From Streptacidiphilus anmyonensis (GTDB lineage Bacteria; Actinomycetota; Actinomycetes; Streptomycetales; Streptomycetaceae), in assembly GCF_000787855.1 (NCBI RefSeq), contig NZ_BBPQ01000004.1, forward strand, positions 155,471 to 219,470: 64,000 nucleotides of DNA, written 5' to 3'. Position 1 is the stretch's first letter, and the number at the start of each line of letters is the position of its first letter. Made by a program: the position numbers and the translations under genes. This document shows positions 1 through 64,000 of the stretch, one piece after another. The notes beneath the pieces were generated by a model. That model was not told the DNA's origin, ran no database searches, and saw only the letters and a list, made by a program, of their open reading frames with translations.

Positions 1-3000
1 GGGGGCCGGGGGGGGGCGGTCGCCGCGGCGGTTCTCTCCCTGGTGGCGGCGGTGCTCGCGGGCGTGGCGCCCGCCGCCCGCGCCGACCAGGTGACCGCCG
101 GCGGCGACAACCTGCGGACCAGCTGGGACCGGAACGAGCCGGGGCTCTCCCCGGCCGCCGTGCAGAGCTCGGTCTTCGGCCAGTTGTTCCGGACCCAGCT
201 CGACGGGCAGGTCTACGCCCAGCCGCTGGTGATCGGCGACGAGGTGGTCGCGCTCACCGAGAACGACACCGCCTACGGGCTCGACGCGGCCACCGGCGCG
301 GTGCGCTGGCACGTCCACTACGGGACGCCGTTCCAGGCCTCCTCGATCGGGTGCGGCGACCTGACGCCGACGATCGGCGCGACGGCCACGCCCGTCTACG
401 ACCCGGCCACCGGCACCCTGTACTTCACCACCAAGGTCGCCGACGGCACGGCGGCCGACCTGCACCCGACCTGGCTGATGCACGCCGTCGACGCGACCAG
501 CGGGGCCGAGCGGCCGGGCTGGCCGGTCACCATCGCGGGCACGGCCACCAACCAGCCCGGGGGCACCTTCGACCCGTTCCACGAGATGCAGCGTCCGGGC
601 CTGCTGCTGCTGGACGGCGTCGTCTACGCCGGCTTCGGCGCCCACTGCGACGTCCAGCCCTACCGCGGCTACGTCGTCGGCGTCAGCACCACCACCCACA
701 GCATCACCTCGATGTGGGCCTCCGAGGCGGGGGCCAGCACCAGCGGGGCCGGGGTGTGGCAGTCCGGCGGCGGCCTCGTCTCCGACGGCTCCGGCCGGAT
801 CTTCTTCAGCACCGGAAACGGCATCAGCCCCAGCCCCGGGCCCGGCAGCAGCCCGCCCGGCACCCTCGCCGAGTCGGTCGTGCGGCTCCAGGTCGGCAGC
901 GACGGCTCGCTGACCGCCGCCGACTACTTCAGCCCGACGAACAACGCCACGCTCGACCTCAACGACCAGGACATCTCCTCCGGCGCCCCGTTGGCCGTCC
1001 CGGACGGCTACGGCACCGCCGCGCACCCGCATCTGATGGTGGAGCAGGGCAAGGACGGGCGGGTCTTCCTGCTCGACCGCGACCACCTCGGCGGCACCGC
1101 CCAGGGCAACGGCGGCGGCGACGACGTCCTCGGCGTCTCCGGCCCCTACCAGGGGCAGTGGGGCCACCCGGCCTTCTTCGGCGGCGACGGCGGCTACGTC
1201 TACCTCGTCGGCAACAACGGACCGCTGCGCGCGCTGCACCTGGGCGTCGGGGGCGACGGCCTGCCGGCGCTCACGCAGACCGGCCAGACCCAGGACGTCT
1301 TCGGCTACACCAGCGGCTCGCCGCTGGTCACCTCCGACGGCACCACCGACGGCAGCGGCGTGGTGTGGACCGTCTCCGCGTCCAACGCCGCGGGTGCGAA
1401 CGGGACGCTGCGGGCGTACTCGGCGACCCCGGACGGGAACGGCCTGCTCCAGCTGCTGTGGTCCGCGCCGATCGGCAACGCCGCCAAGTTCGCCACCCCG
1501 ACCGCGGCGGCCGGCCGCGTCTACGTGGGCACCAGGGACGGCTTCCTGTACGGGTTCGGCAGCCCGGCCGCCACCGCGCTGACGGCCGCCCCGGTCGACT
1601 TCGGACCCACCGCCGTCGGCGGCACCGCGCAGGGCACGCTCCAGCTGACCGCGACCGTCCCGGCCGGCGTCACCGTGACTGGGGCGAGCACCGCCGCACC
1701 CTTCGCCATCGGCCCCACGCCGCCCGCCTTCCCCGCCACGGTGGCGAACGGTCAGACCCTGTCCCTGCCGGTGCAGTACACGCCGACGGCCACGGGAGGC
1801 GCCAACGGCGCGGTCAAGGTGTCGCTCTCCGACGGCTCGAACCTGGTCTTCGCGCTGCACGGGGTCGGCACCCGGCCCGGACTCGGTGCCGCGCCCGCCT
1901 CGCTCGACTTCGGCGAGGTGCCGACCGGCACCAGCCTGACCATGAACGTGCAGCTCACCAACACCGGGACCGTCACCGAGACGGTCGGCGCCGCCACCGC
2001 GCCCACCGGCCCGTTCCAGGCCGCGGGGCTGCCGGCCGCCGGCACGCAGATCGCGCCGGGCGGCTCGGTCGTGGTCACCGTCGTCTACACCCCGCAGGCG
2101 GCCCAGCAGGACACCGGTTCCCTCGCGGTGACCAGCACCGACGGGACCGTCACCGTCCCGCTGACCGGCACCGGCGTCGCCGGGCACGGCCACCTGGCGC
2201 TGTCGACGGCCACCACGAACTTCGGCGCCGTCCCCGTCGGCGCCTCCAGGACGCTGTCCTTCACCCTCACCAACGACGGCAACATCCCCGTCACCGTCAC
2301 CAAGGCCAAGGCGCCGACGGGGGACTACAACAGCGCCGTCGGCCTGTCCGAGGGCCTGGTCATCGGCCCCGGGCAGAGCGCGGTCCAGCAGGTGACGTTC
2401 ACCCCGCGCAGCTCCGGGACGCTGACGGCCGCCTACGAGATCACCGGCGACGGCGTCGACGCCGCGGGCGCGCCGCAGGGCGCGATGTACGAGCAGCTGA
2501 CCGGGGTCGGCCAGGGGACGGCCGACGTCGCCGGCGTGCAGACCGGCGCCTGGACCGTCAACGGCTCGGCGAGCCTGCCCGGCGACGGCAGCATCCAGTT
2601 GACCGGCGCGGTGGGCGGCCAGGCGGGCAGCGCCTACCTGACCAGGCCGCTGCGCACCGACGGGCTGCGCGCCACCTTCACCGCCAAGCTCGGCCAGGGC
2701 ACCGGCGGCGACGGGCTCGCGTTCGACCTGCTCGACCCGGCGCTGGGCCGGACCACGGCGCTCGGCACCGGTGGCGCGGGCGTCGGCGCGGCCGGTGTGC
2801 CGGCGGTCGTGGTCAAGCTCGGCACCACCCCCGACGGCCCGATCGCCGGCCGCAACGACCTGGCGGTCGCGCTGGCCACGCCGGGCTCCGGCGCGCTGCA
2901 CTACGTCGCCTGGACGGGGCTGCCCAACTCGTTGCGGCAGGGCACGCACCAGGTCGACGTGCAGGTGACCGGCGGTCAGCTCTCGGTCTGGTTGGACGGG

Positions 3001-4272
3001 GTGCAGCGCCTGACCTGGCAGGGCTACGTGCCCTCCGCCGCGTACGTCGGCTTCTCCGGCGGCACCGGGGCCCTCAACGACGTGCACGCGGTGAGCGGAG
3101 TGGTCGTCGGCGGCGGCGCGGCCGCCGGCTACGTGCCGGTGACGCCGGGCCGGGCCCTGGCCACCTGGGCGGGCGCCGGCCGTCCCGGCACCACGCCGCT
3201 GGCCGCCGGCGCGACCGCGAGTGTCGTCGTGGGCGGCGCGTTCGGGGTGCCGGCGGGCGCGAGCTCGGTGTTGGTGGAGGTCCAGGCGGCGTCCCCGAGC
3301 ACCTCGAGCGGCTCGCTGACGGTGCTTCCGCACGGCGGCACCGCTCCGGCCCACGGCGTGCTCAGCTGGAACGCGACCGGGCAGAACGTGGCCCGTACGG
3401 CGGTGGTGCCGCTGGGCACGGGCGGCCGGATCGACGTGGTGAACTCCAGCCGCGGCAGCGTGCACGCGGCGCTGTACGTGCTCGGCTACACCATGCCGGG
3501 CGCCGGGAGCGGCTTCACCCCGGTCCCGCCGGTCTTCGACCTGGACACTGCCCGCGCCGTCGGCCAGCACGGCACGGCGGCGCTGGCCCCGCACGGCACG
3601 CTGAACGTCAAGGTGGCCGGGGTCGGCGGGGTTCCCGCCACGGCGCGCTCGGTGGTGGTCAACCTGACCGCCTCGCGGGCGTCGGCGGACGCCTCGGTCA
3701 CCGCGTACCCGCAGGGCGGGGCGCGTCCCGGCTTCGGCAACGTGTACGTGAAGCAGGGCGGCGACCTGATGTCGGACCTGCTGACCGTTCCGGTCGGCGC
3801 GAACGGCGGCATCTCGCTGTACAACTGGGGCGGCGGCAGCGTCGCGCTGACCGCGGTCGTCGTCGGCTGGTACGGCCCGGCCGGCGGCGTGGTCGCGCCC
3901 GCGTCGGGCTTCGTGTCCACGACGCCGAAGCTGCTGCTGGACACCGCCGCCGGCGTCGGCCAGACCGGCACCGGCAGGCTCGCCGCGGGGGGCACCGTCA
4001 CGATGGCGGTCTCGGGCGCGGGCGTGCCCGCGGGCGCGAGGGCGGTCCTGGTCGACCTCGACGCGGACGGCAGCGCCGCCGGAGGCTCCCTCACCGCCTG
4101 GCCCGCGAACGGCGTCCGCCCGGCCACGACGGCGTTCTTCTGGAGCGTCCCCGGCCACCTGTGCGGCGACCTGGCGTTGGTCCCGCTGGACTCCTCGGGC
4201 CGGATCGCCGTGCGCAACAACGGTTCGGCGCCGACTGCCCTGCACGTGCAGGTGCTGGGCTACTTCTCCTGA
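1..4272 (+). CDS. large secreted PQQ-propeller / Ig-like / lectin-like multidomain protein (5' end outside window)
   Basis: The reading frame is open from base 1, and residues before the first GTG (base 43) continue a hydrophobic signal-peptide core ending near APAARA. The true start and charged n-region therefore lie left of the window. Counting from base 43, residues ~20-505 resemble a PQQ-type beta-propeller (repeated G..Y.LD..TG and VYVGTRDGFLYGF blades). Residues ~515-830 hold three tandem ASPM/SPD-2/Hydin-like (choice-of-anchor D) Ig-type domains with the LDFG.VP.GTS....LTNTG pattern. Residues ~840-1035 look like an L-type-lectin/concanavalin fold. Residues ~1045-1409 contain three ~120-residue beta-rich repeats, each ending in an LGY/VGWY/LGYF motif; the third has the LLLDT..GVGQ.G signature common in actinobacterial exoproteins. 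No sortase signal or terminal membrane helix is visible, so it is probably released or wall-bound. The substrate is unknown. Confidence 0.9.
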   Translation, partial: GGRGGAVAAAVLSLVAAVLAGVAPAARADQVTAGGDNLRTSWDRNEPGLSPAAVQSSVFGQLFRTQLDGQVYAQPLVIGDEVVALTENDTAYGLDAATGAVRWHVHYGTPFQASSIGCGDLTPTIGATATPVYDPATGTLYFTTKVADGTAADLHPTWLMHAVDATSGAERPGWPVTIAGTATNQPGGTFDPFHEMQRPGLLLLDGVVYAGFGAHCDVQPYRGYVVGVSTTTHSITSMWASEAGASTSGAGVWQSGGGLVSDGSGRIFFSTGNGISPSPGPGSSPPGTLAESVVRLQVGSDGSLTAADYFSPTNNATLDLNDQDISSGAPLAVPDGYGTAAHPHLMVEQGKDGRVFLLDRDHLGGTAQGNGGGDDVLGVSGPYQGQWGHPAFFGGDGGYVYLVGNNGPLRALHLGVGGDGLPALTQTGQTQDVFGYTSGSPLVTSDGTTDGSGVVWTVSASNAAGANGTLRAYSATPDGNGLLQLLWSAPIGNAAKFATPTAAAGRVYVGTRDGFLYGFGSPAATALTAAPVDFGPTAVGGTAQGTLQLTATVPAGVTVTGASTAAPFAIGPTPPAFPATVANGQTLSLPVQYTPTATGGANGAVKVSLSDGSNLVFALHGVGTRPGLGAAPASLDFGEVPTGTSLTMNVQLTNTGTVTETVGAATAPTGPFQAAGLPAAGTQIAPGGSVVVTVVYTPQAAQQDTGSLAVTSTDGTVTVPLTGTGVAGHGHLALSTATTNFGAVPVGASRTLSFTLTNDGNIPVTVTKAKAPTGDYNSAVGLSEGLVIGPGQSAVQQVTFTPRSSGTLTAAYEITGDGVDAAGAPQGAMYEQLTGVGQGTADVAGVQTGAWTVNGSASLPGDGSIQLTGAVGGQAGSAYLTRPLRTDGLRATFTAKLGQGTGGDGLAFDLLDPALGRTTALGTGGAGVGAAGVPAVVVKLGTTPDGPIAGRNDLAVALATPGSGALHYVAWTGLPNSLRQGTHQVDVQVTGGQLSVWLDGVQRLTWQGYVPSAAYVGFSGGTGALNDVHAVSGVVVGGGAAAGYVPVTPGRALATWAGAGRPGTTPLAAGATASVVVGGAFGVPAGASSVLVEVQAASPSTSSGSLTVLPHGGTAPAHGVLSWNATGQNVARTAVVPLGTGGRIDVVNSSRGSVHAALYVLGYTMPGAGSGFTPVPPVFDLDTARAVGQHGTAALAPHGTLNVKVAGVGGVPATARSVVVNLTASRASADASVTAYPQGGARPGFGNVYVKQGGDLMSDLLTVPVGANGGISLYNWGGGSVALTAVVVGWYGPAGGVVAPASGFVSTTPKLLLDTAAGVGQTGTGRLAAGGTVTMAVSGAGVPAGARAVLVDLDADGSAAGGSLTAWPANGVRPATTAFFWSVPGHLCGDLALVPLDSSGRIAVRNNGSAPTALHVQVLGYFS

Positions 4273-4284
4273 CCGACGCACGAC

Positions 4285-4319
4285 CAGGGCCCCCGTCCGC
4301 GCTGCGGACGGGGGCCCTG
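4285..4319. terminator. bidirectional terminator between convergent genes
   Basis: A perfect 16-bp stem (CAGGGCCCCCGTCCGC and its complement) closes a 3-base GCT loop. It sits 12 bases after the stop of the plus-strand propeller gene and 26 bases beyond the stop of the minus-strand FG-GAP gene. It lacks a T-tract, as is usual in streptomycetes. Confidence 0.9.
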
Positions 4320-4345
4320 CCTGTGATCCGGGTGACGGCGGAGCG

Positions 4346-5920
4346 TCAGGACAGGTCGTGGAACTGGCCCCAGCCCGACGTGCCGATGAGCGTCTTGGCG
4401 CCGAACATGCCGTTGCCGATGCCCGGGTAGAGCCAGAGCCGACCAGAGGAGTCCACTGCGGCCAGGTCCGCCTTGCCGTCGCCGGTCAGGTCGCCCGGGG
4501 CGACGAGGTGCGTGTAGTGCTCCCAGCCGTAGCCGACCTCGACGCGAGTGCCGAACTTCCCGTTGCCGAGGCCCGGGTAGAGGTACATGACGCCGCCAGG
4601 CGTGACGGCGACCAGGTCCGCGATGCCGTCGCCGTTGAGGTCGCCCGCGCCGACGATCCAGCGGTACTGGTTCCAGCCGCCGCCGATCAGGACCGGCCGT
4701 TCGTCGACGGAGGTCCCGCCGTTGCCGGGGATGAACCAGAGCCGCCCCGATCGGTCGCGGGCGACCAGGTCCGACTTGCCGTCACCGTTGAGGTCGCCCG
4801 GGCCGATGACGACGTTGTACCAGCTCTGCGGGAAGTTGCCGGTGGCCCCGATACCCGTCAGGTGACCGGTCGGGTCGACGCCCACCAGGCCGACCATGCC
4901 GGTGTCGTCCGGGGAGACGGTCGCGGACAGGATCGTGTACGACCCCACGTCGTTGCCGCACTGACCGGACGCGAGGGTGCCGTTCTCGTTGCCCTCGTAC
5001 CAGCAGAAGGTGCCGTTGGAGTGGCGGGCCATGATCTCGCCCTTGCCGAAGTCGGGCTGGTGCCCCTCGTCGGCGAGCGCGTTGGTGCGGGACCACCCGG
5101 AGTCGACCTTGACCGGTTGGGCCAGGCCGCCAGCGCCGTTGCCCGCGTGCAGGTACAGATCGCCGGACTCGGTGCGGCCGACGACGTCGCCGTGGCCGTC
5201 CTTGTTCCAGTCCAGTCCGAGCAGCTGGTTGTAGCCGCCGAACCCGGAGCCCACGAGCCGACGCCCGGACAGCGAGCCGTCGCTGTGCCCGTCGTAGGCC
5301 CACAGGCGGCCCTGGAGGTCGCGGGCGAGCACGGTCGCGTTGGAGCCAGTGTCGAAGTTCGCGGCCCCGATCAGCTGGTCGTACCCGTTCCAGCCGCCGG
5401 TGCCGACGAGTACCCGGGGACGGAACGGGGAGGTCAGGCTCGTCTGGCTGGCGTAGTACCAGAGCCGACCCTGGTGATCGCGGGCCATCAGATCGGCCCG
5501 GCCGTCGCCGTTGAGGTCGCCGGCGACGAAGATCTGGCTGTACGTCTGCCAGCCCGAGCCGATCAGGATGTACTTGTCGCTGGGCCGTGCGTAGGTGGAC
5601 GGGAACAGCCGCAGCTGTCCGGAGGCGGTGACGGCGAGGTAGTCCTCGCCCTGCCCGCCGCTGATGTTGCCGATGTCCAGCAGTTGCCGGTACTGGGCGT
5701 GCCTGGACGCTCCGCCGTCCTCGACGATGAGGTCGCCCATGGAGCCGACGGAGTAGAAGCCGTTGCCGTAGCCCGAGACGGTGAGCATGCTGGCCTCCGA
5801 CCAGCTGGCACCCGCTGCCGAGGCGGAACCGGGCAGGGCGGTGAGGGCGAGGGCGGCGCCCGTCGCGAGGATGGCGAGGCGACGGAGGGCACGCCGCCCG
5901 AAAGTGGAACGAATGGTCAC
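4346..5920 (-). CDS. secreted FG-GAP/VCBS repeat beta-propeller protein
   Basis: 524 residues from GTG 5920, which is preceded by GGGGGG-type Shine-Dalgarno sequence; an in-frame ATG 30 bases upstream would add an unlikely leader. The N-terminus is a clear Sec signal: RRALRR charges, then LAILATGAALALTALPGSASA. The mature protein is built of FG-GAP/VCBS blades repeating GDLNGDG.ADL.ARD..GRLW.YPG, with Asp-rich Ca2+-binding loops (DLNGDGRAD, DWNKDGHGD, DLTGDGKAD). This is a seven-bladed-type propeller known in secreted adhesins and hydrolase accessory regions. No catalytic domain is attached. It may bind a polysaccharide or extracellular partner, but this is inferred only from the fold. Confidence 0.9.
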   Translation of the reverse strand: MTIRSTFGRRALRRLAILATGAALALTALPGSASAAGASWSEASMLTVSGYGNGFYSVGSMGDLIVEDGGASRHAQYRQLLDIGNISGGQGEDYLAVTASGQLRLFPSTYARPSDKYILIGSGWQTYSQIFVAGDLNGDGRADLMARDHQGRLWYYASQTSLTSPFRPRVLVGTGGWNGYDQLIGAANFDTGSNATVLARDLQGRLWAYDGHSDGSLSGRRLVGSGFGGYNQLLGLDWNKDGHGDVVGRTESGDLYLHAGNGAGGLAQPVKVDSGWSRTNALADEGHQPDFGKGEIMARHSNGTFCWYEGNENGTLASGQCGNDVGSYTILSATVSPDDTGMVGLVGVDPTGHLTGIGATGNFPQSWYNVVIGPGDLNGDGKSDLVARDRSGRLWFIPGNGGTSVDERPVLIGGGWNQYRWIVGAGDLNGDGIADLVAVTPGGVMYLYPGLGNGKFGTRVEVGYGWEHYTHLVAPGDLTGDGKADLAAVDSSGRLWLYPGIGNGMFGAKTLIGTSGWGQFHDLS

Positions 5921-5999
5921 AGTCCCCCCAGGACTGAGTCGGAAGGCCACGCGCGATGCGGGCGGGGGGACTGTACACCGACGACCGACGGGGTTCAGC

Positions 6000-6800
6000 T
6001 CACTTTCCCGGCAGCGTCGCCGCGTGGTCCGGGACGTACTGCTGTTCGTCGCGCGGAGGGCGGACGTAGCCGGTCGGGGCGGGACGGTCGGGGAACTTGA
6101 TCTTGCGGGCCCGCTGCTCGACGTAGGGGACCGCGGAGAGCAGGTGGGCGATCATGTTGATCCGGGCCCGCTTCTTGTCCTCGCTCTCGACGACGTTCCA
6201 GGGGGCCTCGGGGATGTCGGTGTGGACGAACATCTCGTCCTTGGCCCGGGAGTAGTCCTCCCAGCGCGTGATGGACTCCAGGTCCATCGGGGAGAGCTTC
6301 CAGCGCCGCATGGGGTCGTCCCGGCGGGCCCGGAACCGGCGTTCCTGCTCGCGGTCGCTGACCGAGAACCAGTACTTGAGCAGGATGATCCCGTCCTCGA
6401 CCAGCATCCGCTCGAAGATCGGGCACTGGTGCAGGAACCGGTGGTACTCGTCCTGGGTGCAGAACCCCATGACCCGCTCGACGCCGGCGCGGTTGTACCA
6501 GCTGCGGTCGAACAGGACGATCTCGCCGGCGGCGGGCAGGTGGGCGATGTAGCGCTGGAAGTACCACTGCGTCCGCTCGCGTTCCGTCGGCGCGGGGAGC
6601 GCCGCGATCCGGGCGACGCGCGGGTTCAGGTACTGCGTCACCCGCTTGATCGCTCCGCCCTTGCCGGCGGCGTCGCGGCCCTCGAAGACGACGACCACCC
6701 GCGCGCCGGTGGCCTTCACCCACTCCTGAAGGGTGACCAGCTCGGCCTGGAGGCGGAAGAGTTCTTGCTCGTAGACCTTCTTGGGCAACTTGTCAGCCAT
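6000..6800 (-). CDS. ppk2: polyphosphate kinase 2 (PPK2)
   Basis: 266 residues, usual for single-domain PPK2. PPK2 enzymes move phosphate between polyphosphate and nucleoside (di)phosphates in the cytoplasm. Visible motifs are the P-loop FEGRDAAGKGGAIKR (residues ~39-53, Lys47), the Walker-B/lid segment VLFDRSWYNRAGVERV (~95-110), and the KYWFSVSDREQERRF arm. The overall pattern fits class I PPK2, although subclass needs alignment. The ATG lies just after CCTCC rather than GGAGG on the coding strand, so there is no Shine-Dalgarno match. A repeat-type hairpin separates it from the upstream MMPL gene, so it is probably its own transcription unit. Confidence 0.93.
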   Translation of the reverse strand: MADKLPKKVYEQELFRLQAELVTLQEWVKATGARVVVVFEGRDAAGKGGAIKRVTQYLNPRVARIAALPAPTERERTQWYFQRYIAHLPAAGEIVLFDRSWYNRAGVERVMGFCTQDEYHRFLHQCPIFERMLVEDGIILLKYWFSVSDREQERRFRARRDDPMRRWKLSPMDLESITRWEDYSRAKDEMFVHTDIPEAPWNVVESEDKKRARINMIAHLLSAVPYVEQRARKIKFPDRPAPTGYVRPPRDEQQYVPDHAATLPGK

Positions 6801-6819
6801 TGCAGGAGGGTAACCACAA

Positions 6820-6861
6820 GGGGCGCGGAGAACGGCGCGACAAGCCAGTCCCCCGCGCCCC
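6820..6861. terminator. GGGGCGCGG...CCGCGCCCC inverted repeat (dispersed family, copy A)
   Basis: Nine-bp arms GGGGCGCGG (6820-6828) and CCGCGCCCC (6853-6861) flank a 24-base loop in the short gap after the MMPL stop codon and before ppk2 (both minus strand). Similar sequences recur at 16259, 23160, 56851 and 60827. It probably acts as a terminator or 3'-end stabiliser for the MMPL transcript. Confidence 0.65.
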
Positions 6862-6867
6862 GACGGT

Positions 6868-8979
6868 TCAGCGGGCCGCCACCTGCTCGCGCGGTTCCGC
6901 GCTCAGCGGCTGCCGCTTGCGGGAGAGGGCCGAGGGCCACCACAGGCGGTGCTCCAGGTCCATGGCCAGGGCCGTGACCAGGATGGAGCGGACCACGAAG
7001 GTGTCCAGCAGGACGCCCACGCAGACCGCGAAGCCGATCTCGGCGAAGCCGACGATCGGGAGGGTGCCGAGGACGCCGAAGGTGCTGGCGAGGATCAGGC
7101 CCGCGGAGGTGATGACGCCGCCGGTGGCTGCCAGGCCCGCCAGCGCGCCGCCGCGGGTGCCGCGCCGGTCGGACTCCTCGCGCACCCGGGTCATCAGGAA
7201 GATGTTGTAGTCGATCCCCAGAGCCACCAGGAAGACGAAGACGAACAGCGGGAACGCGTTGTCCTCGCCCTCGAAGCCGAACAGGTGGGTGAAGGCCAGC
7301 GAGGAGATCCCGAGCGCCGCCGCGAAGGACAGCACCACGGTCAGGATCAGCACGATCGGCGCCACGACCGCCCGCAGCAGCAGGCCGAGGATGACCAGGA
7401 CGACGACCAGCACCAGCGGGATGATCACCTGGTTGTCGTGGTTCGAGGCCCGCTGGACGTCCAGGCGCACGGCGGTGTCGCCGCCGACGTAGGCGTTCGC
7501 GCCCGGTACCGCGTGGACCGCGGCGCGGGCGGCGTCGACGGTGTTCTCCGCGGCCTTGGTGTCGGGGGCGTTGGTGAGCGTGGCGGTGACGTAGGACAGG
7601 CCGTTGCGGCTCACCGGCGGGGTGACGCCGGTCAGGCCGTGGCCGTCGAGACGGCTGAGGGCGGCCGAGACCTGGTCGCCGGCGGAGGCGTTCGCGATGA
7701 CCTGGAGCGGGGAGCCGGTGCCGGCCGGGTAGTGGGCGTCGATGACCGTCTGCGCGGCGACCGAGTCGGGGGTGTTGCTGAAGGAGCCGGCCGTGGAGAG
7801 GCCGTCGGCCTTGAGACCGAGCATGCCCAGCGCCAGCGCGCCCAGCGCGAGCGCCGTGCCGACCCAGACGATCCGCGGGCGGTGCGAGATCCCGGTGCCG
7901 ATCCTGGCCCACACGCCCGTCTCGGTCGGCTCGGCGGAGCCGAACGCCGGGCGGACCGGCCAGAAGACCCAGCGGCCGCAGATGACCAGCAGCGCGGGCA
8001 GCAGCGTGATCATGGCGAGCAGGGCGACGCCGACGCCGATGGCGCAGACGGGACCGAGGCCGCTGGTGGAGTTCATCTCGGCGACCATCAGGCAGAGCAT
8101 GGAGACGGCCACCGTCGCGGCGGAGGCGAGGATCGCGGGGCCCGCGCGGTGCAGGGCCTCGGCCATGGCCTCGTGGCGGTCCTCGTGGCGGCGCAGCTCC
8201 TCGCGGTAGCGGGCGACCAGCAGCAGGGCGTAGTCGGTGCCGGCGCCGATGACGAGCACCGTGAGGATGCCCTGGCTCTGTCCGTTGACGGTCAGTCCGG
8301 CGTCCTTGGCCAGCAGGTAGATGACGCCCTGCGCGGCGGTGAGGGCCAGGCCGGAGGAGAGCAGCGGCAGCAGCCACAGGGTCGGGCTGCGGTAGGTGAG
8401 CAGCAGCAGCACGATGACGACGCCGAGTGTGGAGTACAGCAGCGTGCCGTCGATGCCGGCGAAGGCCTTGCTCTGGTCGGCGCCGTAGCCGCCGGGGCCG
8501 CCGACATGGGCGGTCAGGCCCGGGTCGCCGGTCGTCGCGACGGTGCGCATGCTGTCGACGGCCGGGCCGAGGTTGTTCCAGCCGTCCTTGGACAGGTCGA
8601 TCATGACGGTGGTCTGCAGCGCCTTGCCGTCGGCCGAGGTGCGCGGCGGCTGGACGGGGCCGAGCACGTGGGCGATCCTGGCGAAGGCGGTGGTGTCGGC
8701 GGTGGCCTTCTGGACGTCGGCCGGGGTGATCCCGCTGTCGCGGGTGTAGACGACGATGGTCGGCGTCGACGTGCTGGACACGAACCGGCCTTCGAGGTTC
8801 ACGACCTTGGTCGACTCCGCGCTGCCGGGCAGCCAGCTGGACGTCTGGTTGTTCTCAGCGCTGGTGAGCTTCCCGGCGAGCGGGCCGAGAGCCACCAGGG
8901 CCACCACCCAGAGCGCCAGGACGACCCACTTGGTTCTGCGGCCGGCAGGAAGGGCGGCGAGCCGCCGGGCTTGGTTCAT
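6868..8979 (-). CDS. MMPL/RND-family membrane exporter
   Basis: 703 residues, the usual length for single-chain MMPL proteins. The topology is one N-terminal helix (TKWVVLALWVVALVALGPLAGKL), a periplasmic-type domain (~45-180), a helix cluster (~185-370), a second extracellular domain (~385-520) and a second helix cluster (~525-690). Typical MMPL segments include GTDYALLLVARYREEL and the repeat-equivalent GIDYNIFLMTRVREE. Relatives export lipids, drugs or pigments using the proton gradient. A MarR regulator is encoded 122 bases upstream on the same strand, suggesting ligand-induced efflux. A 14-bp palindrome at 9002-9015 lies just before the start. The substrate cannot be read from sequence. 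Confidence 0.93.
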   Translation of the reverse strand: MNQARRLAALPAGRRTKWVVLALWVVALVALGPLAGKLTSAENNQTSSWLPGSAESTKVVNLEGRFVSSTSTPTIVVYTRDSGITPADVQKATADTTAFARIAHVLGPVQPPRTSADGKALQTTVMIDLSKDGWNNLGPAVDSMRTVATTGDPGLTAHVGGPGGYGADQSKAFAGIDGTLLYSTLGVVIVLLLLTYRSPTLWLLPLLSSGLALTAAQGVIYLLAKDAGLTVNGQSQGILTVLVIGAGTDYALLLVARYREELRRHEDRHEAMAEALHRAGPAILASAATVAVSMLCLMVAEMNSTSGLGPVCAIGVGVALLAMITLLPALLVICGRWVFWPVRPAFGSAEPTETGVWARIGTGISHRPRIVWVGTALALGALALGMLGLKADGLSTAGSFSNTPDSVAAQTVIDAHYPAGTGSPLQVIANASAGDQVSAALSRLDGHGLTGVTPPVSRNGLSYVTATLTNAPDTKAAENTVDAARAAVHAVPGANAYVGGDTAVRLDVQRASNHDNQVIIPLVLVVVLVILGLLLRAVVAPIVLILTVVLSFAAALGISSLAFTHLFGFEGEDNAFPLFVFVFLVALGIDYNIFLMTRVREESDRRGTRGGALAGLAATGGVITSAGLILASTFGVLGTLPIVGFAEIGFAVCVGVLLDTFVVRSILVTALAMDLEHRLWWPSALSRKRQPLSAEPREQVAAR

Positions 8980-9001
8980 CTGTGTGCATCCCCCAACTTA
9001 A

Positions 9002-9015
9002 CGCGATACATCGCG
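9002..9015 (-). promoter_or_regulatory. palindromic operator candidate before the MMPL gene
   Basis: CGCGAT-AC-ATCGCG has perfect 6-bp arms and lies 23-36 bases upstream of the MMPL start, within the marR-MMPL gap. Position and symmetry fit a repressor site. It does not resemble the MarR-promoter palindrome at 9543, so the binding protein is uncertain. Confidence 0.45.
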
Positions 9016-9101
9016 ACTGTTGCGTCCACGATGTGTGCGGGCGTCGGGGGCTGTCAAGCGTTCCAGGTCAGCGTGCGGCCGATGTTCACGCCGTTGTCGG
9101 C

Positions 9102-9542
9102 TCAGCGCGGCTCGGCGTTGTAGCGCTCGAGGAGGTCGGCGAAGACCGCGACGTCGTCGTCGGACCAGTGCGCCAGGCGGTTCAGGAAGGCCTGGCGGCG
9201 CTGCTCGGCCGCCTTGCGCAGCAGTTCGGCGCCGGTCTCGGAGGGGTGGATGATCTGGCCGCGCTGGTCCTCCGGGTCGGGGCTGCGCTCGACCAGGCCG
9301 AGCTTCTCCAGGGTGGCGACCTGGCGGCTGACGGTGGACTTGTCCAGCAGGAAGTGGGTGGCCAGATCGGTGCCGCGACAGCCGCCGACGTCCCGCAGGT
9401 GGTCCAGGATCGCGTAGCTGACCAGCGTCAGCCCCGGGTGGATCTGCGAGGCCATGGCGCGGGCGCGGCGCGAGAAGGCGGTCAGTTCGCGCTGGATGGA
9501 GTCGATGCTGTCCATGCGCGTACGCGCGGAGGTGGTGGGCAT
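9102..9542 (-). CDS. MarR-family transcriptional regulator
   Basis: 146 residues from ATG 9542; an in-frame TTG at 9557 lies inside the promoter palindrome and is rejected. The winged helix-turn-helix spans about residues 40-105 (CRGTDLATHFLLDKSTVSRQVATLEKLGLVERSPDPEDQRGQIIHPSETG), with the DPEDQR wing and flanking dimerisation helices typical of MarR. It is co-oriented with and upstream of the MMPL exporter, the common arrangement for a local efflux repressor. No Shine-Dalgarno sequence is present. A TATAGT hexamer ends seven bases before the ATG, suggesting a leaderless mRNA. Confidence 0.93.
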   Translation of the reverse strand: MPTTSARTRMDSIDSIQRELTAFSRRARAMASQIHPGLTLVSYAILDHLRDVGGCRGTDLATHFLLDKSTVSRQVATLEKLGLVERSPDPEDQRGQIIHPSETGAELLRKAAEQRRQAFLNRLAHWSDDDVAVFADLLERYNAEPR

Positions 9543-9559
9543 GGTTGCACTATACAACC
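9543..9559 (-). promoter_or_regulatory. marR promoter with overlapping palindromic operator
   Basis: GGTTGCACTATACAACC is a 17-bp palindrome with one mismatched pair and GGTTG/CAACC arms, immediately upstream of the marR ATG. On the coding strand it contains TATAGT, a good -10 placed for initiation at or near the A of ATG. A repressor bound here would occlude the promoter, implying autoregulation. Confidence 0.55.
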
Positions 9560-9584
9560 AAGCTCGGCCTTGCGCGAGCCCCCA

Positions 9585-12464
9585 CTACGACCGCCCGGGC
9601 AGCGGCGGCAGCGGCGGCACGGGCTGCTGCACCGGCAGCGGCAGCTCGAACCAGACCACCTTGCCGACCGCCTTGCGGCTGGTGCCCCAGCGCGACGCGA
9701 GCTGGCTGACCAGGCCGAGGCCGCGGCCCTCCTCGTCCAACAGCTCCGAGGGCTCCAGCGACGGCAGGTTGTGGTCGTCGTCGCTGACCTCGACCAGCAG
9801 CTTGCCGACCCGCATCAGCTGCAGCTCGACACTGCCCTTGGCCACGCGCAGCGCGTTCGTCACCAGCTCGCTGACCAGTAGTTCGGTCAGTTCCGACAGC
9901 TCTGCGAGGCCCCAGCGGGTCAGTTGGTCGTGCACCAGACTACGGGCCCGGCGCACCTCGCTCGCGTCCAGCGCGAGCGACCAAGAGATGACGTCCTGCG
10001 GCGGGATGCCGTCGAACCGGGCGATCAGCAGTGCCAGGTCGTCGCCGCGGTCCTCGGTGTGCAGGCGCTCCAGCACGGTGTCGCAGACCTCTTCGGGGCT
10101 GCGGCGCGGGTCCACGATGTCGCCGCACAGGGCGGCCAGGCCGTCCCCTATGTCGCCGCCGCGCATCTCCACCAGGCCGTCGGTGCACAGCACCAGCATC
10201 GAACCGTCCGTCACCTTGACCTCCTTGGAGGCGAAGGGCACGCCGCCGACGCCGATCGGCGCGCCGGAGGGGATCTCCAGCAGCTCGCCGCGGCCGTCCG
10301 GATGGACCAGCACCGGCGGCACGTGGCCGGCCGAGGCGATCGTGCAGGTGCGGGCGATCGGGTCGTAGACCGCGTACAGGCAGGTGGCGAGGTGGTCGTC
10401 GCCCAGACGCTGCGACAGGTTGTCCAGGTGGCGCAGGATCTGACCGGGCGGCAGGTCCAGGGCGGCCAGCGTCTGCATCGCGGTGCGGAAGCGTCCCATC
10501 GCGACGGCGGAGTGCAGACCGTGGCCCATCACGTCGCCGACCACCAGCGCCACCCGACTGCCGGGCAGTTGGACCGCGTCGAACCAGTCGCCGCCGACCT
10601 CGGCGCGGCGGTCGCCGGGCAGGTAGCGGTGGGCGACCTGGACCCCGGGGACGCGCGGCGGGCGGCTCGGCAGCATCGAGCGCTGGAGCGTGATCGCGGT
10701 GCGCGCCTCCATCCGGTGCAGTCGCGCGTTGTCGATCGACAGCGCGGCGCGTGCGGCGAGCTCGCGCAGGTAGGAGGCGTCGGCCTCGTCGAAGGCGGGA
10801 CGGTGCGCGTCGCGCAGCAGGGTCAGCACGCCGAGCACGGTGCCGCGCGCGGTCAGCGGCAGCGTCAGCATCGAGCGGCCCTCGAAGAGCGAGGTCAGCC
10901 CCGGGCCGCCGCGCCCGAGCGCGCAGGCCTCGGCGGTCGCCGGATCGAGCCGGGGGACCAGCACCGGACGGCCGCCCTGCAACGCGTACCCGGACGGCGT
11001 CTCACCGGCGAGGGTGACCAGCGACCCCTCGGTGACCAGGTGCTTCCACGGCAGCGTGCTCTGGCCGAAGGAGCAGGCGACGCGGCGCAGCTGCGTCTCG
11101 TCGTCCGGGCGCTCGCGCGGCGGCTCGCTGTCGGTGATCAGGCGGTCCCGCAGCTCGACGCAGGCGAAGTCGGCGATGCCGGGGATGACGACGTCGCAGA
11201 CCTCGTGCACGGTGCGGTCCAGGTCGAGCGTGGTGCCGATGCGCGCGCCCACGTCGCTGAGCAGCAGCAGCTGCGGGTTGACCGGATCGGCGTCCAGCTC
11301 CTCCCCGACCGCGGCGGCGCCGGGGCCGAGGCTGACGCTGGCCCGGGTGGGCGGCCCGCTGAACGGCCCGTCGTCGGCGGCGGCACGGCGCGGGGCGGAC
11401 GGCTGCCCGCCGACCTCCCCCTCGAGCTCCTCGACCTCCTCGACCGCCCGGGAGCGGGCCTGGGACGGCACGGCGGCCCGGCCGCCGTGCTCGGGCTGCT
11501 CGGTGGCCAGCCGTCCCGGCGTCCGCCGGCCGCCGCCCCGGCCGGGCTCGGCGGTCGTCGCGTCGGCGCGCTCGGCGTCCGTGGACGTCGATGCGGACGT
11601 CGATGCGGACGCGGATGTCGACCCGGACGTCGACCCGGCTGTGGTCGCCTGGGCGCGGGCCGGGGCGCCGGCGGCGGTCGCGGCGGTGGTCGCGGCAGTG
11701 GTCGCGGAGGCCCGGGCCGCGACGGTGCGGGACGTCGTCGTGTGGCCGGACTTCTGGGCGCCCGTCCGGGCGCCGGCGGGCGGCTCGCTGTCGGGCACCG
11801 GCGCGACCGGCAGCACCATCGCGTCGAGCCGCAGAGCGGGCGTGCCTGCGGCGACGAGCTGGGTCAGCAGCGCTCGGCGGCGGTCCGCGGCGATCCGGGG
11901 GAGCATCTGCGCCAGGCGCCTGGCCGCGCGTTCGCGCTCCCCACGACTCCCGCACGGGGCCAGCACCGGTTGCACACGCGCCGCACCGGCCACGGCGCCG
12001 CCGCCGGGCAGGTCCGCGGCGAAGGTCAGCTGCTGCTCGCCCAGGGCGATGCGCAGGCCCGAGCCGCTCAGCCGGTGCGCGTCGGCGGCCAGCACCAGCA
12101 TGCCCCGGCCGCTCGGCTCGACGGTGCGCCAGGCCCAGCAGCAGACCTCCACCCGGCGGCCGTCACGGTCGGTGACGGTCAGCTCACCGGCCCAGCCGGG
12201 GGCGAAGTCGACCAGGTCGTCGAGGTGGTCCAGGGCGTCGCCCGAGGGCTTGCCGGCGAGCGGCAGCAAGCCGGTGGTGGTGCGGTCCAGCACGTCGTTG
12301 CGGCGGTGGCCGAAGAGCTCCTCGGCGCCGAGGTTCCAGTGGGTGAGCCGCCCGTCGGAGTCGACCACCAGCGCGGCGAGCCGCGCCAGGGCGACCACCT
12401 CGGGCGCGCTCGGCGCGGGGCGACGCGCCGCGGCCTCGGACGCTGCGAAGGACTCCTCCGTCAT
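9585..12464 (-). CDS. PAS-GAF-SpoIIE(PP2C)-HATPase signalling phosphatase
   Basis: 959 residues from ATG 12464, preceded by GAGAGGGTGAG. Domain order: N-terminal PAS (~25-110, VVDSDGRLTHWNLGAEELFG); a second segment with arginine-rich helices; an Ala/Thr/Ser/Asp-rich linker (~225-370); GAF (~380-560, STLPWKHLVTEGSL, RSMLTLPLTARGTVLGVLTL); SpoIIE-type PP2C phosphatase (~590-800, GGDWFDAVQLPGSRVALVVGDVMGHGLHSAVAMGRFR and LVLCTDGLVE); and an RsbW-like ATP-binding domain (~825-950, LLVSELVTNALRVAKG, DEEGRGLGLV). Such proteins dephosphorylate anti-sigma antagonists in partner-switching stress or development cascades. No partner anti-sigma or antagonist gene is adjacent. Its N-terminal sensor input is unidentified. 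Confidence 0.92.
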   Translation of the reverse strand: MTEESFAASEAAARRPAPSAPEVVALARLAALVVDSDGRLTHWNLGAEELFGHRRNDVLDRTTTGLLPLAGKPSGDALDHLDDLVDFAPGWAGELTVTDRDGRRVEVCCWAWRTVEPSGRGMLVLAADAHRLSGSGLRIALGEQQLTFAADLPGGGAVAGAARVQPVLAPCGSRGERERAARRLAQMLPRIAADRRRALLTQLVAAGTPALRLDAMVLPVAPVPDSEPPAGARTGAQKSGHTTTSRTVAARASATTAATTAATAAGAPARAQATTAGSTSGSTSASASTSASTSTDAERADATTAEPGRGGGRRTPGRLATEQPEHGGRAAVPSQARSRAVEEVEELEGEVGGQPSAPRRAAADDGPFSGPPTRASVSLGPGAAAVGEELDADPVNPQLLLLSDVGARIGTTLDLDRTVHEVCDVVIPGIADFACVELRDRLITDSEPPRERPDDETQLRRVACSFGQSTLPWKHLVTEGSLVTLAGETPSGYALQGGRPVLVPRLDPATAEACALGRGGPGLTSLFEGRSMLTLPLTARGTVLGVLTLLRDAHRPAFDEADASYLRELAARAALSIDNARLHRMEARTAITLQRSMLPSRPPRVPGVQVAHRYLPGDRRAEVGGDWFDAVQLPGSRVALVVGDVMGHGLHSAVAMGRFRTAMQTLAALDLPPGQILRHLDNLSQRLGDDHLATCLYAVYDPIARTCTIASAGHVPPVLVHPDGRGELLEIPSGAPIGVGGVPFASKEVKVTDGSMLVLCTDGLVEMRGGDIGDGLAALCGDIVDPRRSPEEVCDTVLERLHTEDRGDDLALLIARFDGIPPQDVISWSLALDASEVRRARSLVHDQLTRWGLAELSELTELLVSELVTNALRVAKGSVELQLMRVGKLLVEVSDDDHNLPSLEPSELLDEEGRGLGLVSQLASRWGTSRKAVGKVVWFELPLPVQQPVPPLPPLPGRS

Positions 12465-12679
12465 CTCACCCTCTCTCAGCGGCTCCGCGGCTCCATACAG
12501 TTCGGGTACCCCAGGCAAGCACGAAACCTGCGGGTCTAACCCGATATTGAAGAACATTTGCCGTGTTCCGTAGCGCGTACACCTGCGCACGCCCTAGTGT
12601 GCGCCCTTTGTGCCCGCAGCGGGGACAGTAGGGTGGCCGAACGGACACGCGCGTCGAAGAACGAGTAGTGAGGTTCCAG

Positions 12680-13495
12680 ATGACTACCGACCGTGTCGGA
12701 GAGCCGGTGCCGCCGGTCCGGTGGGCGGACCCGGAGGAGCCCGAACTGGAGGCCCGCGTCGCCCATGCCGAGGCCGAGTGGGTCGACGCCGAGGTCGGCG
12801 TGGAGACGCTCCGGGTGGAGCTGGACAACTTCGCCCTGGTGCACCACCAGCGGCTCGGTCCGATGTACGTGCGCCTGGACGAGCTGGACGCGCTGATCGC
12901 CGAGGCGCGCGCCGCGCGCACCGGCAGCCCGGAGGATCTGCGCCGCGCCTACGAGGCGCGCAGCGTGCTGGAGCCCATGCCCGACCTCGCCGCCTTCTTC
13001 GACGAGGGCGACGCGGCCGGGGAGGGCGCGGTGCCGCCGGTGTCGATCGAGGCGCCGGAGCGGATCCGCCCCGACCGGGAGGCCCAGCGCCTCTTCCGCG
13101 AGCTCGCGCGTCGCGCGCATCCGGACCTTGCCCAGGACCCGGAGGAGGTCCAGCGTCGCGGCGAGTTCATCGCCCGCGTCAACGAGGCCTACGCCCGTGG
13201 CGACGTCCTGGCCCTGGAGCAGCTGGCCCAGGAGTGGGCCGACGGCGACCCGGCCGCCTTCCAGCCCGCCGCCGGCACCCCCGAGCGCGTCGCCTGGCTG
13301 CGTCGGCGCCTGGAGTGGCTGGAGAGCCGACTGCACCGGCTGGAGGCGGCGCGGGCGGAGCTGGCGGACAGCCCGATGGGCCAGCTGCTGATGCTGCACC
13401 CCGACGACCCCGACGCCCTGCTGGAGGTCCTCGCCGAGCAGCTGCTGGCCAGCGTCGCCGAGCGGCAGTCCGAGCTTGAGACACTGTTGTCGTAG
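12680..13495 (+). CDS. J-domain-like protein with coiled-coil arms
   Basis: 271 residues from ATG 12680, with GAGG upstream; a GTG at 12668 is less well placed. Residues ~20-90 are charged and helical (AEAEWVDAEVGVETLRVELDNF, LDELDALIAEARAAR). Residues ~125-175 contain a J-domain-like stretch, RLFRELARRAHPDLAQDPEEVQRRGEFIARVNEAYARGD, with the HPD tripeptide that stimulates DnaK-type ATPases. A second helical segment follows (LRRRLEWLESRLHRLEAARAEL). It may be a specialised Hsp70 co-chaperone. It lies 25 bases before a rhodanese gene, suggesting co-transcription, and is divergent from the SpoIIE-type phosphatase. Function beyond the J-like motif is unknown. Confidence 0.85.
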   Translation: MTTDRVGEPVPPVRWADPEEPELEARVAHAEAEWVDAEVGVETLRVELDNFALVHHQRLGPMYVRLDELDALIAEARAARTGSPEDLRRAYEARSVLEPMPDLAAFFDEGDAAGEGAVPPVSIEAPERIRPDREAQRLFRELARRAHPDLAQDPEEVQRRGEFIARVNEAYARGDVLALEQLAQEWADGDPAAFQPAAGTPERVAWLRRRLEWLESRLHRLEAARAELADSPMGQLLMLHPDDPDALLEVLAEQLLASVAERQSELETLLS

Positions 13496-13520
13496 TCCGT
13501 TTGTTTCTGAGGAGATCCTC

Positions 13521-13850
13521 GTGTTCCAGCCCACCGTCCCCACCGTCGACATCTCCGCGGTCCCGGCCGACGCCGTCCTGCTGGACGTGCGTGAGCAGGA
13601 CGAGTGGGACGCGGGTCACGCGTCGGACGCCGTCCACATCCCGATGAGCCAGTTCGTCGCCCGCATCGGCGAGCTTCCGGAGGCGGAGCCGCTGTACGTG
13701 GTCTGCCGGGTGGGCGGCCGCTCGGCGCAGGTCGTCCAGTACCTGGTCGCCCAGGGCCGGAGCGCCGTGAACGTGGACGGCGGCATGCTGGCCTGGGAGG
13801 CGTCGGGCCGCGAGCTGGTCAGCGACAGCGGCCAGGCCTTCGTCGCCTGA
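13521..13850 (+). CDS. single-domain rhodanese (sulfurtransferase)
   Basis: 109 residues from GTG 13521, which has GAGGAG 8 bases upstream; an earlier ATG at 13476 would overlap the J-domain gene and lacks a ribosome site. Family features are LLDVREQDEWDAGHASDAVHIPMSQ (~20-44) and the active-site loop VVCRVGGRSAQ with Cys62, the persulfide-forming cysteine. Single-domain rhodaneses transfer sulfane sulfur from thiosulfate or persulfide carriers. The gene follows the J-domain gene by 25 bases. Confidence 0.93.
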   Translation: MFQPTVPTVDISAVPADAVLLDVREQDEWDAGHASDAVHIPMSQFVARIGELPEAEPLYVVCRVGGRSAQVVQYLVAQGRSAVNVDGGMLAWEASGRELVSDSGQAFVA

Positions 13851-13941
13851 CCGACCCCTTTTCGGGCCCGTCCCTGCTCCTTCCCTGCTCCCTCCCCGCC
13901 CTCTTGAAGGGGCGGCTCGCGAGGCGGTATCAACAGGTTGC

Positions 13942-13956
13942 CTGACGAAGCGTCAG
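13942..13956 (+). promoter_or_regulatory. palindromic operator candidate CTGACG-N3-CGTCAG
   Basis: CTGACGAAGCGTCAG has perfect 6-bp arms and ends 19 bases before the acyl-CoA synthetase start. The same arms and spacing recur at 36271-36285 before the acyl-CoA dehydrogenase, which argues for a shared regulator of acyl-CoA genes. Confidence 0.6.
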
Positions 13957-13975
13957 AAACCTTGGGGGTGCCGCC

Positions 13976-15682
13976 GTGAACGCACTCGTGGAAGCCGTCC
14001 TCGCCCAGCGGGGCCGGGAACGGAACGCGCTGGTCGGGGAGGGCTTCGCGGACAGCGGGGACGAGACGCTGCGCGCCGTCCGCGCACGGGCCGCGTACCT
14101 GGGCGAGCACCTCGCCGCGGCCGCGTACCCGCACGTCGGGCTGCTGCTGGAGAACACCCCCGCCTACCTGTGGTGGCTGGAGGCGGCGGTGCTCGCCGGG
14201 GCGACGGTCGTCGGCGTCAACCCGACCCGGCGCGGCCCCGACCTGCGGCGGGATCTGACGCACACCGACTGCGCCCTGCTGGTGACCGAGACCCGGCTGC
14301 TGCCGCTCGTCGCGGACCTCGGCCTCGGCATCCCCGTCCTGGTCGTGGACTCCCCCGGTCACGACGAGGCGCTCGCGCCGTTCGCCGACGCCGATCCGCC
14401 CGCCCGGCTGCCCGCGCCGGAGACCCGGCTGCTGCTGACCTTCACCTCCGGCTCGACCGGAGCGCCGAAGGCGGTCGTCTGCAGCCAGGGCCGGATCGCC
14501 CGGGCCGGCGAGAAGCTCCGGGCCCAGTACGGCCTGACCGAGGCGGACACCGGCTACGCCTGCATGCCGCTCTTCCACGGCAACGCGCTGATGGGCCTGT
14601 GGGCCCCGCTGCTCCTCGCGGGCGGCACGATCGCGCTGCGCCGCCGCTTCTCCGCGACGCGCTTCCTCGGCGACGTCCGCGCGTTCGGCGCCGGCTACTT
14701 CACCTACGTCGGCCGTGCCGTCTCCTACGTGCTGGCCACCGAACCGCGCCCCGACGACGCGGCCAACCCGCTGCGGCTGGGCTTCGGGACGGAGGCCGGG
14801 GCGGTGGACGCCGCCCGCTTCGAGCGCCGTTTCGGCTGCCGTCTGGTCGAGGGCTACGGGTCCTCCGAAGGCGGCTGCAACCTCCGGCAGGACCCGGCCG
14901 CGCCGCCCGGCGCGGTCGGACGCCGGGGCTCCGGGCCCCACGACGACCTCGCGGTCGTCGACCCGCGGACCGGGGAGGAACGCCCGCGTTCCCGCTTCGA
15001 CGCGGCCGGGCGGCTCCTCAACGGCGACGAGGCGATCGGGGAGCTGGTCAACCGGACGGCCCGCGCCGGGTTCGAGGGCTACTGGCGCAACGAGGAGGCG
15101 GGCGCGGCCCGCCTGCGGAACGGCTGGTACTGGACCGGCGACCTCTTCCACCGCGACGCCGACGGCTGGTTCCACTTCGCCGGCCGCAGCGCGGACTGGC
15201 TCCGCGTGGACAGTGAGAACCTGGCCGTCGCCGACATCGAGAACATCCTCGCCCGCTGGGAGGCGGCCGCGGCGGTCGCCGTCTACGCCGTTCCCGACCC
15301 GGTCGCGGGCGACCAGGTGATGGCCGCCGTCGAACCCCGGCCCGACGCCGCGGGCACGGACGTGGACGGGATCGCCGCCGACCTCGGGCGGTTCCTGTCC
15401 GTTCAGCCCGACCTCGGGACCAAGATGCCGCCGCGCTTCGTCCGCCTCGTCCCGCGGATGCCGGTCACGGCCACCCACAAGACGGCCAAGACGGGTCTGC
15501 GGGAGGAGCGTTGGGACGCGGTCGGCGACGACACCGTGCTGTGGCGGCCCTACCGGCGGTCGACGGGCGGTGAGCTGAGCTATCGCGTGCTCACCGCGGA
15601 GGACCGGGAGAAGCTCGCGGCGCTCTTCGCCGAGCACGGCCGGGCCGCCTTGATCGGTCGAAACCAGGTGCCGCCGCCGTGA
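13976..15682 (+). CDS. acyl-CoA synthetase (AMP-binding, FadD-like)
   Basis: 568 residues from GTG 13976. This ANL-superfamily enzyme activates a carboxylic acid to acyl-AMP and then acyl-CoA. Motifs: P-loop-like LLTFTSGSTGAPKAVVCSQGR (~154-173); A5-type VEGYGSSEGGCN (~293-304); WYWTGDLFHRDADGWFHFAGRSADWLRVDSENL (~383-415); and the C-terminal lysine region TATHKTAKTGLREERW, expected to hold the adenylating lysine. The layout resembles long/very-long-chain FadD6/FadD17-type enzymes of actinobacteria, but the chain-length preference cannot be read. No other beta-oxidation gene is adjacent; a matching operator occurs at the distant acyl-CoA dehydrogenase. Confidence 0.92.
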   Translation: MNALVEAVLAQRGRERNALVGEGFADSGDETLRAVRARAAYLGEHLAAAAYPHVGLLLENTPAYLWWLEAAVLAGATVVGVNPTRRGPDLRRDLTHTDCALLVTETRLLPLVADLGLGIPVLVVDSPGHDEALAPFADADPPARLPAPETRLLLTFTSGSTGAPKAVVCSQGRIARAGEKLRAQYGLTEADTGYACMPLFHGNALMGLWAPLLLAGGTIALRRRFSATRFLGDVRAFGAGYFTYVGRAVSYVLATEPRPDDAANPLRLGFGTEAGAVDAARFERRFGCRLVEGYGSSEGGCNLRQDPAAPPGAVGRRGSGPHDDLAVVDPRTGEERPRSRFDAAGRLLNGDEAIGELVNRTARAGFEGYWRNEEAGAARLRNGWYWTGDLFHRDADGWFHFAGRSADWLRVDSENLAVADIENILARWEAAAAVAVYAVPDPVAGDQVMAAVEPRPDAAGTDVDGIAADLGRFLSVQPDLGTKMPPRFVRLVPRMPVTATHKTAKTGLREERWDAVGDDTVLWRPYRRSTGGELSYRVLTAEDREKLAALFAEHGRAALIGRNQVPPP

Positions 15683-15750
15683 GTCTCAGCGAAGATGTTG
15701 TCCCGGACGGGTGACCCCGCCGCGAGACGGACTGGCTACGAAGGGCCCAC

Positions 15751-16248
15751 ATGACCGACGGAATCGGTGAGCTGCTCCAGACGGAGCGGATCGAACTGCG
15801 TCCCATCACCCCGACCGTCGCCGCGGCTCTGCGCGCGGGCGGAAGCGGCGGCCTCGACTGGCTGGGCGGCGCTCCGTACGAAGGCACCGTGGACGCCTGC
15901 GGCGGCCTGCTCAAGGCCCACGAGGCGGGTGTCTACCAGGAGGCGTGGGGCGCGTACGCGATCGTGCTGCGCGCCGAGGGCGTCGCGGTCGGCGGTGTCG
16001 GCTTCCACGGGGCGCCCCGCGGCGGCAGTTGCGAGATCGGCTACGACCTCGTGCCTCCGGCCCGGGGCCGCGGTCTCGCCACCGAGGCCGCACGGCTGGT
16101 CACCGCGTTCGCGCTCACCCAGCCCGGCGTCGAGTTCGTGGTGGCCCACACCGAGCCGGACAACGTCGCCTCCCAGGCGGTCCTCCAGCGCGCGGGCTTC
16201 ACCCGTGACGGCGAGACCGAGGGCCTCCTCCGCTTTGTGAGGCGGTAA
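15751..16248 (+). CDS. GNAT-family N-acetyltransferase (RimJ/RimL-like)
   Basis: 165 residues. It has the acetyl-CoA binding loop PPARGRGLATEAARLV (~102-117, Q/RxxGxG/A type), the preceding beta strand CEIGYDLV, and the family C-terminal motif HTEPDNVASQAVLQRAGFTRDGE. RimJ/RimL-like members acetylate N-termini of proteins or small amines; the substrate is unknown. It follows the acyl-CoA synthetase by 68 bases in the same direction and ends at a large inverted repeat facing the bkd operon. Confidence 0.9.
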   Translation: MTDGIGELLQTERIELRPITPTVAAALRAGGSGGLDWLGGAPYEGTVDACGGLLKAHEAGVYQEAWGAYAIVLRAEGVAVGGVGFHGAPRGGSCEIGYDLVPPARGRGLATEAARLVTAFALTQPGVEFVVAHTEPDNVASQAVLQRAGFTRDGETEGLLRFVRR

Positions 16249-16258
16249 CAGGAACCTT

Positions 16259-16363
16259 CAGGGGCGCGGGGAACTGCGTGAGCGACCACCCGGTGCGGAT
16301 GGCCCTGGCCGCTCGGCGATTCACCACACAGGGTGGCTTGTCGCGCAGTTTCCCGCGCCCCTG
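16259..16363. repeat. long inverted repeat with 20-bp arms (dispersed family, copy B)
   Basis: Arms at 16259-16278 and 16344-16363 (CAGGGGCGCGGGGAACTGCG and complement) match with one mismatch across a 65-base spacer. The element fills most of the gap between the convergent GNAT gene and the bkd E2 gene, so it can terminate both. It is the longest and best-matched copy of the element in the window. Confidence 0.8.
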
Positions 16364-16374
16364 AGGTGTTGCGA

Positions 16375-17691
16375 CTAGAGGTGGCGCAGGAGTCCCACGG
16401 GTGACTCCACCGCGTCGGCGACGAAGCGGAGGAAGCCGCCCGCTGTCGCGCCGTCGCACACCCGGTGGTCGAAGGTGAACGAGAGCTGGACGACGCTGCG
16501 GACCGCCAACTCCTCCCCCACGACCCAGGGCTTGCGCGCGATCCGGCCCACACCGAGCATCGCGGCCTCGGGGTGGTTGATGATCGGTGTGGAGCCGTCG
16601 ACGCCGAAGACGCCGTAGTTGTTGAGGGTGAAGGTGCTGCCCGTCAGCTCCGCCGGGGTGAGGCTGCCGGCGCGGGCGGACTCGGTGAGGCGGGCGATCT
16701 CCGTCGCCAGCTCCTCCGTGGTGAGCCGGTCCGCGTCGCGGACGACCGGGACGACGAGGCCGCGTTCGCTCTGCGCGGCGAAGCCGAGGTGGATCGCGCG
16801 GTGGCGGCGCACGCCCGTCGGGTGGCCGTCCGGGCCCAGCTCCACGCTGGAGTTGAGCGCGGGGAAGCGGCGCAGCGCGGCGACGCAGACGCGGGCGAAG
16901 AGCGGCAGGACGCCGACTCCGACGGCGGCCTTCGCCTCCAGCAGGCCCGTGGCGTCCGCGTCGACCCAGCAGGTGGCGTCGGGGATCTCGCTGCGGCTGC
17001 GGGCGAACCGCTCGGCGGCGATGCGCGCGCCGCCGCGCAGCGGGACGAACTCGCCCTCCGCCGTTGCGGGCTGTGCGACCGGGACCGCCCGGGTCTGGAC
17101 GGCGCGTTCCACGTCGGCGCGCATGATCAGACCGTCCCGGCCGGTGCCGACGACGGTGGCGAGGTCCAGGCCCTGCTCGCGGGCGAAGCGCCGCACCAGC
17201 GGCGAGATGACCGCGACGGCGTGCCCCGTCGGGGCCTTCACCGCGACCGGCGCGACCGGCGCGACCAGCGCGACGGGGACGACCGGGGCGACCGGCGCAG
17301 CCGGAGTCGCGGGGGAGCCCGGGTGGGCGACCCTGCGGCGGCGCGGTCCGCTGCTGTGGCTGGTGCCGTAGCCGACCAGGACGTTGCCCGAGCCGCTGTC
17401 GGCGTCGCCCTTGCCCTTGCCCGTGGGCGGCTCCTCGCCGGATGCCGCGCTCGTGGCGACGGTGATGAGCGGGGCGCCCACGGGGACGACCGCGCCCTCG
17501 GGGCCGGCCAGGGTGGTCACCACGCCCGGGTAGGGGCACGGGACTTCGACGACCGCCTTCGCGGTCTCCACCTCGGCGACGGGCTGGTCGACGGTGATGA
17601 CGTCGCCGACGGCGACGAGCCAGCGGACGATCTCCGCCTCGGTGAGGCCCTCGCCGAGGTCGGGCAGGACGAATTCGCGCACGGAGGCCAT
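16375..17691 (-). CDS. bkdC: branched-chain alpha-keto acid dehydrogenase E2 (operon 1)
   Basis: 438 residues from ATG 17691, 5 bases after the E1beta stop; an ATG at 17709 overlapping E1beta is the alternative. This dihydrolipoamide acyltransferase core transfers the decarboxylated acyl group to CoA. Domains: lipoyl (1-78) with VAEVETAKAVVEVP and lipoylated Lys45; a Pro/Ala/Val linker; a peripheral-subunit binding domain (~165-200, ISPLVRRFAREQGLDLATVVGTGRDGLI); and a catalytic domain ending FDHRVCDGATAGGFL, with His409 and Asp413 in the HxxxDG motif. The C-terminus is short. It closes the E1alpha-E1beta-E2 operon; no E3 gene is present. Confidence 0.95.
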   Translation of the reverse strand: MASVREFVLPDLGEGLTEAEIVRWLVAVGDVITVDQPVAEVETAKAVVEVPCPYPGVVTTLAGPEGAVVPVGAPLITVATSAASGEEPPTGKGKGDADSGSGNVLVGYGTSHSSGPRRRRVAHPGSPATPAAPVAPVVPVALVAPVAPVAVKAPTGHAVAVISPLVRRFAREQGLDLATVVGTGRDGLIMRADVERAVQTRAVPVAQPATAEGEFVPLRGGARIAAERFARSRSEIPDATCWVDADATGLLEAKAAVGVGVLPLFARVCVAALRRFPALNSSVELGPDGHPTGVRRHRAIHLGFAAQSERGLVVPVVRDADRLTTEELATEIARLTESARAGSLTPAELTGSTFTLNNYGVFGVDGSTPIINHPEAAMLGVGRIARKPWVVGEELAVRSVVQLSFTFDHRVCDGATAGGFLRFVADAVESPVGLLRHL

Positions 17692-17696
17692 CGCGG

Positions 17697-18707
17697 TCAC
17701 TGCTCCCACTGGAGTCGGGCCACCGCGTCGAGGATGCGGTCGACGCCGGGCAGGTGGTGGCGCTCCAGCATCGGCGGCGGGTAGGGGATGTCGAAGCCGG
17801 TGACGCGCAGCACGGGCGCGGCGAGGTGGTGGAAGCAGCGCTCCGTGACGCGGGCGGCGATCTCCGCGCCGGGGCCGCCGAAGCCGGTGGCCTCGTGCAC
17901 CACGACCGCACGGCCGGTGGCGCGGACGGCCGCGGTCACGGTCTCGTCGTCGAAGGGCGTCAGCGAGCGCAGGTCCACGACGGCCAGGTCCCAGCCCTCG
18001 GCCTTGGCCGCCTCGGCGGCCTCCAGGCAGACCGGCAGGGAGGGCCCGTAGGTCAGCAGCGTCGCGCTGGCGCCCTGGCGGCGGACGACGGCCCGTCCGA
18101 TCGGCTCGACCGGTCCTGGGGTGACCTGGTCCTTGGACCAGTACAGCCGCTTGGGCTCCAGGAAGACGACCGGGTCGTCGGAGGCGATGGCGGCACGCAG
18201 CATGCCGTAGCCGTCGGCGACGGTGGCGGGGGTGAGCACGTGCAGACCCGGCGTGTGGGCGTAGTACGCCTCGCTGGAGTCGCTGTGGTGCTCGACGCCG
18301 CCGATGCCGCCGCCGTAGGGGATGCGGATGGTGATCGGCAGCGGCAGCCGCCCGGCCGTGCGGTTGCGCATCTTGGCGACGTGGGAGAGGAGTTGCTCGA
18401 ACGCCGGGTAGGCGAACGCGTCGAACTGCAGCTCCACGACGGGGCGCAGGCCGTACATGGCCATGCCGACGGCGGAGCCGAGGATGCCGGCCTCGGCCAG
18501 TGGGGTGTCCAGGCAGCGGTCCGCGCCGAACTCGGCGGCCAGGCCGTCGGTGATGCGGAAGACGCCGCCGAGGGTGCCCACGTCCTCGCCCATCACCAGG
18601 ACGGTCGGGTCCTCGCGCATGGCGTCGCGCAGCGCGGAGTTGAGGGCCTGGGCCATCGTCAGGGTCGTGGTGGCGCCGGAGGCGGCGGGTGCGGTCGCGG
18701 TGCTCAT
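17697..18707 (-). CDS. bkdB: branched-chain alpha-keto acid dehydrogenase E1 beta (operon 1)
   Basis: 336 residues. It forms the alpha2beta2 thiamine-diphosphate E1 with the upstream gene, decarboxylating keto acids of Val, Leu and Ile. Diagnostic segments are MAQALNSALRDAMREDPTVLVMGEDVG, GGVFRITDGLAAEFG, DTPLAEAGILGSAVGMAMYGLRPVVELQF, PYGGGIGGVEHHSDSSEAYYAHTPGL and, near the C-terminus, FDIPYPPPMLERHHLPGVDRI. It starts within the end of the E1alpha gene (4-base ATGA overlap), so the two are translationally coupled at a 1:1 ratio. Confidence 0.95.
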   Translation of the reverse strand: MSTATAPAASGATTTLTMAQALNSALRDAMREDPTVLVMGEDVGTLGGVFRITDGLAAEFGADRCLDTPLAEAGILGSAVGMAMYGLRPVVELQFDAFAYPAFEQLLSHVAKMRNRTAGRLPLPITIRIPYGGGIGGVEHHSDSSEAYYAHTPGLHVLTPATVADGYGMLRAAIASDDPVVFLEPKRLYWSKDQVTPGPVEPIGRAVVRRQGASATLLTYGPSLPVCLEAAEAAKAEGWDLAVVDLRSLTPFDDETVTAAVRATGRAVVVHEATGFGGPGAEIAARVTERCFHHLAAPVLRVTGFDIPYPPPMLERHHLPGVDRILDAVARLQWEQ

Positions 18708-19840
18708 CGTGCGTCGGCCTCCGCCGCGAGTTCGGCGGCCAGCAGGTCGGCCTGCTCCCGCAGTTGGGGGGTGGGCTCGGCGTAGACGTGGGTGAACAGG
18801 GACATCGGGTCCAGTTCCGGCTCGCTGTGGAACTCGGCGCGCATCTCCGCCGCGAGCTCCTCGGCGGCCTCGGCGGCGGCCGCCACGCCCGCGTCGTCGA
18901 TCAGGTCGCGGTCGCGCAGGTGGCGCTCCAGGACGGTGAGCGGGTCGCGGGCCTGCCAGGCGTCGACCTCGTCGGGGGTGCGGTAGCGGGTCGCGTCGTC
19001 GGCGTTGGTGTGCGCCTCGAGGCGGTAGGTGACGGCCTCGACCAGGACCGGGCCGCGGCCGGAGCGGGCGTGCTCGACGGCCTCGGTGAGGACGGTGTGC
19101 ACGGCGGCGGCGTCGTTGCCGTCCACGAGGCGGCCGGAGATGCCGTAGCCGACGGCCTTGTGCGCCAGCGTGGGGGCCGCGGACTGCTTCGACAGCGGAA
19201 CGGAGATCGCGTAACCGTTGTTCTGCACCAGGAAGACCACCGGCGCGTTCAGCACCCCGGCGAAGTTCAGGGCCTCGTGGAAGTCGCCCTCGCTGGTGCC
19301 GCCGTCGCCGACCAGCGTCAGCGCGACCACGTCGTCGCCGCGGAGGCGGGCGGCGTGGGCGAGCCCGACGGCGTGCGGGGCCTGGGTGGCGAGCGGGGTG
19401 GACAGCGGCGCGGTGCGGTGGGCCTTGGGGTCCCAGCCGTGGTGCGCGTTGCCGCGCAGCAGCGTCAGCGCCTCGACGGGGCGCACGCCACGGGAGACGA
19501 CGGCGAGGGTGTCGCGGTAGCTGGGGAAGAGCCAGTCGTCCTCGCGCAGCACGAGCGCGGCGGCGATCTGGCAGGCCTCCTGCCCGGTCGAGGCCGGGTA
19601 GACCGCGAGTCGACCCTGCTTGGTCAACGTGGTGGCCTGCTGGTTGTAGCGGCGCCCGAGCACCAGGCGGCGGTAGAGGTCACGCAGCAGCTCGGGGTCG
19701 AGCTTGTCGGCGGCCGGGGTGTCGAGCAGGCGGAACGGCTCCGGGTCCGGAAGCAGCGGCGCCGGGTCGCGGCGCGGGCCGTGGGCGTTCGGCGGCCAGA
19801 CGGAGGCCGAGGAGCCCGCGGGTTGGTCGAGAAGGGTCAT
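18704..19840 (-). CDS. bkdA: branched-chain alpha-keto acid dehydrogenase E1 alpha (operon 1)
   Basis: 378 residues. The thiamine-diphosphate motif is VALTLVGDGGTSEGDFHEALNFAGVLNAPVVFLVQNNGYAIS (GDG to NN, ~195-235). The E1alpha loop SGRGPVLVEAVTYRLEAHTNADDATRYR (~285-310) is typical of the family. It is the first gene of operon 1, divergent from bkdR with a 194-base gap. The promoter region contains the ACCGA-N4-TCGGT palindrome at 19920-19933. Products are isobutyryl-, isovaleryl- and 2-methylbutyryl-CoA, which in this group prime branched fatty acids and some polyketides. Confidence 0.95.
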   Translation of the reverse strand: MTLLDQPAGSSASVWPPNAHGPRRDPAPLLPDPEPFRLLDTPAADKLDPELLRDLYRRLVLGRRYNQQATTLTKQGRLAVYPASTGQEACQIAAALVLREDDWLFPSYRDTLAVVSRGVRPVEALTLLRGNAHHGWDPKAHRTAPLSTPLATQAPHAVGLAHAARLRGDDVVALTLVGDGGTSEGDFHEALNFAGVLNAPVVFLVQNNGYAISVPLSKQSAAPTLAHKAVGYGISGRLVDGNDAAAVHTVLTEAVEHARSGRGPVLVEAVTYRLEAHTNADDATRYRTPDEVDAWQARDPLTVLERHLRDRDLIDDAGVAAAAEAAEELAAEMRAEFHSEPELDPMSLFTHVYAEPTPQLREQADLLAAELAAEADAR

Positions 19841-19919
19841 CTCGGCACCTCCGAGTGGGTGGGGTGAGGGTGGGGAGATGCAGGGGCACGGTGAGGCGGT
19901 GGGAGCGGTCGCTCTCCCT

Positions 19920-19933
19920 ACCGATTGTTCGGT
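19920..19933 (-). promoter_or_regulatory. TetR-type operator candidate ACCGA-N4-TCGGT before bkd operon 1
   Basis: ACCGATTGTTCGGT has perfect 5-bp arms around a 4-base spacer, 80 bases upstream of the E1alpha start and 102 before bkdR. The identical arms and spacer length recur at 23307-23320 before paaN. A TetR gene lies between the two sites at 20552-21157. Confidence 0.6.
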
Positions 19934-20034
19934 CGAGAGATCGAACTGACTACTCTTGCGGCGCAGTGGTGGACAGACGGTCCACGGAGCGCTTCGCTGG
20001 AAGCAGGTCGTCCATTTCGGGAGGGCAGGGGGCC

Positions 20035-20517
20035 ATGACCGCTGAACAGATGGCCGGTGGGGAACAGCGCTCGCTGGACCGGGTGGACCGGGCGATCCTG
20101 CGGCTGCTCCAGCAGGACGGGCGCGCCTCGATCCGCTCGGTCGCCGAGCGGGTGCACGTCTCGCGCGCCAACGCGTACGCGCGCATCGCGCGGATGGTGG
20201 AGGACGGCGTGATCCGGGGCTTCACGGCCCGCGTCGACCACGAGCGCGCGGGTCACGGCGCGTCGGCGTACGTGACGCTGAAGGTGGTGCAGAACTCCTG
20301 GCGGCAGGTGCGCACGGCGCTGCTGGAGCTGCCGGGGGTGGAGCACATCGCGCTGGTCGGCGGCGAGTTCGACGTGCTGATGCTGGTGCACACGGTCGAC
20401 AACCGCGCGCTGCGCGACCTGGTGCTGAACAAGATCCAGTCGATCCCGGGCGTGCTCGCCACGCAGACGCTGCTGGTCTTCGAGGAGACGGACCGGCTGC
20501 CGTTGCTGCCCGACTAG
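20035..20517 (+). CDS. bkdR: Lrp/AsnC-family regulator of the bkd operon
   Basis: 160 residues from ATG 20035, preceded by GGGAGGGCAGGGGGCC; upstream in-frame starts are rejected for lack of a ribosome site. The N-terminal AsnC helix-turn-helix is LDRVDRAILRLLQQDGRASIRSVAERVHVSRANAYARIARMVEDGVIRGFTARVD (~15-68). A ligand-binding RAM domain follows (~75-155), with the family GEFDVLMLVH strand. Lrp proteins sense amino acids. An Lrp-type BkdR divergent from a bkdABC operon is a known arrangement in Streptomyces, supporting direct control of operon 1. Confidence 0.92.
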   Translation: MTAEQMAGGEQRSLDRVDRAILRLLQQDGRASIRSVAERVHVSRANAYARIARMVEDGVIRGFTARVDHERAGHGASAYVTLKVVQNSWRQVRTALLELPGVEHIALVGGEFDVLMLVHTVDNRALRDLVLNKIQSIPGVLATQTLLVFEETDRLPLLPD

Positions 20518-20551
20518 CGTGGCGTTCTCCGGCCGCGGCCGGGGCTCCGGG

Positions 20552-21157
20552 TCAGGCGGCCCGCAGGCCGTGGAAGGCCAGCTCGGTGACGGCGTCGACG
20601 ACGCGGGCGGCGGACTTCGCCCCGTCCGGGCCGTCCGGGCGGTACCACTCGACCAGCGAGTTGATCATGCCGAAGAGCAGGCGGGTCGCCAGCCGCGGCT
20701 CGACGTCCGCGCGCAGGGAGCCCTCGGCGACGGCCTCGGCCAGCAGCTCGGCGACGCGGTGGTCGAACTCGCGCCGGCGCTGGAGCGCCCACTGCTCGGT
20801 GGCGGTGTTGCCGCGGACCCGCAGCAGCAGCGTCACGTAGGGGAGCTCGGCCAGCAGCACCTCCGTCGTGCGGTGCACGACGTGCTGGAGCCGGGCGAGC
20901 GCCGTGCCGCGCGTCGCCTCGGGCTCGTCCAGGGTGCCGAAGAGGCCGTCCAGGGCCCGGCCGACGGCGAGGCGGAGGAGCTCCTCCTTGCCCTTGACGT
21001 GGTGGTAGATCGAGGACTTGGAGATCCCGGCCGCCCGTGAGAGGTCCTCCATCGAGGTGCCGTCGTAGCCCCGCTCGTTGAAGACCCGGACGGTGACGGC
21101 CAGCAGCGTGTCGACGGTGTAGGCGTCGCGGCGCGGGGCGCGGGAGGTCTCGACCAT
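20552..21157 (-). CDS. TetR-family transcriptional regulator
   Basis: 201 residues from ATG 21157; an upstream start at 21187 is possible but lacks a ribosome site. The N-terminal helix-turn-helix TVDTLLAVTVRVFNERGYDGTSMEDLSRAAGISKSSIYHHVKGKEELL (~13-60) is canonical. The C-terminal ligand domain ends with RLLFGMINSLVEWYRPDGPDG, common in regulators of acyl-CoA or aromatic catabolism. It is convergent with bkdR and divergent from an MFS gene. Two identical-arm TetR-like palindromes flank it, before bkdA and before paaN, making it the obvious candidate to bind them. Confidence 0.93.
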   Translation of the reverse strand: MVETSRAPRRDAYTVDTLLAVTVRVFNERGYDGTSMEDLSRAAGISKSSIYHHVKGKEELLRLAVGRALDGLFGTLDEPEATRGTALARLQHVVHRTTEVLLAELPYVTLLLRVRGNTATEQWALQRRREFDHRVAELLAEAVAEGSLRADVEPRLATRLLFGMINSLVEWYRPDGPDGAKSAARVVDAVTELAFHGLRAA

Positions 21158-21213
21158 GTGGACGAGTATCACATCACGTTGTCCCACCTCGCTCCCGTGT
21201 TCCCCGGCTTATC

Positions 21214-21229
21214 GTTGTAGTGCTATAAC
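21214..21229 (+). promoter_or_regulatory. palindromic operator candidate in the TetR/MFS divergent promoter
   Basis: GTTGTAG-TG-CTATAAC is a 16-bp palindrome with one mismatched pair, 40 bases upstream of the MFS start. A TACAAT hexamer at 21241-21246 could be the MFS -10. Size and position suit the MarR encoded with the MFS gene. Confidence 0.45.
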
Positions 21230-21268
21230 TGTTACAGGCATACAATGGATAGAGGAGAGGGGGCGGGC

Positions 21269-22726
21269 ATGCCGGAGCTCAGCGCACGACGACGACTCCT
21301 GGTCCTGGCCATCTGCTGCATGAGCCTGTTCATCGTCGGGCTCGACAACACGATCGTGAACGTCGCGCTGCCGTCGATCGCACACGCTTTTGATCCAACG
21401 AGCCTCGGTGGGGACGTCTCCAGCCTGCAGTGGGTGGTCGACGCCTACGTGGTGGTGCTCGCCTCGCTGCTGATCCTCGGCGGCTCGATGGGGGACCGCT
21501 TCGGCCGCCGCCGGGTCTTCCAGACCGGCCTCGCCCTCTTCACCCTCGGCTCCCTGGCGTGCAGCCTCGCGCCCGGCCTCGGCTGGCTGATCGGCGCCCG
21601 CATGCTGCAGGCGGTCGGCGGCTCGATGCTGAACCCGGTCGCCATGGGGATCATCACCAACACCTTCACCGATCCCAAGGAGCGCGCCCGCGCCATCGGC
21701 GTCTGGGGCGGCACGGTGGGCTTCAGCATGGCGCTCGGCCCGGTCGTCGGCGGCCTGCTGGTCGGCGCGGTGGGCTGGTCCTCGATCTTCTGGATCAACA
21801 TCCCGGTCGGCCTGGCGGCCCTGGTCCTGGCCGGACGCTTCGTCCCCGAGTCCCGGGCCCCGCGCCCGCGCCGGATCGACCCCTTCGGCCAGCTCGCGGT
21901 GATCACCCTGCTCGGCTCGCTCACCTACGGCATCATCGAGGCCCCGAAGGCCGGCTGGGGCTCGGCGCAGTCGCTCACCTGCTTCGGCCTCGCGGCCGCC
22001 GCACTGGTCGCGCTGCTGATCGTCGAGTCGCGCCGCGAGGAGCCCCTGATCGAGCTGCGCTTCTTCCGCAGCGCGCCGTTCAGCGGCGCGACGCTGATAG
22101 CCATCAGCGGCTTCGCCGCACTCGGCGGGTTCCTCTTCCTCAACACCCTCTACCTCCAGGACGTCCGCGACTTCAGCGCGCTGCGGGCGGGCCTGGCCAC
22201 CCTCCCGATGGCGCTGGCCACGGTCGTCTGCTCCCCGCTCAGCGGCCGCCTGGTCGGCTCGCGCGGCCCCCGGCTCCCGCTGGTGGTCGCCGGCATCGCG
22301 ATGACCGCCAGCTCACTGCTGATGGTCGGCCTGCGGCCGGACACCCCGATCTGGCAGCTGCTGCTGGCCTACCTGGTGTTCGGTCTCGGCTTCGGCATGC
22401 TGAACGCGCCCATCACCAACACCGCGGTCTCCGGCATGCCCCGCGCCCAGGCGGGCGTCGCGGCGGCCGTCGCCTCCACCAGCCGGCAGACCGGCCAGGC
22501 GCTGGGCGTCGCGGTGATCGGCTCGGTGGTGACCTCCGCCGTGGTCGGCGGCCTGCACGCGGGCTTCGCGCAGGCGAGCCACGTCGGTTGGTGGATCATG
22601 GTGGGCTGCGCGGCGGTCGTGCTGGTCCTGGGCGTCGCGACGACGGGTCAGTGGGCCCGGGGGACGGCCGAGCGGGTCTTCACCTCCGCGCCCGAGGAGA
22701 AGCGAGCGAGTGTGAGCGCGGGATGA
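21269..22726 (+). CDS. MFS transporter, DHA2 (EmrB/QacA-like) drug exporter
   Basis: 485 residues from ATG 21269, with GAGGAGAGG about 10 bases upstream; the ATG at 21245 is earlier but has no ribosome site. About 14 hydrophobic segments are present, as expected for DHA2. Family motifs are LDNTIVNVALPSIAHAF in helix 1 (motif D1), GDRFGRRRVFQTGLALF between helices 2 and 3 (motif A), and MNPVAMGIITNTFTDPKERARAIGVWGG. Proton-driven export of drugs or secondary metabolites is likely. A MarR gene overlaps its stop by 4 bases, so pump and regulator are co-expressed. Confidence 0.94.
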   Translation: MPELSARRRLLVLAICCMSLFIVGLDNTIVNVALPSIAHAFDPTSLGGDVSSLQWVVDAYVVVLASLLILGGSMGDRFGRRRVFQTGLALFTLGSLACSLAPGLGWLIGARMLQAVGGSMLNPVAMGIITNTFTDPKERARAIGVWGGTVGFSMALGPVVGGLLVGAVGWSSIFWINIPVGLAALVLAGRFVPESRAPRPRRIDPFGQLAVITLLGSLTYGIIEAPKAGWGSAQSLTCFGLAAAALVALLIVESRREEPLIELRFFRSAPFSGATLIAISGFAALGGFLFLNTLYLQDVRDFSALRAGLATLPMALATVVCSPLSGRLVGSRGPRLPLVVAGIAMTASSLLMVGLRPDTPIWQLLLAYLVFGLGFGMLNAPITNTAVSGMPRAQAGVAAAVASTSRQTGQALGVAVIGSVVTSAVVGGLHAGFAQASHVGWWIMVGCAAVVLVLGVATTGQWARGTAERVFTSAPEEKRASVSAG

Positions 22727-23154
22727 GCGGGCAGGCGCAGGAGAAATCGGCGCAGGAATCGGCCCAGCGGGTCTACGCCGTCATGCGACGGCTGGTCCTG
22801 GAGGCGGACGACCGCAAGCAACGGGTGGCGGAGGCGCTGGGCATGAGCTTCAGCCGCGCCAAGGCGCTGCGGCTGCTGGCGGAGGGCCCCTTGCGGATGC
22901 GCGAGCTGACCTCCCGGCTGATGACGGACAAGCCGTACACCACGCTGGTGGTCGACGACCTGGAGGGGCGCGGCTTCGTCGTCCGCTCCCTGGACCCGGA
23001 CGACCGCCGCTGCAAGGTCGTCACCCTCACCGAGGCCGGCCGCGAGGCCGCTGCGCGGGCGACGGGGATCCTGACCACGCCCCCGGCGGAGCTGGCGGCG
23101 CTGCCGCCGGAGGATCTGGCGGATCTGGATCGCATCCTGGGGAAGTTGCACTGA
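22723..23154 (+). CDS. MarR-family regulator coupled to the MFS pump
   Basis: 143 residues. Its ATG overlaps the MFS stop (ATGA), so it is translationally coupled. The winged helix region LGMSFSRAKALRLLAEGPLRMRELTSRLMTDKPYTTLVVDDLEGRGFVVRSLDPDDRRCKVVTLTEAGREAA (~35-105) has the DPDDRR wing of MarR. It probably represses its own operon from the palindrome near 21214. The operon ends at the hairpin at 23217-23252. Confidence 0.92.
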   Translation: MSGQAQEKSAQESAQRVYAVMRRLVLEADDRKQRVAEALGMSFSRAKALRLLAEGPLRMRELTSRLMTDKPYTTLVVDDLEGRGFVVRSLDPDDRRCKVVTLTEAGREAAARATGILTTPPAELAALPPEDLADLDRILGKLH

Positions 23155-23159
23155 CGTAA

Positions 23160-23286
23160 GGGGCGCGAGGCTCTGCTGATCTGCGGCTCCGCCGCGCGGG
23201 CGCGACCAGCCCACCCGGGCGGATGGTTTTTAACGTCGAGGACCATCCGCCCCAGGTGATATCTCGCGCCGTTCCCCGCGCCCCTG
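23160..23286. repeat. degenerate GGGGCGCG-type inverted repeat (dispersed family, copy C)
   Basis: GGGGCGCGAGG at 23160-23170 faces CCCCGCGCCCCTG at 23274-23286, the same termini as the copy at 16259, with a long spacer that holds an independent hairpin. The arms pair imperfectly. It fills the gap between the MFS-MarR operon and paaN. Confidence 0.55.
23217..23252 (+). terminator. hairpin terminator after the MFS-MarR operon
   Basis: A perfect 11-bp stem, GGGCGGATGGT (23217-23227) with ACCATCCGCCC (23242-23252), has a 14-base loop containing TTTTT. It lies 63 bases after the marR stop. Confidence 0.7.
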
Positions 23287-23306
23287 GGTTGGAGCATGGC
23301 CAGCCG

Positions 23307-23320
23307 ACCGATCATTCGGT
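23307..23320 (+). promoter_or_regulatory. TetR-type operator candidate ACCGA-N4-TCGGT before paaN
   Basis: ACCGATCATTCGGT has the same perfect arms and 4-base spacer length as the site before bkdA at 19920, and lies 53-66 bases before the paaN start. Sharing of this palindrome suggests one TetR repressor for both units. Confidence 0.6.
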
Positions 23321-23372
23321 TACCTTGGGTGCTGGCAGAGTCGCCGCCCGGAGCCCATGAGGAGTGCGCGTC

Positions 23373-25055
23373 ATGACCGCAGCCACGGTCCACCCGATGA
23401 TCGACCGTCACCAGGAGACCCTTGAGCGCGCGGTGAGCGCCCTCGCCGAGCGGGACTACTGGTCGCCGTACCCCGAGTTCCCGAAGGCCTACGGCGAGGA
23501 CGCCCTCGCTGTCGGCGGCGCCGCGTTCGAGGCACTGAAGGGCACCACGCGCTTCGCCGCGGACGAGCTCGTCGGTCCCGCCGCCGACGCCGGGGGCGAG
23601 GTCTCGCCGTTCGGGGGGCCGCTGGACATCGCCTACGGCTACCGCTCCGCCGACGCGCTGATGGCCGCCGCCGTCGCCGCGCAGCCCGCGTGGGCGCAGG
23701 CGAGCCCGCTGCCGCGGGCGGCGGTCTGCCTGGAGATCCTGGCGCGGATCAACGCCCGCTCGGTCGAGTTCGGCTTCGCCGTCCAGCACACCACCGGCCA
23801 GGCCTTCGGCATGGCCTTCCAGGCCGGCGGCCCGCACGCGCAGGACCGCGGGCTGGAGGCCGTGGCCGTCGCCTTCGCCGAGCAGACCCGGATCCCGGCC
23901 AAGGCGAACTGGACCAAGCCGCAGGGCAAGCGCGACCCGCTCCAGATGGAGAAGGAGTTCATCGTCCGGCCGCGCGGCGTCGGGCTGGTCATCGGCTGCA
24001 ACACCTTCCCGACCTGGAACGGCTTCCCGGGCCTGTTCGCCTCGCTCGCGACCGGCAACGCCGTGGTCGTGAAGCCGCACCCGCGCGCGATCCTGCCGTT
24101 GGCGCTGACCGTCGAGATCGCCCGCGAGGTGCTGACCGAGGCCGGTTTCGACGCCGACGTCGTGCAGCTCGCACCGGAGAAGCCGGGGGAGGGTCTGGCC
24201 AAGACGCTGGCCACCCGGCCCGAGGTCGCCATCGTCGACTACACCGGGTCCACCGCCTTCGGCGACTGGCTGGAGGAGAACGCCCGCCAGGCGCAGGTCT
24301 ACACCGAGAAGGCCGGCGTCAACACCGTCCTGGTCGAGTCCACCGACGACTACGCCAACGCGCTGGGCAACCTGGCCTTCAGCCTCTCCCTCTACAGCGG
24401 CCAGATGTGCACCACGCCGCAGAACCTGCTGATCCCGCGTGCGGGCATCGCCACCGACCAGGGCGAGAAGTCCTTCGCCGAGGTCGTCGCGGACCTGTCC
24501 GCCGCCCTCGGCAAGCTCCTCGGGGACGACGCGCGCGCCGCGCAGATCCTCGGCGCCGTGGTGAACCCGGGCGTGCTGCAGCGGGTCGAGCAGGCCGAGA
24601 AGGGCGAGTACGGCGAGCTCGCGCTGGCGCCGCGCGCGGTGGTGAGCCCGGAGTTCCCCGAGGCCGTGATCCGCACGCCTGCCCTGGTCACCCTGGACGC
24701 GGCCAAGGACGCGCTGCCGGGCGAGTGCTTCGGCCCGGTGGCCTTCGCCATCGCCGTGGACTCCGCCGCGCAGGGCGTGGAGCTGCTGGCCGAGACGGTC
24801 CGCACCCGGGGCGCGATGACCGCGGCCGCCTACACGACCTCGCCCGAGGTCGAGCGCGCGGTGGTCGAGGCGGCCGTGGACGCGGGCGTCTCGCTCTCGC
24901 TGAACCTGACCGGCCAGGTCTTCGTGAACCAGACCGCCGCCTTCTCCGACCTCCACGGCACCGGGGCCAACCCGGCCGCGAACGCGGCCTACGCCGACGC
25001 CGCCTTCGTCGCGAGCCGATTCCGCGTGATGGAGGTCCGCCGCCACAACGGCTGA
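23373..25055 (+). CDS. paaN: phenylacetic acid degradation protein PaaN (aldehyde dehydrogenase family)
   Basis: 560 residues from ATG 23373, with GAGGAG upstream. This is the PaaN branch of the aldehyde dehydrogenase superfamily, linked to ring-cleavage aldehyde oxidation in phenylacetate degradation. Visible elements are KEFIVRPRGVGLVIGCNTFPTWNGFPGLFASLATGNAVVVKPHP (cofactor binding, ~195-237), YTEKAGVNTVLVES around the general-base region (~310-323), and YSGQMCTTPQN with catalytic Cys346. No paaABCDE, paaG, paaH or paaK genes are nearby, so it is an isolated member or serves another aldehyde. The ACCGA-N4-TCGGT site precedes it and a strong terminator follows. Confidence 0.92.
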   Translation: MTAATVHPMIDRHQETLERAVSALAERDYWSPYPEFPKAYGEDALAVGGAAFEALKGTTRFAADELVGPAADAGGEVSPFGGPLDIAYGYRSADALMAAAVAAQPAWAQASPLPRAAVCLEILARINARSVEFGFAVQHTTGQAFGMAFQAGGPHAQDRGLEAVAVAFAEQTRIPAKANWTKPQGKRDPLQMEKEFIVRPRGVGLVIGCNTFPTWNGFPGLFASLATGNAVVVKPHPRAILPLALTVEIAREVLTEAGFDADVVQLAPEKPGEGLAKTLATRPEVAIVDYTGSTAFGDWLEENARQAQVYTEKAGVNTVLVESTDDYANALGNLAFSLSLYSGQMCTTPQNLLIPRAGIATDQGEKSFAEVVADLSAALGKLLGDDARAAQILGAVVNPGVLQRVEQAEKGEYGELALAPRAVVSPEFPEAVIRTPALVTLDAAKDALPGECFGPVAFAIAVDSAAQGVELLAETVRTRGAMTAAAYTTSPEVERAVVEAAVDAGVSLSLNLTGQVFVNQTAAFSDLHGTGANPAANAAYADAAFVASRFRVMEVRRHNG

Positions 25056-25064
25056 TTCCGCGCG

Positions 25065-25102
25065 GGTGTTGGCATAAGCACAAGCGCAGGTGTTGGCATA
25101 AG
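25065..25102. repeat. 24-bp-period direct repeat
   Basis: GGTGTTGGCATAAG occurs at 25065-25078 and exactly again at 25089-25102, 24 bases apart, between the paaN stop and its terminator. No function is apparent. Confidence 0.75.
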
Positions 25103-25107
25103 AAAAT

Positions 25108-25142
25108 GCGGGGCCGCCCAGGATTCTCCTGGGCGGCCCCGC
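25108..25142 (+). terminator. strong terminator after paaN
   Basis: A perfect 16-bp stem (GCGGGGCCGCCCAGGA with complement at 25127-25142) closes a TTC loop, 52 bases after the paaN stop. An A-rich AGAAAATG flank upstream could also serve antisense transcripts. Confidence 0.93.
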
Positions 25143-25401
25143 TGCTTTGCACTGACACGGGTGTAGGCGTTCTGTTGCGCCTTTTACACGCTGTAGGTGG
25201 CCCTGGGAGGCCTGAATCACGCAGGGTAAGCGGTGATGCGGATCACGTCGTCGTGGCCGGGCTTTCATAACAATTCCGCCCCCAACTCACTGTCGGGGCA
25301 TGGAATCCGCAGCTCATGGGCCTTAATGTCGGTCCCCATCGCAGCGTCGGAAAGGACCTCCGGACAGCCCCCGCGTCTTTGAGAAAGGCACTCCCCCGAA
25401 C
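25143..25401 (+). other. intergenic promoter region of the pot operon
   Basis: No gene is supported in these 259 bases, which with the upstream repeat and terminator make a 346-base gap. The region must carry the potDABC promoter. GAGAAAGG at about 25380-25387 is the best ribosome site for potD. No clear -35/-10 pair or operator palindrome was recognised. Confidence 0.5.
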
Positions 25402-26661
25402 ATGACGCCCCCGAACATGACGAACGCCAGCTCTTTTGAGCTCGCGCGCTACACGAACCGCACCAGGCTGACGTCGACGGCTCGCCGCATGAGCCGGCGT
25501 TCGCTGCTGCGCGGCGCGATGGTCGGCGGCGTCGCCGTGGCGGGCGCGAGTGCGCTCTCCGCGTGTGGTGTCCAGGGCCATGTGCTGCCGCCGGGCTCCA
25601 AGGAGAACGGCCAGGCCGGCCACGACTACTCGGACGTCGAGAAGAAGGTCGTCTTCGCCAACTGGCCGGCGTACATCGACGTCGACCCGAAGGACCAGAA
25701 CAAGCGGCCGACGCTGGACGCCTTCGTCAAGCAGACCGGCATCCAGGTCGACTACCTGGAGATCATCAACGACAACAACGACTGGTACAACAAGATCGAC
25801 CCGTCGTTGGTCAAGGGCATCGACACCGGCTACGACATCATGGTCGTCTCCGACTACATGGTGGCCAAGTACCGGACGTACGACTACATCCAGTCGTTCG
25901 ACCTGGCGAACATCCCGAACCACTCGAAGCTGCTGCCCAGCGTGCTCAAGGACCCGACCGACCCGGGCCGCATGCACTCGATCCCGTGGGCGTACGGCTA
26001 CACCACCATCGCGTACAACTCCAACCTGGTGAAGACGCCGATCACCTCGATCGCCGAGCTCTTCACCCGCCCCGACCTCCGGGGCAAGGTCTCCCTCTTC
26101 GCGGAGATGGAGGACACCGTCGCGATGGCCCTGCTGGCGCAGGGGATGAACCCGGAGCACTTCACCGACGCGCAGTTCAACCAGGCGCTGGAGTACATCC
26201 GCCGGGCCAAGGACGCGGGCCAGATCCGCTCCTTCACCGGCAACGACTACCTGAGCGACTTCCAGCAGGGCAACACCGCCGTCACCATGGCCTACTCCGG
26301 TGACGTCGCCCAGCTCGGCAAGGCGAACCTGGTGACCGTGGACCTGCCCAAGGAGGGGCTGCTGGCCTGGTCCGACAACATGGTCATCCCCAACTTCGCG
26401 CGGCACAAGAAGAACGCCGAGAAGCTGATGAACTACTACCTCCAGCCCGAGGTCTCGGCCGAGCTGACCGACTACATCGACTACATCCCCTCGGTGCAGG
26501 GCGCCGTCGCCGCCCTGCAGCAGCTCGATTCCACGGCGGCCTCGGTACCGCTGATCGTGCCGACCAAGGCGATGGAAGCCAACGCGCACGGCTTCATGGC
26601 GCTCAGCATCGCCCAGTTGAACGACTACACCAGCCGCTTCCAGCAGATCACCGGCCAGTAG
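25402..26661 (+). CDS. potD: spermidine/putrescine-binding lipoprotein
   Basis: 419 residues. The N-terminus carries a Tat-type twin arginine (SRRSLL, residues 31-36), a hydrophobic core GAMVGGVAVAGAS, and lipobox LSAC with Cys55, so it is a lipid-anchored solute-binding protein. The body resembles PotD/PotF: VVFANWPAYIDVDP, DYLEIINDNNDWYNK, YDIMVVSDYMVAKY, IPWAYGYTTIAYNSNLV, VSLFAEMEDTVAMALLAQGMNP and MVIPNFARHKKNAEKLMNYYLQPEVSAE. It delivers polyamine to the PotBC permease encoded downstream. A second in-frame ATG at 25417 is possible. It is the first gene of a four-gene operon. Confidence 0.95.
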   Translation: MTPPNMTNASSFELARYTNRTRLTSTARRMSRRSLLRGAMVGGVAVAGASALSACGVQGHVLPPGSKENGQAGHDYSDVEKKVVFANWPAYIDVDPKDQNKRPTLDAFVKQTGIQVDYLEIINDNNDWYNKIDPSLVKGIDTGYDIMVVSDYMVAKYRTYDYIQSFDLANIPNHSKLLPSVLKDPTDPGRMHSIPWAYGYTTIAYNSNLVKTPITSIAELFTRPDLRGKVSLFAEMEDTVAMALLAQGMNPEHFTDAQFNQALEYIRRAKDAGQIRSFTGNDYLSDFQQGNTAVTMAYSGDVAQLGKANLVTVDLPKEGLLAWSDNMVIPNFARHKKNAEKLMNYYLQPEVSAELTDYIDYIPSVQGAVAALQQLDSTAASVPLIVPTKAMEANAHGFMALSIAQLNDYTSRFQQITGQ

Positions 26662-26687
26662 TCCCGCCCACGGAGAGAAGAGTCCCG

Positions 26688-27842
26688 ATGAGTTCCCACG
26701 ACGTACTCGGCCGCACCGAGGGCGGAGACCTCCGCCTGGCCGGCCTCACCAAGCGCTACGGCTCCTTCACCGCGGTGGACGACCTGAGCCTGACGATCCC
26801 GCAGGGGTCGTTCTTCGCCCTGCTGGGCGCCTCCGGATGCGGCAAGACCACGACGCTGCGCATGGTCTCGGGTCTGGAGGACCCGACGGTCGGTCAGATC
26901 TTCCTGGGCGAGCAGGAGGTCACCGACCTCAAGCCCTACCGCCGCCCGGTCAACACGGTGTTCCAGAACTACGCGCTCTTCCCGCACCTGGACATCTTCG
27001 AGAACGTGGCCTTCGGCCTGCGCCGCCGCGGCGTGAAGGACGTCAAGAAGGCCGTGACCGACATGCTCGACCTGGTCGAGCTCGGCCACCTGGCCAAGCG
27101 CAAGCCGACCCAGCTGTCCGGCGGTCAGCAGCAGCGCATCGCGCTGGCCCGCGCGCTGATCAACCAGCCGCAGGTGCTGCTGCTGGACGAGCCGCTGGGC
27201 GCGCTCGACCTCAAGCTGCGCCGCCAGATGCAGATCGAGCTCAAGCGCATCCAGACCGAGGTCGGTCTCACCTTCGTGCACGTCACCCACGACCAGGAGG
27301 AGGCCATGACCATGGCCGACACCATCGCGGTGATGAACCACGGCCGGATCGAGCAGCTCGGCTCCCCCGCCGACCTGTACGAGAACCCGACCACCACCTT
27401 CGTGGCCAACTTCCTCGGCCAGTCCAACCTGATCCCGGCCTCCGTCGAGGGCGAGAAGGACGGGATCGTCTCCGTCTCCGCGCACGGCCAGCAGCTCAAG
27501 GTCGACGCCAAGCGCTGCCGCTCCACCAGCGGCAAGATCATCCTCGGCGTCCGCCCGGAGAAGGTCCAGGTCGCCACCGACCGCGGCGAGGTCCCGGACG
27601 GCTACAACGCGCTGGTCGGCGGCAAGGTCGTCGACACCAGCTTCATCGGCGTCTCCACCCAGTACCTGGTGCAGATGCCGTCCGGCGAGGAGCTGTCCGT
27701 CTTCGAGCAGAACACCGGCCGCGCCATCCAGCGTCCGGGCGCCGAGGTCGTCGTCTACTGGGACCCGAGCCAGGGCTTCGGTCTTGAGGGCTCCCAGGAC
27801 ATCGAGGCCGGCGCCGAGGCCGACGAGGAGGCCGCGGCATGA
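26688..27842 (+). CDS. potA: polyamine ABC transporter ATPase
   Basis: 384 residues from ATG 26688, preceded by GGAGAG. It has Walker A GASGCGKTT (~47-55), signature LSGGQQQR (~143-150), Walker B LLLDEP (~164-169), a switch His in FVHVTHDQEEAM, and a C-terminal TOBE domain (~290-370) typical of PotA/MalK-type ATPases. It energises polyamine uptake. It overlaps potB by 4 bases (ATGA). The C-terminal tail is acidic (EAGAEADEEAAA). Confidence 0.95.
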   Translation: MSSHDVLGRTEGGDLRLAGLTKRYGSFTAVDDLSLTIPQGSFFALLGASGCGKTTTLRMVSGLEDPTVGQIFLGEQEVTDLKPYRRPVNTVFQNYALFPHLDIFENVAFGLRRRGVKDVKKAVTDMLDLVELGHLAKRKPTQLSGGQQQRIALARALINQPQVLLLDEPLGALDLKLRRQMQIELKRIQTEVGLTFVHVTHDQEEAMTMADTIAVMNHGRIEQLGSPADLYENPTTTFVANFLGQSNLIPASVEGEKDGIVSVSAHGQQLKVDAKRCRSTSGKIILGVRPEKVQVATDRGEVPDGYNALVGGKVVDTSFIGVSTQYLVQMPSGEELSVFEQNTGRAIQRPGAEVVVYWDPSQGFGLEGSQDIEAGAEADEEAAA

Positions 27843-28762
27843 CGACTCTCACCGAGGCGCCCGCCCCGGTCGAGGAGCGCGCGCCGGACCGCAAGCCCCG
27901 CCGCAACTGGACCCCGTGGGTCCTCCTGCTCCCCGGCCTGCTCTGGCTGACCGTCTTCTTCCTGATCCCGATCCTCACCTCGGTCTCGGCCTCGGTGCAG
28001 ACGGGCGACTACGACGACGGCTTCAAGCTCACCTGGCACTGGGCCAACTACCGCGACGCGATCACCGACTTCGGCCCGCAGTACTACCACTCCCTGGTGT
28101 ACTCGCTGCTGACGACCATCGTCTGCCTGGCGCTGGCCTACCCCGTCGCGTACTTCATCGCCTTCAAGGGCGGCCGCTGGAAGACGCTGCTGATGGCCCT
28201 GGTCATCGTGCCGTCCTTCACCAGCTTCCTGATCCGCACCATCGCCTGGAAGACGATCCTCGCGGACAACGGCACCGTGGTGCACACGCTCAACAGCCTG
28301 CACCTGCTGAAGATCACGACGGCGCTCGGCTGGACCGTCGGCAACCACGTGCTGGCCAGCCCGGCCGCGGTGGTCTGCGGCATGGTCTACAACTTCCTGC
28401 CGTTCACGATCCTGCCGCTGTACACCTCGCTGGAGAAGATCGACCCGCGCCTGCACGAGGCCGGCGCCGACCTGTACTGCAGCGCTTTCACCACCTGGCG
28501 TCGGATCACGCTGCCGCTGTCGATGCCCGGCGTCATCGGCGGCACCCTGCTGACCTTCATTCCGGCGGTCGGTGACTACATCAACGCCCAGCTGCTGGGC
28601 AACCCGAACACGACGGTGGTCGGTCAGCGCATCGAGGACCTGTTCCTGCGTCAGACCAACGGCTACCCGGTCGGCTCCGCGATGTCGGTCGTGATGATGG
28701 TCGGCACGCTCGTCATCGTCATGACGTACATCTGGCGGGCCGGGACGGAGGACCTGCTCTAG
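27839..28762 (+). CDS. potB: polyamine ABC transporter permease PotB
   Basis: 307 residues with six predicted helices, beginning WVLLLPGLLWLTVFFLIPILTSV. The EAA-type cytoplasmic loop reads LEKIDPRLHEAGADLYCSAFTTWRRITLPLSMPGVIGG (~195-235), the contact site for the ATPase. It follows potA with an ATGA overlap and shares a single base with the potC start, so the four genes are translated in step. Confidence 0.95.
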   Translation: MTTLTEAPAPVEERAPDRKPRRNWTPWVLLLPGLLWLTVFFLIPILTSVSASVQTGDYDDGFKLTWHWANYRDAITDFGPQYYHSLVYSLLTTIVCLALAYPVAYFIAFKGGRWKTLLMALVIVPSFTSFLIRTIAWKTILADNGTVVHTLNSLHLLKITTALGWTVGNHVLASPAAVVCGMVYNFLPFTILPLYTSLEKIDPRLHEAGADLYCSAFTTWRRITLPLSMPGVIGGTLLTFIPAVGDYINAQLLGNPNTTVVGQRIEDLFLRQTNGYPVGSAMSVVMMVGTLVIVMTYIWRAGTEDLL

Positions 28763-29625
28763 TGGCTACTCAGACCATCGCCGCCCCCGCTTCGGCCGGG
28801 GCGCCCAAGGAGCGGCGCAAGAGCCCGCTCGCCTGGGCCAAGCAGCACGTCCTGCTGGTCGTCACCTTCCTGGTGTTCGTCTTCATGCTGCTGCCGAACG
28901 CCGTCATCCTGTGGATGTCGTTCAACTCGCCCGCGGGCAAGTTCAACTACACCTGGAACAAGTTCTCCCTGGACGCCTGGAAGAACCCCTGCTCCAACAG
29001 CACGATGTGCCACAGCATCGGGCTGTCGCTGGAGATCGGCGTGGTCGCGACGATCATCGCGACGATCCTCGGCACGATGATCGCCTTCGCCATGGTGCGG
29101 CACCGCTTCAAGGCGCGCAGCGGCATCAACGCCCTGCTGTTCCTGCCGATGGCCGCCCCCGAGGTGGTCATGGGCGCGACGCTGGCGGCGCTGTTCTTCA
29201 ACACCATCGGCCCCGGCGGCATGGGCTTCTGGACGATCACCATCGCCCACGTGATGTTCTGCATCTCGTACGTCGTGGTGACGGTCAAGTCCCGTCTGGC
29301 GGGCATGGACCCGACGCTGGAGCGGGCGGCGCAGGACCTCTACGCCACCCCGACCCAGACGTTCATGAAGGTCACCCTGCCGCTGGTCGCCCCCGGCATC
29401 GGCGCGGCCGCGCTGCTCGCCTTCGCGATCTCCATCGACGACTACATCATCACGGTCTTCACCGCGGGCAACTCGGAGACCTTCCCGATGTACATCTTCG
29501 GCTCGGTGCAGCGCGCCTACCCGGCGCAGATCGACGTCATCGGCTCGCTGATGCTGCTCGGCACCATGGCCGTGATCGCCGTCTCGCAGGTCCTCAACCA
29601 GATGCGGGCCGCGCGCAAGAAGTAG
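28762..29625 (+). CDS. potC: polyamine ABC transporter permease PotC
   Basis: 287 residues from GTG 28762, whose first base is the last base of the potB TAG. Six helices are predicted, with the EAA loop MDPTLERAAQDLYATPTQTFMKVTLPLVAPGIGAAALLAFAISIDDYIITVF, which carries the PotC-family SIDDYIIT segment. It forms the heteromeric channel with PotB. The operon ends at the terminator 26 bases downstream. Confidence 0.95.
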   Translation: MATQTIAAPASAGAPKERRKSPLAWAKQHVLLVVTFLVFVFMLLPNAVILWMSFNSPAGKFNYTWNKFSLDAWKNPCSNSTMCHSIGLSLEIGVVATIIATILGTMIAFAMVRHRFKARSGINALLFLPMAAPEVVMGATLAALFFNTIGPGGMGFWTITIAHVMFCISYVVVTVKSRLAGMDPTLERAAQDLYATPTQTFMKVTLPLVAPGIGAAALLAFAISIDDYIITVFTAGNSETFPMYIFGSVQRAYPAQIDVIGSLMLLGTMAVIAVSQVLNQMRAARKK

Positions 29626-29650
29626 CCCCGGCCCGTTCTCTGAATCCCCC

Positions 29651-29692
29651 GCTGATCCCCGTCCGGCCCGTCCGGACGGGGATCAGCTTTTT
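29651..29692 (+). terminator. intrinsic terminator of the pot operon with T-tract
   Basis: A perfect 16-bp stem (GCTGATCCCCGTCCGG with 29672-29687) and a CCCGT loop are followed by TTTTT. This is the only textbook rho-independent terminator noted in the window. The convergent CGNR gene ends just beyond it at 29701. Confidence 0.96.
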
Positions 29693-29700
29693 GCGTTCGG

Positions 29701-30231
29701 TCAGCTCTTCGCCTTCGTGTAGTGGCGGGCGGCCTTGGCGCGGTTGCCGCAGTGGGCCATGTCGCACCAGCGGCGGCGGCCGTTCTGGGAGGTGTCGAAG
29801 AAGGTCAGGATGCAGCGGTCGTGGGCGCACTCGCGGATGCGCGCGGGGCCCCTGGCCAGCAGGCGCAGGTAGTCGTCGGCGGCGAGCCAGGCCGGCAGCC
29901 AGACCGGGTCGACGACCTCGGGCTCGTCGTGGGGCAGGCCCTCGGCGTCGAGGGTGCGGCGGATCCGGCCGTGTGCGAGCACCGCGTTCAGCGCTGCGGT
30001 GTCGCGGGGGTCGGCGCGCAGCGCGAGCAGCGCGGCACGGGCCTGGAGCAGCGCGTCGAGGGTCTCGGGGACGTCGGGTGCGCGGTCGGTCAGGCCGTTG
30101 GAGGCGAGCCAGATCGCAAGGCCCTGCGGCTGCTGGAAGAGCTGCTCGTCGTGCCAGCGGGTGTTGAGCAGGTCGAGCGAGAGCGGTTCGCCGCGCAGCG
30201 GGCGGGGGTCCAGGTCGACGAGGGCTTCCAT
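29701..30231 (-). CDS. CGNR zinc-finger transcriptional regulator (ABATE domain)
   Basis: 176 residues. The N-terminal ABATE-type domain (LSLDLLNTRW...., ~15-130) is followed by the CGNR zinc finger at ~135-172: CAHDRC..TFFDTSQNGRRRWCDMAHCGNRAKAARHY, with Cys135, Cys140, Cys156 and Cys161 as metal ligands and the eponymous CGNR at 161-164. These are putative stress-responsive regulators. It is divergent from a VOC gene; a perfect 12-bp inverted repeat spans the shared promoter. No Shine-Dalgarno precedes the ATG, while TAGACT sits 6 bases upstream, pointing to a leaderless, autoregulated transcript. Confidence 0.93.
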   Translation of the reverse strand: MEALVDLDPRPLRGEPLSLDLLNTRWHDEQLFQQPQGLAIWLASNGLTDRAPDVPETLDALLQARAALLALRADPRDTAALNAVLAHGRIRRTLDAEGLPHDEPEVVDPVWLPAWLAADDYLRLLARGPARIRECAHDRCILTFFDTSQNGRRRWCDMAHCGNRAKAARHYTKAKS

Positions 30232-30239
30232 GAAGAGAG

Positions 30240-30313
30240 TCTAACCGTTCAGGTGTCGAGTAGCGGTTGCGGCCCTTCGCTTCTAACCCTTACTGTCGTG
30301 TTGAACGGTTAGA
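30240..30313. promoter_or_regulatory. CGNR/VOC divergent promoter with 12-bp inverted repeats
   Basis: TCTAACCGTTCA (30240-30251) and its exact complement TGAACGGTTAGA (30302-30313) bracket 50 bases. A related TCTAACCCTTAC lies inside the spacer. The left arm overlaps the -10-like TAGACT of the CGNR gene and the right arm lies near the VOC promoter, so a dimeric regulator could control both directions. Confidence 0.65.
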
Positions 30314-30359
30314 GATCGCCCTGTCTGCCTCTTTCTCTTCTCGGAACGGGAGTCCGTCC

Positions 30360-30821
30360 ATGCCCGCCTCGCTGCGCACCGGCCACATCGGCATCAACGT
30401 CACCGACCTGGACCGCTCGGTCGCCTTCTACCGCGACGTCCTGGGGCTGGAGGTGATGGGCGGCAGCGAGCCCGGCACGCCCCCGGAGCGTCGCCGGGCG
30501 CGGCTCGGCAAGAAGGGCGAGCTGGTGCTCACCATCTGGCAGCAGGCGTCCGGGGCCCACCCGACCGACCTGGCCGGCCTGCACCACCTCTCCTTCGAGG
30601 TGGACTCCGTCGAGGAGGTCCGCGAGGCGGAGTGGGCGCTCAAGGAGCGCGGCGCGACCTTCCACCACGACGGGATCGTGCTGCACGGCCCCGGCCAGGA
30701 CTCCGGCGGCATCTTCTTCACCGATCCGGACGGCACCCGGCTGGAGATCTTCACCGCGAGCGGCGTCGCCGCGGAGGGCTCCGCGCCCTTCGCCGACGCG
30801 CCCACCTGCGGCTTCTTCTAA
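30360..30821 (+). CDS. VOC-family (glyoxalase/bleomycin-resistance/dioxygenase) protein
   Basis: 153 residues from ATG 30360; the longer frame has no ribosome site. The two beta-alpha-beta-beta-beta modules begin GHIGINVTDLDRSVAFYRDVLGLEV and LHHLSFEVDSVEEVREAEWALKERG and end GGIFFTDPDGTRLEIFT. Likely metal ligands are His9, the His of LHHLSF and the Glu of RLEIF. It could be a small-molecule lyase, dioxygenase or resistance protein. It is the first gene of the run transcribed away from the CGNR regulator. Confidence 0.92.
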   Translation: MPASLRTGHIGINVTDLDRSVAFYRDVLGLEVMGGSEPGTPPERRRARLGKKGELVLTIWQQASGAHPTDLAGLHHLSFEVDSVEEVREAEWALKERGATFHHDGIVLHGPGQDSGGIFFTDPDGTRLEIFTASGVAAEGSAPFADAPTCGFF

Positions 30822-30849
30822 GGCGATTTCTTCTCAGGAGGGCTGGGTC

Positions 30850-31740
30850 ATGGCGAAGGCGACCGGCTACCACGCGGGCGAGCTCGCGGCCCAGGCGCGG
30901 CTCGGGGACACCGCGCGGGCGGAGCACCTCGGCCGCAGCATCCGCAGCACCGTCCCTTCGGTCGCGGCGGCGTTCCTGGCGGAGCGGCAGCTGCTGGTCG
31001 TCGGCGCCGCCGACGAGACCGGGCGGATCTGGGCGACGGTGCTGACCGGCGAGCCCGGCTTCGTCTCCGTTCCCGACGAGCGGACGATCGTCGTGGCCGC
31101 GTCCCCGCGCCCCGACGACCCGCTGGCCGGCGTGCTGCGGGGGAGCGCGCCGGCCAGCGTCGGCACCGTCGCGCTCGAACCCGCGACGCGACGCCGGATG
31201 CGGGTCAACGGCCTGGCGGAGGCGGCCGGACCGTCCGGTCTGCGGCTCCGCACCGAGCAGGTCTTCTCCAACTGCCCGAAGTACATCCAGAAGCGGCGCC
31301 CGGTCCGGCACACCCCGACCACCGCGCCCGGACCGGCCCGCTGGAGCTCCGCGTTGTCGGCGGCGCAGCAGGCGTTCGTCGCGACCGCCGACACGTTCTT
31401 CCTCGCCACCGCCGATGCGGACGGTCACGTGGACGCCTCGCATCGGGGCGGCCTGCCCGGATTCGTCGAGCTCCTCTCGCCGACCCGGCTGCGGTGGGCC
31501 GACTACGCGGGCAACGGCGCCTACATGACGCTGGGCAACCTGGAACTGAACCCGCGTGCGGGCCTCGTCCTGCCGGACTGGGAGAGCGGTGACACGCTCC
31601 TCCTCACGGGTGAGGCCCGGACGAACTGGCAGGAGCGGTCGGTGGAGTTCGAACTGACGGCCGCGGTCCTGCTGCCGGGCGCGCTGCCGATGCGGTGGAC
31701 CGAGCCGGAGTACTCCCCGGCCAACCCCCCTCTACGCTGA
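30850..31740 (+). CDS. pyridoxamine 5'-phosphate oxidase-family flavoprotein
   Basis: 296 residues from ATG 30850, with AGGAGGG upstream. Two split-barrel regions are visible: RSIRSTVPSVAAAFLAERQLLVVGAADETGRIWATVLTGEPGFVSV (~27-75) and FVATADTFFLATADADGHVDASHRGGLPGFVELLSPTRLRWADYAGNGAYMTLGNLELNPRAGLVLPDWESGDTLLLTGEA (~175-258), the latter typical of FMN-binding PNPOx-like proteins. A FSNCPKYIQKR motif (~135-146) is common in this subfamily. The reaction is unknown, but FMN- or F420-dependent reduction is plausible. It lies 28 bases after the VOC gene, likely in the same CGNR-controlled transcript. Confidence 0.9.
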   Translation: MAKATGYHAGELAAQARLGDTARAEHLGRSIRSTVPSVAAAFLAERQLLVVGAADETGRIWATVLTGEPGFVSVPDERTIVVAASPRPDDPLAGVLRGSAPASVGTVALEPATRRRMRVNGLAEAAGPSGLRLRTEQVFSNCPKYIQKRRPVRHTPTTAPGPARWSSALSAAQQAFVATADTFFLATADADGHVDASHRGGLPGFVELLSPTRLRWADYAGNGAYMTLGNLELNPRAGLVLPDWESGDTLLLTGEARTNWQERSVEFELTAAVLLPGALPMRWTEPEYSPANPPLR

Positions 31741-31745
31741 GGACC

Positions 31746-32498
31746 GTGATCGACGTCGAGGAACGCTGGGCCCAGCTGGCCGCGAGCGGGGACACCGTCC
31801 TGCTGGAGGGTTTCCACGCGCTCAAGCACGCGCTGCGCTTCGGGGCGGTGGTGCCGCTGGCGGTGACCTCCGACCCGGCGGGGCTGGCGCGCCTGGCCGC
31901 TGACCTCGCCCCCGACCTCGCTCCAGACCTCGCCCCTGACCTGGGCGGCGTCGATGCCGTCCCCGTGACGGGCGAGGTGCTGCGCCGCCTCGTCCCCCGG
32001 CCCCACCCGACGGGCGTGGCCGCCCTGGCGTTTCGTCCACAGCCTGTGGACAACGCGACGCGGACCAGCCCGTTCGTGGTCCTGGAGAACCCGCGCAACC
32101 TGGGCAACATCGGCGCGGTCGTCCGCCTCGCGGCCGGCTTCGGTGCGGCGGGCGTGCTGACGACGGGCGACGTCGACCCCTGGCACCCCACGGCGGTCCG
32201 CGGCGCGGCCGGCCTCCACTTCGCCACCTCGGTGGCGCGCACCTCCCTGGACGCCCTGCCCTCCGGGCCGGTCTTCGCGCTGGACCCGGAGGGCGAATCC
32301 ATCCACGACGTCACCTTCCCGGATGACGCTCTGCTCGTTTTCGGCTCGGAGCGCCACGGGGTGACGGATGATGTGAAAGGGATGGCCACCTCTACTGTGG
32401 CCATCCCTATGCGTCCTCAGGTGTCCAGCTTCAACCTCGCCACCTCGGTCGGCATGGCGCTGTTCCACTGGCAGGGGCGTTCTTCAGCAGGTCAGTAG
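31746..32498 (+). CDS. TrmH/SpoU-family RNA 2'-O-methyltransferase
   Basis: 250 residues from GTG 31746, with GAGGA 3-7 bases upstream. The SPOUT trefoil-knot motifs are clear: motif 1 VLENPRNLGNIGAVVRLAAGFGAAGVL, motif 2 LLVFGSERHGV, motif 3 MRPQVSSFNLATSVGMALFHW. It methylates rRNA or tRNA from S-adenosylmethionine; the target is unknown. A short internal repeat (DLAPDLAPDLAPDL, ~60-73) comes from tandem 12-base units at about 31910-31940. Its last 7 bases overlap the end of the convergent Bro-N gene, with no terminator between. Confidence 0.93.
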   Translation: MIDVEERWAQLAASGDTVLLEGFHALKHALRFGAVVPLAVTSDPAGLARLAADLAPDLAPDLAPDLGGVDAVPVTGEVLRRLVPRPHPTGVAALAFRPQPVDNATRTSPFVVLENPRNLGNIGAVVRLAAGFGAAGVLTTGDVDPWHPTAVRGAAGLHFATSVARTSLDALPSGPVFALDPEGESIHDVTFPDDALLVFGSERHGVTDDVKGMATSTVAIPMRPQVSSFNLATSVGMALFHWQGRSSAGQ

Positions 32499-33304
32499 GC
32501 GGGAGCGGCCATCCCCAGCCTGTGGAGAACCTCGGCGATGTGCGCGGGCCTGCCGCGCAGCTCGGCCGAGCCGAGGCTGACGGTGATGTCGGCCTCCGGC
32601 AGCGGCGGGTGCGAGCGATGCAGCAGGTGCCGCACCACGGAGGCGAACAGCAGCCGCTGACAGGGCCGATGGCCCTTGTGCCGACGGATTCCGACGCGCT
32701 CGACCTCCGAACAGAGGAGGTAGGGGCCGAAGGGCGGTTCGAGCTCGTCCTTCGTGACGGGGGCGATGAGCCGCATCTGCCCGTGCGGGCAGTGGATCGA
32801 TCCGTCGCCTAGAACCTCGAAGGGCTGATCGTCGATGTCCAGGCGGCGGTCGCCGATCACGGGTTGGTCGAGATCCAGTGCTTCGGCGAAGGTCTTGGCC
32901 ATGCGCTCGCGCGCGGCGCCGAGGTCGGCGTCGCCACGGCGGATGGAGGGCAGGAGCTCGCGGGTGACCCAGTCCTGGAAGGGACGGGCCGTGGGCTTCC
33001 GGGACCGCATGATGAGGGTGTAGAGCCCGCTCTCGTTGGTCGCGGTCACCCGGGGGTTTCCGGCGGTGTACCCACGCTGAGCAGTGGTTTCTCGATTTCC
33101 GTCAGTTGAACTGACGGAACTCTCCCGGAGGTCGACGGTAAGGCGCTGGTCCGGGGCCAGTGCCGTCGCGGCCATGCGGGAGTTGCCGATCCCGAGGATC
33201 CGGCAGATGTCCGGCACGGCGAACCACGGCTCGCCGTCGATGATCACGACGCGGATGGGCTGTCCCGTCGTCGGGAACTCGGTGTGGATCAGGCGGGTGG
33301 CCAT
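32492..33304 (-). CDS. Bro-N domain protein with CPHG-Cys-Cys C-terminal domain (paralogue 1)
   Basis: 270 residues. Residues ~7-120 match the Bro-N/phage antirepressor N-terminal domain: GQPIRVVIIDGEPWFAVPDICRILG, then NESGLYTLIMRSRKPTARPFQDWVTRELLPSIRR. After a helical linker, a C-terminal region has HCPHGQM (172-175 = CPHG), Cys198 and Cys215. The neighbouring paralogue has the same residues at identical spacing (CPHG-x22-C-x16-C), a likely zinc site. Bro-N proteins are usually viral or prophage DNA-binding antirepressors, but no phage genes are present here. It follows paralogue 2 by 3 bases and probably ends a DUF5819-HTTM-BroN-BroN run. Function is unknown. Confidence 0.9.
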   Translation of the reverse strand: MATRLIHTEFPTTGQPIRVVIIDGEPWFAVPDICRILGIGNSRMAATALAPDQRLTVDLRESSVSSTDGNRETTAQRGYTAGNPRVTATNESGLYTLIMRSRKPTARPFQDWVTRELLPSIRRGDADLGAARERMAKTFAEALDLDQPVIGDRRLDIDDQPFEVLGDGSIHCPHGQMRLIAPVTKDELEPPFGPYLLCSEVERVGIRRHKGHRPCQRLLFASVVRHLLHRSHPPLPEADITVSLGSAELRGRPAHIAEVLHRLGMAAPAY

Positions 33305-33307
33305 GGT

Positions 33308-34072
33308 CTAGCGGACTCCGTTCAGGACGGTGAGGACGTCGGTCGGGGTGCCGGCGATGAGCAGGACCGAGCCGGGTGGCGCAGCCGGCCGGCGGTGGCA
33401 GGCGCGGGCGAGGTCGGTGAGGCGGACCGGCGGGCAGAGGCGGCGGGCCCTGCTGCCGAGGAGCCTGACGCGCTCGGTGCGGGTGCAGCGGAAGTGCGGT
33501 CCGTAGGGCGGGCCGTCGTCCTCGTCAGGGGCGGGGAACACCGGGTCCATCGCTCCGTGCGGGCAGTGGACGAAGCCGTCGGAGTAGAGCTGGAACGACT
33601 GCCCCAGCAGCTCGAACGCGCTGACGGGCTCGGGGTCCGGGACGGTGCCGAAGTTGATCGCCTCGGCGAAGGTCTCGGCCGTGTGCTCGCGCGCGGCGCC
33701 GAGGTCGGTGTGGTCACGGCGGATGGAGGGGAGGAGTTCGCGCGTGACCCAGTCCTGGAAGGGGCGGGCGGTGGGCTGGTCGGAGCGCACGATCAGCCGG
33801 TAGAGGCCGCTCTCGCTGACGACCTCGAGGTCGGGGTTTCCGCGTGAGAACCCACGCTGACCTGCGGCTTCGTGAACACCCTCCTGCGGAGTGCGGGTAT
33901 TCACGACACGGACCTCGTCCTCGCCGAGGAACTTGACGGCCTGGCCGGGTTGGGTCCTGCCGAGGATCCGGCAGACGTCGGCGACGGCGAACCACGGCTC
34001 GTCGTCGGTCAGGATGACGCGGATGGGTTGCCCCGTGGTGGGGAACTCCGCGTGAAGCATTCGCGTGTGCAT
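33308..34072 (-). CDS. Bro-N domain protein with CPHG-Cys-Cys C-terminal domain (paralogue 2)
   Basis: 254 residues. It is a tandem paralogue of the next gene, sharing EFPTTGQPIRV at the start, EPWFAV.D(V/I)CRILG, ESGLY.LI.RS..PTARPFQDWVTRELLPSIRR, DLGAARE...TFAEA and the C-terminal CPHG (170-173), Cys196 and Cys213 pattern. The middle of Bro-N (residues ~40-75) and the far C-terminus have diverged, so the two may read different targets. A GAAAGGG ribosome site precedes ATG 34072. It starts 46 bases after the HTTM gene on the same strand. Bro-N is DNA-binding by family; the role here is unknown. Confidence 0.9.
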   Translation of the reverse strand: MHTRMLHAEFPTTGQPIRVILTDDEPWFAVADVCRILGRTQPGQAVKFLGEDEVRVVNTRTPQEGVHEAAGQRGFSRGNPDLEVVSESGLYRLIVRSDQPTARPFQDWVTRELLPSIRRDHTDLGAAREHTAETFAEAINFGTVPDPEPVSAFELLGQSFQLYSDGFVHCPHGAMDPVFPAPDEDDGPPYGPHFRCTRTERVRLLGSRARRLCPPVRLTDLARACHRRPAAPPGSVLLIAGTPTDVLTVLNGVR

Positions 34073-34118
34073 GACGCGCCCTTTCGGGTGGGTGCTGGAG
34101 CGCCCTGCACAACGCGGG

Positions 34119-35357
34119 TTATCGGATGACCGACACGGCCTCCTGCTCGCGCTCGGTGGCGCGGGGGGCGCGCATGATCGTCTGGCGCAAGACTGGCGTG
34201 GCGACGACGCGCGCCACCCCCTTAGCCACCCCCTGGCCGGTCAGCCTGAGGAAGCCGGTGGGGAGGAAGACCGCGTCTGCAGTGATCATCGCGAGGGAGA
34301 AGAAGGGGAGCCCGAGGACGACCGCGATGGCCAGGTGCTCGGTCATCATCAGCGCCAGCATCACGTTCTTGATCCGCCGGTTGAAGACCAGGAACGGGAA
34401 GCCCACCTGGGCGATCACCGTGCCGTACGTGATGACGGTGACCAGCGTGCTGTTGTTGCCGAGCATGCTGTTGAGCGCCGGCCACGGCTCGAAGTAGTGC
34501 AGGTGGAGCGGGAACCAGAGGGCGGTGCCGCCCTGCCACAGCGAGCCCTGGATCTTGTACCAGCCGGCGGTGGCGTAGATGAAGCAGACCTCTGCGGCGA
34601 TCACCAGCATCGCGGCGTTGTGGAGCAGTGCGCCGAGCGCGTCCAGCAGTGCCGAGCCCTCGCTCTCCGGCGCGCGGCGGGCCAGTGCGCCGCGCAGGCC
34701 GGCCAGCAGCCAGCAGAGCCAGAAGAAGGTGCCCCAGGTGTAGACGCCGAGGTCCAGCATGCCGAGCTTCGCGAAGCCGGAGAGCTGACAGAACGCCAGG
34801 GCCAGGCCCAGCAGCAGCCACACCGCGACCCCCACCGGATCCCGCTCGTCGCGGGTGCCGCGCCGCGCGGCGCGCGCGTCCAGGGACCAGACCTCGCCGC
34901 ACCGGGTGAAGACCAGGTAGATCGCCATCAGGTGGACGACGTTGTCCCCGCCGTCGCCGACCAGGACCGCGCGGTTCTGCAGCGACAGCACCAGGACCAT
35001 GAAGACCAGCGAGGTCGCCCGGGTGCGCCACCCCAGCAGCATCAGCACGCTGACGGCGATCGCCGCCACGTAGACGCACTCGAACCACCAGCCCGCGTCC
35101 GACCAGGCCAGGACGGAGAAGGCGTGGTTCGCCGAGAGCATCTGCCGCGACAGGTCCGCGCTCCACGGCGAGAGGTCGCCGTACAGGACGCGTCGGTTCG
35201 GCCACTCGCGCAGCAGGAACGCGCCGAAGGTCAGCGCGACGCCGATGCGGACGATCGCGGCCTGGTAGCGCGCGAGGGTGCTGCCGGTGACGGTGGTCCA
35301 GGCCCGGAACGCGGCGTCGCCGGCACGCCTGCGGCCGTGGGTCAGCAGGGCGTGCAT
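34119..35357 (-). CDS. HTTM-domain membrane protein (vitamin K-dependent gamma-carboxylase-like)
   Basis: 412 residues from ATG 35357, whose A of ATG coincides with the last base of the DUF5819 stop (TGATG). Multiple helices are seen: ARYQAAIVRIGVALTFGAFLL, WWFECVYVAAIAVSVLMLLGW, VAVWLLLGLALAFCQLSGFAKL, NAAMLVIAAEVCFIYATAGWYKIQGSLWQGGTALWFPLHL, and later VMLALMMTEHLAIAVVLGLPFFSLAMI. The AGWYKIQGSLWQGGTALWF...HL segment is characteristic of HTTM proteins, the bacterial relatives of vitamin K-dependent carboxylase. Most bacterial members lack the carboxylase lysines and have no known activity. It is coupled to DUF5819 and may form a complex with it. Confidence 0.9.
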   Translation of the reverse strand: MHALLTHGRRRAGDAAFRAWTTVTGSTLARYQAAIVRIGVALTFGAFLLREWPNRRVLYGDLSPWSADLSRQMLSANHAFSVLAWSDAGWWFECVYVAAIAVSVLMLLGWRTRATSLVFMVLVLSLQNRAVLVGDGGDNVVHLMAIYLVFTRCGEVWSLDARAARRGTRDERDPVGVAVWLLLGLALAFCQLSGFAKLGMLDLGVYTWGTFFWLCWLLAGLRGALARRAPESEGSALLDALGALLHNAAMLVIAAEVCFIYATAGWYKIQGSLWQGGTALWFPLHLHYFEPWPALNSMLGNNSTLVTVITYGTVIAQVGFPFLVFNRRIKNVMLALMMTEHLAIAVVLGLPFFSLAMITADAVFLPTGFLRLTGQGVAKGVARVVATPVLRQTIMRAPRATEREQEAVSVIR

Positions 35358-36175
35358 CAGGAGGCCCCCAGGCCGCGGTAGTCGTCGTCGGTGGCGGGCC
35401 ACCAGGGCAGCTGACGGTAGGACGGGGTGGCGGTGGCGGGCGCACCGGTCCAGGTGGGGCCGGTGACGTCGGTGGTGGCGGAGCGGAACTGGATCTGGAT
35501 GACCGGCTCCCCGCGCCAGTCCCGGCCGATCCGCTGCAGCCCGATGCGCTTGAGGTACTCGACCGAGAGCGGACCCCCGAAGCCGGTGGACTTCTCGTTC
35601 TGGTCGTGCCAGGCGGTGTAGTAGTCCCAGGCGCGGCGCAGCAGGTTCTGGTTGACGTGGCTGGGGAACGCGTTGCCGCGGATCGCGGCCACGTCCTGGG
35701 CGGTCAGGTCGATCCACGGCGACTCGGTGCGGCCGCCGTCGGCGGCGAGGGTCTGCACGCGCGCCTGGACCGCGATGTTCTGCTGCAGCGGGTTGGGCGC
35801 GAACAGTTGCCAGTTCTGCTCGAACTCGGGCATCACGTGCGCGTTGATGGTGGTGGCGTTGCGCTGCGAGACCGGGTTGCTCGGCGCGATGGAGAGGAAG
35901 ACGGTGCCGAGGTGGTAGACCACGGCGAGTGCGACGGCGACCACGGCGGCGTAGAGGACCAGCAGGGAGGGCAGCGACCAGCGGCGTCCCTGCGCGGGAT
36001 CGGGCCGGTCGGCACCGCTGTCTTCAGCGCCGTTGTCCTCGGTGCCGCTCTCCGCAGGATCGTTCTCCGCAGCATCGTTCTCCGCGGCGCCGCTCTCCGC
36101 GGTCGTGTCCTCCGGCGCGGTTCGGGGCGCGGGTATGGGTTCGTGCGTGGTTGCGCCGTCCGGCTCGTCTGCCAC
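35357..36175 (-). CDS. DUF5819-family single-pass membrane protein
   Basis: 272 residues from GTG 36175. The cytoplasmic N-terminus is acidic and repetitive (ESGAAENDAAENDPAESGTEDNGAEDSGAD, ~28-57). One helix follows (LPSLLVLYAAVVAVALAVVYHLGTVFLSI, ~69-97). The extracellular part has the DUF5819 hallmark QNWQLFAPNPLQQNIAVQARV and later NAFPSHVNQNLLRRAWDYYTAWHDQ. Such proteins commonly pair with HTTM genes in actinobacteria, and here the stop/start share one base. The function is unknown. The gene is divergent from the acyl-CoA dehydrogenase; the KstR-like and CTGACG boxes lie nearer the latter. Confidence 0.88.
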   Translation of the reverse strand: MADEPDGATTHEPIPAPRTAPEDTTAESGAAENDAAENDPAESGTEDNGAEDSGADRPDPAQGRRWSLPSLLVLYAAVVAVALAVVYHLGTVFLSIAPSNPVSQRNATTINAHVMPEFEQNWQLFAPNPLQQNIAVQARVQTLAADGGRTESPWIDLTAQDVAAIRGNAFPSHVNQNLLRRAWDYYTAWHDQNEKSTGFGGPLSVEYLKRIGLQRIGRDWRGEPVIQIQFRSATTDVTGPTWTGAPATATPSYRQLPWWPATDDDYRGLGAS

Positions 36176-36254
36176 TTCTGCCCGCCTTGCCGCTCCGCTG
36201 ATTCCTGAGCACGGTACTGATGTCGACGGCCTGTGCGCGACCCTTCCGTGTATC

Positions 36255-36268
36255 TAGAACTTGTTCTA
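36255..36268 (+). promoter_or_regulatory. KstR-type operator
   Basis: TAGAACTTGTTCTA is a perfect 14-bp palindrome matching the KstR consensus TNNAACNNGTTNNA known from mycobacterial and rhodococcal sterol-degradation genes. It lies 42 bases before the acyl-CoA dehydrogenase start. Confidence 0.7.
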
Positions 36269-36270
36269 AT

Positions 36271-36285
36271 CTGACGTCGCGTCAG
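36271..36285 (+). promoter_or_regulatory. palindromic operator candidate CTGACG-N3-CGTCAG
   Basis: CTGACGTCGCGTCAG has the same arms and spacing as 13942-13956 before the acyl-CoA synthetase. It lies 2 bases after the KstR-type box and 24 before the dehydrogenase start, so two regulators could act on this promoter. Confidence 0.65.
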
Positions 36286-36309
36286 CAACTGCATCGGAAG
36301 GGGCGCCCC

Positions 36310-37461
36310 GTGGACTTCACCTTCACCGACGCGCAGCAGGCCGCGGCCGAGGCGGCCCGCGGCGTCTTCGCGGACGTCGCACCGGACGGGGGCGTGCCCA
36401 GCCCCGCCCTCGGCGTCGAGCCGGTGGCCCCGGACATCGACCGGGAACTGTGGCAGCGCCTGGCCAAGTCCGACCTGCTGGGCATCGCGCTCGCCGAGAG
36501 CCACGGCGGCGCGGGGCTGGACGAGATCGCCTGGTGCCTGGTGCTGCGCGAGTCCGCGCGCGTGCTGGCGCGTGTACCCCTGCTGGAGACCGGCGCCGCC
36601 GCTCTGGCCGTCCAGGTCTTCGGCACGGACGAGCTGCGACGCAGGCTGCTGCCGGAGGTCGCGGCCGGTCGTCTGCTGCTCGGCGTCGCCGCGCACGGCC
36701 GCAGCGGCCACGAGCCGGCCGACGAGGCGGTGACGGCGCTTCCGGTCGCGGGCGGCTGGACCCTCACCGGGGAGCAGACCGGGGTCGCCTGGGCGCCGGT
36801 GACGGATCTGGTCCTGGTCCCGGCCCGCGGACCCGAGGGCACGGTGCTGCTGCTCGTCGACCCGCGCGGGGCGGGGGTGACGCTGGAGCGCCAGGTGTCG
36901 ACCAACGGCGAGCTCGCCGGGCGGCTGGTCTTCGAGGGCGCGGTGGTGGAGTCCTCCTGGCAGCTCGGCCCGGTCTCGGCGGACGGGGCCAACTGGCGCG
37001 CCGTGCGGGCGTGGCTGATCGTGGGCGTGGCCGCGCTCTGCCTGGGCCTCGGCGAGGCGGCGTTGAAGCTGACCTCGACGTACGCGTCCAAGCGTGAGCA
37101 GTTCGGGCATCCGATCGCGACCTTCCAGGCGGTCGCGGTCCAGTCCGCCGACCGCTACATCGACCTGCGGGCGATGGAGGTCACCCTGTGGCAGGCCGCC
37201 TGGCGCGTCGCCCACGGCGTCGACCTCGCGGACCGCATGCCGCTGGACGCGGACCTGGCCACGGCGAAGATCTGGTCCGCGGAGGGTGTCCGGGCGGTGG
37301 CTTCGACGGCCCAGCACCTCCACGGCGGCATCGGGGCGGACCTCGACTACCCGCTCCACCGGTACCACGCCTGGGCGAAGCACCTCGAGCTGCTGCTCGG
37401 CCCGGCGGCGGCGTTCGAGCAGGAGTTGGGCGACCTGCTGGCGGAGCACCAGCTGCCGTAG
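36310..37461 (+). CDS. acyl-CoA dehydrogenase
   Basis: 383 residues from GTG 36310, with GGAAGGGG upstream; frames opening earlier run through the operators. Family regions: MDFTFTDAQQAAAEAARGVF; LAESHGGAGLDEIAWCLVLRESAR; C-terminal KLTSTYASKREQFGHPIATFQAVAVQSADRYIDLRAMEVTLW; and STAQHLHGGIGADLDYPLHRYHAWAKHLELLLG, the FAD-contacting GGxG segment. It oxidises an acyl-CoA to the enoyl-CoA. The KstR box suggests a steroid- or long-side-chain-related substrate, where FadE subunits are often heteromeric; no second FadE is adjacent. A catalytic base was not assigned with confidence. Confidence 0.92.
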   Translation: MDFTFTDAQQAAAEAARGVFADVAPDGGVPSPALGVEPVAPDIDRELWQRLAKSDLLGIALAESHGGAGLDEIAWCLVLRESARVLARVPLLETGAAALAVQVFGTDELRRRLLPEVAAGRLLLGVAAHGRSGHEPADEAVTALPVAGGWTLTGEQTGVAWAPVTDLVLVPARGPEGTVLLLVDPRGAGVTLERQVSTNGELAGRLVFEGAVVESSWQLGPVSADGANWRAVRAWLIVGVAALCLGLGEAALKLTSTYASKREQFGHPIATFQAVAVQSADRYIDLRAMEVTLWQAAWRVAHGVDLADRMPLDADLATAKIWSAEGVRAVASTAQHLHGGIGADLDYPLHRYHAWAKHLELLLGPAAAFEQELGDLLAEHQLP

Positions 37462-37507
37462 GCCTGCGGGAAAGCCGTCCGGCGCACTGTGGTTGCATGG
37501 GGGCACC

Positions 37508-38083
37508 ATGGAGCGCTGCGCATACGAGGCCGTCGTCCTGGCCGGTGGAGCCGCCCGCAGGCTGGGCGGCGAGGACAAGCCCGCACTGGTCGTCGGGGGC
37601 ACGACGCTGCTCGACCGCGTCCTCGCGGCCTGCGCGGACGCGGAGACGACGGTCGTGGTCGGCCCCGAGCGCGTCACCGCACGCGACGTGCGGTGGGTGC
37701 GCGAGGAGCCGCCCGGAGGCGGACCGGTCGCCGGGCTGGCGGCCGGCCTGGCGCAGGTCACCGCCGAGGTGACGCTGCTGCTCGCCGCCGACCTGCCGTT
37801 CCTGGATACCGTCACCGTGCACCGCGTGCTCGGCGCCTTGACCGCGCCCGAGGTCGACGCCGCCGTCCTGGTCGACGAGGAAGGCCGCGAGCAACTCCTC
37901 ACCGCCGCCTACCGCACCGCGCCGCTGCGGAGCGCCCTCGCCGCCGTCGGCGATCCGGACGGCGCACGGCTGCGGGCCGTCACGAGCCGTCTGCGCACCC
38001 TGCGCCTGCCGGACACGGCCGGCGCGGCCGTGGACTGCGACACCTGGGACGACGTCGAACGGGCCAGGCGACGCGCCGGGTAG
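37508..38083 (+). CDS. mobA: molybdenum cofactor guanylyltransferase (MobA-like)
   Basis: 191 residues. The nucleotidyltransferase signature VVLAGGAARRLGGEDKPAL (~9-27) is followed by LLDRVLAAC, REEPPGGGPVAGLAAGL (~66-82), the metal-binding LLLAADLPFL (~92-101) and DCDTWDDVERA at the C-terminus. MobA attaches GMP to Mo-molybdopterin for bis-MGD enzymes; a MocA-like cytidylyl activity cannot be excluded. It is the first of a mobA-DUF6457-moeA run. Confidence 0.88.
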   Translation: MERCAYEAVVLAGGAARRLGGEDKPALVVGGTTLLDRVLAACADAETTVVVGPERVTARDVRWVREEPPGGGPVAGLAAGLAQVTAEVTLLLAADLPFLDTVTVHRVLGALTAPEVDAAVLVDEEGREQLLTAAYRTAPLRSALAAVGDPDGARLRAVTSRLRTLRLPDTAGAAVDCDTWDDVERARRRAG

Positions 38084-38133
38084 CCGGCCGGGAGACGCGC
38101 TCGGGAGACGAGCCCGGGTGACGCGCACGGAAG

Positions 38134-38170
38134 CGGGCCGGGGAAACGGGCCGGGGAAACGGGCCGGGAA
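38134..38170. repeat. 13-bp tandem repeat
   Basis: CGGGCCGGGGAAA is repeated at 38134, 38147 and partially at 38160, within the 156-base gap between mobA and the DUF6457 gene. The flanking CGGGAGACG/GGGTGACGCG words are also repetitive. No function is apparent. Confidence 0.8.
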
Positions 38171-38239
38171 CGACGCGGACACGCAGGTGACACCACCCTG
38201 ATGCGCGCCGTCGGCACGCCCATCGGGGACGATGGAGGC

Positions 38240-38497
38240 GTGCTGGATGACTGGATCGCCGCTGCCAAGACCGAACTCGGGATCGACCTTGAGGTCGACA
38301 TCCACGGGCTGCTCGACATGACCCGCGATGTCGCGCACGGTGTCGCGCGCCCCGCCGCGCCGTTGACCGCCTTCCTGGTCGGCTACGCGGCCGCCACGGC
38401 CGGCGGTGGACCGGAGGCGGTGGCGGAGGCGAACCGGAAGGCCGCGCAGCTCGCGCTGCGCTGGGCGGCGGACCGCGCCGAGGAGCACCCGGAGTGA
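38240..38497 (+). CDS. DUF6457 small protein
   Basis: 85 residues from GTG 38240, with ATGGAGGC upstream. LDDWIAAAKTELGIDLEVDIHGLLDMTRDVAHGVARPAAPLTAFLVGYAAATAGG is characteristic of the DUF6457 family, which is repeatedly found beside molybdenum-cofactor genes in actinobacteria. It is helical and has no catalytic motif. It overlaps the moeA start by 4 bases (GTGA), so it probably helps cofactor insertion or chaperones MobA/MoeA; this is an inference from context. Confidence 0.85.
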   Translation: MLDDWIAAAKTELGIDLEVDIHGLLDMTRDVAHGVARPAAPLTAFLVGYAAATAGGGPEAVAEANRKAAQLALRWAADRAEEHPE

Positions 38498-40083
38498 CCG
38501 GTCGCGAGGGCGAGGCGGATCTGCTGGCCGCCTATCCGTATCTGCTGCCACAGGCGTCGACCCCGCCGCCTCCGCCCGAGCCGGACCGCCCGTTCGACTA
38601 CGAGGCGGCGGCGGAGGAGCCGACGTCTGCTCCCCGTCCGCGTAACGCCGACTCCTCCTTCGATCAGGCCCTGGACGACGCCATCGGCCTGGTCGGCCCT
38701 TCGGCGGTATCAAGATCGCGAAATGCCACACGTGGCGCATTTGATGATCTTGATCAGTCCGATGCCGCCGATCCCTCCGTCCCGCCGCCCGCGACGCACG
38801 CACGAGAGCTCGGCTGGTCGCAGGCGCGCGCGGTCGCCAGACGCGCCGGCGCGCGCCCGCTCGGCACACAGGAGCGGGACGCGGCGGACGCGCTGGGCGC
38901 GGTGCTCGCCGCGCCGCTGGCCGCTGCCACCCACCTGCCCCCCTTCGACACCTCGGCGATGGACGGCTGGGCCGTCTCGGGGCCCGGGCCGTGGCGACTG
39001 CGGGAGCCGGCCGAGGGGGAGGGCCTGGCGGGACGGCCGCCCGCAGCGTCGTTGCAGGACGGGGAGGCCGTGCGAACAGCGACCGGCGCGCCCGTCCCCG
39101 GAGGCGGCACCGCCGTGCTCCGGCGCGAGGACGGCGTCGTCCGCGCCGACGGCGCCGAACTGGCCTGCCGTCCCGGCAGGCGGACGCCGCCGCTCGGCCG
39201 GGACATCCGCCCGCGCGGCCAGGAGTGCCGTAGCGGCGAGGCGCTGCTGCCGGCCGGGACGCTGGTGACGCCCGCCGTGCTGGGCCTGGCCGCGGCCGCC
39301 GGGGTCGACCGGCTGGCCGTGCACCGCCGACCCACCGTCGAACTGCTGGTGCTGGGCGACGAGTTGCTGACCGAGGGTCTTCCCAGGGGCGGGCGGATCC
39401 GCGACGCGCTCGGCCCCATGCTGCCCGGCTGGCTCGCCGCCTACGGCGCGACCGTCACCGGCGTGCGCCGGATCGGCGACGATCGGGAGGCGCTCGTCGC
39501 CGCCCTGCGCGCCACCGGCGCCGACGTCGTGGTCACCACCGGCGCGACGGCGTCGGGACCGGTGGACTTCCTGCACCCGGCACTGGACGAGATCGGCGCG
39601 CGGCTACTGGTCGACGGGGTCCGGGTGCGTCCGGGCCACCCGATGCTGCTGGCCGAACTGCCGGAGTCGACCGAGCCGTCGGTGAAGTCGGTGAAGTCGG
39701 GGGCGTCGGAGCAGTCGGAGCCGGCCGCGCGGTCGGGCGGGTCGGCGGCGGGCGGCGGGCCCCGCTACCTCGTCGGGCTGCCAGGCAACCCCTTCGCCGC
39801 CGCCGTGGGCGCGGCGACGCTCGCCGAACCGCTGCTGCGCGGCCTGGCCGGCTGCCCGGCGGCGGAGCCGTACCGGGTCCCGGCCGCGGCGGAGTTCCCC
39901 GGTCAACCCGGCCACACCCGCCTCGTCCCGGTCGCCCTGCCCGAACGCGGCGCGGTGCCGCTGCGACACGACGGCCCGGCGATGCTGCGCGGGCTCGCGC
40001 TGGCCGAGGGCCTGGCCGTGGTGCCGCCGGGGGGCGTGGCGACGGGCCGCCCGATCGAGGTGCTGGACGTGCCGTGCGGCTGA
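38494..40083 (+). CDS. moeA: molybdopterin molybdotransferase MoeA with N-terminal extension
   Basis: 529 residues, about 110-130 longer than typical MoeA. Residues ~1-105 are a low-complexity Pro/Ala/Asp-rich extension, part of which is encoded by the AT-richer palindrome at 38709-38754. MoeA proper starts near residue 107: LGWSQARAVARRAG; LPPFDTSAMDGWAV (the conserved PPxxxSAMDGYA loop); GAPVPGGGTAVLRRED; then LLVLGDEL....G.RIRD; GADVVVTTGATASGP; and LVGLPGNPFAAAVGA. MoeA ligates molybdate into adenylated molybdopterin. Tandem GTCGGTGAA units at ~39680-39700 add a short Ser/Val/Lys repeat. In TTGATA the usual family Gly/Ser positions are altered, so activity merits checking. Confidence 0.9.
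   Translation: MTGREGEADLLAAYPYLLPQASTPPPPPEPDRPFDYEAAAEEPTSAPRPRNADSSFDQALDDAIGLVGPSAVSRSRNATRGAFDDLDQSDAADPSVPPPATHARELGWSQARAVARRAGARPLGTQERDAADALGAVLAAPLAAATHLPPFDTSAMDGWAVSGPGPWRLREPAEGEGLAGRPPAASLQDGEAVRTATGAPVPGGGTAVLRREDGVVRADGAELACRPGRRTPPLGRDIRPRGQECRSGEALLPAGTLVTPAVLGLAAAAGVDRLAVHRRPTVELLVLGDELLTEGLPRGGRIRDALGPMLPGWLAAYGATVTGVRRIGDDREALVAALRATGADVVVTTGATASGPVDFLHPALDEIGARLLVDGVRVRPGHPMLLAELPESTEPSVKSVKSGASEQSEPAARSGGSAAGGGPRYLVGLPGNPFAAAVGAATLAEPLLRGLAGCPAAEPYRVPAAAEFPGQPGHTRLVPVALPERGAVPLRHDGPAMLRGLALAEGLAVVPPGGVATGRPIEVLDVPCG
38709..38754. repeat. palindromic element embedded in the moeA coding sequence
   Basis: ATCAAGATC (38709-38717) pairs exactly with GATCTTGAT (38746-38754). 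Inside, AAATGCCA pairs with TGGCGCATTT around CACG, with a 2-base bulge. The 46-bp element has far more A/T than its surroundings, keeps the moeA frame open, and encodes part of the non-conserved N-terminal extension. It resembles an inserted REP/MITE-type palindrome. Confidence 0.75.
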
Positions 40084-41165
40084 GGCCACACGGTCGGACG
40101 GCCCCGGCCTCGGGGGCGGGCGCGCGGGAGAGCGACCCGGGCGGTTCCGCTGCCGAACTGCGGCAGATCGTGCTGCCCGAGTCCGAACGCGCCCACGACT
40201 CGCCGCTGCGGCAGGTCGGGCGGCGGCTGGCGGTGGCCTTGGCCCTCCTGGTCGCCACCGCGCTGCTGGTCTGGTTCGGCCGTGACGGCTACCACGACAA
40301 CGCGCACGACCACCTCGACCTGCTGGGCGCCTTCTACTACGCGACCGTGAGCCTCTCCACCACCGGCTACGGCGACGTCACGCCGGTCAGCGACGGCGCC
40401 CGGCTCACGAACATCCTGCTGATCACGCCCTTGCGCGTGCTGTTCCTGATCGTCCTGGTCGGCACCACGCTGGAGGTGCTCACCACCCGCGGCCGCCGGC
40501 TGTGGCGCATCAACCGCTGGAGGCAGGAGTTGGACCGGCACATTGTCGTGGTCGGCTACGGCACCAAGGGCCGCAACGCGGTGGAGACGCTGTTGCAGAA
40601 AGGGACGCCGAAGGCGTCCATCGTGATCGTCGACCCGCAGCGACGCGCGATCGAGACGGCCGCGAACGAGGACGGCCTGGCGGGCGTCGTCGGCGACGGC
40701 ACCCGTACGGACGTGCTGCGGCGCGCCGGGGTCGAACGCGCGGCGCAGGTCGTCGTCGCGCCCCAGCGGGACGACACCGCCGTGCTGGTCACCCTGACGG
40801 TGCGCCAGCTGAACAAGGAGGCGGTGGTGGTCGCCGCCGTGCGCGAGGACGAGAACGCCCCGCTGCTGCGCCAGAGCGGCGCGACCGTCGTCGTGACGAG
40901 CGCGAGCTCGGTGGGTCGACTCCTCGGCGTCTCCACGCTGAGCCCGAGCACCGGCGCGGTCCTGGACGACCTGCTGACGGCGGGCCACGGCCTCGACGTC
41001 ATCGACCGCCCGGTCACCCACGAGGAGTCGGGGCGTTCGCCCCGCGAGTGCGGCGACCTCGTCGTCGCCGTGCTCCGCGGTCACCGCAGGCTCGCCTTCG
41101 GCGACCCGGAGGCGGCGGTGCTGCAGCCGGAGGACCGGATCATCGCGATCCACCGCAGCAGCTAG
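40074..41165 (+). CDS. two-helix potassium channel with TrkA-N (RCK) domain
   Basis: 363 residues from GTG 40074, overlapping the moeA stop by 10 bases. Helix 1 (RRLAVALALLVATALLVWFG, ~50-69), a pore with selectivity filter TTGYGD (96-101) and helix 2 (LRVLFLIVLVGTTLEVL, ~120-136) precede an RCK domain starting HIVVVGYGTKGRNAVETLLQKG (Rossmann GYGTKG, 161-166). A C-terminal RCK/TrkA-C-like portion (~285-360) follows. This is an MthK/Kch-like ligand-gated K+ channel. The overlap with moeA implies co-transcription, although no functional link is obvious. Confidence 0.94.
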   Translation: MRLRPHGRTAPASGAGARESDPGGSAAELRQIVLPESERAHDSPLRQVGRRLAVALALLVATALLVWFGRDGYHDNAHDHLDLLGAFYYATVSLSTTGYGDVTPVSDGARLTNILLITPLRVLFLIVLVGTTLEVLTTRGRRLWRINRWRQELDRHIVVVGYGTKGRNAVETLLQKGTPKASIVIVDPQRRAIETAANEDGLAGVVGDGTRTDVLRRAGVERAAQVVVAPQRDDTAVLVTLTVRQLNKEAVVVAAVREDENAPLLRQSGATVVVTSASSVGRLLGVSTLSPSTGAVLDDLLTAGHGLDVIDRPVTHEESGRSPRECGDLVVAVLRGHRRLAFGDPEAAVLQPEDRIIAIHRSS

Positions 41166-41171
41166 TGCGGT

Positions 41172-41196
41172 GGGCCCGCCTGCCGTTGCCGGGCCC
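41172..41196. terminator. short hairpin between convergent genes
   Basis: GGGCCCG (41172-41178) pairs with CGGGCCC (41190-41196) around an 11-base loop, between the K+ channel stop and the stop of the minus-strand glycosyltransferase. The stem is short. Confidence 0.45.
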
Positions 41197-41223
41197 GCGG
41201 GTTCGGCCGTGACCCGGGGGCGG

Positions 41224-42441
41224 TTACGGGGGGCCGGGGCCCAGGAGCCAGACTGCGCCGTAGGCGGCGGAGGAGAGGGCCAGCAGCGTCATGGTGACGG
41301 CGACCCGCTTCAAGCGGACCGTCGCCAGCCAGGCCGCCGGCGGCAGCAGCAGCGGGAAGCCGGGCATCAGCAGGCGGGGCTTGGAGTTGAAGTACGCCTG
41401 CGCCCCCAGCGACAGCGCGACGATCACGGCCGCGTAGGCGAGGACCGGCAGCGGCTGGCGTTGCCGGACGCACGCGACCAGTGCCCAGACGACCAGGCCC
41501 ACGAAGGCCAGCAGCCCGAGCCCCGCGCCGGGGTTCGTCGCCAACTGGTGGCCGATGAAGCGGGCGTAGGCCGCGCCGAAGTCGAAGCCGTTGCCCCACT
41601 GGCTCTGGACGTGCAGGTATGCGGAGAGGCCGCCGACCCAGCCGGCGTAGGCGAGCAGGCCCGTCGGGGCGAGCAGCGCGCCGAGGACGGCGCGGACGCG
41701 GCGGTCCTCGCGGCGCCACAGCGCGACGGCCGCGCCCACCCAGACGGCGGCGATCACGGCGGCCGCGCTCGGCCGGGTGAGGCCGGCGAGCGCGGCGAGC
41801 AGCCCGGCGGTGATCCAGCTGCGGCGCAGCACCGCGTACAGGCACCAGGCGGCGAGCGCGGTGAAGAGGGACTCCGTGTAGGCCATCGACTGGAGCACGC
41901 CGATCGGCAGCGCCGCCCACAGCAGGACCAGCAGGGTGGCCGCGCGGCGGCCCGCCACGCGCTCGCCGACGGCGAAGACGCCCAGCGCGGCGACCAGCGA
42001 GGCGACCGCGCTGACCAGCAGGCCCGCGTCGGCGTAGGACAGGCCGACGGCGGTGTGCAGGCCGCGCTCCAGCCAGGGCAGCAGCGGGAAGAAGGCCAGG
42101 TGGGAGTGGGCTCCCGCGCCGCGGGTGTGCAGGGTCGTCTGGTAGCCCGGCCAGTGGTAGCCGTGCGCGGCGATGTCGGTGTACCAGAGCGAGTCCCACC
42201 GACCCGACAGCAGTTGGTGCGGGCTGCGCCCCTCCGCGCCGGCCCAGACGGCCAGCACGACGAGGCCGAGCACCCGCACGGCGGCGAAGAGGCCGAGGGC
42301 GGGCAGGGCACGGGTGAGCAGGGCCGTCGCGCGCGGACGCAGCGGGTGCGGCGGGCGCGGCGGGCGCGGTGCGAGGAGCCGTGTTCCGGGAGCCCGCACC
42401 GCGGTCGGCGGGACGGTCGGCGTGTCAGACGATGCGGCCAC
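41224..42441 (-). CDS. polytopic membrane glycosyltransferase (PIG-V/GT-C-like)
   Basis: 405 residues from GTG 42441, overlapping the end of the ArsR gene by 17 bases with AAGGGA upstream. About nine or ten helices are predicted. The first extracytoplasmic loop carries GRWDSLWYTDIAAHGY (~79-94), matching the W-D-S-x-W/H motif of PIG-V-type mannosyltransferases, followed by HLAFFPLLPWLERGL and RPSAAAVI. GT-C enzymes use polyprenyl-phosphate sugars at the outer membrane face, so a role in envelope glycan or glycoprotein mannosylation beside the LCP gene is plausible. Acceptor unknown. A Pro/Arg-rich N-terminal tail precedes helix 1. Confidence 0.82.
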   Translation of the reverse strand: MAASSDTPTVPPTAVRAPGTRLLAPRPPRPPHPLRPRATALLTRALPALGLFAAVRVLGLVVLAVWAGAEGRSPHQLLSGRWDSLWYTDIAAHGYHWPGYQTTLHTRGAGAHSHLAFFPLLPWLERGLHTAVGLSYADAGLLVSAVASLVAALGVFAVGERVAGRRAATLLVLLWAALPIGVLQSMAYTESLFTALAAWCLYAVLRRSWITAGLLAALAGLTRPSAAAVIAAVWVGAAVALWRREDRRVRAVLGALLAPTGLLAYAGWVGGLSAYLHVQSQWGNGFDFGAAYARFIGHQLATNPGAGLGLLAFVGLVVWALVACVRQRQPLPVLAYAAVIVALSLGAQAYFNSKPRLLMPGFPLLLPPAAWLATVRLKRVAVTMTLLALSSAAYGAVWLLGPGPP

Positions 42442-42898
42442 GCGCGAGTCCCTTGGGGGTGTGCGCGGCGTCGACCGCTCCGCCGACCGTCCCGCCGACG
42501 GCGCTGAGGCCGGGTCCCTCGGACTCCTCCTGTGGGTCCTGGGCGGAGAGCTGGCTGACCATGAGCCGGACGACCGCGGCCAGGTAGGGGTCGTCGACGA
42601 GGTAGACCTGTCGGCGGCCCTCGCGACGGGAGCGGACGAGTCCGGCCAGGCGGAGCTTGGCCAGGTGCTGGCTGACGGCGGGGAGGGTGCCGCCCACCTG
42701 CTCGGCGAGGCCGGTGACGTCGCACTCGCCTCCGGCGAGGATCCAGACGATCTGCAGACGGGTGGGCGAGGCGAGCATGCCGAACGCGGCGGCGGCCTGG
42801 TCCATGACCTCGGGGCCGGGCATGTCGTCCGGCGCGGTCGCGGCGGCAGCGCCGATCACGGCTCCGATGGCCTCCCGGACCTCTGCGCCACTCGTCAT
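42425..42898 (-). CDS. ArsR-family winged-helix regulator
   Basis: 157 residues from ATG 42898. The ArsR DNA-binding domain is AAAAFGMLASPTRLQIVWILAGGECDVTGLAEQVGGTLPAVSQHLAKLRLAGLVRSRREGRRQVYLVDDPYLAAVVRLMVSQLS (~33-117). The ECDV position matches the cysteine-containing alpha3 site of metal sensors, but only one cysteine is present, so metal sensing is uncertain. A 40-residue Gly/Ala tail is non-conserved. It overlaps the downstream glycosyltransferase start and lies 197 bases after the LCP gene on the same strand. Confidence 0.92.
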   Translation of the reverse strand: MTSGAEVREAIGAVIGAAAATAPDDMPGPEVMDQAAAAFGMLASPTRLQIVWILAGGECDVTGLAEQVGGTLPAVSQHLAKLRLAGLVRSRREGRRQVYLVDDPYLAAVVRLMVSQLSAQDPQEESEGPGLSAVGGTVGGAVDAAHTPKGLARGRIV

Positions 42899-43095
42899 GC
42901 GCGTTCTCCTTCGTCCTCGCTCTCCCCGGATCCCTGCCCGCGCCCCACCAAGACTAGTGCCGGGGCCGCCCACCTTTGCCGGGTCGACCACGGCGTCGAG
43001 GGGGTGCCGTGACCGCGGGCGCGGCGAAGGGGAGTCCGGGGAGGCGGGCCCCGAGGAGGTGCGTCCCGAGGAGGTCCGGCCGTGTGGCCGGGTGC

Positions 43096-44820
43096 TCACG
43101 GGGCCGAGTCCGGGACGTTCTTGGCTTCGGCGTAGGCCTGGATCGGGGACATCGGGACGCCGTCCAGCTCGACCGTCTGCTCCTGGCTGACCTGGGCGCA
43201 CCCGTTGGTGTCGCCGGCGGTGCGGGCGCTCGCGCCGTTCAGGGCCTGCTGCGTGTCGGCGGGGGCCGGCTTGCCGGACGCGCCGGGGAAGACGGTGCCG
43301 GAGGGCCAGTCCGCGCCGATGACCAGGGTCACCCCCGAGCCGGCGGAGGAGGCGCTCAGCGCGCTGTCCGGCAGCCCGAGGGCGGCGGCGACGGTGTGGG
43401 CCGCGGCCTGGTCGCCGGGGGCGTACTGGAGCCGGGTGGTCGTGGTGGTCGTGGGCGAGGTGACGGCGGTGGTCCCGGAGCCGAAGCCCTGCGACGTCAG
43501 GGCGTCGGCGAGCTCGGTGGCCCGGCCGCGGGTGCCGCTGGCGTTGTCGACGTGGACGTCGATCCGCGCGGCCGCGAGGGAGTCGGAGCCGTCCCCGGTC
43601 GCGGACGCGGACGGCGAGGCCGACGGTGAGGCCGACGACGACGCAGGCGCGGCGAAGGCGGCGGCGGACGCGGAAGCCGCGGCGGTGCTGGACGGTGAGA
43701 CGGAGCCGGAGGGCGAGGAAGGCGAGGAGGACGCGGACGGCGACGCCGAGCCGCCGCCGGGCGAGGTCAGCGACTGGTCGTTGGCGATCGTGGCGAACAG
43801 CGCCTGCGCGTCGGGACCGACGATCAGGCGGTTGGGATCGTTCGGGTCGGTCTCGGTCTGCATGGTCGTGAAGGTCATCCGGTTGGTCGGCACCTTCGCC
43901 ACGTCGTTGGCCAGGCCGAGCAGGGAGGTCACGTTGCCGAGGCCGCTGTCGACCGTCAGCGCCTTGGTCGCGGAGTCGGCCAGGTCGAACAGGCGGGTCG
44001 GGTCGGTCAGCGTTCCGGCGCTGCGCATGGACCGCATCATCGAGCTCAGGTAGAGGTGCTGGGCGGCCAGCCGGCCGAGGTCGCCGCCGTCGCCGAAGGC
44101 GTGCCGCGAACGGACGAACTCGAGCGCCGCGTTGCCCTTGAGGTTGTGGGTGCCCTTGGCGAGCTTGAGGTGCGAGTAGGTGTCGTAGACGTTGTCGTCC
44201 ACACACACGTTGACGCCGCCCACGGCGTCGGACATGGAGACCACGCCGGAGAAGGTGACCATCATGAAGTGGCTGACGGGGATGCCCGTCAGCTGGTGGA
44301 TGGTCTGCATCTGGCACTGCGGGCCGTAGGCGAGCGCGCTGTTGACCATGCCGCGGTAGCCCGCGGTGCGGTTGGCCTTGTCGTTCGGGTCGGTGCAGGC
44401 GGGCACGTCGACGATGGTGTCGCGGGGGATGCTCATCACCGTCGCGTTGGACCGGTCGGCGGAGACGTGGACGAGCATCTCGACGTCGGCGTTGCCGTAG
44501 CCGCCACCGCCGACGTTGCAGTCGCCGCCGAGGTTGCAGTCCGCCTGGGTGTTCCGCGAGTCCGTGCCGATGACCAGGATGTCGATCGGTGTCCGGCCGA
44601 AGGCGTCGGGCTTCTCCTGGCCGAGGGTCTTCCTGGTGTCGCCGCCCAGGTGGACGGTATGCAGGTTGCCGCTGAAGCGGTTGTACAGCCAGGTGCCCAG
44701 CCCGGCGACGACCAGGACCAGCACGGACAGCACCAGGGCGAGGATCTTCAGGACGCGCCGCGCCCTCGAACGCGGTCTGCGTTCGATGGGCTCGTCAGGG
44801 GCGTCCGACTGGTCCTGCAT
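43096..44820 (-). CDS. LytR-CpsA-Psr (LCP) family protein with LytR_C domain
   Basis: 574 residues from ATG 44820; longer frames start in the divergent promoter. A cytoplasmic basic stretch (ERRPRSRARR) and one helix (LKILALVLSVLVLVVAGLGTWLYNRF, ~24-49) precede the LCP domain (~75-330) with PIDILVIGTDSRN, VMSIPRDTIVDVP, NSALAYGPQC and FVRSRHAFGDGGDLGRLAAQ, which hold the conserved Arg/Asp residues. LCP enzymes transfer polyprenyl-linked glycopolymers to peptidoglycan. A Ser/Ala/Pro linker (~385-455) leads to a LytR_C domain (~465-560, ARIDVHVDNASGTRGRATELADALTSQGF). The protein is anchored outside the membrane. Confidence 0.94.
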   Translation of the reverse strand: MQDQSDAPDEPIERRPRSRARRVLKILALVLSVLVLVVAGLGTWLYNRFSGNLHTVHLGGDTRKTLGQEKPDAFGRTPIDILVIGTDSRNTQADCNLGGDCNVGGGGYGNADVEMLVHVSADRSNATVMSIPRDTIVDVPACTDPNDKANRTAGYRGMVNSALAYGPQCQMQTIHQLTGIPVSHFMMVTFSGVVSMSDAVGGVNVCVDDNVYDTYSHLKLAKGTHNLKGNAALEFVRSRHAFGDGGDLGRLAAQHLYLSSMMRSMRSAGTLTDPTRLFDLADSATKALTVDSGLGNVTSLLGLANDVAKVPTNRMTFTTMQTETDPNDPNRLIVGPDAQALFATIANDQSLTSPGGGSASPSASSSPSSPSGSVSPSSTAAASASAAAFAAPASSSASPSASPSASATGDGSDSLAAARIDVHVDNASGTRGRATELADALTSQGFGSGTTAVTSPTTTTTTRLQYAPGDQAAAHTVAAALGLPDSALSASSAGSGVTLVIGADWPSGTVFPGASGKPAPADTQQALNGASARTAGDTNGCAQVSQEQTVELDGVPMSPIQAYAEAKNVPDSAP

Positions 44821-44880
44821 GTCCTGGTTCCCCCGTCGTGGTGTCCGGCGAGTACCTCGGGCGTCGACTCCGCCTTCGAT

Positions 44881-44900
44881 GCTTGCGCAATTCTGCAAGC
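44881..44900. promoter_or_regulatory. palindrome in the LCP/quinone-oxidoreductase divergent region
   Basis: GCTTGC (44881-44886) and GCAAGC (44895-44900) are perfect 6-bp arms around 8 bases, and TTGCGCAA (44883-44890) is a nested palindrome. It lies 61 bases upstream of the LCP start, in a 268-base divergent gap, so it is a candidate LCP operator. Confidence 0.4.
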
Positions 44901-45088
44901 GTACGCCTGTTCTCTGTGCGCGGCCCGTGTGGCTCACCGTGACGGGAGGTGCACGGAACGTCCTTGCCCGGCGGTCTCCGGCGCGGTCCCGGGCGCGGTG
45001 TCCGGCGCGTGGGAGGCGGGGCAACGACGCTGCCCTTCCGGCGGGGTCGGGGGCTCGGGGAGCGCCCCGGCGGGGTAGCGTCGGCGCC

Positions 45089-46057
45089 ATGCGAGCGATC
45101 ACGATTGAGACGCCGGGCGGCCCCGAGGCGCTGGTGCTGCGTGAGGTCCCGGATCCGGTCCCCGGTCCGGGCGAGGTTCTGGTCGAGGTGGCGGCCTCGG
45201 CCGTGAACCGTGCCGACGTCCTGCAACGGCAGGGCTTCTACGACCCCCCGCCGGGAGCGTCCCGCTACCCGGGCCTGGAGTGCTCCGGCCGCGTCGCCGA
45301 GATCGGCGACGGCGTCGTCGGCTGGTCCGTCGGCGACGAGGTCTGCGCCCTCCTCTCCGGCGGCGGCTACGCCGAGAAGGTCGTGGTGCCGGCCGGCCAG
45401 TTGCTTCCGGTCCCCAAGGGAGTCGACCTGGTGACCGCGGCGGGCCTCCCGGAGGTCGTCTGCACCGTGTGGTCGAACGTCTTCCAGGTCTGCCACCTGC
45501 GGCCGGGCGAGACGCTGCTGGTGCACGGCGGCTCCAGCGGCATCGGCACGATGGCGGTCCAGCTGGGCAAGGCCATCGGCGCCCGGGTCGCGGTGACGGC
45601 GGGCTCGGCGGAGAAGCTGGCCGCCTGCGCGGAGCTCGGCGCGGACGTGCTGATCAACTACCGCGAGCAGGACTTCGTCGCGGAGCTGGCCGCGCTCGGC
45701 GGCGCGGACGTGATCCTGGACGTGGTGGGCGCGAAGTACCTCGACCGCAACATCGACGCGCTGGCGCTGAACGGACGGCTCGTCATCATCGGCATGCAGG
45801 GCGGGGTGAAGGCCGACCTGAACATCGCCAAGCTGATGTCCAAGCGCGCCGCGGTCGCGGCCACCTCCCTGCGGGCCCGCCCCCTGGAGGAGAAGGCGGC
45901 GGTGGTGGCCTCGGTGCGCGAGCACGTCTGGCCGCTGATCGAGTCCGGCGTGGTCAAGCCCGTCATCGACCGCACCTTCCCCCTCGCGGACGCGGCGGAG
46001 GCGCACCGGCTGATGGAGTCGAGCAGCCACGTCGGCAAGATCCTGCTCCGGGTCTGA
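45089..46057 (+). CDS. NAD(P)H:quinone oxidoreductase (PIG3-like, MDR superfamily)
   Basis: 322 residues. It is a zinc-free medium-chain dehydrogenase/reductase: AVNRADVLQRQGFYDPPPGASRYPGLECSGRVAEIGDGV; LPEVVCTVWSNVF; the NADPH Rossmann segment LLVHGGSSGIGTMAVQLGKAIGARVAVTAGSAEKL (~147-182); and C-terminal PVIDRTFPLADAAEAHRLMESSSHVGKILLRV. The PIG3/TP53I3 subgroup reduces quinones or enones. It is divergent from the LCP gene and followed by a hairpin at 46133. Confidence 0.93.
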   Translation: MRAITIETPGGPEALVLREVPDPVPGPGEVLVEVAASAVNRADVLQRQGFYDPPPGASRYPGLECSGRVAEIGDGVVGWSVGDEVCALLSGGGYAEKVVVPAGQLLPVPKGVDLVTAAGLPEVVCTVWSNVFQVCHLRPGETLLVHGGSSGIGTMAVQLGKAIGARVAVTAGSAEKLAACAELGADVLINYREQDFVAELAALGGADVILDVVGAKYLDRNIDALALNGRLVIIGMQGGVKADLNIAKLMSKRAAVAATSLRARPLEEKAAVVASVREHVWPLIESGVVKPVIDRTFPLADAAEAHRLMESSSHVGKILLRV

Positions 46058-46132
46058 GCAGACGGGGCGGCGGGGCGGCGGGGTGGCAGGCTCGCGGGGT
46101 GGTTGCGGCAAGGGGATGAAGAGTGGGGTGGG

Positions 46133-46157
46133 GCGTGGCTGAATGGCCCAGCCACGC
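46133..46157 (+). terminator. hairpin after the quinone oxidoreductase gene
   Basis: GCGTGGCTG (46133-46141) pairs perfectly with CAGCCACGC (46149-46157) around a 7-base loop, 75 bases after the stop and 37 before the next start. Confidence 0.6.
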
Positions 46158-46194
46158 TTGCCCGGGGGTGGGGCTGATGTCCTAATTGCGATAT

Positions 46195-47025
46195 ATGAGC
46201 GCTTTGTCGGCCCTGGGGACGGGTGCTGCGAGGGCCGCCGGGACGGCCCTCGTGGCGGGGTTGATGATGGTCGTCGGCACCGCGGGCGCGCAGCAGGCGG
46301 TGGCGGCCGGGTGGTCGGAGGCGCAGCCGCTCGGTCCGGTGAAGGCGCTGGTGAAGGCGAAGCCCGGCGGGACGTCGCGTGGCTTCGCGCTGCGGCTGCC
46401 GGACGGGCGGATCCTGCGCTTCTCCTACGTGCCCGGGTACGGCGCCGGCCACGCCCCCGTGCCAGGAGCCGGCGCGCACCGACCCCCGCACCGCCCCCCG
46501 GACCAGGATCCGTCCTCGGGAGACCCCGGCACCGGCGCGCCGCCGTCCGGAAATCCGACGGACACGGGAAGCCCCTCGGCGTCCGACTCCCCGAGCGTCG
46601 ACCCCTCCCTGAGCGGGATGCCCATGCCGGTGGTCGGCTCCCTGTTCCCCTCGCCCGCGTCGTCGTCCGGGAGCGCCGACGGCGGCCACGCGCCGGACGC
46701 GCGGCCGGGGCACGGGGCCGCGGGCGCGCCGCGCCCGTCCGTCACGCCCGCGCGTTCCGCGCAGAGCGATCCGGCCCAGGACGGCGCGGGAGCGGGCGCG
46801 GACGCGGTCGTGCCGGGCGTGGCCGCGCCGGAGCGCCCCGCCTCCACGGTTCCGCCCCCGCTCGGCCCGCAGGCGCTGCTGCATCCCGGGGCCGCGACCG
46901 AGCAGATCGCCACCCGCAACACCGCCTCCGGCGGCCTGGGTCCGCGCGCCCGGCTCCTCGGCGTCGGCCTCGCCCTCATCGGCGCGGGGGCAGCGCTCTT
47001 CGGCTGGCGCATCCGGCGACTGTGA
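46195..47025 (+). CDS. secreted Pro/Ser-rich protein with C-terminal membrane anchor
   Basis: 276 residues from ATG 46195; an upstream TTG at 46186 is possible and no Shine-Dalgarno is visible. An N-terminal signal (AARAAGTALVAGLMMVVGTAGAQQAVA, ~10-37) is followed by a short conserved-looking segment (GWSEAQPLGPVKALVKAKPGGTSRGFALRLPDGRILRFSYVPGYGAGH). A long Pro/Ser/Gly/Ala-rich stalk (~85-225) leads to a C-terminal helix with basic tail (RARLLGVGLALIGAGAALFGWRIRRL). The layout resembles a sortase substrate without LPxTG. It may be a surface-exposed stalk protein; function unknown. Confidence 0.75.
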   Translation: MSALSALGTGAARAAGTALVAGLMMVVGTAGAQQAVAAGWSEAQPLGPVKALVKAKPGGTSRGFALRLPDGRILRFSYVPGYGAGHAPVPGAGAHRPPHRPPDQDPSSGDPGTGAPPSGNPTDTGSPSASDSPSVDPSLSGMPMPVVGSLFPSPASSSGSADGGHAPDARPGHGAAGAPRPSVTPARSAQSDPAQDGAGAGADAVVPGVAAPERPASTVPPPLGPQALLHPGAATEQIATRNTASGGLGPRARLLGVGLALIGAGAALFGWRIRRL

Positions 47026-47130
47026 GCGTACGGGCGGCCACCGGGTGCGGTCGTCCCACCGCTGTCCACGGAACAGGCGCACACTTGTTCTGGCGAATAT
47101 CACGCCGTCCTGACACCCCCGTAAGACAGA

Positions 47131-47688
47131 ATGACGTCCATGAACAGCCCCAGCCAGCGGCCCGAAGACGGCCCCCACGTCCTGATCGTCGGTCCCGACG
47201 GCCTGCCGGTCGCCGGTGGCAAGTCGGCGGAGGGGGGCGGCGACGCCCGGGAGCTGCCGATAACGGAGATGGTGGAACAGCCCGCCAAGGTCATGCGGAT
47301 CGGCAGCATGATCAAGCAGCTGCTGGAGGAGGTCCGCGTCGCGCCTCTCGACGAGGCCAGCCGGGTGCGGCTGAAGGAGATCCACGCCAGCTCCGTCAAG
47401 GAGTTGGAGCAGGGGCTCGCGCCCGAGCTGGTCGAGGAGCTGGAGCGGCTCTCGCTCCCCTTCACCGAGGACGCCGTCCCCTCCGAGGCGGAGCTGCGGA
47501 TCGCGCAGGCGCAACTCGTCGGCTGGCTCGAGGGCCTCTTCCACGGCATCCAGACCGCTCTGTTCGCCCAGCAGATGGCCGCACGGGCCCAGTTGGAGCA
47601 GATGCGGCGGGCCCTCCCGCCCGGCATGGCGGGCCACGAGGACGGCGAGGAGGGCCACGGCGGAATCCGCTCGGGCCCCTACCTGTAA
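47131..47688 (+). CDS. bpa: bacterial proteasome activator (Bpa, DUF2587)
   Basis: 185 residues. The helical core PITEMVEQPAKVMRIGSMIKQLLEEVRVAPLDEASRVRLKEIHASSVKELEQGLAPELVEELERLSLPF (~43-110) and AQLVGWLEGLFHGIQTALFAQQMAARAQLEQMRRALPPG (~126-165) match the Bpa family. The C-terminus ends GPYL, equivalent to the GQYL tail that docks on the 20S proteasome alpha-ring. Bpa opens the proteasome gate without ATP for partly unfolded substrates. No proteasome genes are in the window. A downstream ATG at 47140 is an alternative start. It precedes the two kinase genes. Confidence 0.93.
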   Translation: MTSMNSPSQRPEDGPHVLIVGPDGLPVAGGKSAEGGGDARELPITEMVEQPAKVMRIGSMIKQLLEEVRVAPLDEASRVRLKEIHASSVKELEQGLAPELVEELERLSLPFTEDAVPSEAELRIAQAQLVGWLEGLFHGIQTALFAQQMAARAQLEQMRRALPPGMAGHEDGEEGHGGIRSGPYL

Positions 47689-47831
47689 GTCAGTTCCACA
47701 GGCCCGTTGTAGGTCCGTCTGCGAAGTATGCGCAGGGCGAGAACCCGGCTGTTTCCCGCCCTGCTCATCGCGCTAACGTTGGCCCCTGACGGCGTACCAG
47801 GCGGGTCGCCGGGTTGGGGGAGCGAGAGCGC

Positions 47832-49427
47832 ATGAGCGAGCTGGGCGGCGCGGCCGACACAGGACGGACGGTCGGCCACGGCCGTTACGTGCTGCGGGAT
47901 TTGCTCGGTCAGGGCGGCATGGCCACCGTGCATCTGGGCGACGACACGGTGCTGGACCGGCCCGTCGCGGTCAAGACCATGCTCGGCGACATGAGCCGCG
48001 AACCCTCCTTCCGCGAGCGGTTCCGCCGCGAGGCGCAGGCCGTCGCGAGGCTCAACCACACCAACATCGTCGCCGTCTACGACAGCGGTGAGGACGACCA
48101 GGCCGGCACGCCCGTCCCCTTCATCGTGATGGAGTACGTCGAGGGCTCCTCGCTCAGCTCCATCCTGCGCAAGGACATCGCCGAGCACGGCGCGATGCCC
48201 ACCGACAAGGCGCTGGAGATCAGCGCCGACGTGCTGGCCGCCCTCGCCGCCTCGCACGAGCAGGGCCTGGTCCACCGCGACATCAAGCCCGCCAACGTCA
48301 TGGTGACCAAGCGCGGTGTGGTCAAGGTGATGGACTTCGGCATCGCCCGCGCCATGCAGTCCGGCGTCACCTCGATGACGCAGACCGGCATGGTCGTCGG
48401 CACCCCCCAGTACCTCTCCCCGGAGCAGGCGCTCGGCAAGGCCGTGGACGCGCGTTCCGACCTGTACTCCGTCGGCTGCATGCTCTTCGAACTGCTCACC
48501 GGGCGGCTGCCGTTCGAGTCCGAGTCGCCGCTCGGCATGGCCTATCAGCACGTCCAGGAGACGCCTCCGGCGCCGTCCAGCATCAACGCGGCGGTGCCGC
48601 CCGCGGTGGACGCGCTGGTGGCGCGCGCGCTGCGCAAGGACCCGGCGCACCGCTTCCAGTCCGCGGACGAGATGCGCGAGGAGTGCCGCCGCGTCGCCCA
48701 GGCCGCGACGGGTGTGGCCAACCGGCCGCAGGTGTCCGGCGACGGTCAGCGGATGAGCAACGTCGGCGGGTCCGGCCAGAACGCGGTCTTCCCGCCGGCC
48801 CAGGGCCCTCTCAACACGCCCTACCCGCCCGGTCCCCACACGCAGATGCCGCGGCCCGGCATGGGTCCGACGCCGATGCCGCAGCCGCCGATGGGCCAAC
48901 CGCCGATAGGCCAGACCCCGCCCCCGTACGCGCAGCAGCGCCCCAACACGCCGCCCCCGTACGCCCAGCAGCGGCCGGGTACGCCTCCGCCGTACGCGCA
49001 GCAGCGGCCGGGCACGCCGCCGCCGATGGGGCGTCCGACCCCGCCGCCGTACGCGCAGCAGCGCCCCAACACGCCTCCGCCGTACGCCCAGCAGCGGCCG
49101 GGCACGCCGCCCCCGATGGGGCGTCCGACCCCGCCGCCGGCGGTGGCGCCGCGGCCCATGGCCGCGCCCACCCCACCGCCGTTCGCGGCGCGGCCTGTCG
49201 CGCCCACCCCGCCGCCGCAGTTCCAGCCGAACCCCGGTGCGGCGCCCACCTCGGCCGCGAAGGGCTGCGGGCGTCTGGCGGTGGTCCTGATGATCCTCGG
49301 CGTGCTGCTGATCGCGTTGATCCTGGTGCTCGTACTGGCCGTCGACCATGCGACGCACAACACTTCGACCGACGGTATGGGTACTTCGGCGAAAATCGTC
49401 GTCAGCCTGACGGGCAACGGCGGGTAA
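47832..49427 (+). CDS. receptor-type Ser/Thr protein kinase 1 (Pro/Gln-rich tail)
   Basis: 531 residues from ATG 47832, with GGGGGAG upstream. The kinase domain (~18-285) has GQGGMATVHLG, Lys48, the catalytic loop [11 protein letters not shown] with Asp150, DFG at 168-170, an activation loop with [20 protein letters not shown], and Glu/Arg helix motifs. A long juxtamembrane region (~295-475) is made of PPPYAQQRPGTPPP repeats. One helix (RLAVVLMILGVLLIALILVLVLAV, ~480-503) and a ~25-residue external tail follow. There are no PASTA domains, so its signal input is unclear. It lies next to a second kinase, 155 bases downstream. Confidence 0.94.
   Translation: MSELGGAADTGRTVGHGRYVLRDLLGQGGMATVHLGDDTVLDRPVAVKTMLGDMSREPSFRERFRREAQAVARLNHTNIVAVYDSGEDDQAGTPVPFIVMEYVEGSSLSSILRKDIAEHGAMPTDKALEISADVLAALAASHEQGLVHRDIKPANVMVTKRGVVKVMDFGIARAMQSGVTSMTQTGMVVGTPQYLSPEQALGKAVDARSDLYSVGCMLFELLTGRLPFESESPLGMAYQHVQETPPAPSSINAAVPPAVDALVARALRKDPAHRFQSADEMREECRRVAQAATGVANRPQVSGDGQRMSNVGGSGQNAVFPPAQGPLNTPYPPGPHTQMPRPGMGPTPMPQPPMGQPPIGQTPPPYAQQRPNTPPPYAQQRPGTPPPYAQQRPGTPPPMGRPTPPPYAQQRPNTPPPYAQQRPGTPPPMGRPTPPPAVAPRPMAAPTPPPFAARPVAPTPPPQFQPNPGAAPTSAAKGCGRLAVVLMILGVLLIALILVLVLAVDHATHNTSTDGMGTSAKIVVSLTGNGG
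48919..49140 (+). repeat. coding repeat for PPPYAQQRPxT units in kinase 1
   Basis: The units CCGTACGCGCAGCAGCG and CCGCCGATGGGGCGTCCGAC recur about five and two times with small variations, in phase with codons, encoding a PPPYAQQRP/PPPMGRP array in the cytoplasmic juxtamembrane region. Copy number may vary between strains. Confidence 0.8.
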
Positions 49428-49582
49428 GAGGCTCCGCATCCGCCGCCGGAAACCGGTAGCGTGCGGAGGAGGTGCATCATCCGCGCACGGCGCGGAGGGT
49501 GGCGGTGCGGTGCGCGTCGGTGCGCCGGCGCGACGGCGCAGCAGGAAAAGGCGCGGAACGCGCGGAACGATTGCGGAGAACG

Positions 49583-51172
<1,590 letters not shown>

Positions 51173-51219
51173 CCGCTCGCGCGCCGGCCGGCCTCGCTCC
51201 CCCGGCCGACTCCGCGCTC

Positions 51220-51242
51220 CCCGGGCGGTGCGACCGCCCGGG
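51220..51242. terminator. bidirectional hairpin between kinase 2 and phosphotransferase genes
   Basis: CCCGGGCGGT (51220-51229), loop GCG, ACCGCCCGGG (51233-51242): a perfect 10-bp stem abutting the stop codon of the minus-strand phosphotransferase. Confidence 0.8.
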
Positions 51243-52292
51243 TCAGTTCACGTAGGCGTCCAGCACCTGCTGGTACTCCTCGCACCACCAGACGATCTGT
51301 GCCGCGGCCGCCGGGAACAGCTCGTTCGCACGGTCGTCACGCCGCGCGTAGCGCCAGCGCAGCATCCAGAAGTCGTTGAGGCGTTCCCACCAGACGCGGT
51401 GCACCCCGGCAGCCATCTGTTCCGCCGTGTGGCCGGAGGCCGCGCGGTAGGCGCGGGCGTAGGCCCGCAGGCGGGCGAGGTCGAGGACGCCGGAGACGGG
51501 TGCGCAGAAGAACTGGGTGGCCGCCCGGACCGCCTCGTCGGTGACGGGCTTGACGCCCAGGCGGTCCCAGTCGAGGACCGCCACCGGCCGCTCACCCCGG
51601 TACAGCAGGTTCAGCGGGTGGAAGTCGCCGTGGACCCAGCCGGCCGGCGGTGCGCTGCGGGGGCCCGGTCGGCGGCCCGCGTACGCGTCCAGCAGGACGA
51701 GCCGTTCGCGCAGGCGCTGCTCGGCGAGGGCGTCGAAGGGCTCGCGGGGGGTGCGGGCGCGGGCCGCGCCGAGGAGGGTGGTGATGGTGATGCGGGTCTG
51801 TTCGGGGTCGGCCGTCGGCCACGGGCCGCAGGCGTCGAGGACGGGCGGCTGGATGCGACGGAGTTCGGCGTGTATGGAGCCCAGCAGCGTGCCGAGCCCG
51901 GCCGCGGCCGGGAGCGAGAGGGAGCCTGGCGGGGCGCCGTCCACGAAGGGGAAGAGCGCGTAGCGGCGGCCGCGCTGCAGGACGAGGGTGCGGCCGTCCT
52001 CGGCCGCTGCGGGCGGGACGGTGGGGAGTCCGGAGGCGGCGAGCGCGGCGATGGTGCGGTGCTGCGCGGTGAGCGCGCCGCTCGAGGCGTGGCCGGCGTC
52101 GTCGAGGTACTGCTTGAGGACGAAGCGGCGTCCGTCTGCCGCGTCGACCTGCCAGACGCGGTTCAGCAGACCGTGGGCGGTGCGTTGCATCCGCACCGGC
52201 CCGTCGATGCCGAAGCGTTCCAGCACCGCCCGAAGGCGGGCCGGAACGGCTGATAAACCACTTGTCAGCGTGAGTGTCTGGGCCTCCGTCAC
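51243..52292 (-). CDS. aminoglycoside-phosphotransferase-family kinase
   Basis: 349 residues from GTG 52292. The APH/choline-kinase fold is shown by RFVLKQYLDDAGHASSGALTAQHRTIAALAASGLPTVPP (N-lobe Lys), the catalytic loop GWVHGDFHPLNLLYRGERPVAVLDWDRLG (~218-246, HGDxHxxN and the metal-binding Asp), and YARAYRAASGHTAEQM. Members phosphorylate aminoglycosides, sugars, homoserine or spore-coat components; the substrate is not predictable. It follows the response regulator gene by 57 bases on the same strand and may be in its operon. Confidence 0.9.
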   Translation of the reverse strand: MTEAQTLTLTSGLSAVPARLRAVLERFGIDGPVRMQRTAHGLLNRVWQVDAADGRRFVLKQYLDDAGHASSGALTAQHRTIAALAASGLPTVPPAAAEDGRTLVLQRGRRYALFPFVDGAPPGSLSLPAAAGLGTLLGSIHAELRRIQPPVLDACGPWPTADPEQTRITITTLLGAARARTPREPFDALAEQRLRERLVLLDAYAGRRPGPRSAPPAGWVHGDFHPLNLLYRGERPVAVLDWDRLGVKPVTDEAVRAATQFFCAPVSGVLDLARLRAYARAYRAASGHTAEQMAAGVHRVWWERLNDFWMLRWRYARRDDRANELFPAAAAQIVWWCEEYQQVLDAYVN

Positions 52293-52349
52293 GCGGCAGA
52301 TGCTACTGCCGGGGTGCGTGAGGAAAGCCTTACTGATCTTCTGTGACCG

Positions 52350-53006
52350 TTAACCCTCCGTCGCGTGCATCTTCGCGACATAGGCGGCGGCCTGGGTGCG
52401 TCGTTCCATGCCCAGTTTTGCCAGCAGGCTGGAGACGTAGTTCTTGACGGTCTTCTCGGCCAGGTGCAGTTCGGCGCCGATCTGGCGGTTGGTCATCCCC
52501 TCGCCGATCAGGTCGAGGATCCGCCGTTCCTGCTTCGTCAACTCCGCGAGGCGTTCGTCCTCCTTCTGTCCGCCGTCACGGAGCCGCGCGAGGACGCGGG
52601 CGGTCGCCACCGGGTCGAGCAGGGACTTGCCGGAGGCGACGTCCCGCACGGCGGAGAGCAGGTCGGTGCCGCGGATCGCCTTCAGGACGTAGCCGGACGC
52701 CCCGGCCATGATCGCGTCGAAGAGCGCCTCGTCGTCCGGGAAGGAGGTCAGCATGAGGCAGGTGACCTCGGGCAGCTGGGAGCGGATCTCCCGGCAGACC
52801 TCGACGCCGCTGCCGTCGGGCAGCCGGACGTCCAGGACGGCGACGTCGGGACGCGTGGCGGGGATGCGGACCAGTGCCTCGGCCGCGGTGCCGGCCTCGC
52901 CGACGACCTCGACGTCCGGCTCCAGCGAGAGCAACTCGTGGACGCCGCGCCGGACGACTTCGTGGTCATCGAGCAGGAATACCCTGATTCGTCCCGATTC
53001 ACTCAT
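52350..53006 (-). CDS. NarL-type response regulator, DosR/DevR-like
   Basis: 218 residues from ATG 53006. The receiver (~5-120) has [19 protein letters not shown], phospho-acceptor Asp59 in [21 protein letters not shown] and the switch Lys in GYVLKAI. The LuxR-type HTH (~150-215) reads [54 protein letters not shown], strikingly like mycobacterial DosR/DevR. No sensor kinase is adjacent, so it is an orphan. It is divergent from the second bkd operon across 256 bases, a possible control target. Confidence 0.94.
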
Positions 53007-53085
53007 GGTCACAGCCTCGCATACGGGCCGGAAACCTGCCGGTCACCCGGGGTGATTTGCCCCGGTTTGGGGATGAGCATGGTAG

Positions 53086-53101
53086 TTGGACGTCCTAGGA
53101 C
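53086..53101 (+). promoter_or_regulatory. overlapping palindromes upstream of bkd operon 2
   Basis: GGACGTCC (53088-53095) and GTCCTAGGAC (53092-53101) are perfect overlapping palindromes within TTGGACGTCCTAGGAC, 162 bases before the bkdA2 start and 80 before the response-regulator start. This is a candidate operator in the shared region. Confidence 0.4.
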
Positions 53102-53262
53102 AGAAGAAATTGGGTCTTCCCCTGGGTAACGTTCTCGAAGAGGATCAGGGCACACCTATCCGCCGATCCGAAGTCGTCGCCCACCCGAAGCGAGGACGCG
53201 AGGAGCAGGCGACCGGACCGGTTGCCGGCAACCCCGGAGGCCGGAAATACCGAGGAGTGAAC

Positions 53263-54384
53263 GTGACCGTCGAGAGCACGGCGGGGACGGCGACCGCTGC
53301 CGTCCCGGAGCTGGTGCAGCTGCTCACCCCCGAAGGGGAGCGAGTGGAGCATCCGCGCTTCTCCCTGGAGACGACTCCGGAAGAGCTGCGCTCCATCTAT
53401 CGTGACCTGGTCCTTGTACGCCGCTTCGACGGCGAGGCCACCGCTCTGCAGCGCCAGGGCGAGCTGGGCCTGTGGGCCTCCCTGCTGGGCCAGGAGGCCG
53501 CCCAGGTGGGCTCCGGACGCGCACAGCGTCCGGGCGACTGGGCCTTCCCGACCTACCGCGAGCACGGCGTCGCCTGGTGCAAGGGCGTCGACCCGCTGAA
53601 CCTGCTCGGCATGTTCCGCGGCGTGAACCACGGCGGCTGGGACCCGTACGAGAAGAACTTCCAGCTCTACACCATCGTCATCGGCTCGCAGACGCTGCAC
53701 GCGACGGGCTACGCGATGGGCATCACCAAGGACGGCACCGACGACGCCGTGGTCGCCTACTTCGGCGACGGCGCGTCCAGCCAGGGCGACGTCAACGAGG
53801 CCTTCACCTTCGCCTCGGTCTACAACGCCCCCGTGGTCTTCTTCTGCCAGAACAACCAGTGGGCCATCTCCGAGCCCACCGAGCGGCAGACGCGAGTGCC
53901 CCTCTACCAGCGCGCGGCCGGCTTCGGCTTCCCCGGTGTCCGGGTCGACGGCAACGACGTGCTGGCCTGCCTGGCGGTCACCCGCTGGGCGCTCGAGCGC
54001 GCCCGCAACGGCGAGGGCCCGACCCTGATCGAGGCCTTCACCTACCGCATGGGCGCCCACACCACCTCCGACGACCCGACCCGCTACCGGATCGCGGACG
54101 AGTTGGAGGAGTGGAAGCTCAAGGACCCGATCGAGCGGGTCAAGGCCTACCTGGTCCGCGAGGAGTGGGCCGACCAGGAGTTCTTCGACGCCGTGGACGC
54201 CGAGAGCGAGCAGCTCGCCCGCCGCGTCCGTGAGGGCGTCCGCAACATGCCCGACCCGGACCCGACCTCGATCTTCGGGCACGTCTACGCCGAGGGCCAC
54301 GCGCTCGTGGACGAGGAGCGCGCGCAGTACGTGGAATACGCGGCGTCGTTCGACGGCTCCGAAGAGGTTGGGGAGGGCCGCTGA
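53263..54384 (+). CDS. bkdA: branched-chain alpha-keto acid dehydrogenase E1 alpha (operon 2)
   Basis: 373 residues from GTG 53263, with GAGGAG five bases upstream; a GTG at 53257 is also possible and the long frame from 53086 is rejected. TPP motif: VVAYFGDGASSQGDVNEAFTFASVYNAPVVFFCQNNQWAIS (~160-202). GEGPTLIEAFTYRMGAHTTSDDPTRYR and GAHT segments fit E1alpha. The sequence is clearly diverged from operon 1 E1alpha, so these are old paralogues rather than a recent duplication. First gene of the E1alpha-E1beta-E2 operon. Confidence 0.95.
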   Translation: MTVESTAGTATAAVPELVQLLTPEGERVEHPRFSLETTPEELRSIYRDLVLVRRFDGEATALQRQGELGLWASLLGQEAAQVGSGRAQRPGDWAFPTYREHGVAWCKGVDPLNLLGMFRGVNHGGWDPYEKNFQLYTIVIGSQTLHATGYAMGITKDGTDDAVVAYFGDGASSQGDVNEAFTFASVYNAPVVFFCQNNQWAISEPTERQTRVPLYQRAAGFGFPGVRVDGNDVLACLAVTRWALERARNGEGPTLIEAFTYRMGAHTTSDDPTRYRIADELEEWKLKDPIERVKAYLVREEWADQEFFDAVDAESEQLARRVREGVRNMPDPDPTSIFGHVYAEGHALVDEERAQYVEYAASFDGSEEVGEGR

Positions 54385-54385
54385 G

Positions 54386-55369
54386 ATGGCTGCCGAGAAC
54401 TACAGCATGGTGAAGGCCCTCAACGAGGCGCTGCGGCGCTCGCTGGAGGCCGACCCGAAGACCCTCGTCATGGGCGAGGACGTGGGCCGCCTCGGCGGCG
54501 TCTTCCGGGTGACCGACGGCCTGCACAAGGACTTCGGCGACGCCCGGATCATCGACACCCCGCTGGCCGAGTCCGGCATCATGGGCACCGCGATCGGCCT
54601 GGCGCTGCGCGGCTACCGCCCGGTGGTGGAGATCCAGTTCGACGGCTTCGTCTACCCGGCCTTCGACCAGATCGTCACCCAGCTGGCCAAGATGCACGCC
54701 CGTGCGCTCGGCCACGTCAAGCTGCCGATCACCGTGCGCATCCCGTTCGGCGGCGGCATCGGCGCCGTCGAGCACCACAGCGAGTCGCACGAGGCGTACT
54801 TCGCGCACACGGCCGGCCTCAAGGTCGTCTCGCCGTCGAACCCGGTGGACGCGCACTGGATGCTGCGCCAGGCGATCGCCTCGGACGACCCGGTGATCTT
54901 CCTGGAGCCGAAGCGCCGCTACTGGGACAAGGGCGTCGTGGACCCGCTGGGTGAGGCCCCGGCCCCGCTGCATTCCGCGCGCGTCGCGCGTCCGGGCCGG
55001 GACCTGACCCTGATCGCCTACGGCCCGATGGTCAAGGTCTGCCTGGAGGCGGCCGAGGCCGCGGCCGAGGACGGTCACCAGATCGAGGTCGTCGACCTGC
55101 GCTCGCTGTCCCCGGTGGACTTCGACACCCTCGAGGCCTCCGTCAAGCGCACCGGCCGCGCCGTGGTCGTGCACGAGGCGCCGGTCTTCATGGGCATGGG
55201 CTCGGAGCTGGCCGCCCGGATCACCGAGCGCTGCTTCTACTCGCTGGAGGCCCCCGTGCTGCGGGTGGGCGGCTACTTCGCCCCGTACCCGCCGTCCCGG
55301 GTGGAGGAGACATACCTGCCGGACCTCGACCGGGTGCTCGACGCCGTCGACCGCGCCCTCGCCTTCTGA
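54386..55369 (+). CDS. bkdB: branched-chain alpha-keto acid dehydrogenase E1 beta (operon 2)
   Basis: 327 residues from ATG 54386, one base after the E1alpha stop. Segments MVKALNEALRRSLEADPKTLVMGEDVGRLGGVFRVTDGLHKDFG, DTPLAESGIMGTAIGLALRGYRPVVEIQFDGFVYPAFDQI, PFGGGIGAVEHHSESHEAYFAHTAGLKVVSPSNPVDAHW and GGYFAPYPPSRVEETYLPDLDRVLDAVD match E1beta. It pairs with the upstream subunit. Confidence 0.95.
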   Translation: MAAENYSMVKALNEALRRSLEADPKTLVMGEDVGRLGGVFRVTDGLHKDFGDARIIDTPLAESGIMGTAIGLALRGYRPVVEIQFDGFVYPAFDQIVTQLAKMHARALGHVKLPITVRIPFGGGIGAVEHHSESHEAYFAHTAGLKVVSPSNPVDAHWMLRQAIASDDPVIFLEPKRRYWDKGVVDPLGEAPAPLHSARVARPGRDLTLIAYGPMVKVCLEAAEAAAEDGHQIEVVDLRSLSPVDFDTLEASVKRTGRAVVVHEAPVFMGMGSELAARITERCFYSLEAPVLRVGGYFAPYPPSRVEETYLPDLDRVLDAVDRALAF

Positions 55370-55387
55370 CGGGGGTTGGAGAGCACG

Positions 55388-56842
55388 ATGAGCACTGCAG
55401 TTTCGAACGTCCGACAGTTCAAGATGCCGGACGTCGGCGAGGGACTCACCGAGGCCGAGATCCTCAAGTGGTACGTGCAGCCGGGTGACACCGTCACCGA
55501 CGGCCAGATCGTCTGCGAGGTCGAGACGGCCAAGGCCGCCGTCGAGCTGCCGATCCCCTTCGACGGGGTGGTGCAGGAGCTGTTCTTCGGCGAGGGCACG
55601 ACGGTCGACGTCGGCACGGCGATCATCAGCGTCGCGGTCGCGGGCGGCGCCCCGGCCGAGGAGGCGCCCGCTCCCGCGGCCGCCGTCGAGGAGGAGCCGG
55701 AGCCGGAGCGCCGCGAGGTGCTGGTCGGCTACGGTCCGCGCTCGGGCTCGTCCCGCCGTCGCGCGCGCAAGACGACCGCCCCGGCTGCCGCGCCGACCGT
55801 GGTGCAGGCGGGCGGGGAGGCGACGTACCACGCGCCGGCTCCGGCCGCCGCGCCCGCGCCGGTCGCCCCCGCGGCTCCGGCCGCAGTCGCCCCGGTCGCT
55901 CCGGCCGCCCCGGTCTCCGGCGAGCGTCCGCTGGCCAAGCCGCCGGTCCGGAAGCTGGCCAAGGACCTCGGCGTGGACCTCGCCGCGGTCACCCCGACGG
56001 GCCCGAACGGCACCGTGAGCCGCGAGGACGTGCACGCGCACGTCGCCGCGGCGAGCGCGCCGGCTCCGGCGGCCGTGGTCGCCGAGCCCGCCGCGGCTCC
56101 GGCCGGGTCGGTCGCCCCCGCTCCCGTGGTCGGCGCGCTGGGCGACACCCGCGTCCCGATCAAGGGCGTGCGCAAGGCGACGGCGGCGGCGATGGTCTCC
56201 TCCGCGTTCACCGCCCCGCACGTGACGGAGTGGGTCCAGGTGGACGTCACCCGCACGATGAAGCTGGTCGCCAAGCTGAAGGAGACCGGCGAGCTGGGCG
56301 CGGGCGTCCGCGTCAGCCCGCTGCTGCTGGTCGCCAAGGCCCTGCTGATCGCGATCCGGCGCCACCCGGAGATCAACGCGAGCTGGGACGAGGCCAACCA
56401 GGAGATCGTGATCAAGCGCGCGATCAACCTCGGCATCGCCGCGGCCACGCCGCGCGGCCTGATCGTCCCGAACATCAAGGACGCGGGCAGCATGGCGCTC
56501 CCCGAGCTGGCCCAGGCGCTGACGGGGCTGATCGAGGTGGCCCGCGAGGGCAAGACCTCGCCCGCGGCGATGCAGGGCGGGACGGTGACGATCACCAACG
56601 TGGGCGTCTTCGGCGTCGACTCCGGCACCCCGATCCTGAACCCCGGTGAGGCCGCGATCCTGGCCTTCGGCCAGGTCCGGGAGCTGCCGTGGGTGCACAA
56701 GGGCCGGGTCGTCCCGCGCCTGGTGACGACGCTGGCCCTCTCCTTCGACCACCGCATGGTGGACGGGGAGCTGGGTTCGAAGGTCCTCGCCGACACCGCG
56801 GCGATCCTGGCGGACCCGAAGAAGCTGATCAGCTGGCAGTAG
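55388..56842 (+). CDS. bkdC: branched-chain alpha-keto acid dehydrogenase E2 (operon 2)
   Basis: 484 residues from ATG 55388, with GGAGAG upstream. Lipoyl domain with CEVETAKAAVELP (Lys49); long Ala/Pro/Val linker (~88-175); E3/E1-binding domain VRKLAKDLGVDLAAVTPTGPNGTVSREDV (~180-215); second Ala/Pro linker; catalytic domain with KGVRKATAAAMVSSAFTAPHVTEW, TITNVGVFGVDSGTPILNPGEAAI and LALSFDHRMVDGELGSKVL (HxxxDG). It is longer than the operon 1 E2 because of its linkers. The operon has no E3 gene and ends at the hairpin at 56851. Confidence 0.95.
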   Translation: MSTAVSNVRQFKMPDVGEGLTEAEILKWYVQPGDTVTDGQIVCEVETAKAAVELPIPFDGVVQELFFGEGTTVDVGTAIISVAVAGGAPAEEAPAPAAAVEEEPEPERREVLVGYGPRSGSSRRRARKTTAPAAAPTVVQAGGEATYHAPAPAAAPAPVAPAAPAAVAPVAPAAPVSGERPLAKPPVRKLAKDLGVDLAAVTPTGPNGTVSREDVHAHVAAASAPAPAAVVAEPAAAPAGSVAPAPVVGALGDTRVPIKGVRKATAAAMVSSAFTAPHVTEWVQVDVTRTMKLVAKLKETGELGAGVRVSPLLLVAKALLIAIRRHPEINASWDEANQEIVIKRAINLGIAAATPRGLIVPNIKDAGSMALPELAQALTGLIEVAREGKTSPAAMQGGTVTITNVGVFGVDSGTPILNPGEAAILAFGQVRELPWVHKGRVVPRLVTTLALSFDHRMVDGELGSKVLADTAAILADPKKLISWQ

Positions 56843-56850
56843 CCGGTCAG

Positions 56851-56885
56851 GGCGCGGGGAGTGGCATCGTGCCGCTCCCCGCGCC
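56851..56885 (+). terminator. terminator of bkd operon 2 (dispersed family, copy E)
   Basis: GGCGCGGGGAGTGGC (56851-56865) pairs with GCCGCTCCCCGCGCC (56871-56885) with one G-T-type mismatch and a 5-base loop, starting 9 bases after the E2 stop. Its arms share GGCGCGGGGA with the repeats at 16259 and 6820. Confidence 0.85.
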
Positions 56886-56949
56886 TCGCTTGTCCGCAAT
56901 TGCCCGAATGGTGCAACAACCGTTGCGCGGCGGCTTCGTTCTGCATTGA

Positions 56950-58071
56950 GTGAAGCCCTCTGCCGCCCTTCTGCTGCTGTTCACACTGCTGTTCGGCGCC
57001 GCCCCCGTCCCCGCCGCGGCGTGCGAGGCGCACGTCGTGGACGCCGTCGACCTCGTCGACAACGGCCCGGCCGCGAACCGGATCACCGTCGTGCTGGTCG
57101 GGGACGGCTACACCCCGGCCGAGCTTCCGCGCTTCCGCGCCCAGGCCGAGGCCACCTGGCGGGCCCTCAGTTCGGTGGAGCCGTTCCGCAGTTACGCGCG
57201 CTTCTTCGACGTCAGGCGGGTGGACCTGGTCTCGCCCCACTCCGGGATCGGCGACGGCTCCCCCCTCGGCATGCACTTCGGCTGCGGCGGGACCCCGCGC
57301 CTGCTGTGCGCCGACGACGACGCCGTCAGGCACTGGGTCGGCCCCGCGGCCGGGCCGCGGTACGTGATCGCGCTGGCCGACTCCACGGACTACGGCGGGG
57401 CGGGCGGCAAGGGTGTGACCACGCTGTCCGCCGGGGCGCCGGACGCGGCCCGCATCATCGAGCACGAGATGGGGCACACCGTCGGCGGGCTCGGCGACGA
57501 GTACGACTCCGCCCCGGCCGGGGACTCCGACTTCCCCAACCTGTCCGACCAGGGCGCCGACGCGATGGCGGCCGCGCACGCCAAGTGGTGGCGCTGGCTC
57601 GGCGCGGCCGACCCCTCGGGAGGCGTCGTGGGCGCGTACCGCGGGGCCAACGGGCTGTACCGGCCCACCCAGGACTCGATCATGCGCACCCTCGGCGGCG
57701 TCTACAACCTGCCCTGCCGGGAGGCGATCATCGAGTCGCTGTACCGGCGGCTGCGACCGCTCGACGGCGCGGCCCCGGCGCCGCAGGCCGGGCCGGTGCG
57801 GGCGGGCCGGATCCTGCGGGTCCGGCCGCTGCTGCTCCCGGGCGGTGGCCGCCGACTCTCCGTCAGCTGGACCGTCGACGGCCGCCCGGCGCGCTTCGGC
57901 GCGCTGCGGGAGGGCGGCCTCGCCCTGGACACCGGTGCGCTCGGACTGCGCCCGGGCGCCCGGGTCGTCGTCCAGGCCGTCGTCACCGACGAGACGTCAT
58001 GGGTGCGCGACGAGGCGTTCCGACAGGCGCGGATGCGGGGCCAGGTGGCCTGGCGGGTCGGCCGGTTCTGA
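56950..58071 (+). CDS. secreted M64-family (IgA-protease-like) metallopeptidase
   Basis: 373 residues from GTG 56950. Signal peptide MKPSAALLLLFTLLFGAAPVPAAA. Family features: ITVVLVGDGYTPAELPRFRAQAEATWRALSSVEPFRSYARFFDVRRVDLVS; cysteines in HFGCGGTPRLLCADDDAV; and the zinc site IEHEMGHTVGGLGDEYD (His172, Glu173, His176; Asp183/Glu184 as the third-ligand region). QDSIMRTLGGVYNLPCREAIIESLYRRLRP and a C-terminal beta domain (~290-370) follow. M64 enzymes are exported endopeptidases. It is followed in the same direction by a serine protease gene. Confidence 0.93.
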   Translation: MKPSAALLLLFTLLFGAAPVPAAACEAHVVDAVDLVDNGPAANRITVVLVGDGYTPAELPRFRAQAEATWRALSSVEPFRSYARFFDVRRVDLVSPHSGIGDGSPLGMHFGCGGTPRLLCADDDAVRHWVGPAAGPRYVIALADSTDYGGAGGKGVTTLSAGAPDAARIIEHEMGHTVGGLGDEYDSAPAGDSDFPNLSDQGADAMAAAHAKWWRWLGAADPSGGVVGAYRGANGLYRPTQDSIMRTLGGVYNLPCREAIIESLYRRLRPLDGAAPAPQAGPVRAGRILRVRPLLLPGGGRRLSVSWTVDGRPARFGALREGGLALDTGALGLRPGARVVVQAVVTDETSWVRDEAFRQARMRGQVAWRVGRF

Positions 58072-58190
58072 AGATCCGCACAGCAAACTCACAGGTCACG
58101 TCCTGCTAACGGGGCCTGTGACGTGATCGGCGGACGGCCAGTCATATGAGAGTGTGTAAAAACGAAAATCGGAGGGTGGGGAGTTCCACG

Positions 58191-59309
58191 GTGGGTGAGC
58201 GCAGGCGTCGCCGCTTCGGAGGGGTCAGGACGGGAGTCGCGGCGCTGGTGGCGGCGGGCGTGCTGGGAGCCGTGTTCGCGCCCTCCGCGTTGGCCGGGAT
58301 CAGCGGATCGGGTGCGGGCTCGCACCCGATGGGCGATGCCGCGCCGGTCTCCGCCTCGCCGACACCGGGCGCCCCGGGCGCGGGGACGATGGCGGTCTCC
58401 CCGAAGGTCGCGACGACCTCCGCGACGACCTGGAACGCGGCGGCCGCCGCCGAGTTCTGGACCCCGGCACGGCTCGCCTCAGCCCTCCCGGCCGACGCGC
58501 CGAAGCCCGTGACGCAGCAGCCCGTGACCCAGCAGCCCGTGACACAGCCCGCGGCGCGGTCCTCGACGAGGACGGCCGCGAGGACCGCGGCGAGGGCCGC
58601 CGGCGTCGTCGCCGACTCCGTGCCGAACTCCTCGTCGATCGCCCGCTCGACGCACTTCTCGGGCGCGTCGAGCACCGGCATCATCTTCTACGCCTCGAAG
58701 GACCTCACCACGCACTACTGCACCGCCAGTGTCGTGGACAGCCACTACGGCAACCTGATCATCATGGCCGCCCACTGCAACCCGGGCAGCTGGATGGCCT
58801 ACGTGCCCAAGTACCAGCACGGCGCCGCGAAGCAGCCCTACGGCATCTGGGCCGTCACCAAGGTCTTCAAGGACTCGCACTACACCGGCACCCCCGCGAC
58901 CAGCGACTACGACTACGCCTTCGCGCAGGTGGCCAAGAACGCCAAGGGCCAGACCATCCAGAGCGTCACCGGCGGCAACTGGCTCAGCCACACCCCGAGC
59001 TACAGCATGTACGTGACGGCGCTGGGCTACCCGAAGATCACCGCGGACTCCGCGGACCAGGCCATCCGCTGCCACCCGAACTACCCGACGCAGCGGCTCA
59101 CCGGCTACCGGCAGATGGTCCTCTACTGCACCGGCTTCTGGGGTGGCACCTCGGGCGGCCCGTGGATCACGTACTTCAACGGGAACACCGGCTACCTGGT
59201 CGGCATCACCGGCGGCTACGAGGAGGGCGGTCCCAACAGCTGGACCAGCTACAGCCCGATCTTCGACGACCGGATCTTCACGCTGTTCAACTACGCCGAG
59301 TATCACTAG
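58191..59309 (+). CDS. secreted trypsin-like serine protease
   Basis: 372 residues from GTG 58191, preceded by GGGGAG; an ATG at 58146 would add 15 residues but has no ribosome site. Signal: RRRRRFGG...GVAALVAAGVLGAVFAPSALA. A pro-region (~40-150) holds a KPVTQQPVTQQPVTQP tandem repeat and Ala/Arg/Thr-rich sequence. Catalytic domain: IIMAAHC (His195), SDYDYAFAQV (Asp239 or Asp241) and GGTSGGPW (Ser321), i.e. chymotrypsin order. Four cysteines may form two disulfides. Probably secreted as a zymogen. Confidence 0.93.
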   Translation: MGERRRRRFGGVRTGVAALVAAGVLGAVFAPSALAGISGSGAGSHPMGDAAPVSASPTPGAPGAGTMAVSPKVATTSATTWNAAAAAEFWTPARLASALPADAPKPVTQQPVTQQPVTQPAARSSTRTAARTAARAAGVVADSVPNSSSIARSTHFSGASSTGIIFYASKDLTTHYCTASVVDSHYGNLIIMAAHCNPGSWMAYVPKYQHGAAKQPYGIWAVTKVFKDSHYTGTPATSDYDYAFAQVAKNAKGQTIQSVTGGNWLSHTPSYSMYVTALGYPKITADSADQAIRCHPNYPTQRLTGYRQMVLYCTGFWGGTSGGPWITYFNGNTGYLVGITGGYEEGGPNSWTSYSPIFDDRIFTLFNYAEYH

Positions 59310-59381
59310 TTGGCATCAGCAAGTTCCACACGGTGGACCCAGGCGGGGTTGATTCGTCCTACCAATTAGGATGACGCCACG

Positions 59382-60827
59382 ATGACTGCCGACCCCGCCA
59401 CCGCTGCCGCCGACGCCTCGACCTCCACCGGCCCCACCGCCGCTCCGGCGCGGCGCGAGCCGCCGGGCGGCAGGGGGGCCTGGCTGGCGTGGGGCATCGG
59501 CGTCACGGTCTACGTCCTCGCCGTCGTCCACCGCACCAGCCTCGGCGTCGCCGGGGTCGACGCGGCGGCCCGGTTCGGGATCAACGCCTCGGCGCTGTCG
59601 ACCTTCTCCATCCTTCAGGTCCTGGTCTACGCCGGCATGCAGATACCCGTCGGCCTCCTTGTCGACCGCCACGGCCCGCGCCGGATCCTCAGCGCGGGCC
59701 TCGTGCTGCTCACCGCCGGGCAGCTCGGCTTCGCGCTGGCGACCTCCTTCACCCCCGCGCTGCTCGCGCGCGGCGTGCTGGGCTGCGGCGACGCGATGAC
59801 CTTCGTCAGCGTGCTGCGGATCGGCTCGCGCTGGTTCCCGCTGTTCCGCAACCCGTTCATCGCCCAGCTGACCGGTCTGGTCGGCACGGTCGGCAACCTG
59901 GTCTCGACGCTGGTGCTCTCCCAGGTCCTGCACAGCGCCGGCTGGACGGCGACCTTCGGCACCACCGCGCTGCTGGGCTTCGGCGTGCTGGCGCTGGTGG
60001 TGCTGGTCCTGCGGGAGACGCCGGACAGCGCGCCGCGCGAGCCGCTGTTCGTGCGCCGGAGCGCACGCGTCCCCGACGCCCCCCGGCCGGTAGCACCCCT
60101 GCCGCCCGTACCGTCCGTACCGGGTTTCTCGCTCCGCGACCAGATCCACGCGTCCTGGCGCGAGCCCGGCACCCGGCTCGGCATGTGGGTCCACTTCACC
60201 ACGGCGTTCCCGGCGTCCAGCTTCCTGCTGCTGTGGGGCATGCCCTTCCTGATGACCGGCCAGCACCTCTCGCGCGCCCTCTCCGGTGCGCTGCTCAGCC
60301 TGGTCATCGTCGCGGGCATGGGCTTCGCGGTCCTCTTCGGCCAGCTGATGTCGCGCCGGCCCGGCTGGCGGACCCCCACGGTCTTCGCGGTCGTCCTCAC
60401 CACCGGCGCGGCCTGGGCCGCGGTCCTGGCCTGGCCGCAGCCGGGCCACGTCCCGATGTGGCTGCTGATCGTCCTCGCGGTGGTGATGGGCAGCAACGGC
60501 CCCGCGTCCCTCATCGGCCTCGACTACGCCCGCCCGGTGAACCCCCCGGAGCGGGTCGGCACGGCCTCCGGCATCGTCAACATGGGCGGCTTCATCGCCG
60601 CGGTCCTGGCGCTCTTCCTGATCGGCCTCGTCCTGGACCTCGACACCCCGGGCGGCGGCACGGACTACACGGCGAACGGCTTCCGCGCGGCGTTCGCGAT
60701 GCTGTACCTGCCGATGGCCCTGGGCATCCTCCAGATCCTCCGCCTCCGCAAGCGCGCCCTCGCCCGCGAACGCGAACTCATCGCGGCGGCGGTCCCTGTC
60801 GCGCGTGGGGAGCTTGCCGCTCCCTAG
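59382..60827 (+). CDS. MFS transporter
   Basis: 481 residues from ATG 59382, with AGGATG upstream. About 12 helices start with WLAWGIGVTVYVLAVVHRTSLGVAGVDAAARFGINASALSTFSILQVLVYAGMQIPVGLLVDRHGPRRIL, which contains motif A (GLLVDRHGPRR). ERVGTASGIVNMGGFIAAVLALFLIGLVLDL is typical of the second half. The Thr/Ala/Pro-rich N-terminal tail (~1-30) is cytoplasmic. The substrate is unknown. It ends at a repeat-type hairpin facing a minus-strand gene. Confidence 0.93.
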   Translation: MTADPATAAADASTSTGPTAAPARREPPGGRGAWLAWGIGVTVYVLAVVHRTSLGVAGVDAAARFGINASALSTFSILQVLVYAGMQIPVGLLVDRHGPRRILSAGLVLLTAGQLGFALATSFTPALLARGVLGCGDAMTFVSVLRIGSRWFPLFRNPFIAQLTGLVGTVGNLVSTLVLSQVLHSAGWTATFGTTALLGFGVLALVVLVLRETPDSAPREPLFVRRSARVPDAPRPVAPLPPVPSVPGFSLRDQIHASWREPGTRLGMWVHFTTAFPASSFLLLWGMPFLMTGQHLSRALSGALLSLVIVAGMGFAVLFGQLMSRRPGWRTPTVFAVVLTTGAAWAAVLAWPQPGHVPMWLLIVLAVVMGSNGPASLIGLDYARPVNPPERVGTASGIVNMGGFIAAVLALFLIGLVLDLDTPGGGTDYTANGFRAAFAMLYLPMALGILQILRLRKRALARERELIAAAVPVARGELAAP

Positions 60828-60870
60828 GGGCACGAGGAACCACTGACATGCGGGTCGTTTCTCGCGCCCC
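60827..60870. repeat. GGGGCACGAGGAAC / GTTTCTCGCGCCCC inverted repeat (dispersed family, copy D)
   Basis: 14-bp arms (60827-60840, 60857-60870) with two mismatches and a 16-base loop, between convergent MFS and MDMPI genes. It belongs to the same family as the copies at 6820, 16259, 23160 and 56851 and likely terminates both genes. Confidence 0.7.
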
Positions 60871-60905
60871 TGGGGAGTGCACCCACCTGTGAGGGCGAAG
60901 CCGCC

Positions 60906-61733
60906 TCAGGGCGTGACGGCGAAGTTGTCCAGGATGAGGCGGGCGAGGTCCTCGTCGCCCTCCACCTTGACGTCCGCCGCCTGGGACGGGATGCGGCCGC
61001 AGGCGAGGCGGGAGAAGGTCTCCCAGTCCATGCCGAGGGCCACCGCCGGGGCGAGCAGGACCTCGCCGTCGACACGGCCGCGGCCGTCCGCGTCGACGTG
61101 GACGGTGCGCATGAACTCCTGCTCGCCGTGGACGTCGAAGACGGCCGTCGTGCCGGCCGGAGCGCCGGCCAGCTTGGCGACGGCGCGGGGCAGCATCTCG
61201 ATCAGGTAGTCGCGGGTGATGGCGGCCGCCGCCGAGTCCAGACCGCCCGCCCGGCCGAGGGCCCTGCGGATGTCCTGCTCGTGGGTCCACACGTCGAAGA
61301 CGCGCGTGCGCAGCAGCTGGTGGAAGGGGACGTCGCGGCTGTAGGGGCCCATCGGCCAGCGGACCTCGTCCACCGGCGCGTAGCGGTCGCTCCGCAGCGC
61401 GCGGGAGCGGCGGATGATGGTGTACTCCAGCTCGGAGGCCATCTCCACCGCGGTGTGGCAGCGGCGTTTGTCGACCGGCACCTCGCAGTGGCGGCTGAAC
61501 TCGTCCACGACGTGCCGCAGATCGCGTGGCAGCGTGTGGATCGGGCGTGGGTCGCCCAGCAGTTCGGACTCCATGGCGATGATGTGCGAGACGACGTCCC
61601 GCACGGACCACCCCGGGCATTCGGTCGGCCGGTTCCACGCGCCCTCGGGGAGTGGGGCGACCAGCTCGGATATGGCCTCGATGGACTGGGTCCAGGCATC
61701 GGCGTACGCCTGGACGGTCTGCTTGTCGGTCAC
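60906..61733 (-). CDS. maleylpyruvate-isomerase-family (MDMPI/DinB-like) protein
   Basis: 275 residues from GTG 61733, which has GAGGGG 8 bases upstream; a GTG six bases earlier (61739) is the alternative. The N-terminal DinB/MDMPI helical bundle includes WNRPTECPGWSVRDVVSHIIAMESELLG (His in the metal-binding position), FHQLLRTRVFDVWTHEQDIRRALGR (His-containing HEQD) and an SCP2-like C-terminal segment from ~185. Family members use mycothiol in isomerase or transferase reactions. It is divergent from the nitrilase gene. Confidence 0.9.
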   Translation of the reverse strand: MTDKQTVQAYADAWTQSIEAISELVAPLPEGAWNRPTECPGWSVRDVVSHIIAMESELLGDPRPIHTLPRDLRHVVDEFSRHCEVPVDKRRCHTAVEMASELEYTIIRRSRALRSDRYAPVDEVRWPMGPYSRDVPFHQLLRTRVFDVWTHEQDIRRALGRAGGLDSAAAAITRDYLIEMLPRAVAKLAGAPAGTTAVFDVHGEQEFMRTVHVDADGRGRVDGEVLLAPAVALGMDWETFSRLACGRIPSQAADVKVEGDEDLARLILDNFAVTP

Positions 61734-61851
61734 GTTCACGACCCCTCAGGCGGAGCAGCCAACTTCGCTATCGGCACGTTACGCTGCCTGGTGTCCCCAG
61801 GCAGCGCTTTCCGGTGTTGATCGTAGGGCTCTTGACGAAACGGGTGGTACC

Positions 61852-62646
61852 GTGCGCGCTTCTCTTGTCCAGATCGATGTGAACGAGCGCGAGTCCGCGG
61901 ACGAGCGCCGGAGCCGGATCGCGGACGTGGTCCGAGCGCAGCGCGGCGTCGCCGATCTGGTGGTGCTGCCCGAGCTGTGGACCCTCGGCGGGTTCGCGTA
62001 CGAGGCGTGGGCGGACGGCGCGGAGACGCTGGAGGGCCCGACCGCCGAGGCGATGTCCGCGGCCGCCCGCGACGCGGGCGTCTGGCTGCACGCCGGCTCG
62101 ATCGTGGAACGGGACCCGGAGGGGCCGCTCTGCAACACCTCGCTGCTGTTCGCGCCGGACGGCGAGCTGCACGCCTGGTACCGCAAGATCCACCGCTTCG
62201 GCTTCGACAGCGGTGAGGCCGCGCTGATGGCCGCGGGGCGGGAGCTGTGCGTGGTGGACACGCCCTTCGGGCGGATGGGTCTGGTCACCTGTTACGACCT
62301 GCGCTTCCCCGAGTTGTTCCGGGCCATGCTCGACCAGGGAGCGGAGCTGTTCGTCGCCCCGGCGGCGTGGCCGGCCCGCCGTGCCGCGCACTGGTCGCTG
62401 CTGGCACGGGCGCGGGCGGTGGAGGAGCAGGCGCTGGTCCTCGCCTGCAACACCGCGGGCACGCACGGCGGCGTCCCGCAGGCGGGGCTCAGCGTCGTGG
62501 TGGACCCGTGGGGCACGGTGCTGGGAGAGGCGAACGGCGGGGAGTCCGGCAGCGCGGAGGAGGTGCTGACGGTCGAGTTCGACCCGGCCGTGGTCGAGCG
62601 CACCCGCGCCGAGTTCCCGGTGCTGCGGGACCGTCAGAAGTGGTGA
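61852..62646 (+). CDS. nitrilase-superfamily carbon-nitrogen hydrolase (omega-amidase-like)
   Basis: 264 residues from GTG 61852, with GGTGG upstream. The catalytic triad is visible: Glu41 in VVLPELWTLGGF, Lys112 in WYRKIHRFGFDSGE, Cys147 in LVTCYDLRFPELFR. The length and FGFD.GE motif fit the Nit2/omega-amidase-type branch that hydrolyses amides such as alpha-ketoglutaramate; exact substrate not determinable. Divergent from the MDMPI gene by 118 bases, so they may share a mycothiol or stress-related role, which is speculative. Confidence 0.92.
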   Translation: MRASLVQIDVNERESADERRSRIADVVRAQRGVADLVVLPELWTLGGFAYEAWADGAETLEGPTAEAMSAAARDAGVWLHAGSIVERDPEGPLCNTSLLFAPDGELHAWYRKIHRFGFDSGEAALMAAGRELCVVDTPFGRMGLVTCYDLRFPELFRAMLDQGAELFVAPAAWPARRAAHWSLLARARAVEEQALVLACNTAGTHGGVPQAGLSVVVDPWGTVLGEANGGESGSAEEVLTVEFDPAVVERTRAEFPVLRDRQKW

Positions 62647-62826
62647 CGGGTTGAGCCGCTGACATGTCGACCCGATGGCCGGAAGTGGTAACCGGCCCGT
62701 GGCAGGAAGATGTCACTGATGCTCGTGGTGGCAGATCTGGTGATGGTGCCGTGAAGCCGACATGATGATCCGCGCTCACACTGCATTCTGGTTGGCCTGC
62801 GACTCGCTTTGCGGTAATTGTGATGA

Positions 62827-64000
62827 GTGCCTGACAAAATTGCGTCCACGGCGACGCCACTCCCCTCACAGGCGCGCTCATCGCTGTGGCGCGACAGGGA
62901 CTTCCTGCTGCTCTGGGGCGGCGGTGCGGCCAGCGATCTCGGCTCGGCCGTCTCCACTCTGCTCATCCCGCTGATAGCGGTCCAGAACGTAGGCGCGACC
63001 ACCTTCCAGATCGCCATGCTCGGGCTCGCCCGCCGGCTTCCGGCGGCGGTGCTCTCGCTGCCCGCCGGGGTCCTGGTGGACCGGCTGCGCAAGCGCCGGC
63101 TGATGATCTGGTGTCAGGTCCTGTGCGCGGTGGCCATGGGCTCCGTCCCGGCCGTCGCCTTCTTCGGCCACGTCCACCTCTGGCAGCTCTACGTCGTGAC
63201 CGCCGCGGTGGGCAGCGTCGGCGTCTTCTTCGGCATCGCCGACCTCAGCTATCTGCCGACCGTGCTGTCACGCGACCAACTCGTCGACGGCAACGCCAAG
63301 CTGAACACCACCGAGACCGCCTCCGACGCCGCCGGCCCGGCCCTCGGCGCGCTGCTCGCAGGGGTGGTGACCGCCGCGCGGGCCGTCGCCGTCGACGCCG
63401 TCTCCTACGCGATCGTCGCCGCCACGCTGCTGCTGATGCGCACACCCGACCCCCAGCCGGAGCCCGACCGGACCAGGACGACACCGGTCAGCTTCCGCGT
63501 CGCGATGACCGAGGGCCTCCGCTTCGTCTGGCGCAACCCCGTGCTGCGCGCGATCACCTGCTGCACCGCGACGGCCAACCTCGGCATCATCGCGGTGGTC
63601 AGCCTCGAGGTCGTGTACCTGGTGCGCGGTCTGCACGCCTCGGCGACCTCCGCCGGCATGGTGCTCGGCCTGGGCGTGCTGGGCGGCTTCGTGGGCAGTC
63701 TGGTGGCCAAGCCGCTGGCGCGGCGGCTGGGCAACGCCCGGGTGATGTGGGTGGCGCTGATCGTCTGCGGCCCGTTCGCGCTGCTGATGCCGCTGGCGAC
63801 GCCGGGGGCGGGGCTGGCCCTCTACGCGTTCGGCTGGGCCGTCTTCAACGCCGGTGGCGTCGTCTACCAGACCGCGCAGATGGCCTACCGCCAGTCGAGC
63901 ATCCCGAGGGAGCTGCTCGGCCGGGTCAACGCCGGTATCCGCTGGGTGGTGTGGGGCGCCATGTCGCTGGGCGCGCTGTTCGGCGGCACCGTCGGCAGCT
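62827..64000 (+). CDS. MFS transporter, EntS/MefA-like (3' end outside window)
   Basis: The frame is open from GTG 62827 to the window end (391 codons); two in-frame TGA codons directly precede the start. The N-terminal SSLWRDRDFLLLWGGGAASDLGSAVSTLLIPLIAVQNVGATTFQIAMLGLARRLPAAVLSLPAGVLVDRLRKRRLMI includes the DHA3/EntS-type motif (GVLVDRLRKRRLM). NTTETASDAAGPALGALLAG and SFRVAMTEGLRFVWRNPVLR are also characteristic. About ten helices are covered. Members export siderophores or macrolides. The Shine-Dalgarno is weak. Confidence 0.92.
   Translation, partial: MPDKIASTATPLPSQARSSLWRDRDFLLLWGGGAASDLGSAVSTLLIPLIAVQNVGATTFQIAMLGLARRLPAAVLSLPAGVLVDRLRKRRLMIWCQVLCAVAMGSVPAVAFFGHVHLWQLYVVTAAVGSVGVFFGIADLSYLPTVLSRDQLVDGNAKLNTTETASDAAGPALGALLAGVVTAARAVAVDAVSYAIVAATLLLMRTPDPQPEPDRTRTTPVSFRVAMTEGLRFVWRNPVLRAITCCTATANLGIIAVVSLEVVYLVRGLHASATSAGMVLGLGVLGGFVGSLVAKPLARRLGNARVMWVALIVCGPFALLMPLATPGAGLALYAFGWAVFNAGGVVYQTAQMAYRQSSIPRELLGRVNAGIRWVVWGAMSLGALFGGTVGS

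Follow-up and report, generated by a model that had tools for sequence, protein, structure and literature searches.

A tandem pair of Bro-N genes in a core chromosomal setting

The window, by which we mean the whole 64,000-nucleotide stretch analysed, belongs to the 9.39-Mb genome of a soil-dwelling Streptacidiphilus (G000) and carries on its minus strand two genes set end to end with a 3-base spacer between them, BroN-A (33308..34072; 254 aa) and BroN-B (32492..33304; 270 aa). Both encode a Bro-N domain followed by a C-terminal module marked by a C-x-H-G...C...C motif. The Bro-N domain (Pfam PF02498) is encoded at 33728..34024 on the minus strand in BroN-A (residues 17-115; E = 4.4e-20) and at 32948..33256, likewise minus, in BroN-B (E = 6.6e-21), and the profile scores of the pair, 75.2 and 72.5 bits, lie above the curated cut-off of 25.6. 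The proteins are paralogues: they align over 239 aa at 46% identity (E = 8e-71), and their C-terminal motifs fall in register.

Upstream of BroN-A on the same strand lies a gene for an HTTM protein (34119-35357; PF05090, E = 7e-7), itself preceded by a DUF5819 gene (35357-36175, minus strand; PF19136, E = 2e-56); a sub-cutoff match to the SdpB family relates these two to the SdpA/SdpB type. Downstream, a convergent SpoU-type methyltransferase gene (31746-32498) and BroN-B overlap at their ends by 7 bases. The remaining neighbours are metabolic (a CGNR regulator, a glyoxalase, an acyl-CoA dehydrogenase, MobA and MoeA), and a polyamine-type ABC transporter cluster, recognised by sequence alone, is also nearby. 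An earlier note on this DNA had described two adjacent Bro-N genes with no phage genes around them, and both statements are borne out: the two ORFs carry Pfam Bro-N matches and their neighbours are core metabolic genes. Simple consensus patterns, which are weak evidence in actinobacteria, found no sigma-70-type promoter or terminator near the pair.

A conserved C-terminal module

The C-terminal module is encoded at 33386..33607 in BroN-A, with conserved C170, H172, C196 and C213, and at 32612..32833 in BroN-B, with C172, H174, C198 and C215 (both minus strand). The motif reads C-x-H-G-x22-C-x16-C, its cysteines falling at positions 170/196/213 and 172/198/215, respectively. Across 30 intact homologues, C172, H174, G175, C198 and C215 (BroN-B numbering) are invariant in 30 of 30, as are D167, G168, P182, P190, P191 and G193. 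Adding a phage relative, described below, leaves D, G, C, H, G, P, C and C invariant, so that the four-ligand set of C172, H174, C198 and C215 is kept in all 30 homologues and in the phage protein. The earlier note had proposed an exactly spaced CPHG-x22-C-x16-C domain, to be abandoned should the cysteines vary among orthologues. The cysteines are invariant, and the spacing and the C, H, G, C and C residues stand; P173 does not, as the residue after the first cysteine varies among homologues, and the motif is accordingly C-x-H-G rather than CPHG.

An AF2 model of the module, of medium confidence (pLDDT 73.6, pTM 0.61), consists of two beta hairpins, a strand and a helix, with the C-x-H pair placed in the second hairpin. 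Because C, H, C and C are invariant on this predicted beta-rich module, a zinc site is plausible, and we consider that the module probably holds a structural one.

A profile search with the C-terminal part, which the earlier note had suggested, showed that the module is matched by no Pfam, NCBIfam or PHROG model. Searched with tblastn, GenBank phages gave no match to the exact module. Nearly all plasmid records matched over the Bro-N part only, while one Citrobacter BRO protein aligned over 95% at 29% identity. A class-wide search with the C-terminal profile found only the window's own copies convincing, four short weak matches being taken as chance. The PDB sequence search gave no match, and the best rows of a PDB fold search with the full model were DdrC, a granulovirus envelope protein domain and SKI, at E values of at least 0.04.

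Two core loci in Streptacidiphilus and Kitasatospora

Genes of this family, BroN, occur at the syntenic core locus in 12 of 13 other Streptacidiphilus genomes, G010 having none and G007 having a frameshifted copy. In a 298-genome sample of the bacterial family, near-full-profile matches are confined to the groups g1 (Streptacidiphilus), g11 (one genome, a contig of Streptacidiphilus sp. ASG 303) and g14 (Kitasatospora); the other genera of that sample match over the Bro-N part only. Most Kitasatospora copies lie at a second core locus, flanked by homologues of two genes of the window, 60906-61739 (mycothiol-dependent isomerase type) and 59382-60827 (MFS); in the window itself this place is empty. 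Both loci are occupied by an intact BroN in Kitasatospora sp. MAA4 and G218, and K. mediocidica has one intact and one damaged.

Two copies are present in five Streptacidiphilus genomes, that of the window among them. The pairs of G009 and G004 are intact, the B copy of G008 is frameshifted near its end and that of G006 is without its middle. The BroN-A/BroN-B pair is a lineage-specific duplication, and the "paired regulators" of the earlier note do not generalize: most genomes carry a single BroN, and a second one has frequently been lost or has suffered damage. In the tree, copies cluster by locus and host lineage, so that site-1 separates from site-2 in Kitasatospora and A from B in Streptacidiphilus. 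Its deepest forks fit one ancient duplication as well as they fit two captures. Damaged copies were seen in different species (L045, L046, L035, L073, L075 and L089), by frameshifts, internal deletion and truncations. With one genome lacking the gene and several copies damaged, BroN is evidently dispensable.

A hypervariable segment in the middle of Bro-N

The earlier note had remarked that the centre of Bro-N differs between the two proteins; this divergence is real, and entropy and the identities of close orthologues make it much stronger than the pair alone would show. The hypervariable segment comprises residues 39-85 of BroN-B (33050..33190, minus strand) and the aligned stretch of BroN-A (33830..33958, minus strand). 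Entropy reaches 1.3-2.1 bits in blocks of residues 41-90, as against 0.5-1.1 in the Bro-N flanks, and in many close orthologues the middles are 28-45% identical while the fixed parts are 77-90% identical (for example, 0.28 vs 0.87 for G013/G003 and 0.45 vs 0.90 for L065/L066). Evenly conserved exceptions exist, namely L051/G011, L053/L055 and the B copies of the window and G008. A 14-nt inverted repeat lies at window positions 33094-33122, inside the BroN-B coding sequence for the variable segment.

In the AF2 model of BroN, which is of medium confidence (pLDDT 74.7), helix-turn-helix-like helices occupy residues 30-37 and 42-47, followed by a strand at 54-58 and a low-confidence loop at 68-81; the variable segment spans the second of these helices, the strand and the loop.

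Over 11 close pairs, some of them related and with sites that are not independent, pN is 0.247 in the middle and 0.084 in the fixed parts (Fisher 4e-43), and pS is 0.373 and 0.254, respectively (Fisher 1e-5). For the fixed parts, the pN/pS of 0.33 over the 11 pairs points to purifying selection. Within the variable segment dN/dS is below 1 in every pair, which falls short of demonstrating positive selection, and the raised pS suggests either exchange of divergent segments or locally fast evolution. Tree incongruence was set aside as a proof that segments recombine: whichever short segment is taken, it rejects the tree of the remainder, most strongly so the middle (delta lnL 217), and incongruence therefore fits exchange and fast evolution alike.

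A second chromosomal Bro-N family, present in the same genomes, served as control. It is represented in G000 on contig C150, about 113 kb before the window (L187:3788-4627), and like BroN it is Streptacidiphilus-borne, with orthologues in at least five Streptacidiphilus genomes. It differs in having another, conserved C-terminal part without the cysteine motif and a middle about as conserved as its flanks (identities of 0.70-0.95 and 0.79-0.96, respectively). In the C-x-H-G family, the middle falls to 0.34-0.65 in five of six comparisons, with flanks at 0.70-0.93; between G008 and G002, the middle is 0.95 identical in the control and 0.34 identical in BroN-B. Since the middle of the control family is conserved, hypervariability is no general trait of chromosomal Bro-N genes.

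A proposed sequence-specific regulator and a possible antirepressor role

On balance, we think that BroN-A and BroN-B are members of a chromosomal family, found in Streptacidiphilus and Kitasatospora, that derives from a phage antirepressor-type protein and has been retained to regulate in a sequence-specific manner. In this reading, Bro-N would recognise DNA in the way of a helix-turn-helix, with specificity set by a variable element made up of the modelled second helix and the loop next to it, and the C-x-H-G...C...C module, with its probable zinc site, would serve as a constant effector or contact surface. The role would be regulatory, possibly in the control of mobile elements. We infer DNA binding, metal binding, phage-to-host descent and regulation alike from the comparisons given here. 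Of the possible ligands DNA is the most likely, since what changes is the modelled helix-turn-helix helix together with a wing-like loop. Conflict with mobile elements would be expected to leave such a pattern, in which copies are frequently lost or damaged while one surface changes fast, but the PADLOC anti-phage defence models gave no match at E up to 0.01.

The main rival to DNA as ligand is a protein target. BroN could be a true antirepressor that binds and inactivates the repressors of resident or incoming prophages or integrative elements, with a variable segment that tracks its protein partners rather than DNA, a reading that we hold to be possible if doubtful. The top PHROG matches are anti-repressors, and the Gifsy antirepressors, which release repressor from DNA by protein-protein binding and differ in target range (PMC3121763), offer a precedent, though one by analogy, since the Gifsy proteins are unrelated small proteins. 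Against this reading, the hypervariable part falls on the modelled helix-turn-helix helix and loop rather than on the tail, and neither locus has a linked partner gene.

A more specific form of the regulator reading, which we think unlikely, is that of a host-owned protein coupling a variable reader to a constant effector, whose DNA-reading helix and loop would be rewritten repeatedly, by segment exchange or diversifying selection, as they follow the changing operators of phages or mobile elements, so that the host would control these in a sequence-specific way.

Probable phage ancestry and residence in the host

When 2.9 million viral contigs were scanned with the C-terminal profile, one relative was confirmed, a 279-aa protein (L121:5524-6363) in the 49.7-kb contig IMGVR_UViG_2872980847_000001, which also encodes a terminase, a portal, a DnaB-like helicase, an exonuclease and a primase. 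This protein, which matches the full-length BroN profile at E = 6.5e-48, has the same two-domain layout, Bro-N and then the C-x-H-G...C...C module; it differs in its phage context, in a module just 24-37% identical, in a third-to-fourth ligand spacing 3-4 residues longer and in the absence of a matching leader. Other viral relatives match over Bro-N only. The presence of this two-domain protein in a phage contig makes it probable that the architecture arose in phages; with a single viral relative bearing the C-terminal module, we infer the direction of transfer, from phage to host, from where Bro-N occurs in general. The Bro-N antirepressors of phages (PF02498; PHROG 130, 2593 and 2899) likewise combine an N-terminal Bro-N domain with a separate C-terminal part at a similar size. 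Unlike them, BroN is core-chromosomal, carries a module that lacks PHROG, Pfam and NCBIfam matches, and changes very fast at residues 39-85.

In all genomes examined, BroN copies sit at core syntenic loci and not in prophage, the L121 relative alone lying in a phage contig. A prophage remnant in place is ruled out by synteny: the same core locus is occupied in 12 of 13 other Streptacidiphilus genomes and a second one in Kitasatospora. Where the earlier note would have given up domestication had homologues occurred only inside intact prophages, they occupy core chromosomal loci in two genera, and domestication is well supported by this syntenic inheritance, the non-prophage location and purifying selection on the fixed parts.

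That BroN is a decaying phage remnant, persisting by chance with no host function, strikes us as improbable. Such decay would fit the frameshifts, the internal deletion and the losses seen in several genomes, but most Streptacidiphilus and many Kitasatospora genomes have an intact gene with C, H, C and C invariant, its fixed parts show a pN/pS of 0.33, and neither locus has further phage genes.

The leader and the DUF5819-HTTM pair

The gap of 46 bases between HTTM and BroN-A contains a conserved 37-nt leader (34081..34117, minus strand), which aligns ungapped to the region upstream of the site-2 Kitasatospora BroN genes and is homologous to it despite the different locus. None of 500 shuffles reaches the alignment score for 6 of 17 site-2 leaders, and 1 of 500 does so for one more; several other site-2 leaders show no excess over shuffles. 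A leader core, CGTTGnnC[AC]GG[GA]C, lies 42-45 nt before most site-1 starts. As the leader is homologous at both loci, BroN appears to travel with its own expression signal. A search for a wider regulon with the leader motif found no excess in the window's genome (4 sites, as against 5 for a backwards-pattern control).

The earlier note had also tied the pair to DUF5819-HTTM. The membrane pair does exist upstream on the same strand; the neighbourhood survey does not support the functional link that this implied. It is quite unlikely that BroN is a working part, for instance the regulator, of an SdpA/SdpB-like membrane operon. BroN follows HTTM on the same strand by 46-58 bp in most Streptacidiphilus and in Streptacidiphilus sp. 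ASG 303, and follows it in a few Kitasatospora, so that co-transcription is possible. Yet DUF5819 is found in all 121 genomes sampled from the bacterial family and full-length BroN in a minority, most Kitasatospora copies lie at another locus, G003 and G013 retain BroN at a locus from which DUF5819-HTTM is gone, and the leader moves with BroN. Since DUF5819 is universal there and BroN is often elsewhere or absent, an obligate DUF5819-HTTM-BroN operon is ruled out and the link is positional. Among the same 121 genomes, DUF5819 is often present in two copies.

Comparison with GRF zinc fingers

That the C-terminal module is a divergent GRF-type zinc finger (PF06839; NEIL3, APE2), coupling Bro-N to single-stranded nucleic acid binding, seems a poor prospect: its C-x-H-G ... 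G-P-x-x-G ... F-x-C-P pattern resembles the C-x-H ... G-P-x-x-G ... F-x-C ... C of one finger, the second of NEIL3 (first-to-third ligand spacing of 26 against 25; mean pairwise z 3.2), and the medium-confidence model weakly matches 7jl5_B (VIA-align Z 2.2 over 43 residues), but none of 31 members matches PF06839, the profile comparison scores 9.0 against up to 15.4 for shuffled columns, and no resemblance is seen to two further GRF fingers (mean z 0.03 and 0.69).

Significance

Phages and large DNA viruses have Bro-N proteins in abundance, and what Bro-N reads is poorly defined. The host-resident family found here is real, of probable phage ancestry and with a putative function, and the literature searched contained no description of a C-x-H-G Bro-N family. 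With dozens of chromosomal orthologues, a phage protein built in the same way and naturally occurring replacements of a short segment, it offers a direct route to what Bro-N recognises. The family also lets one ask how a host comes to own a regulator of phages, and what lies behind the continual change of its reading surface.
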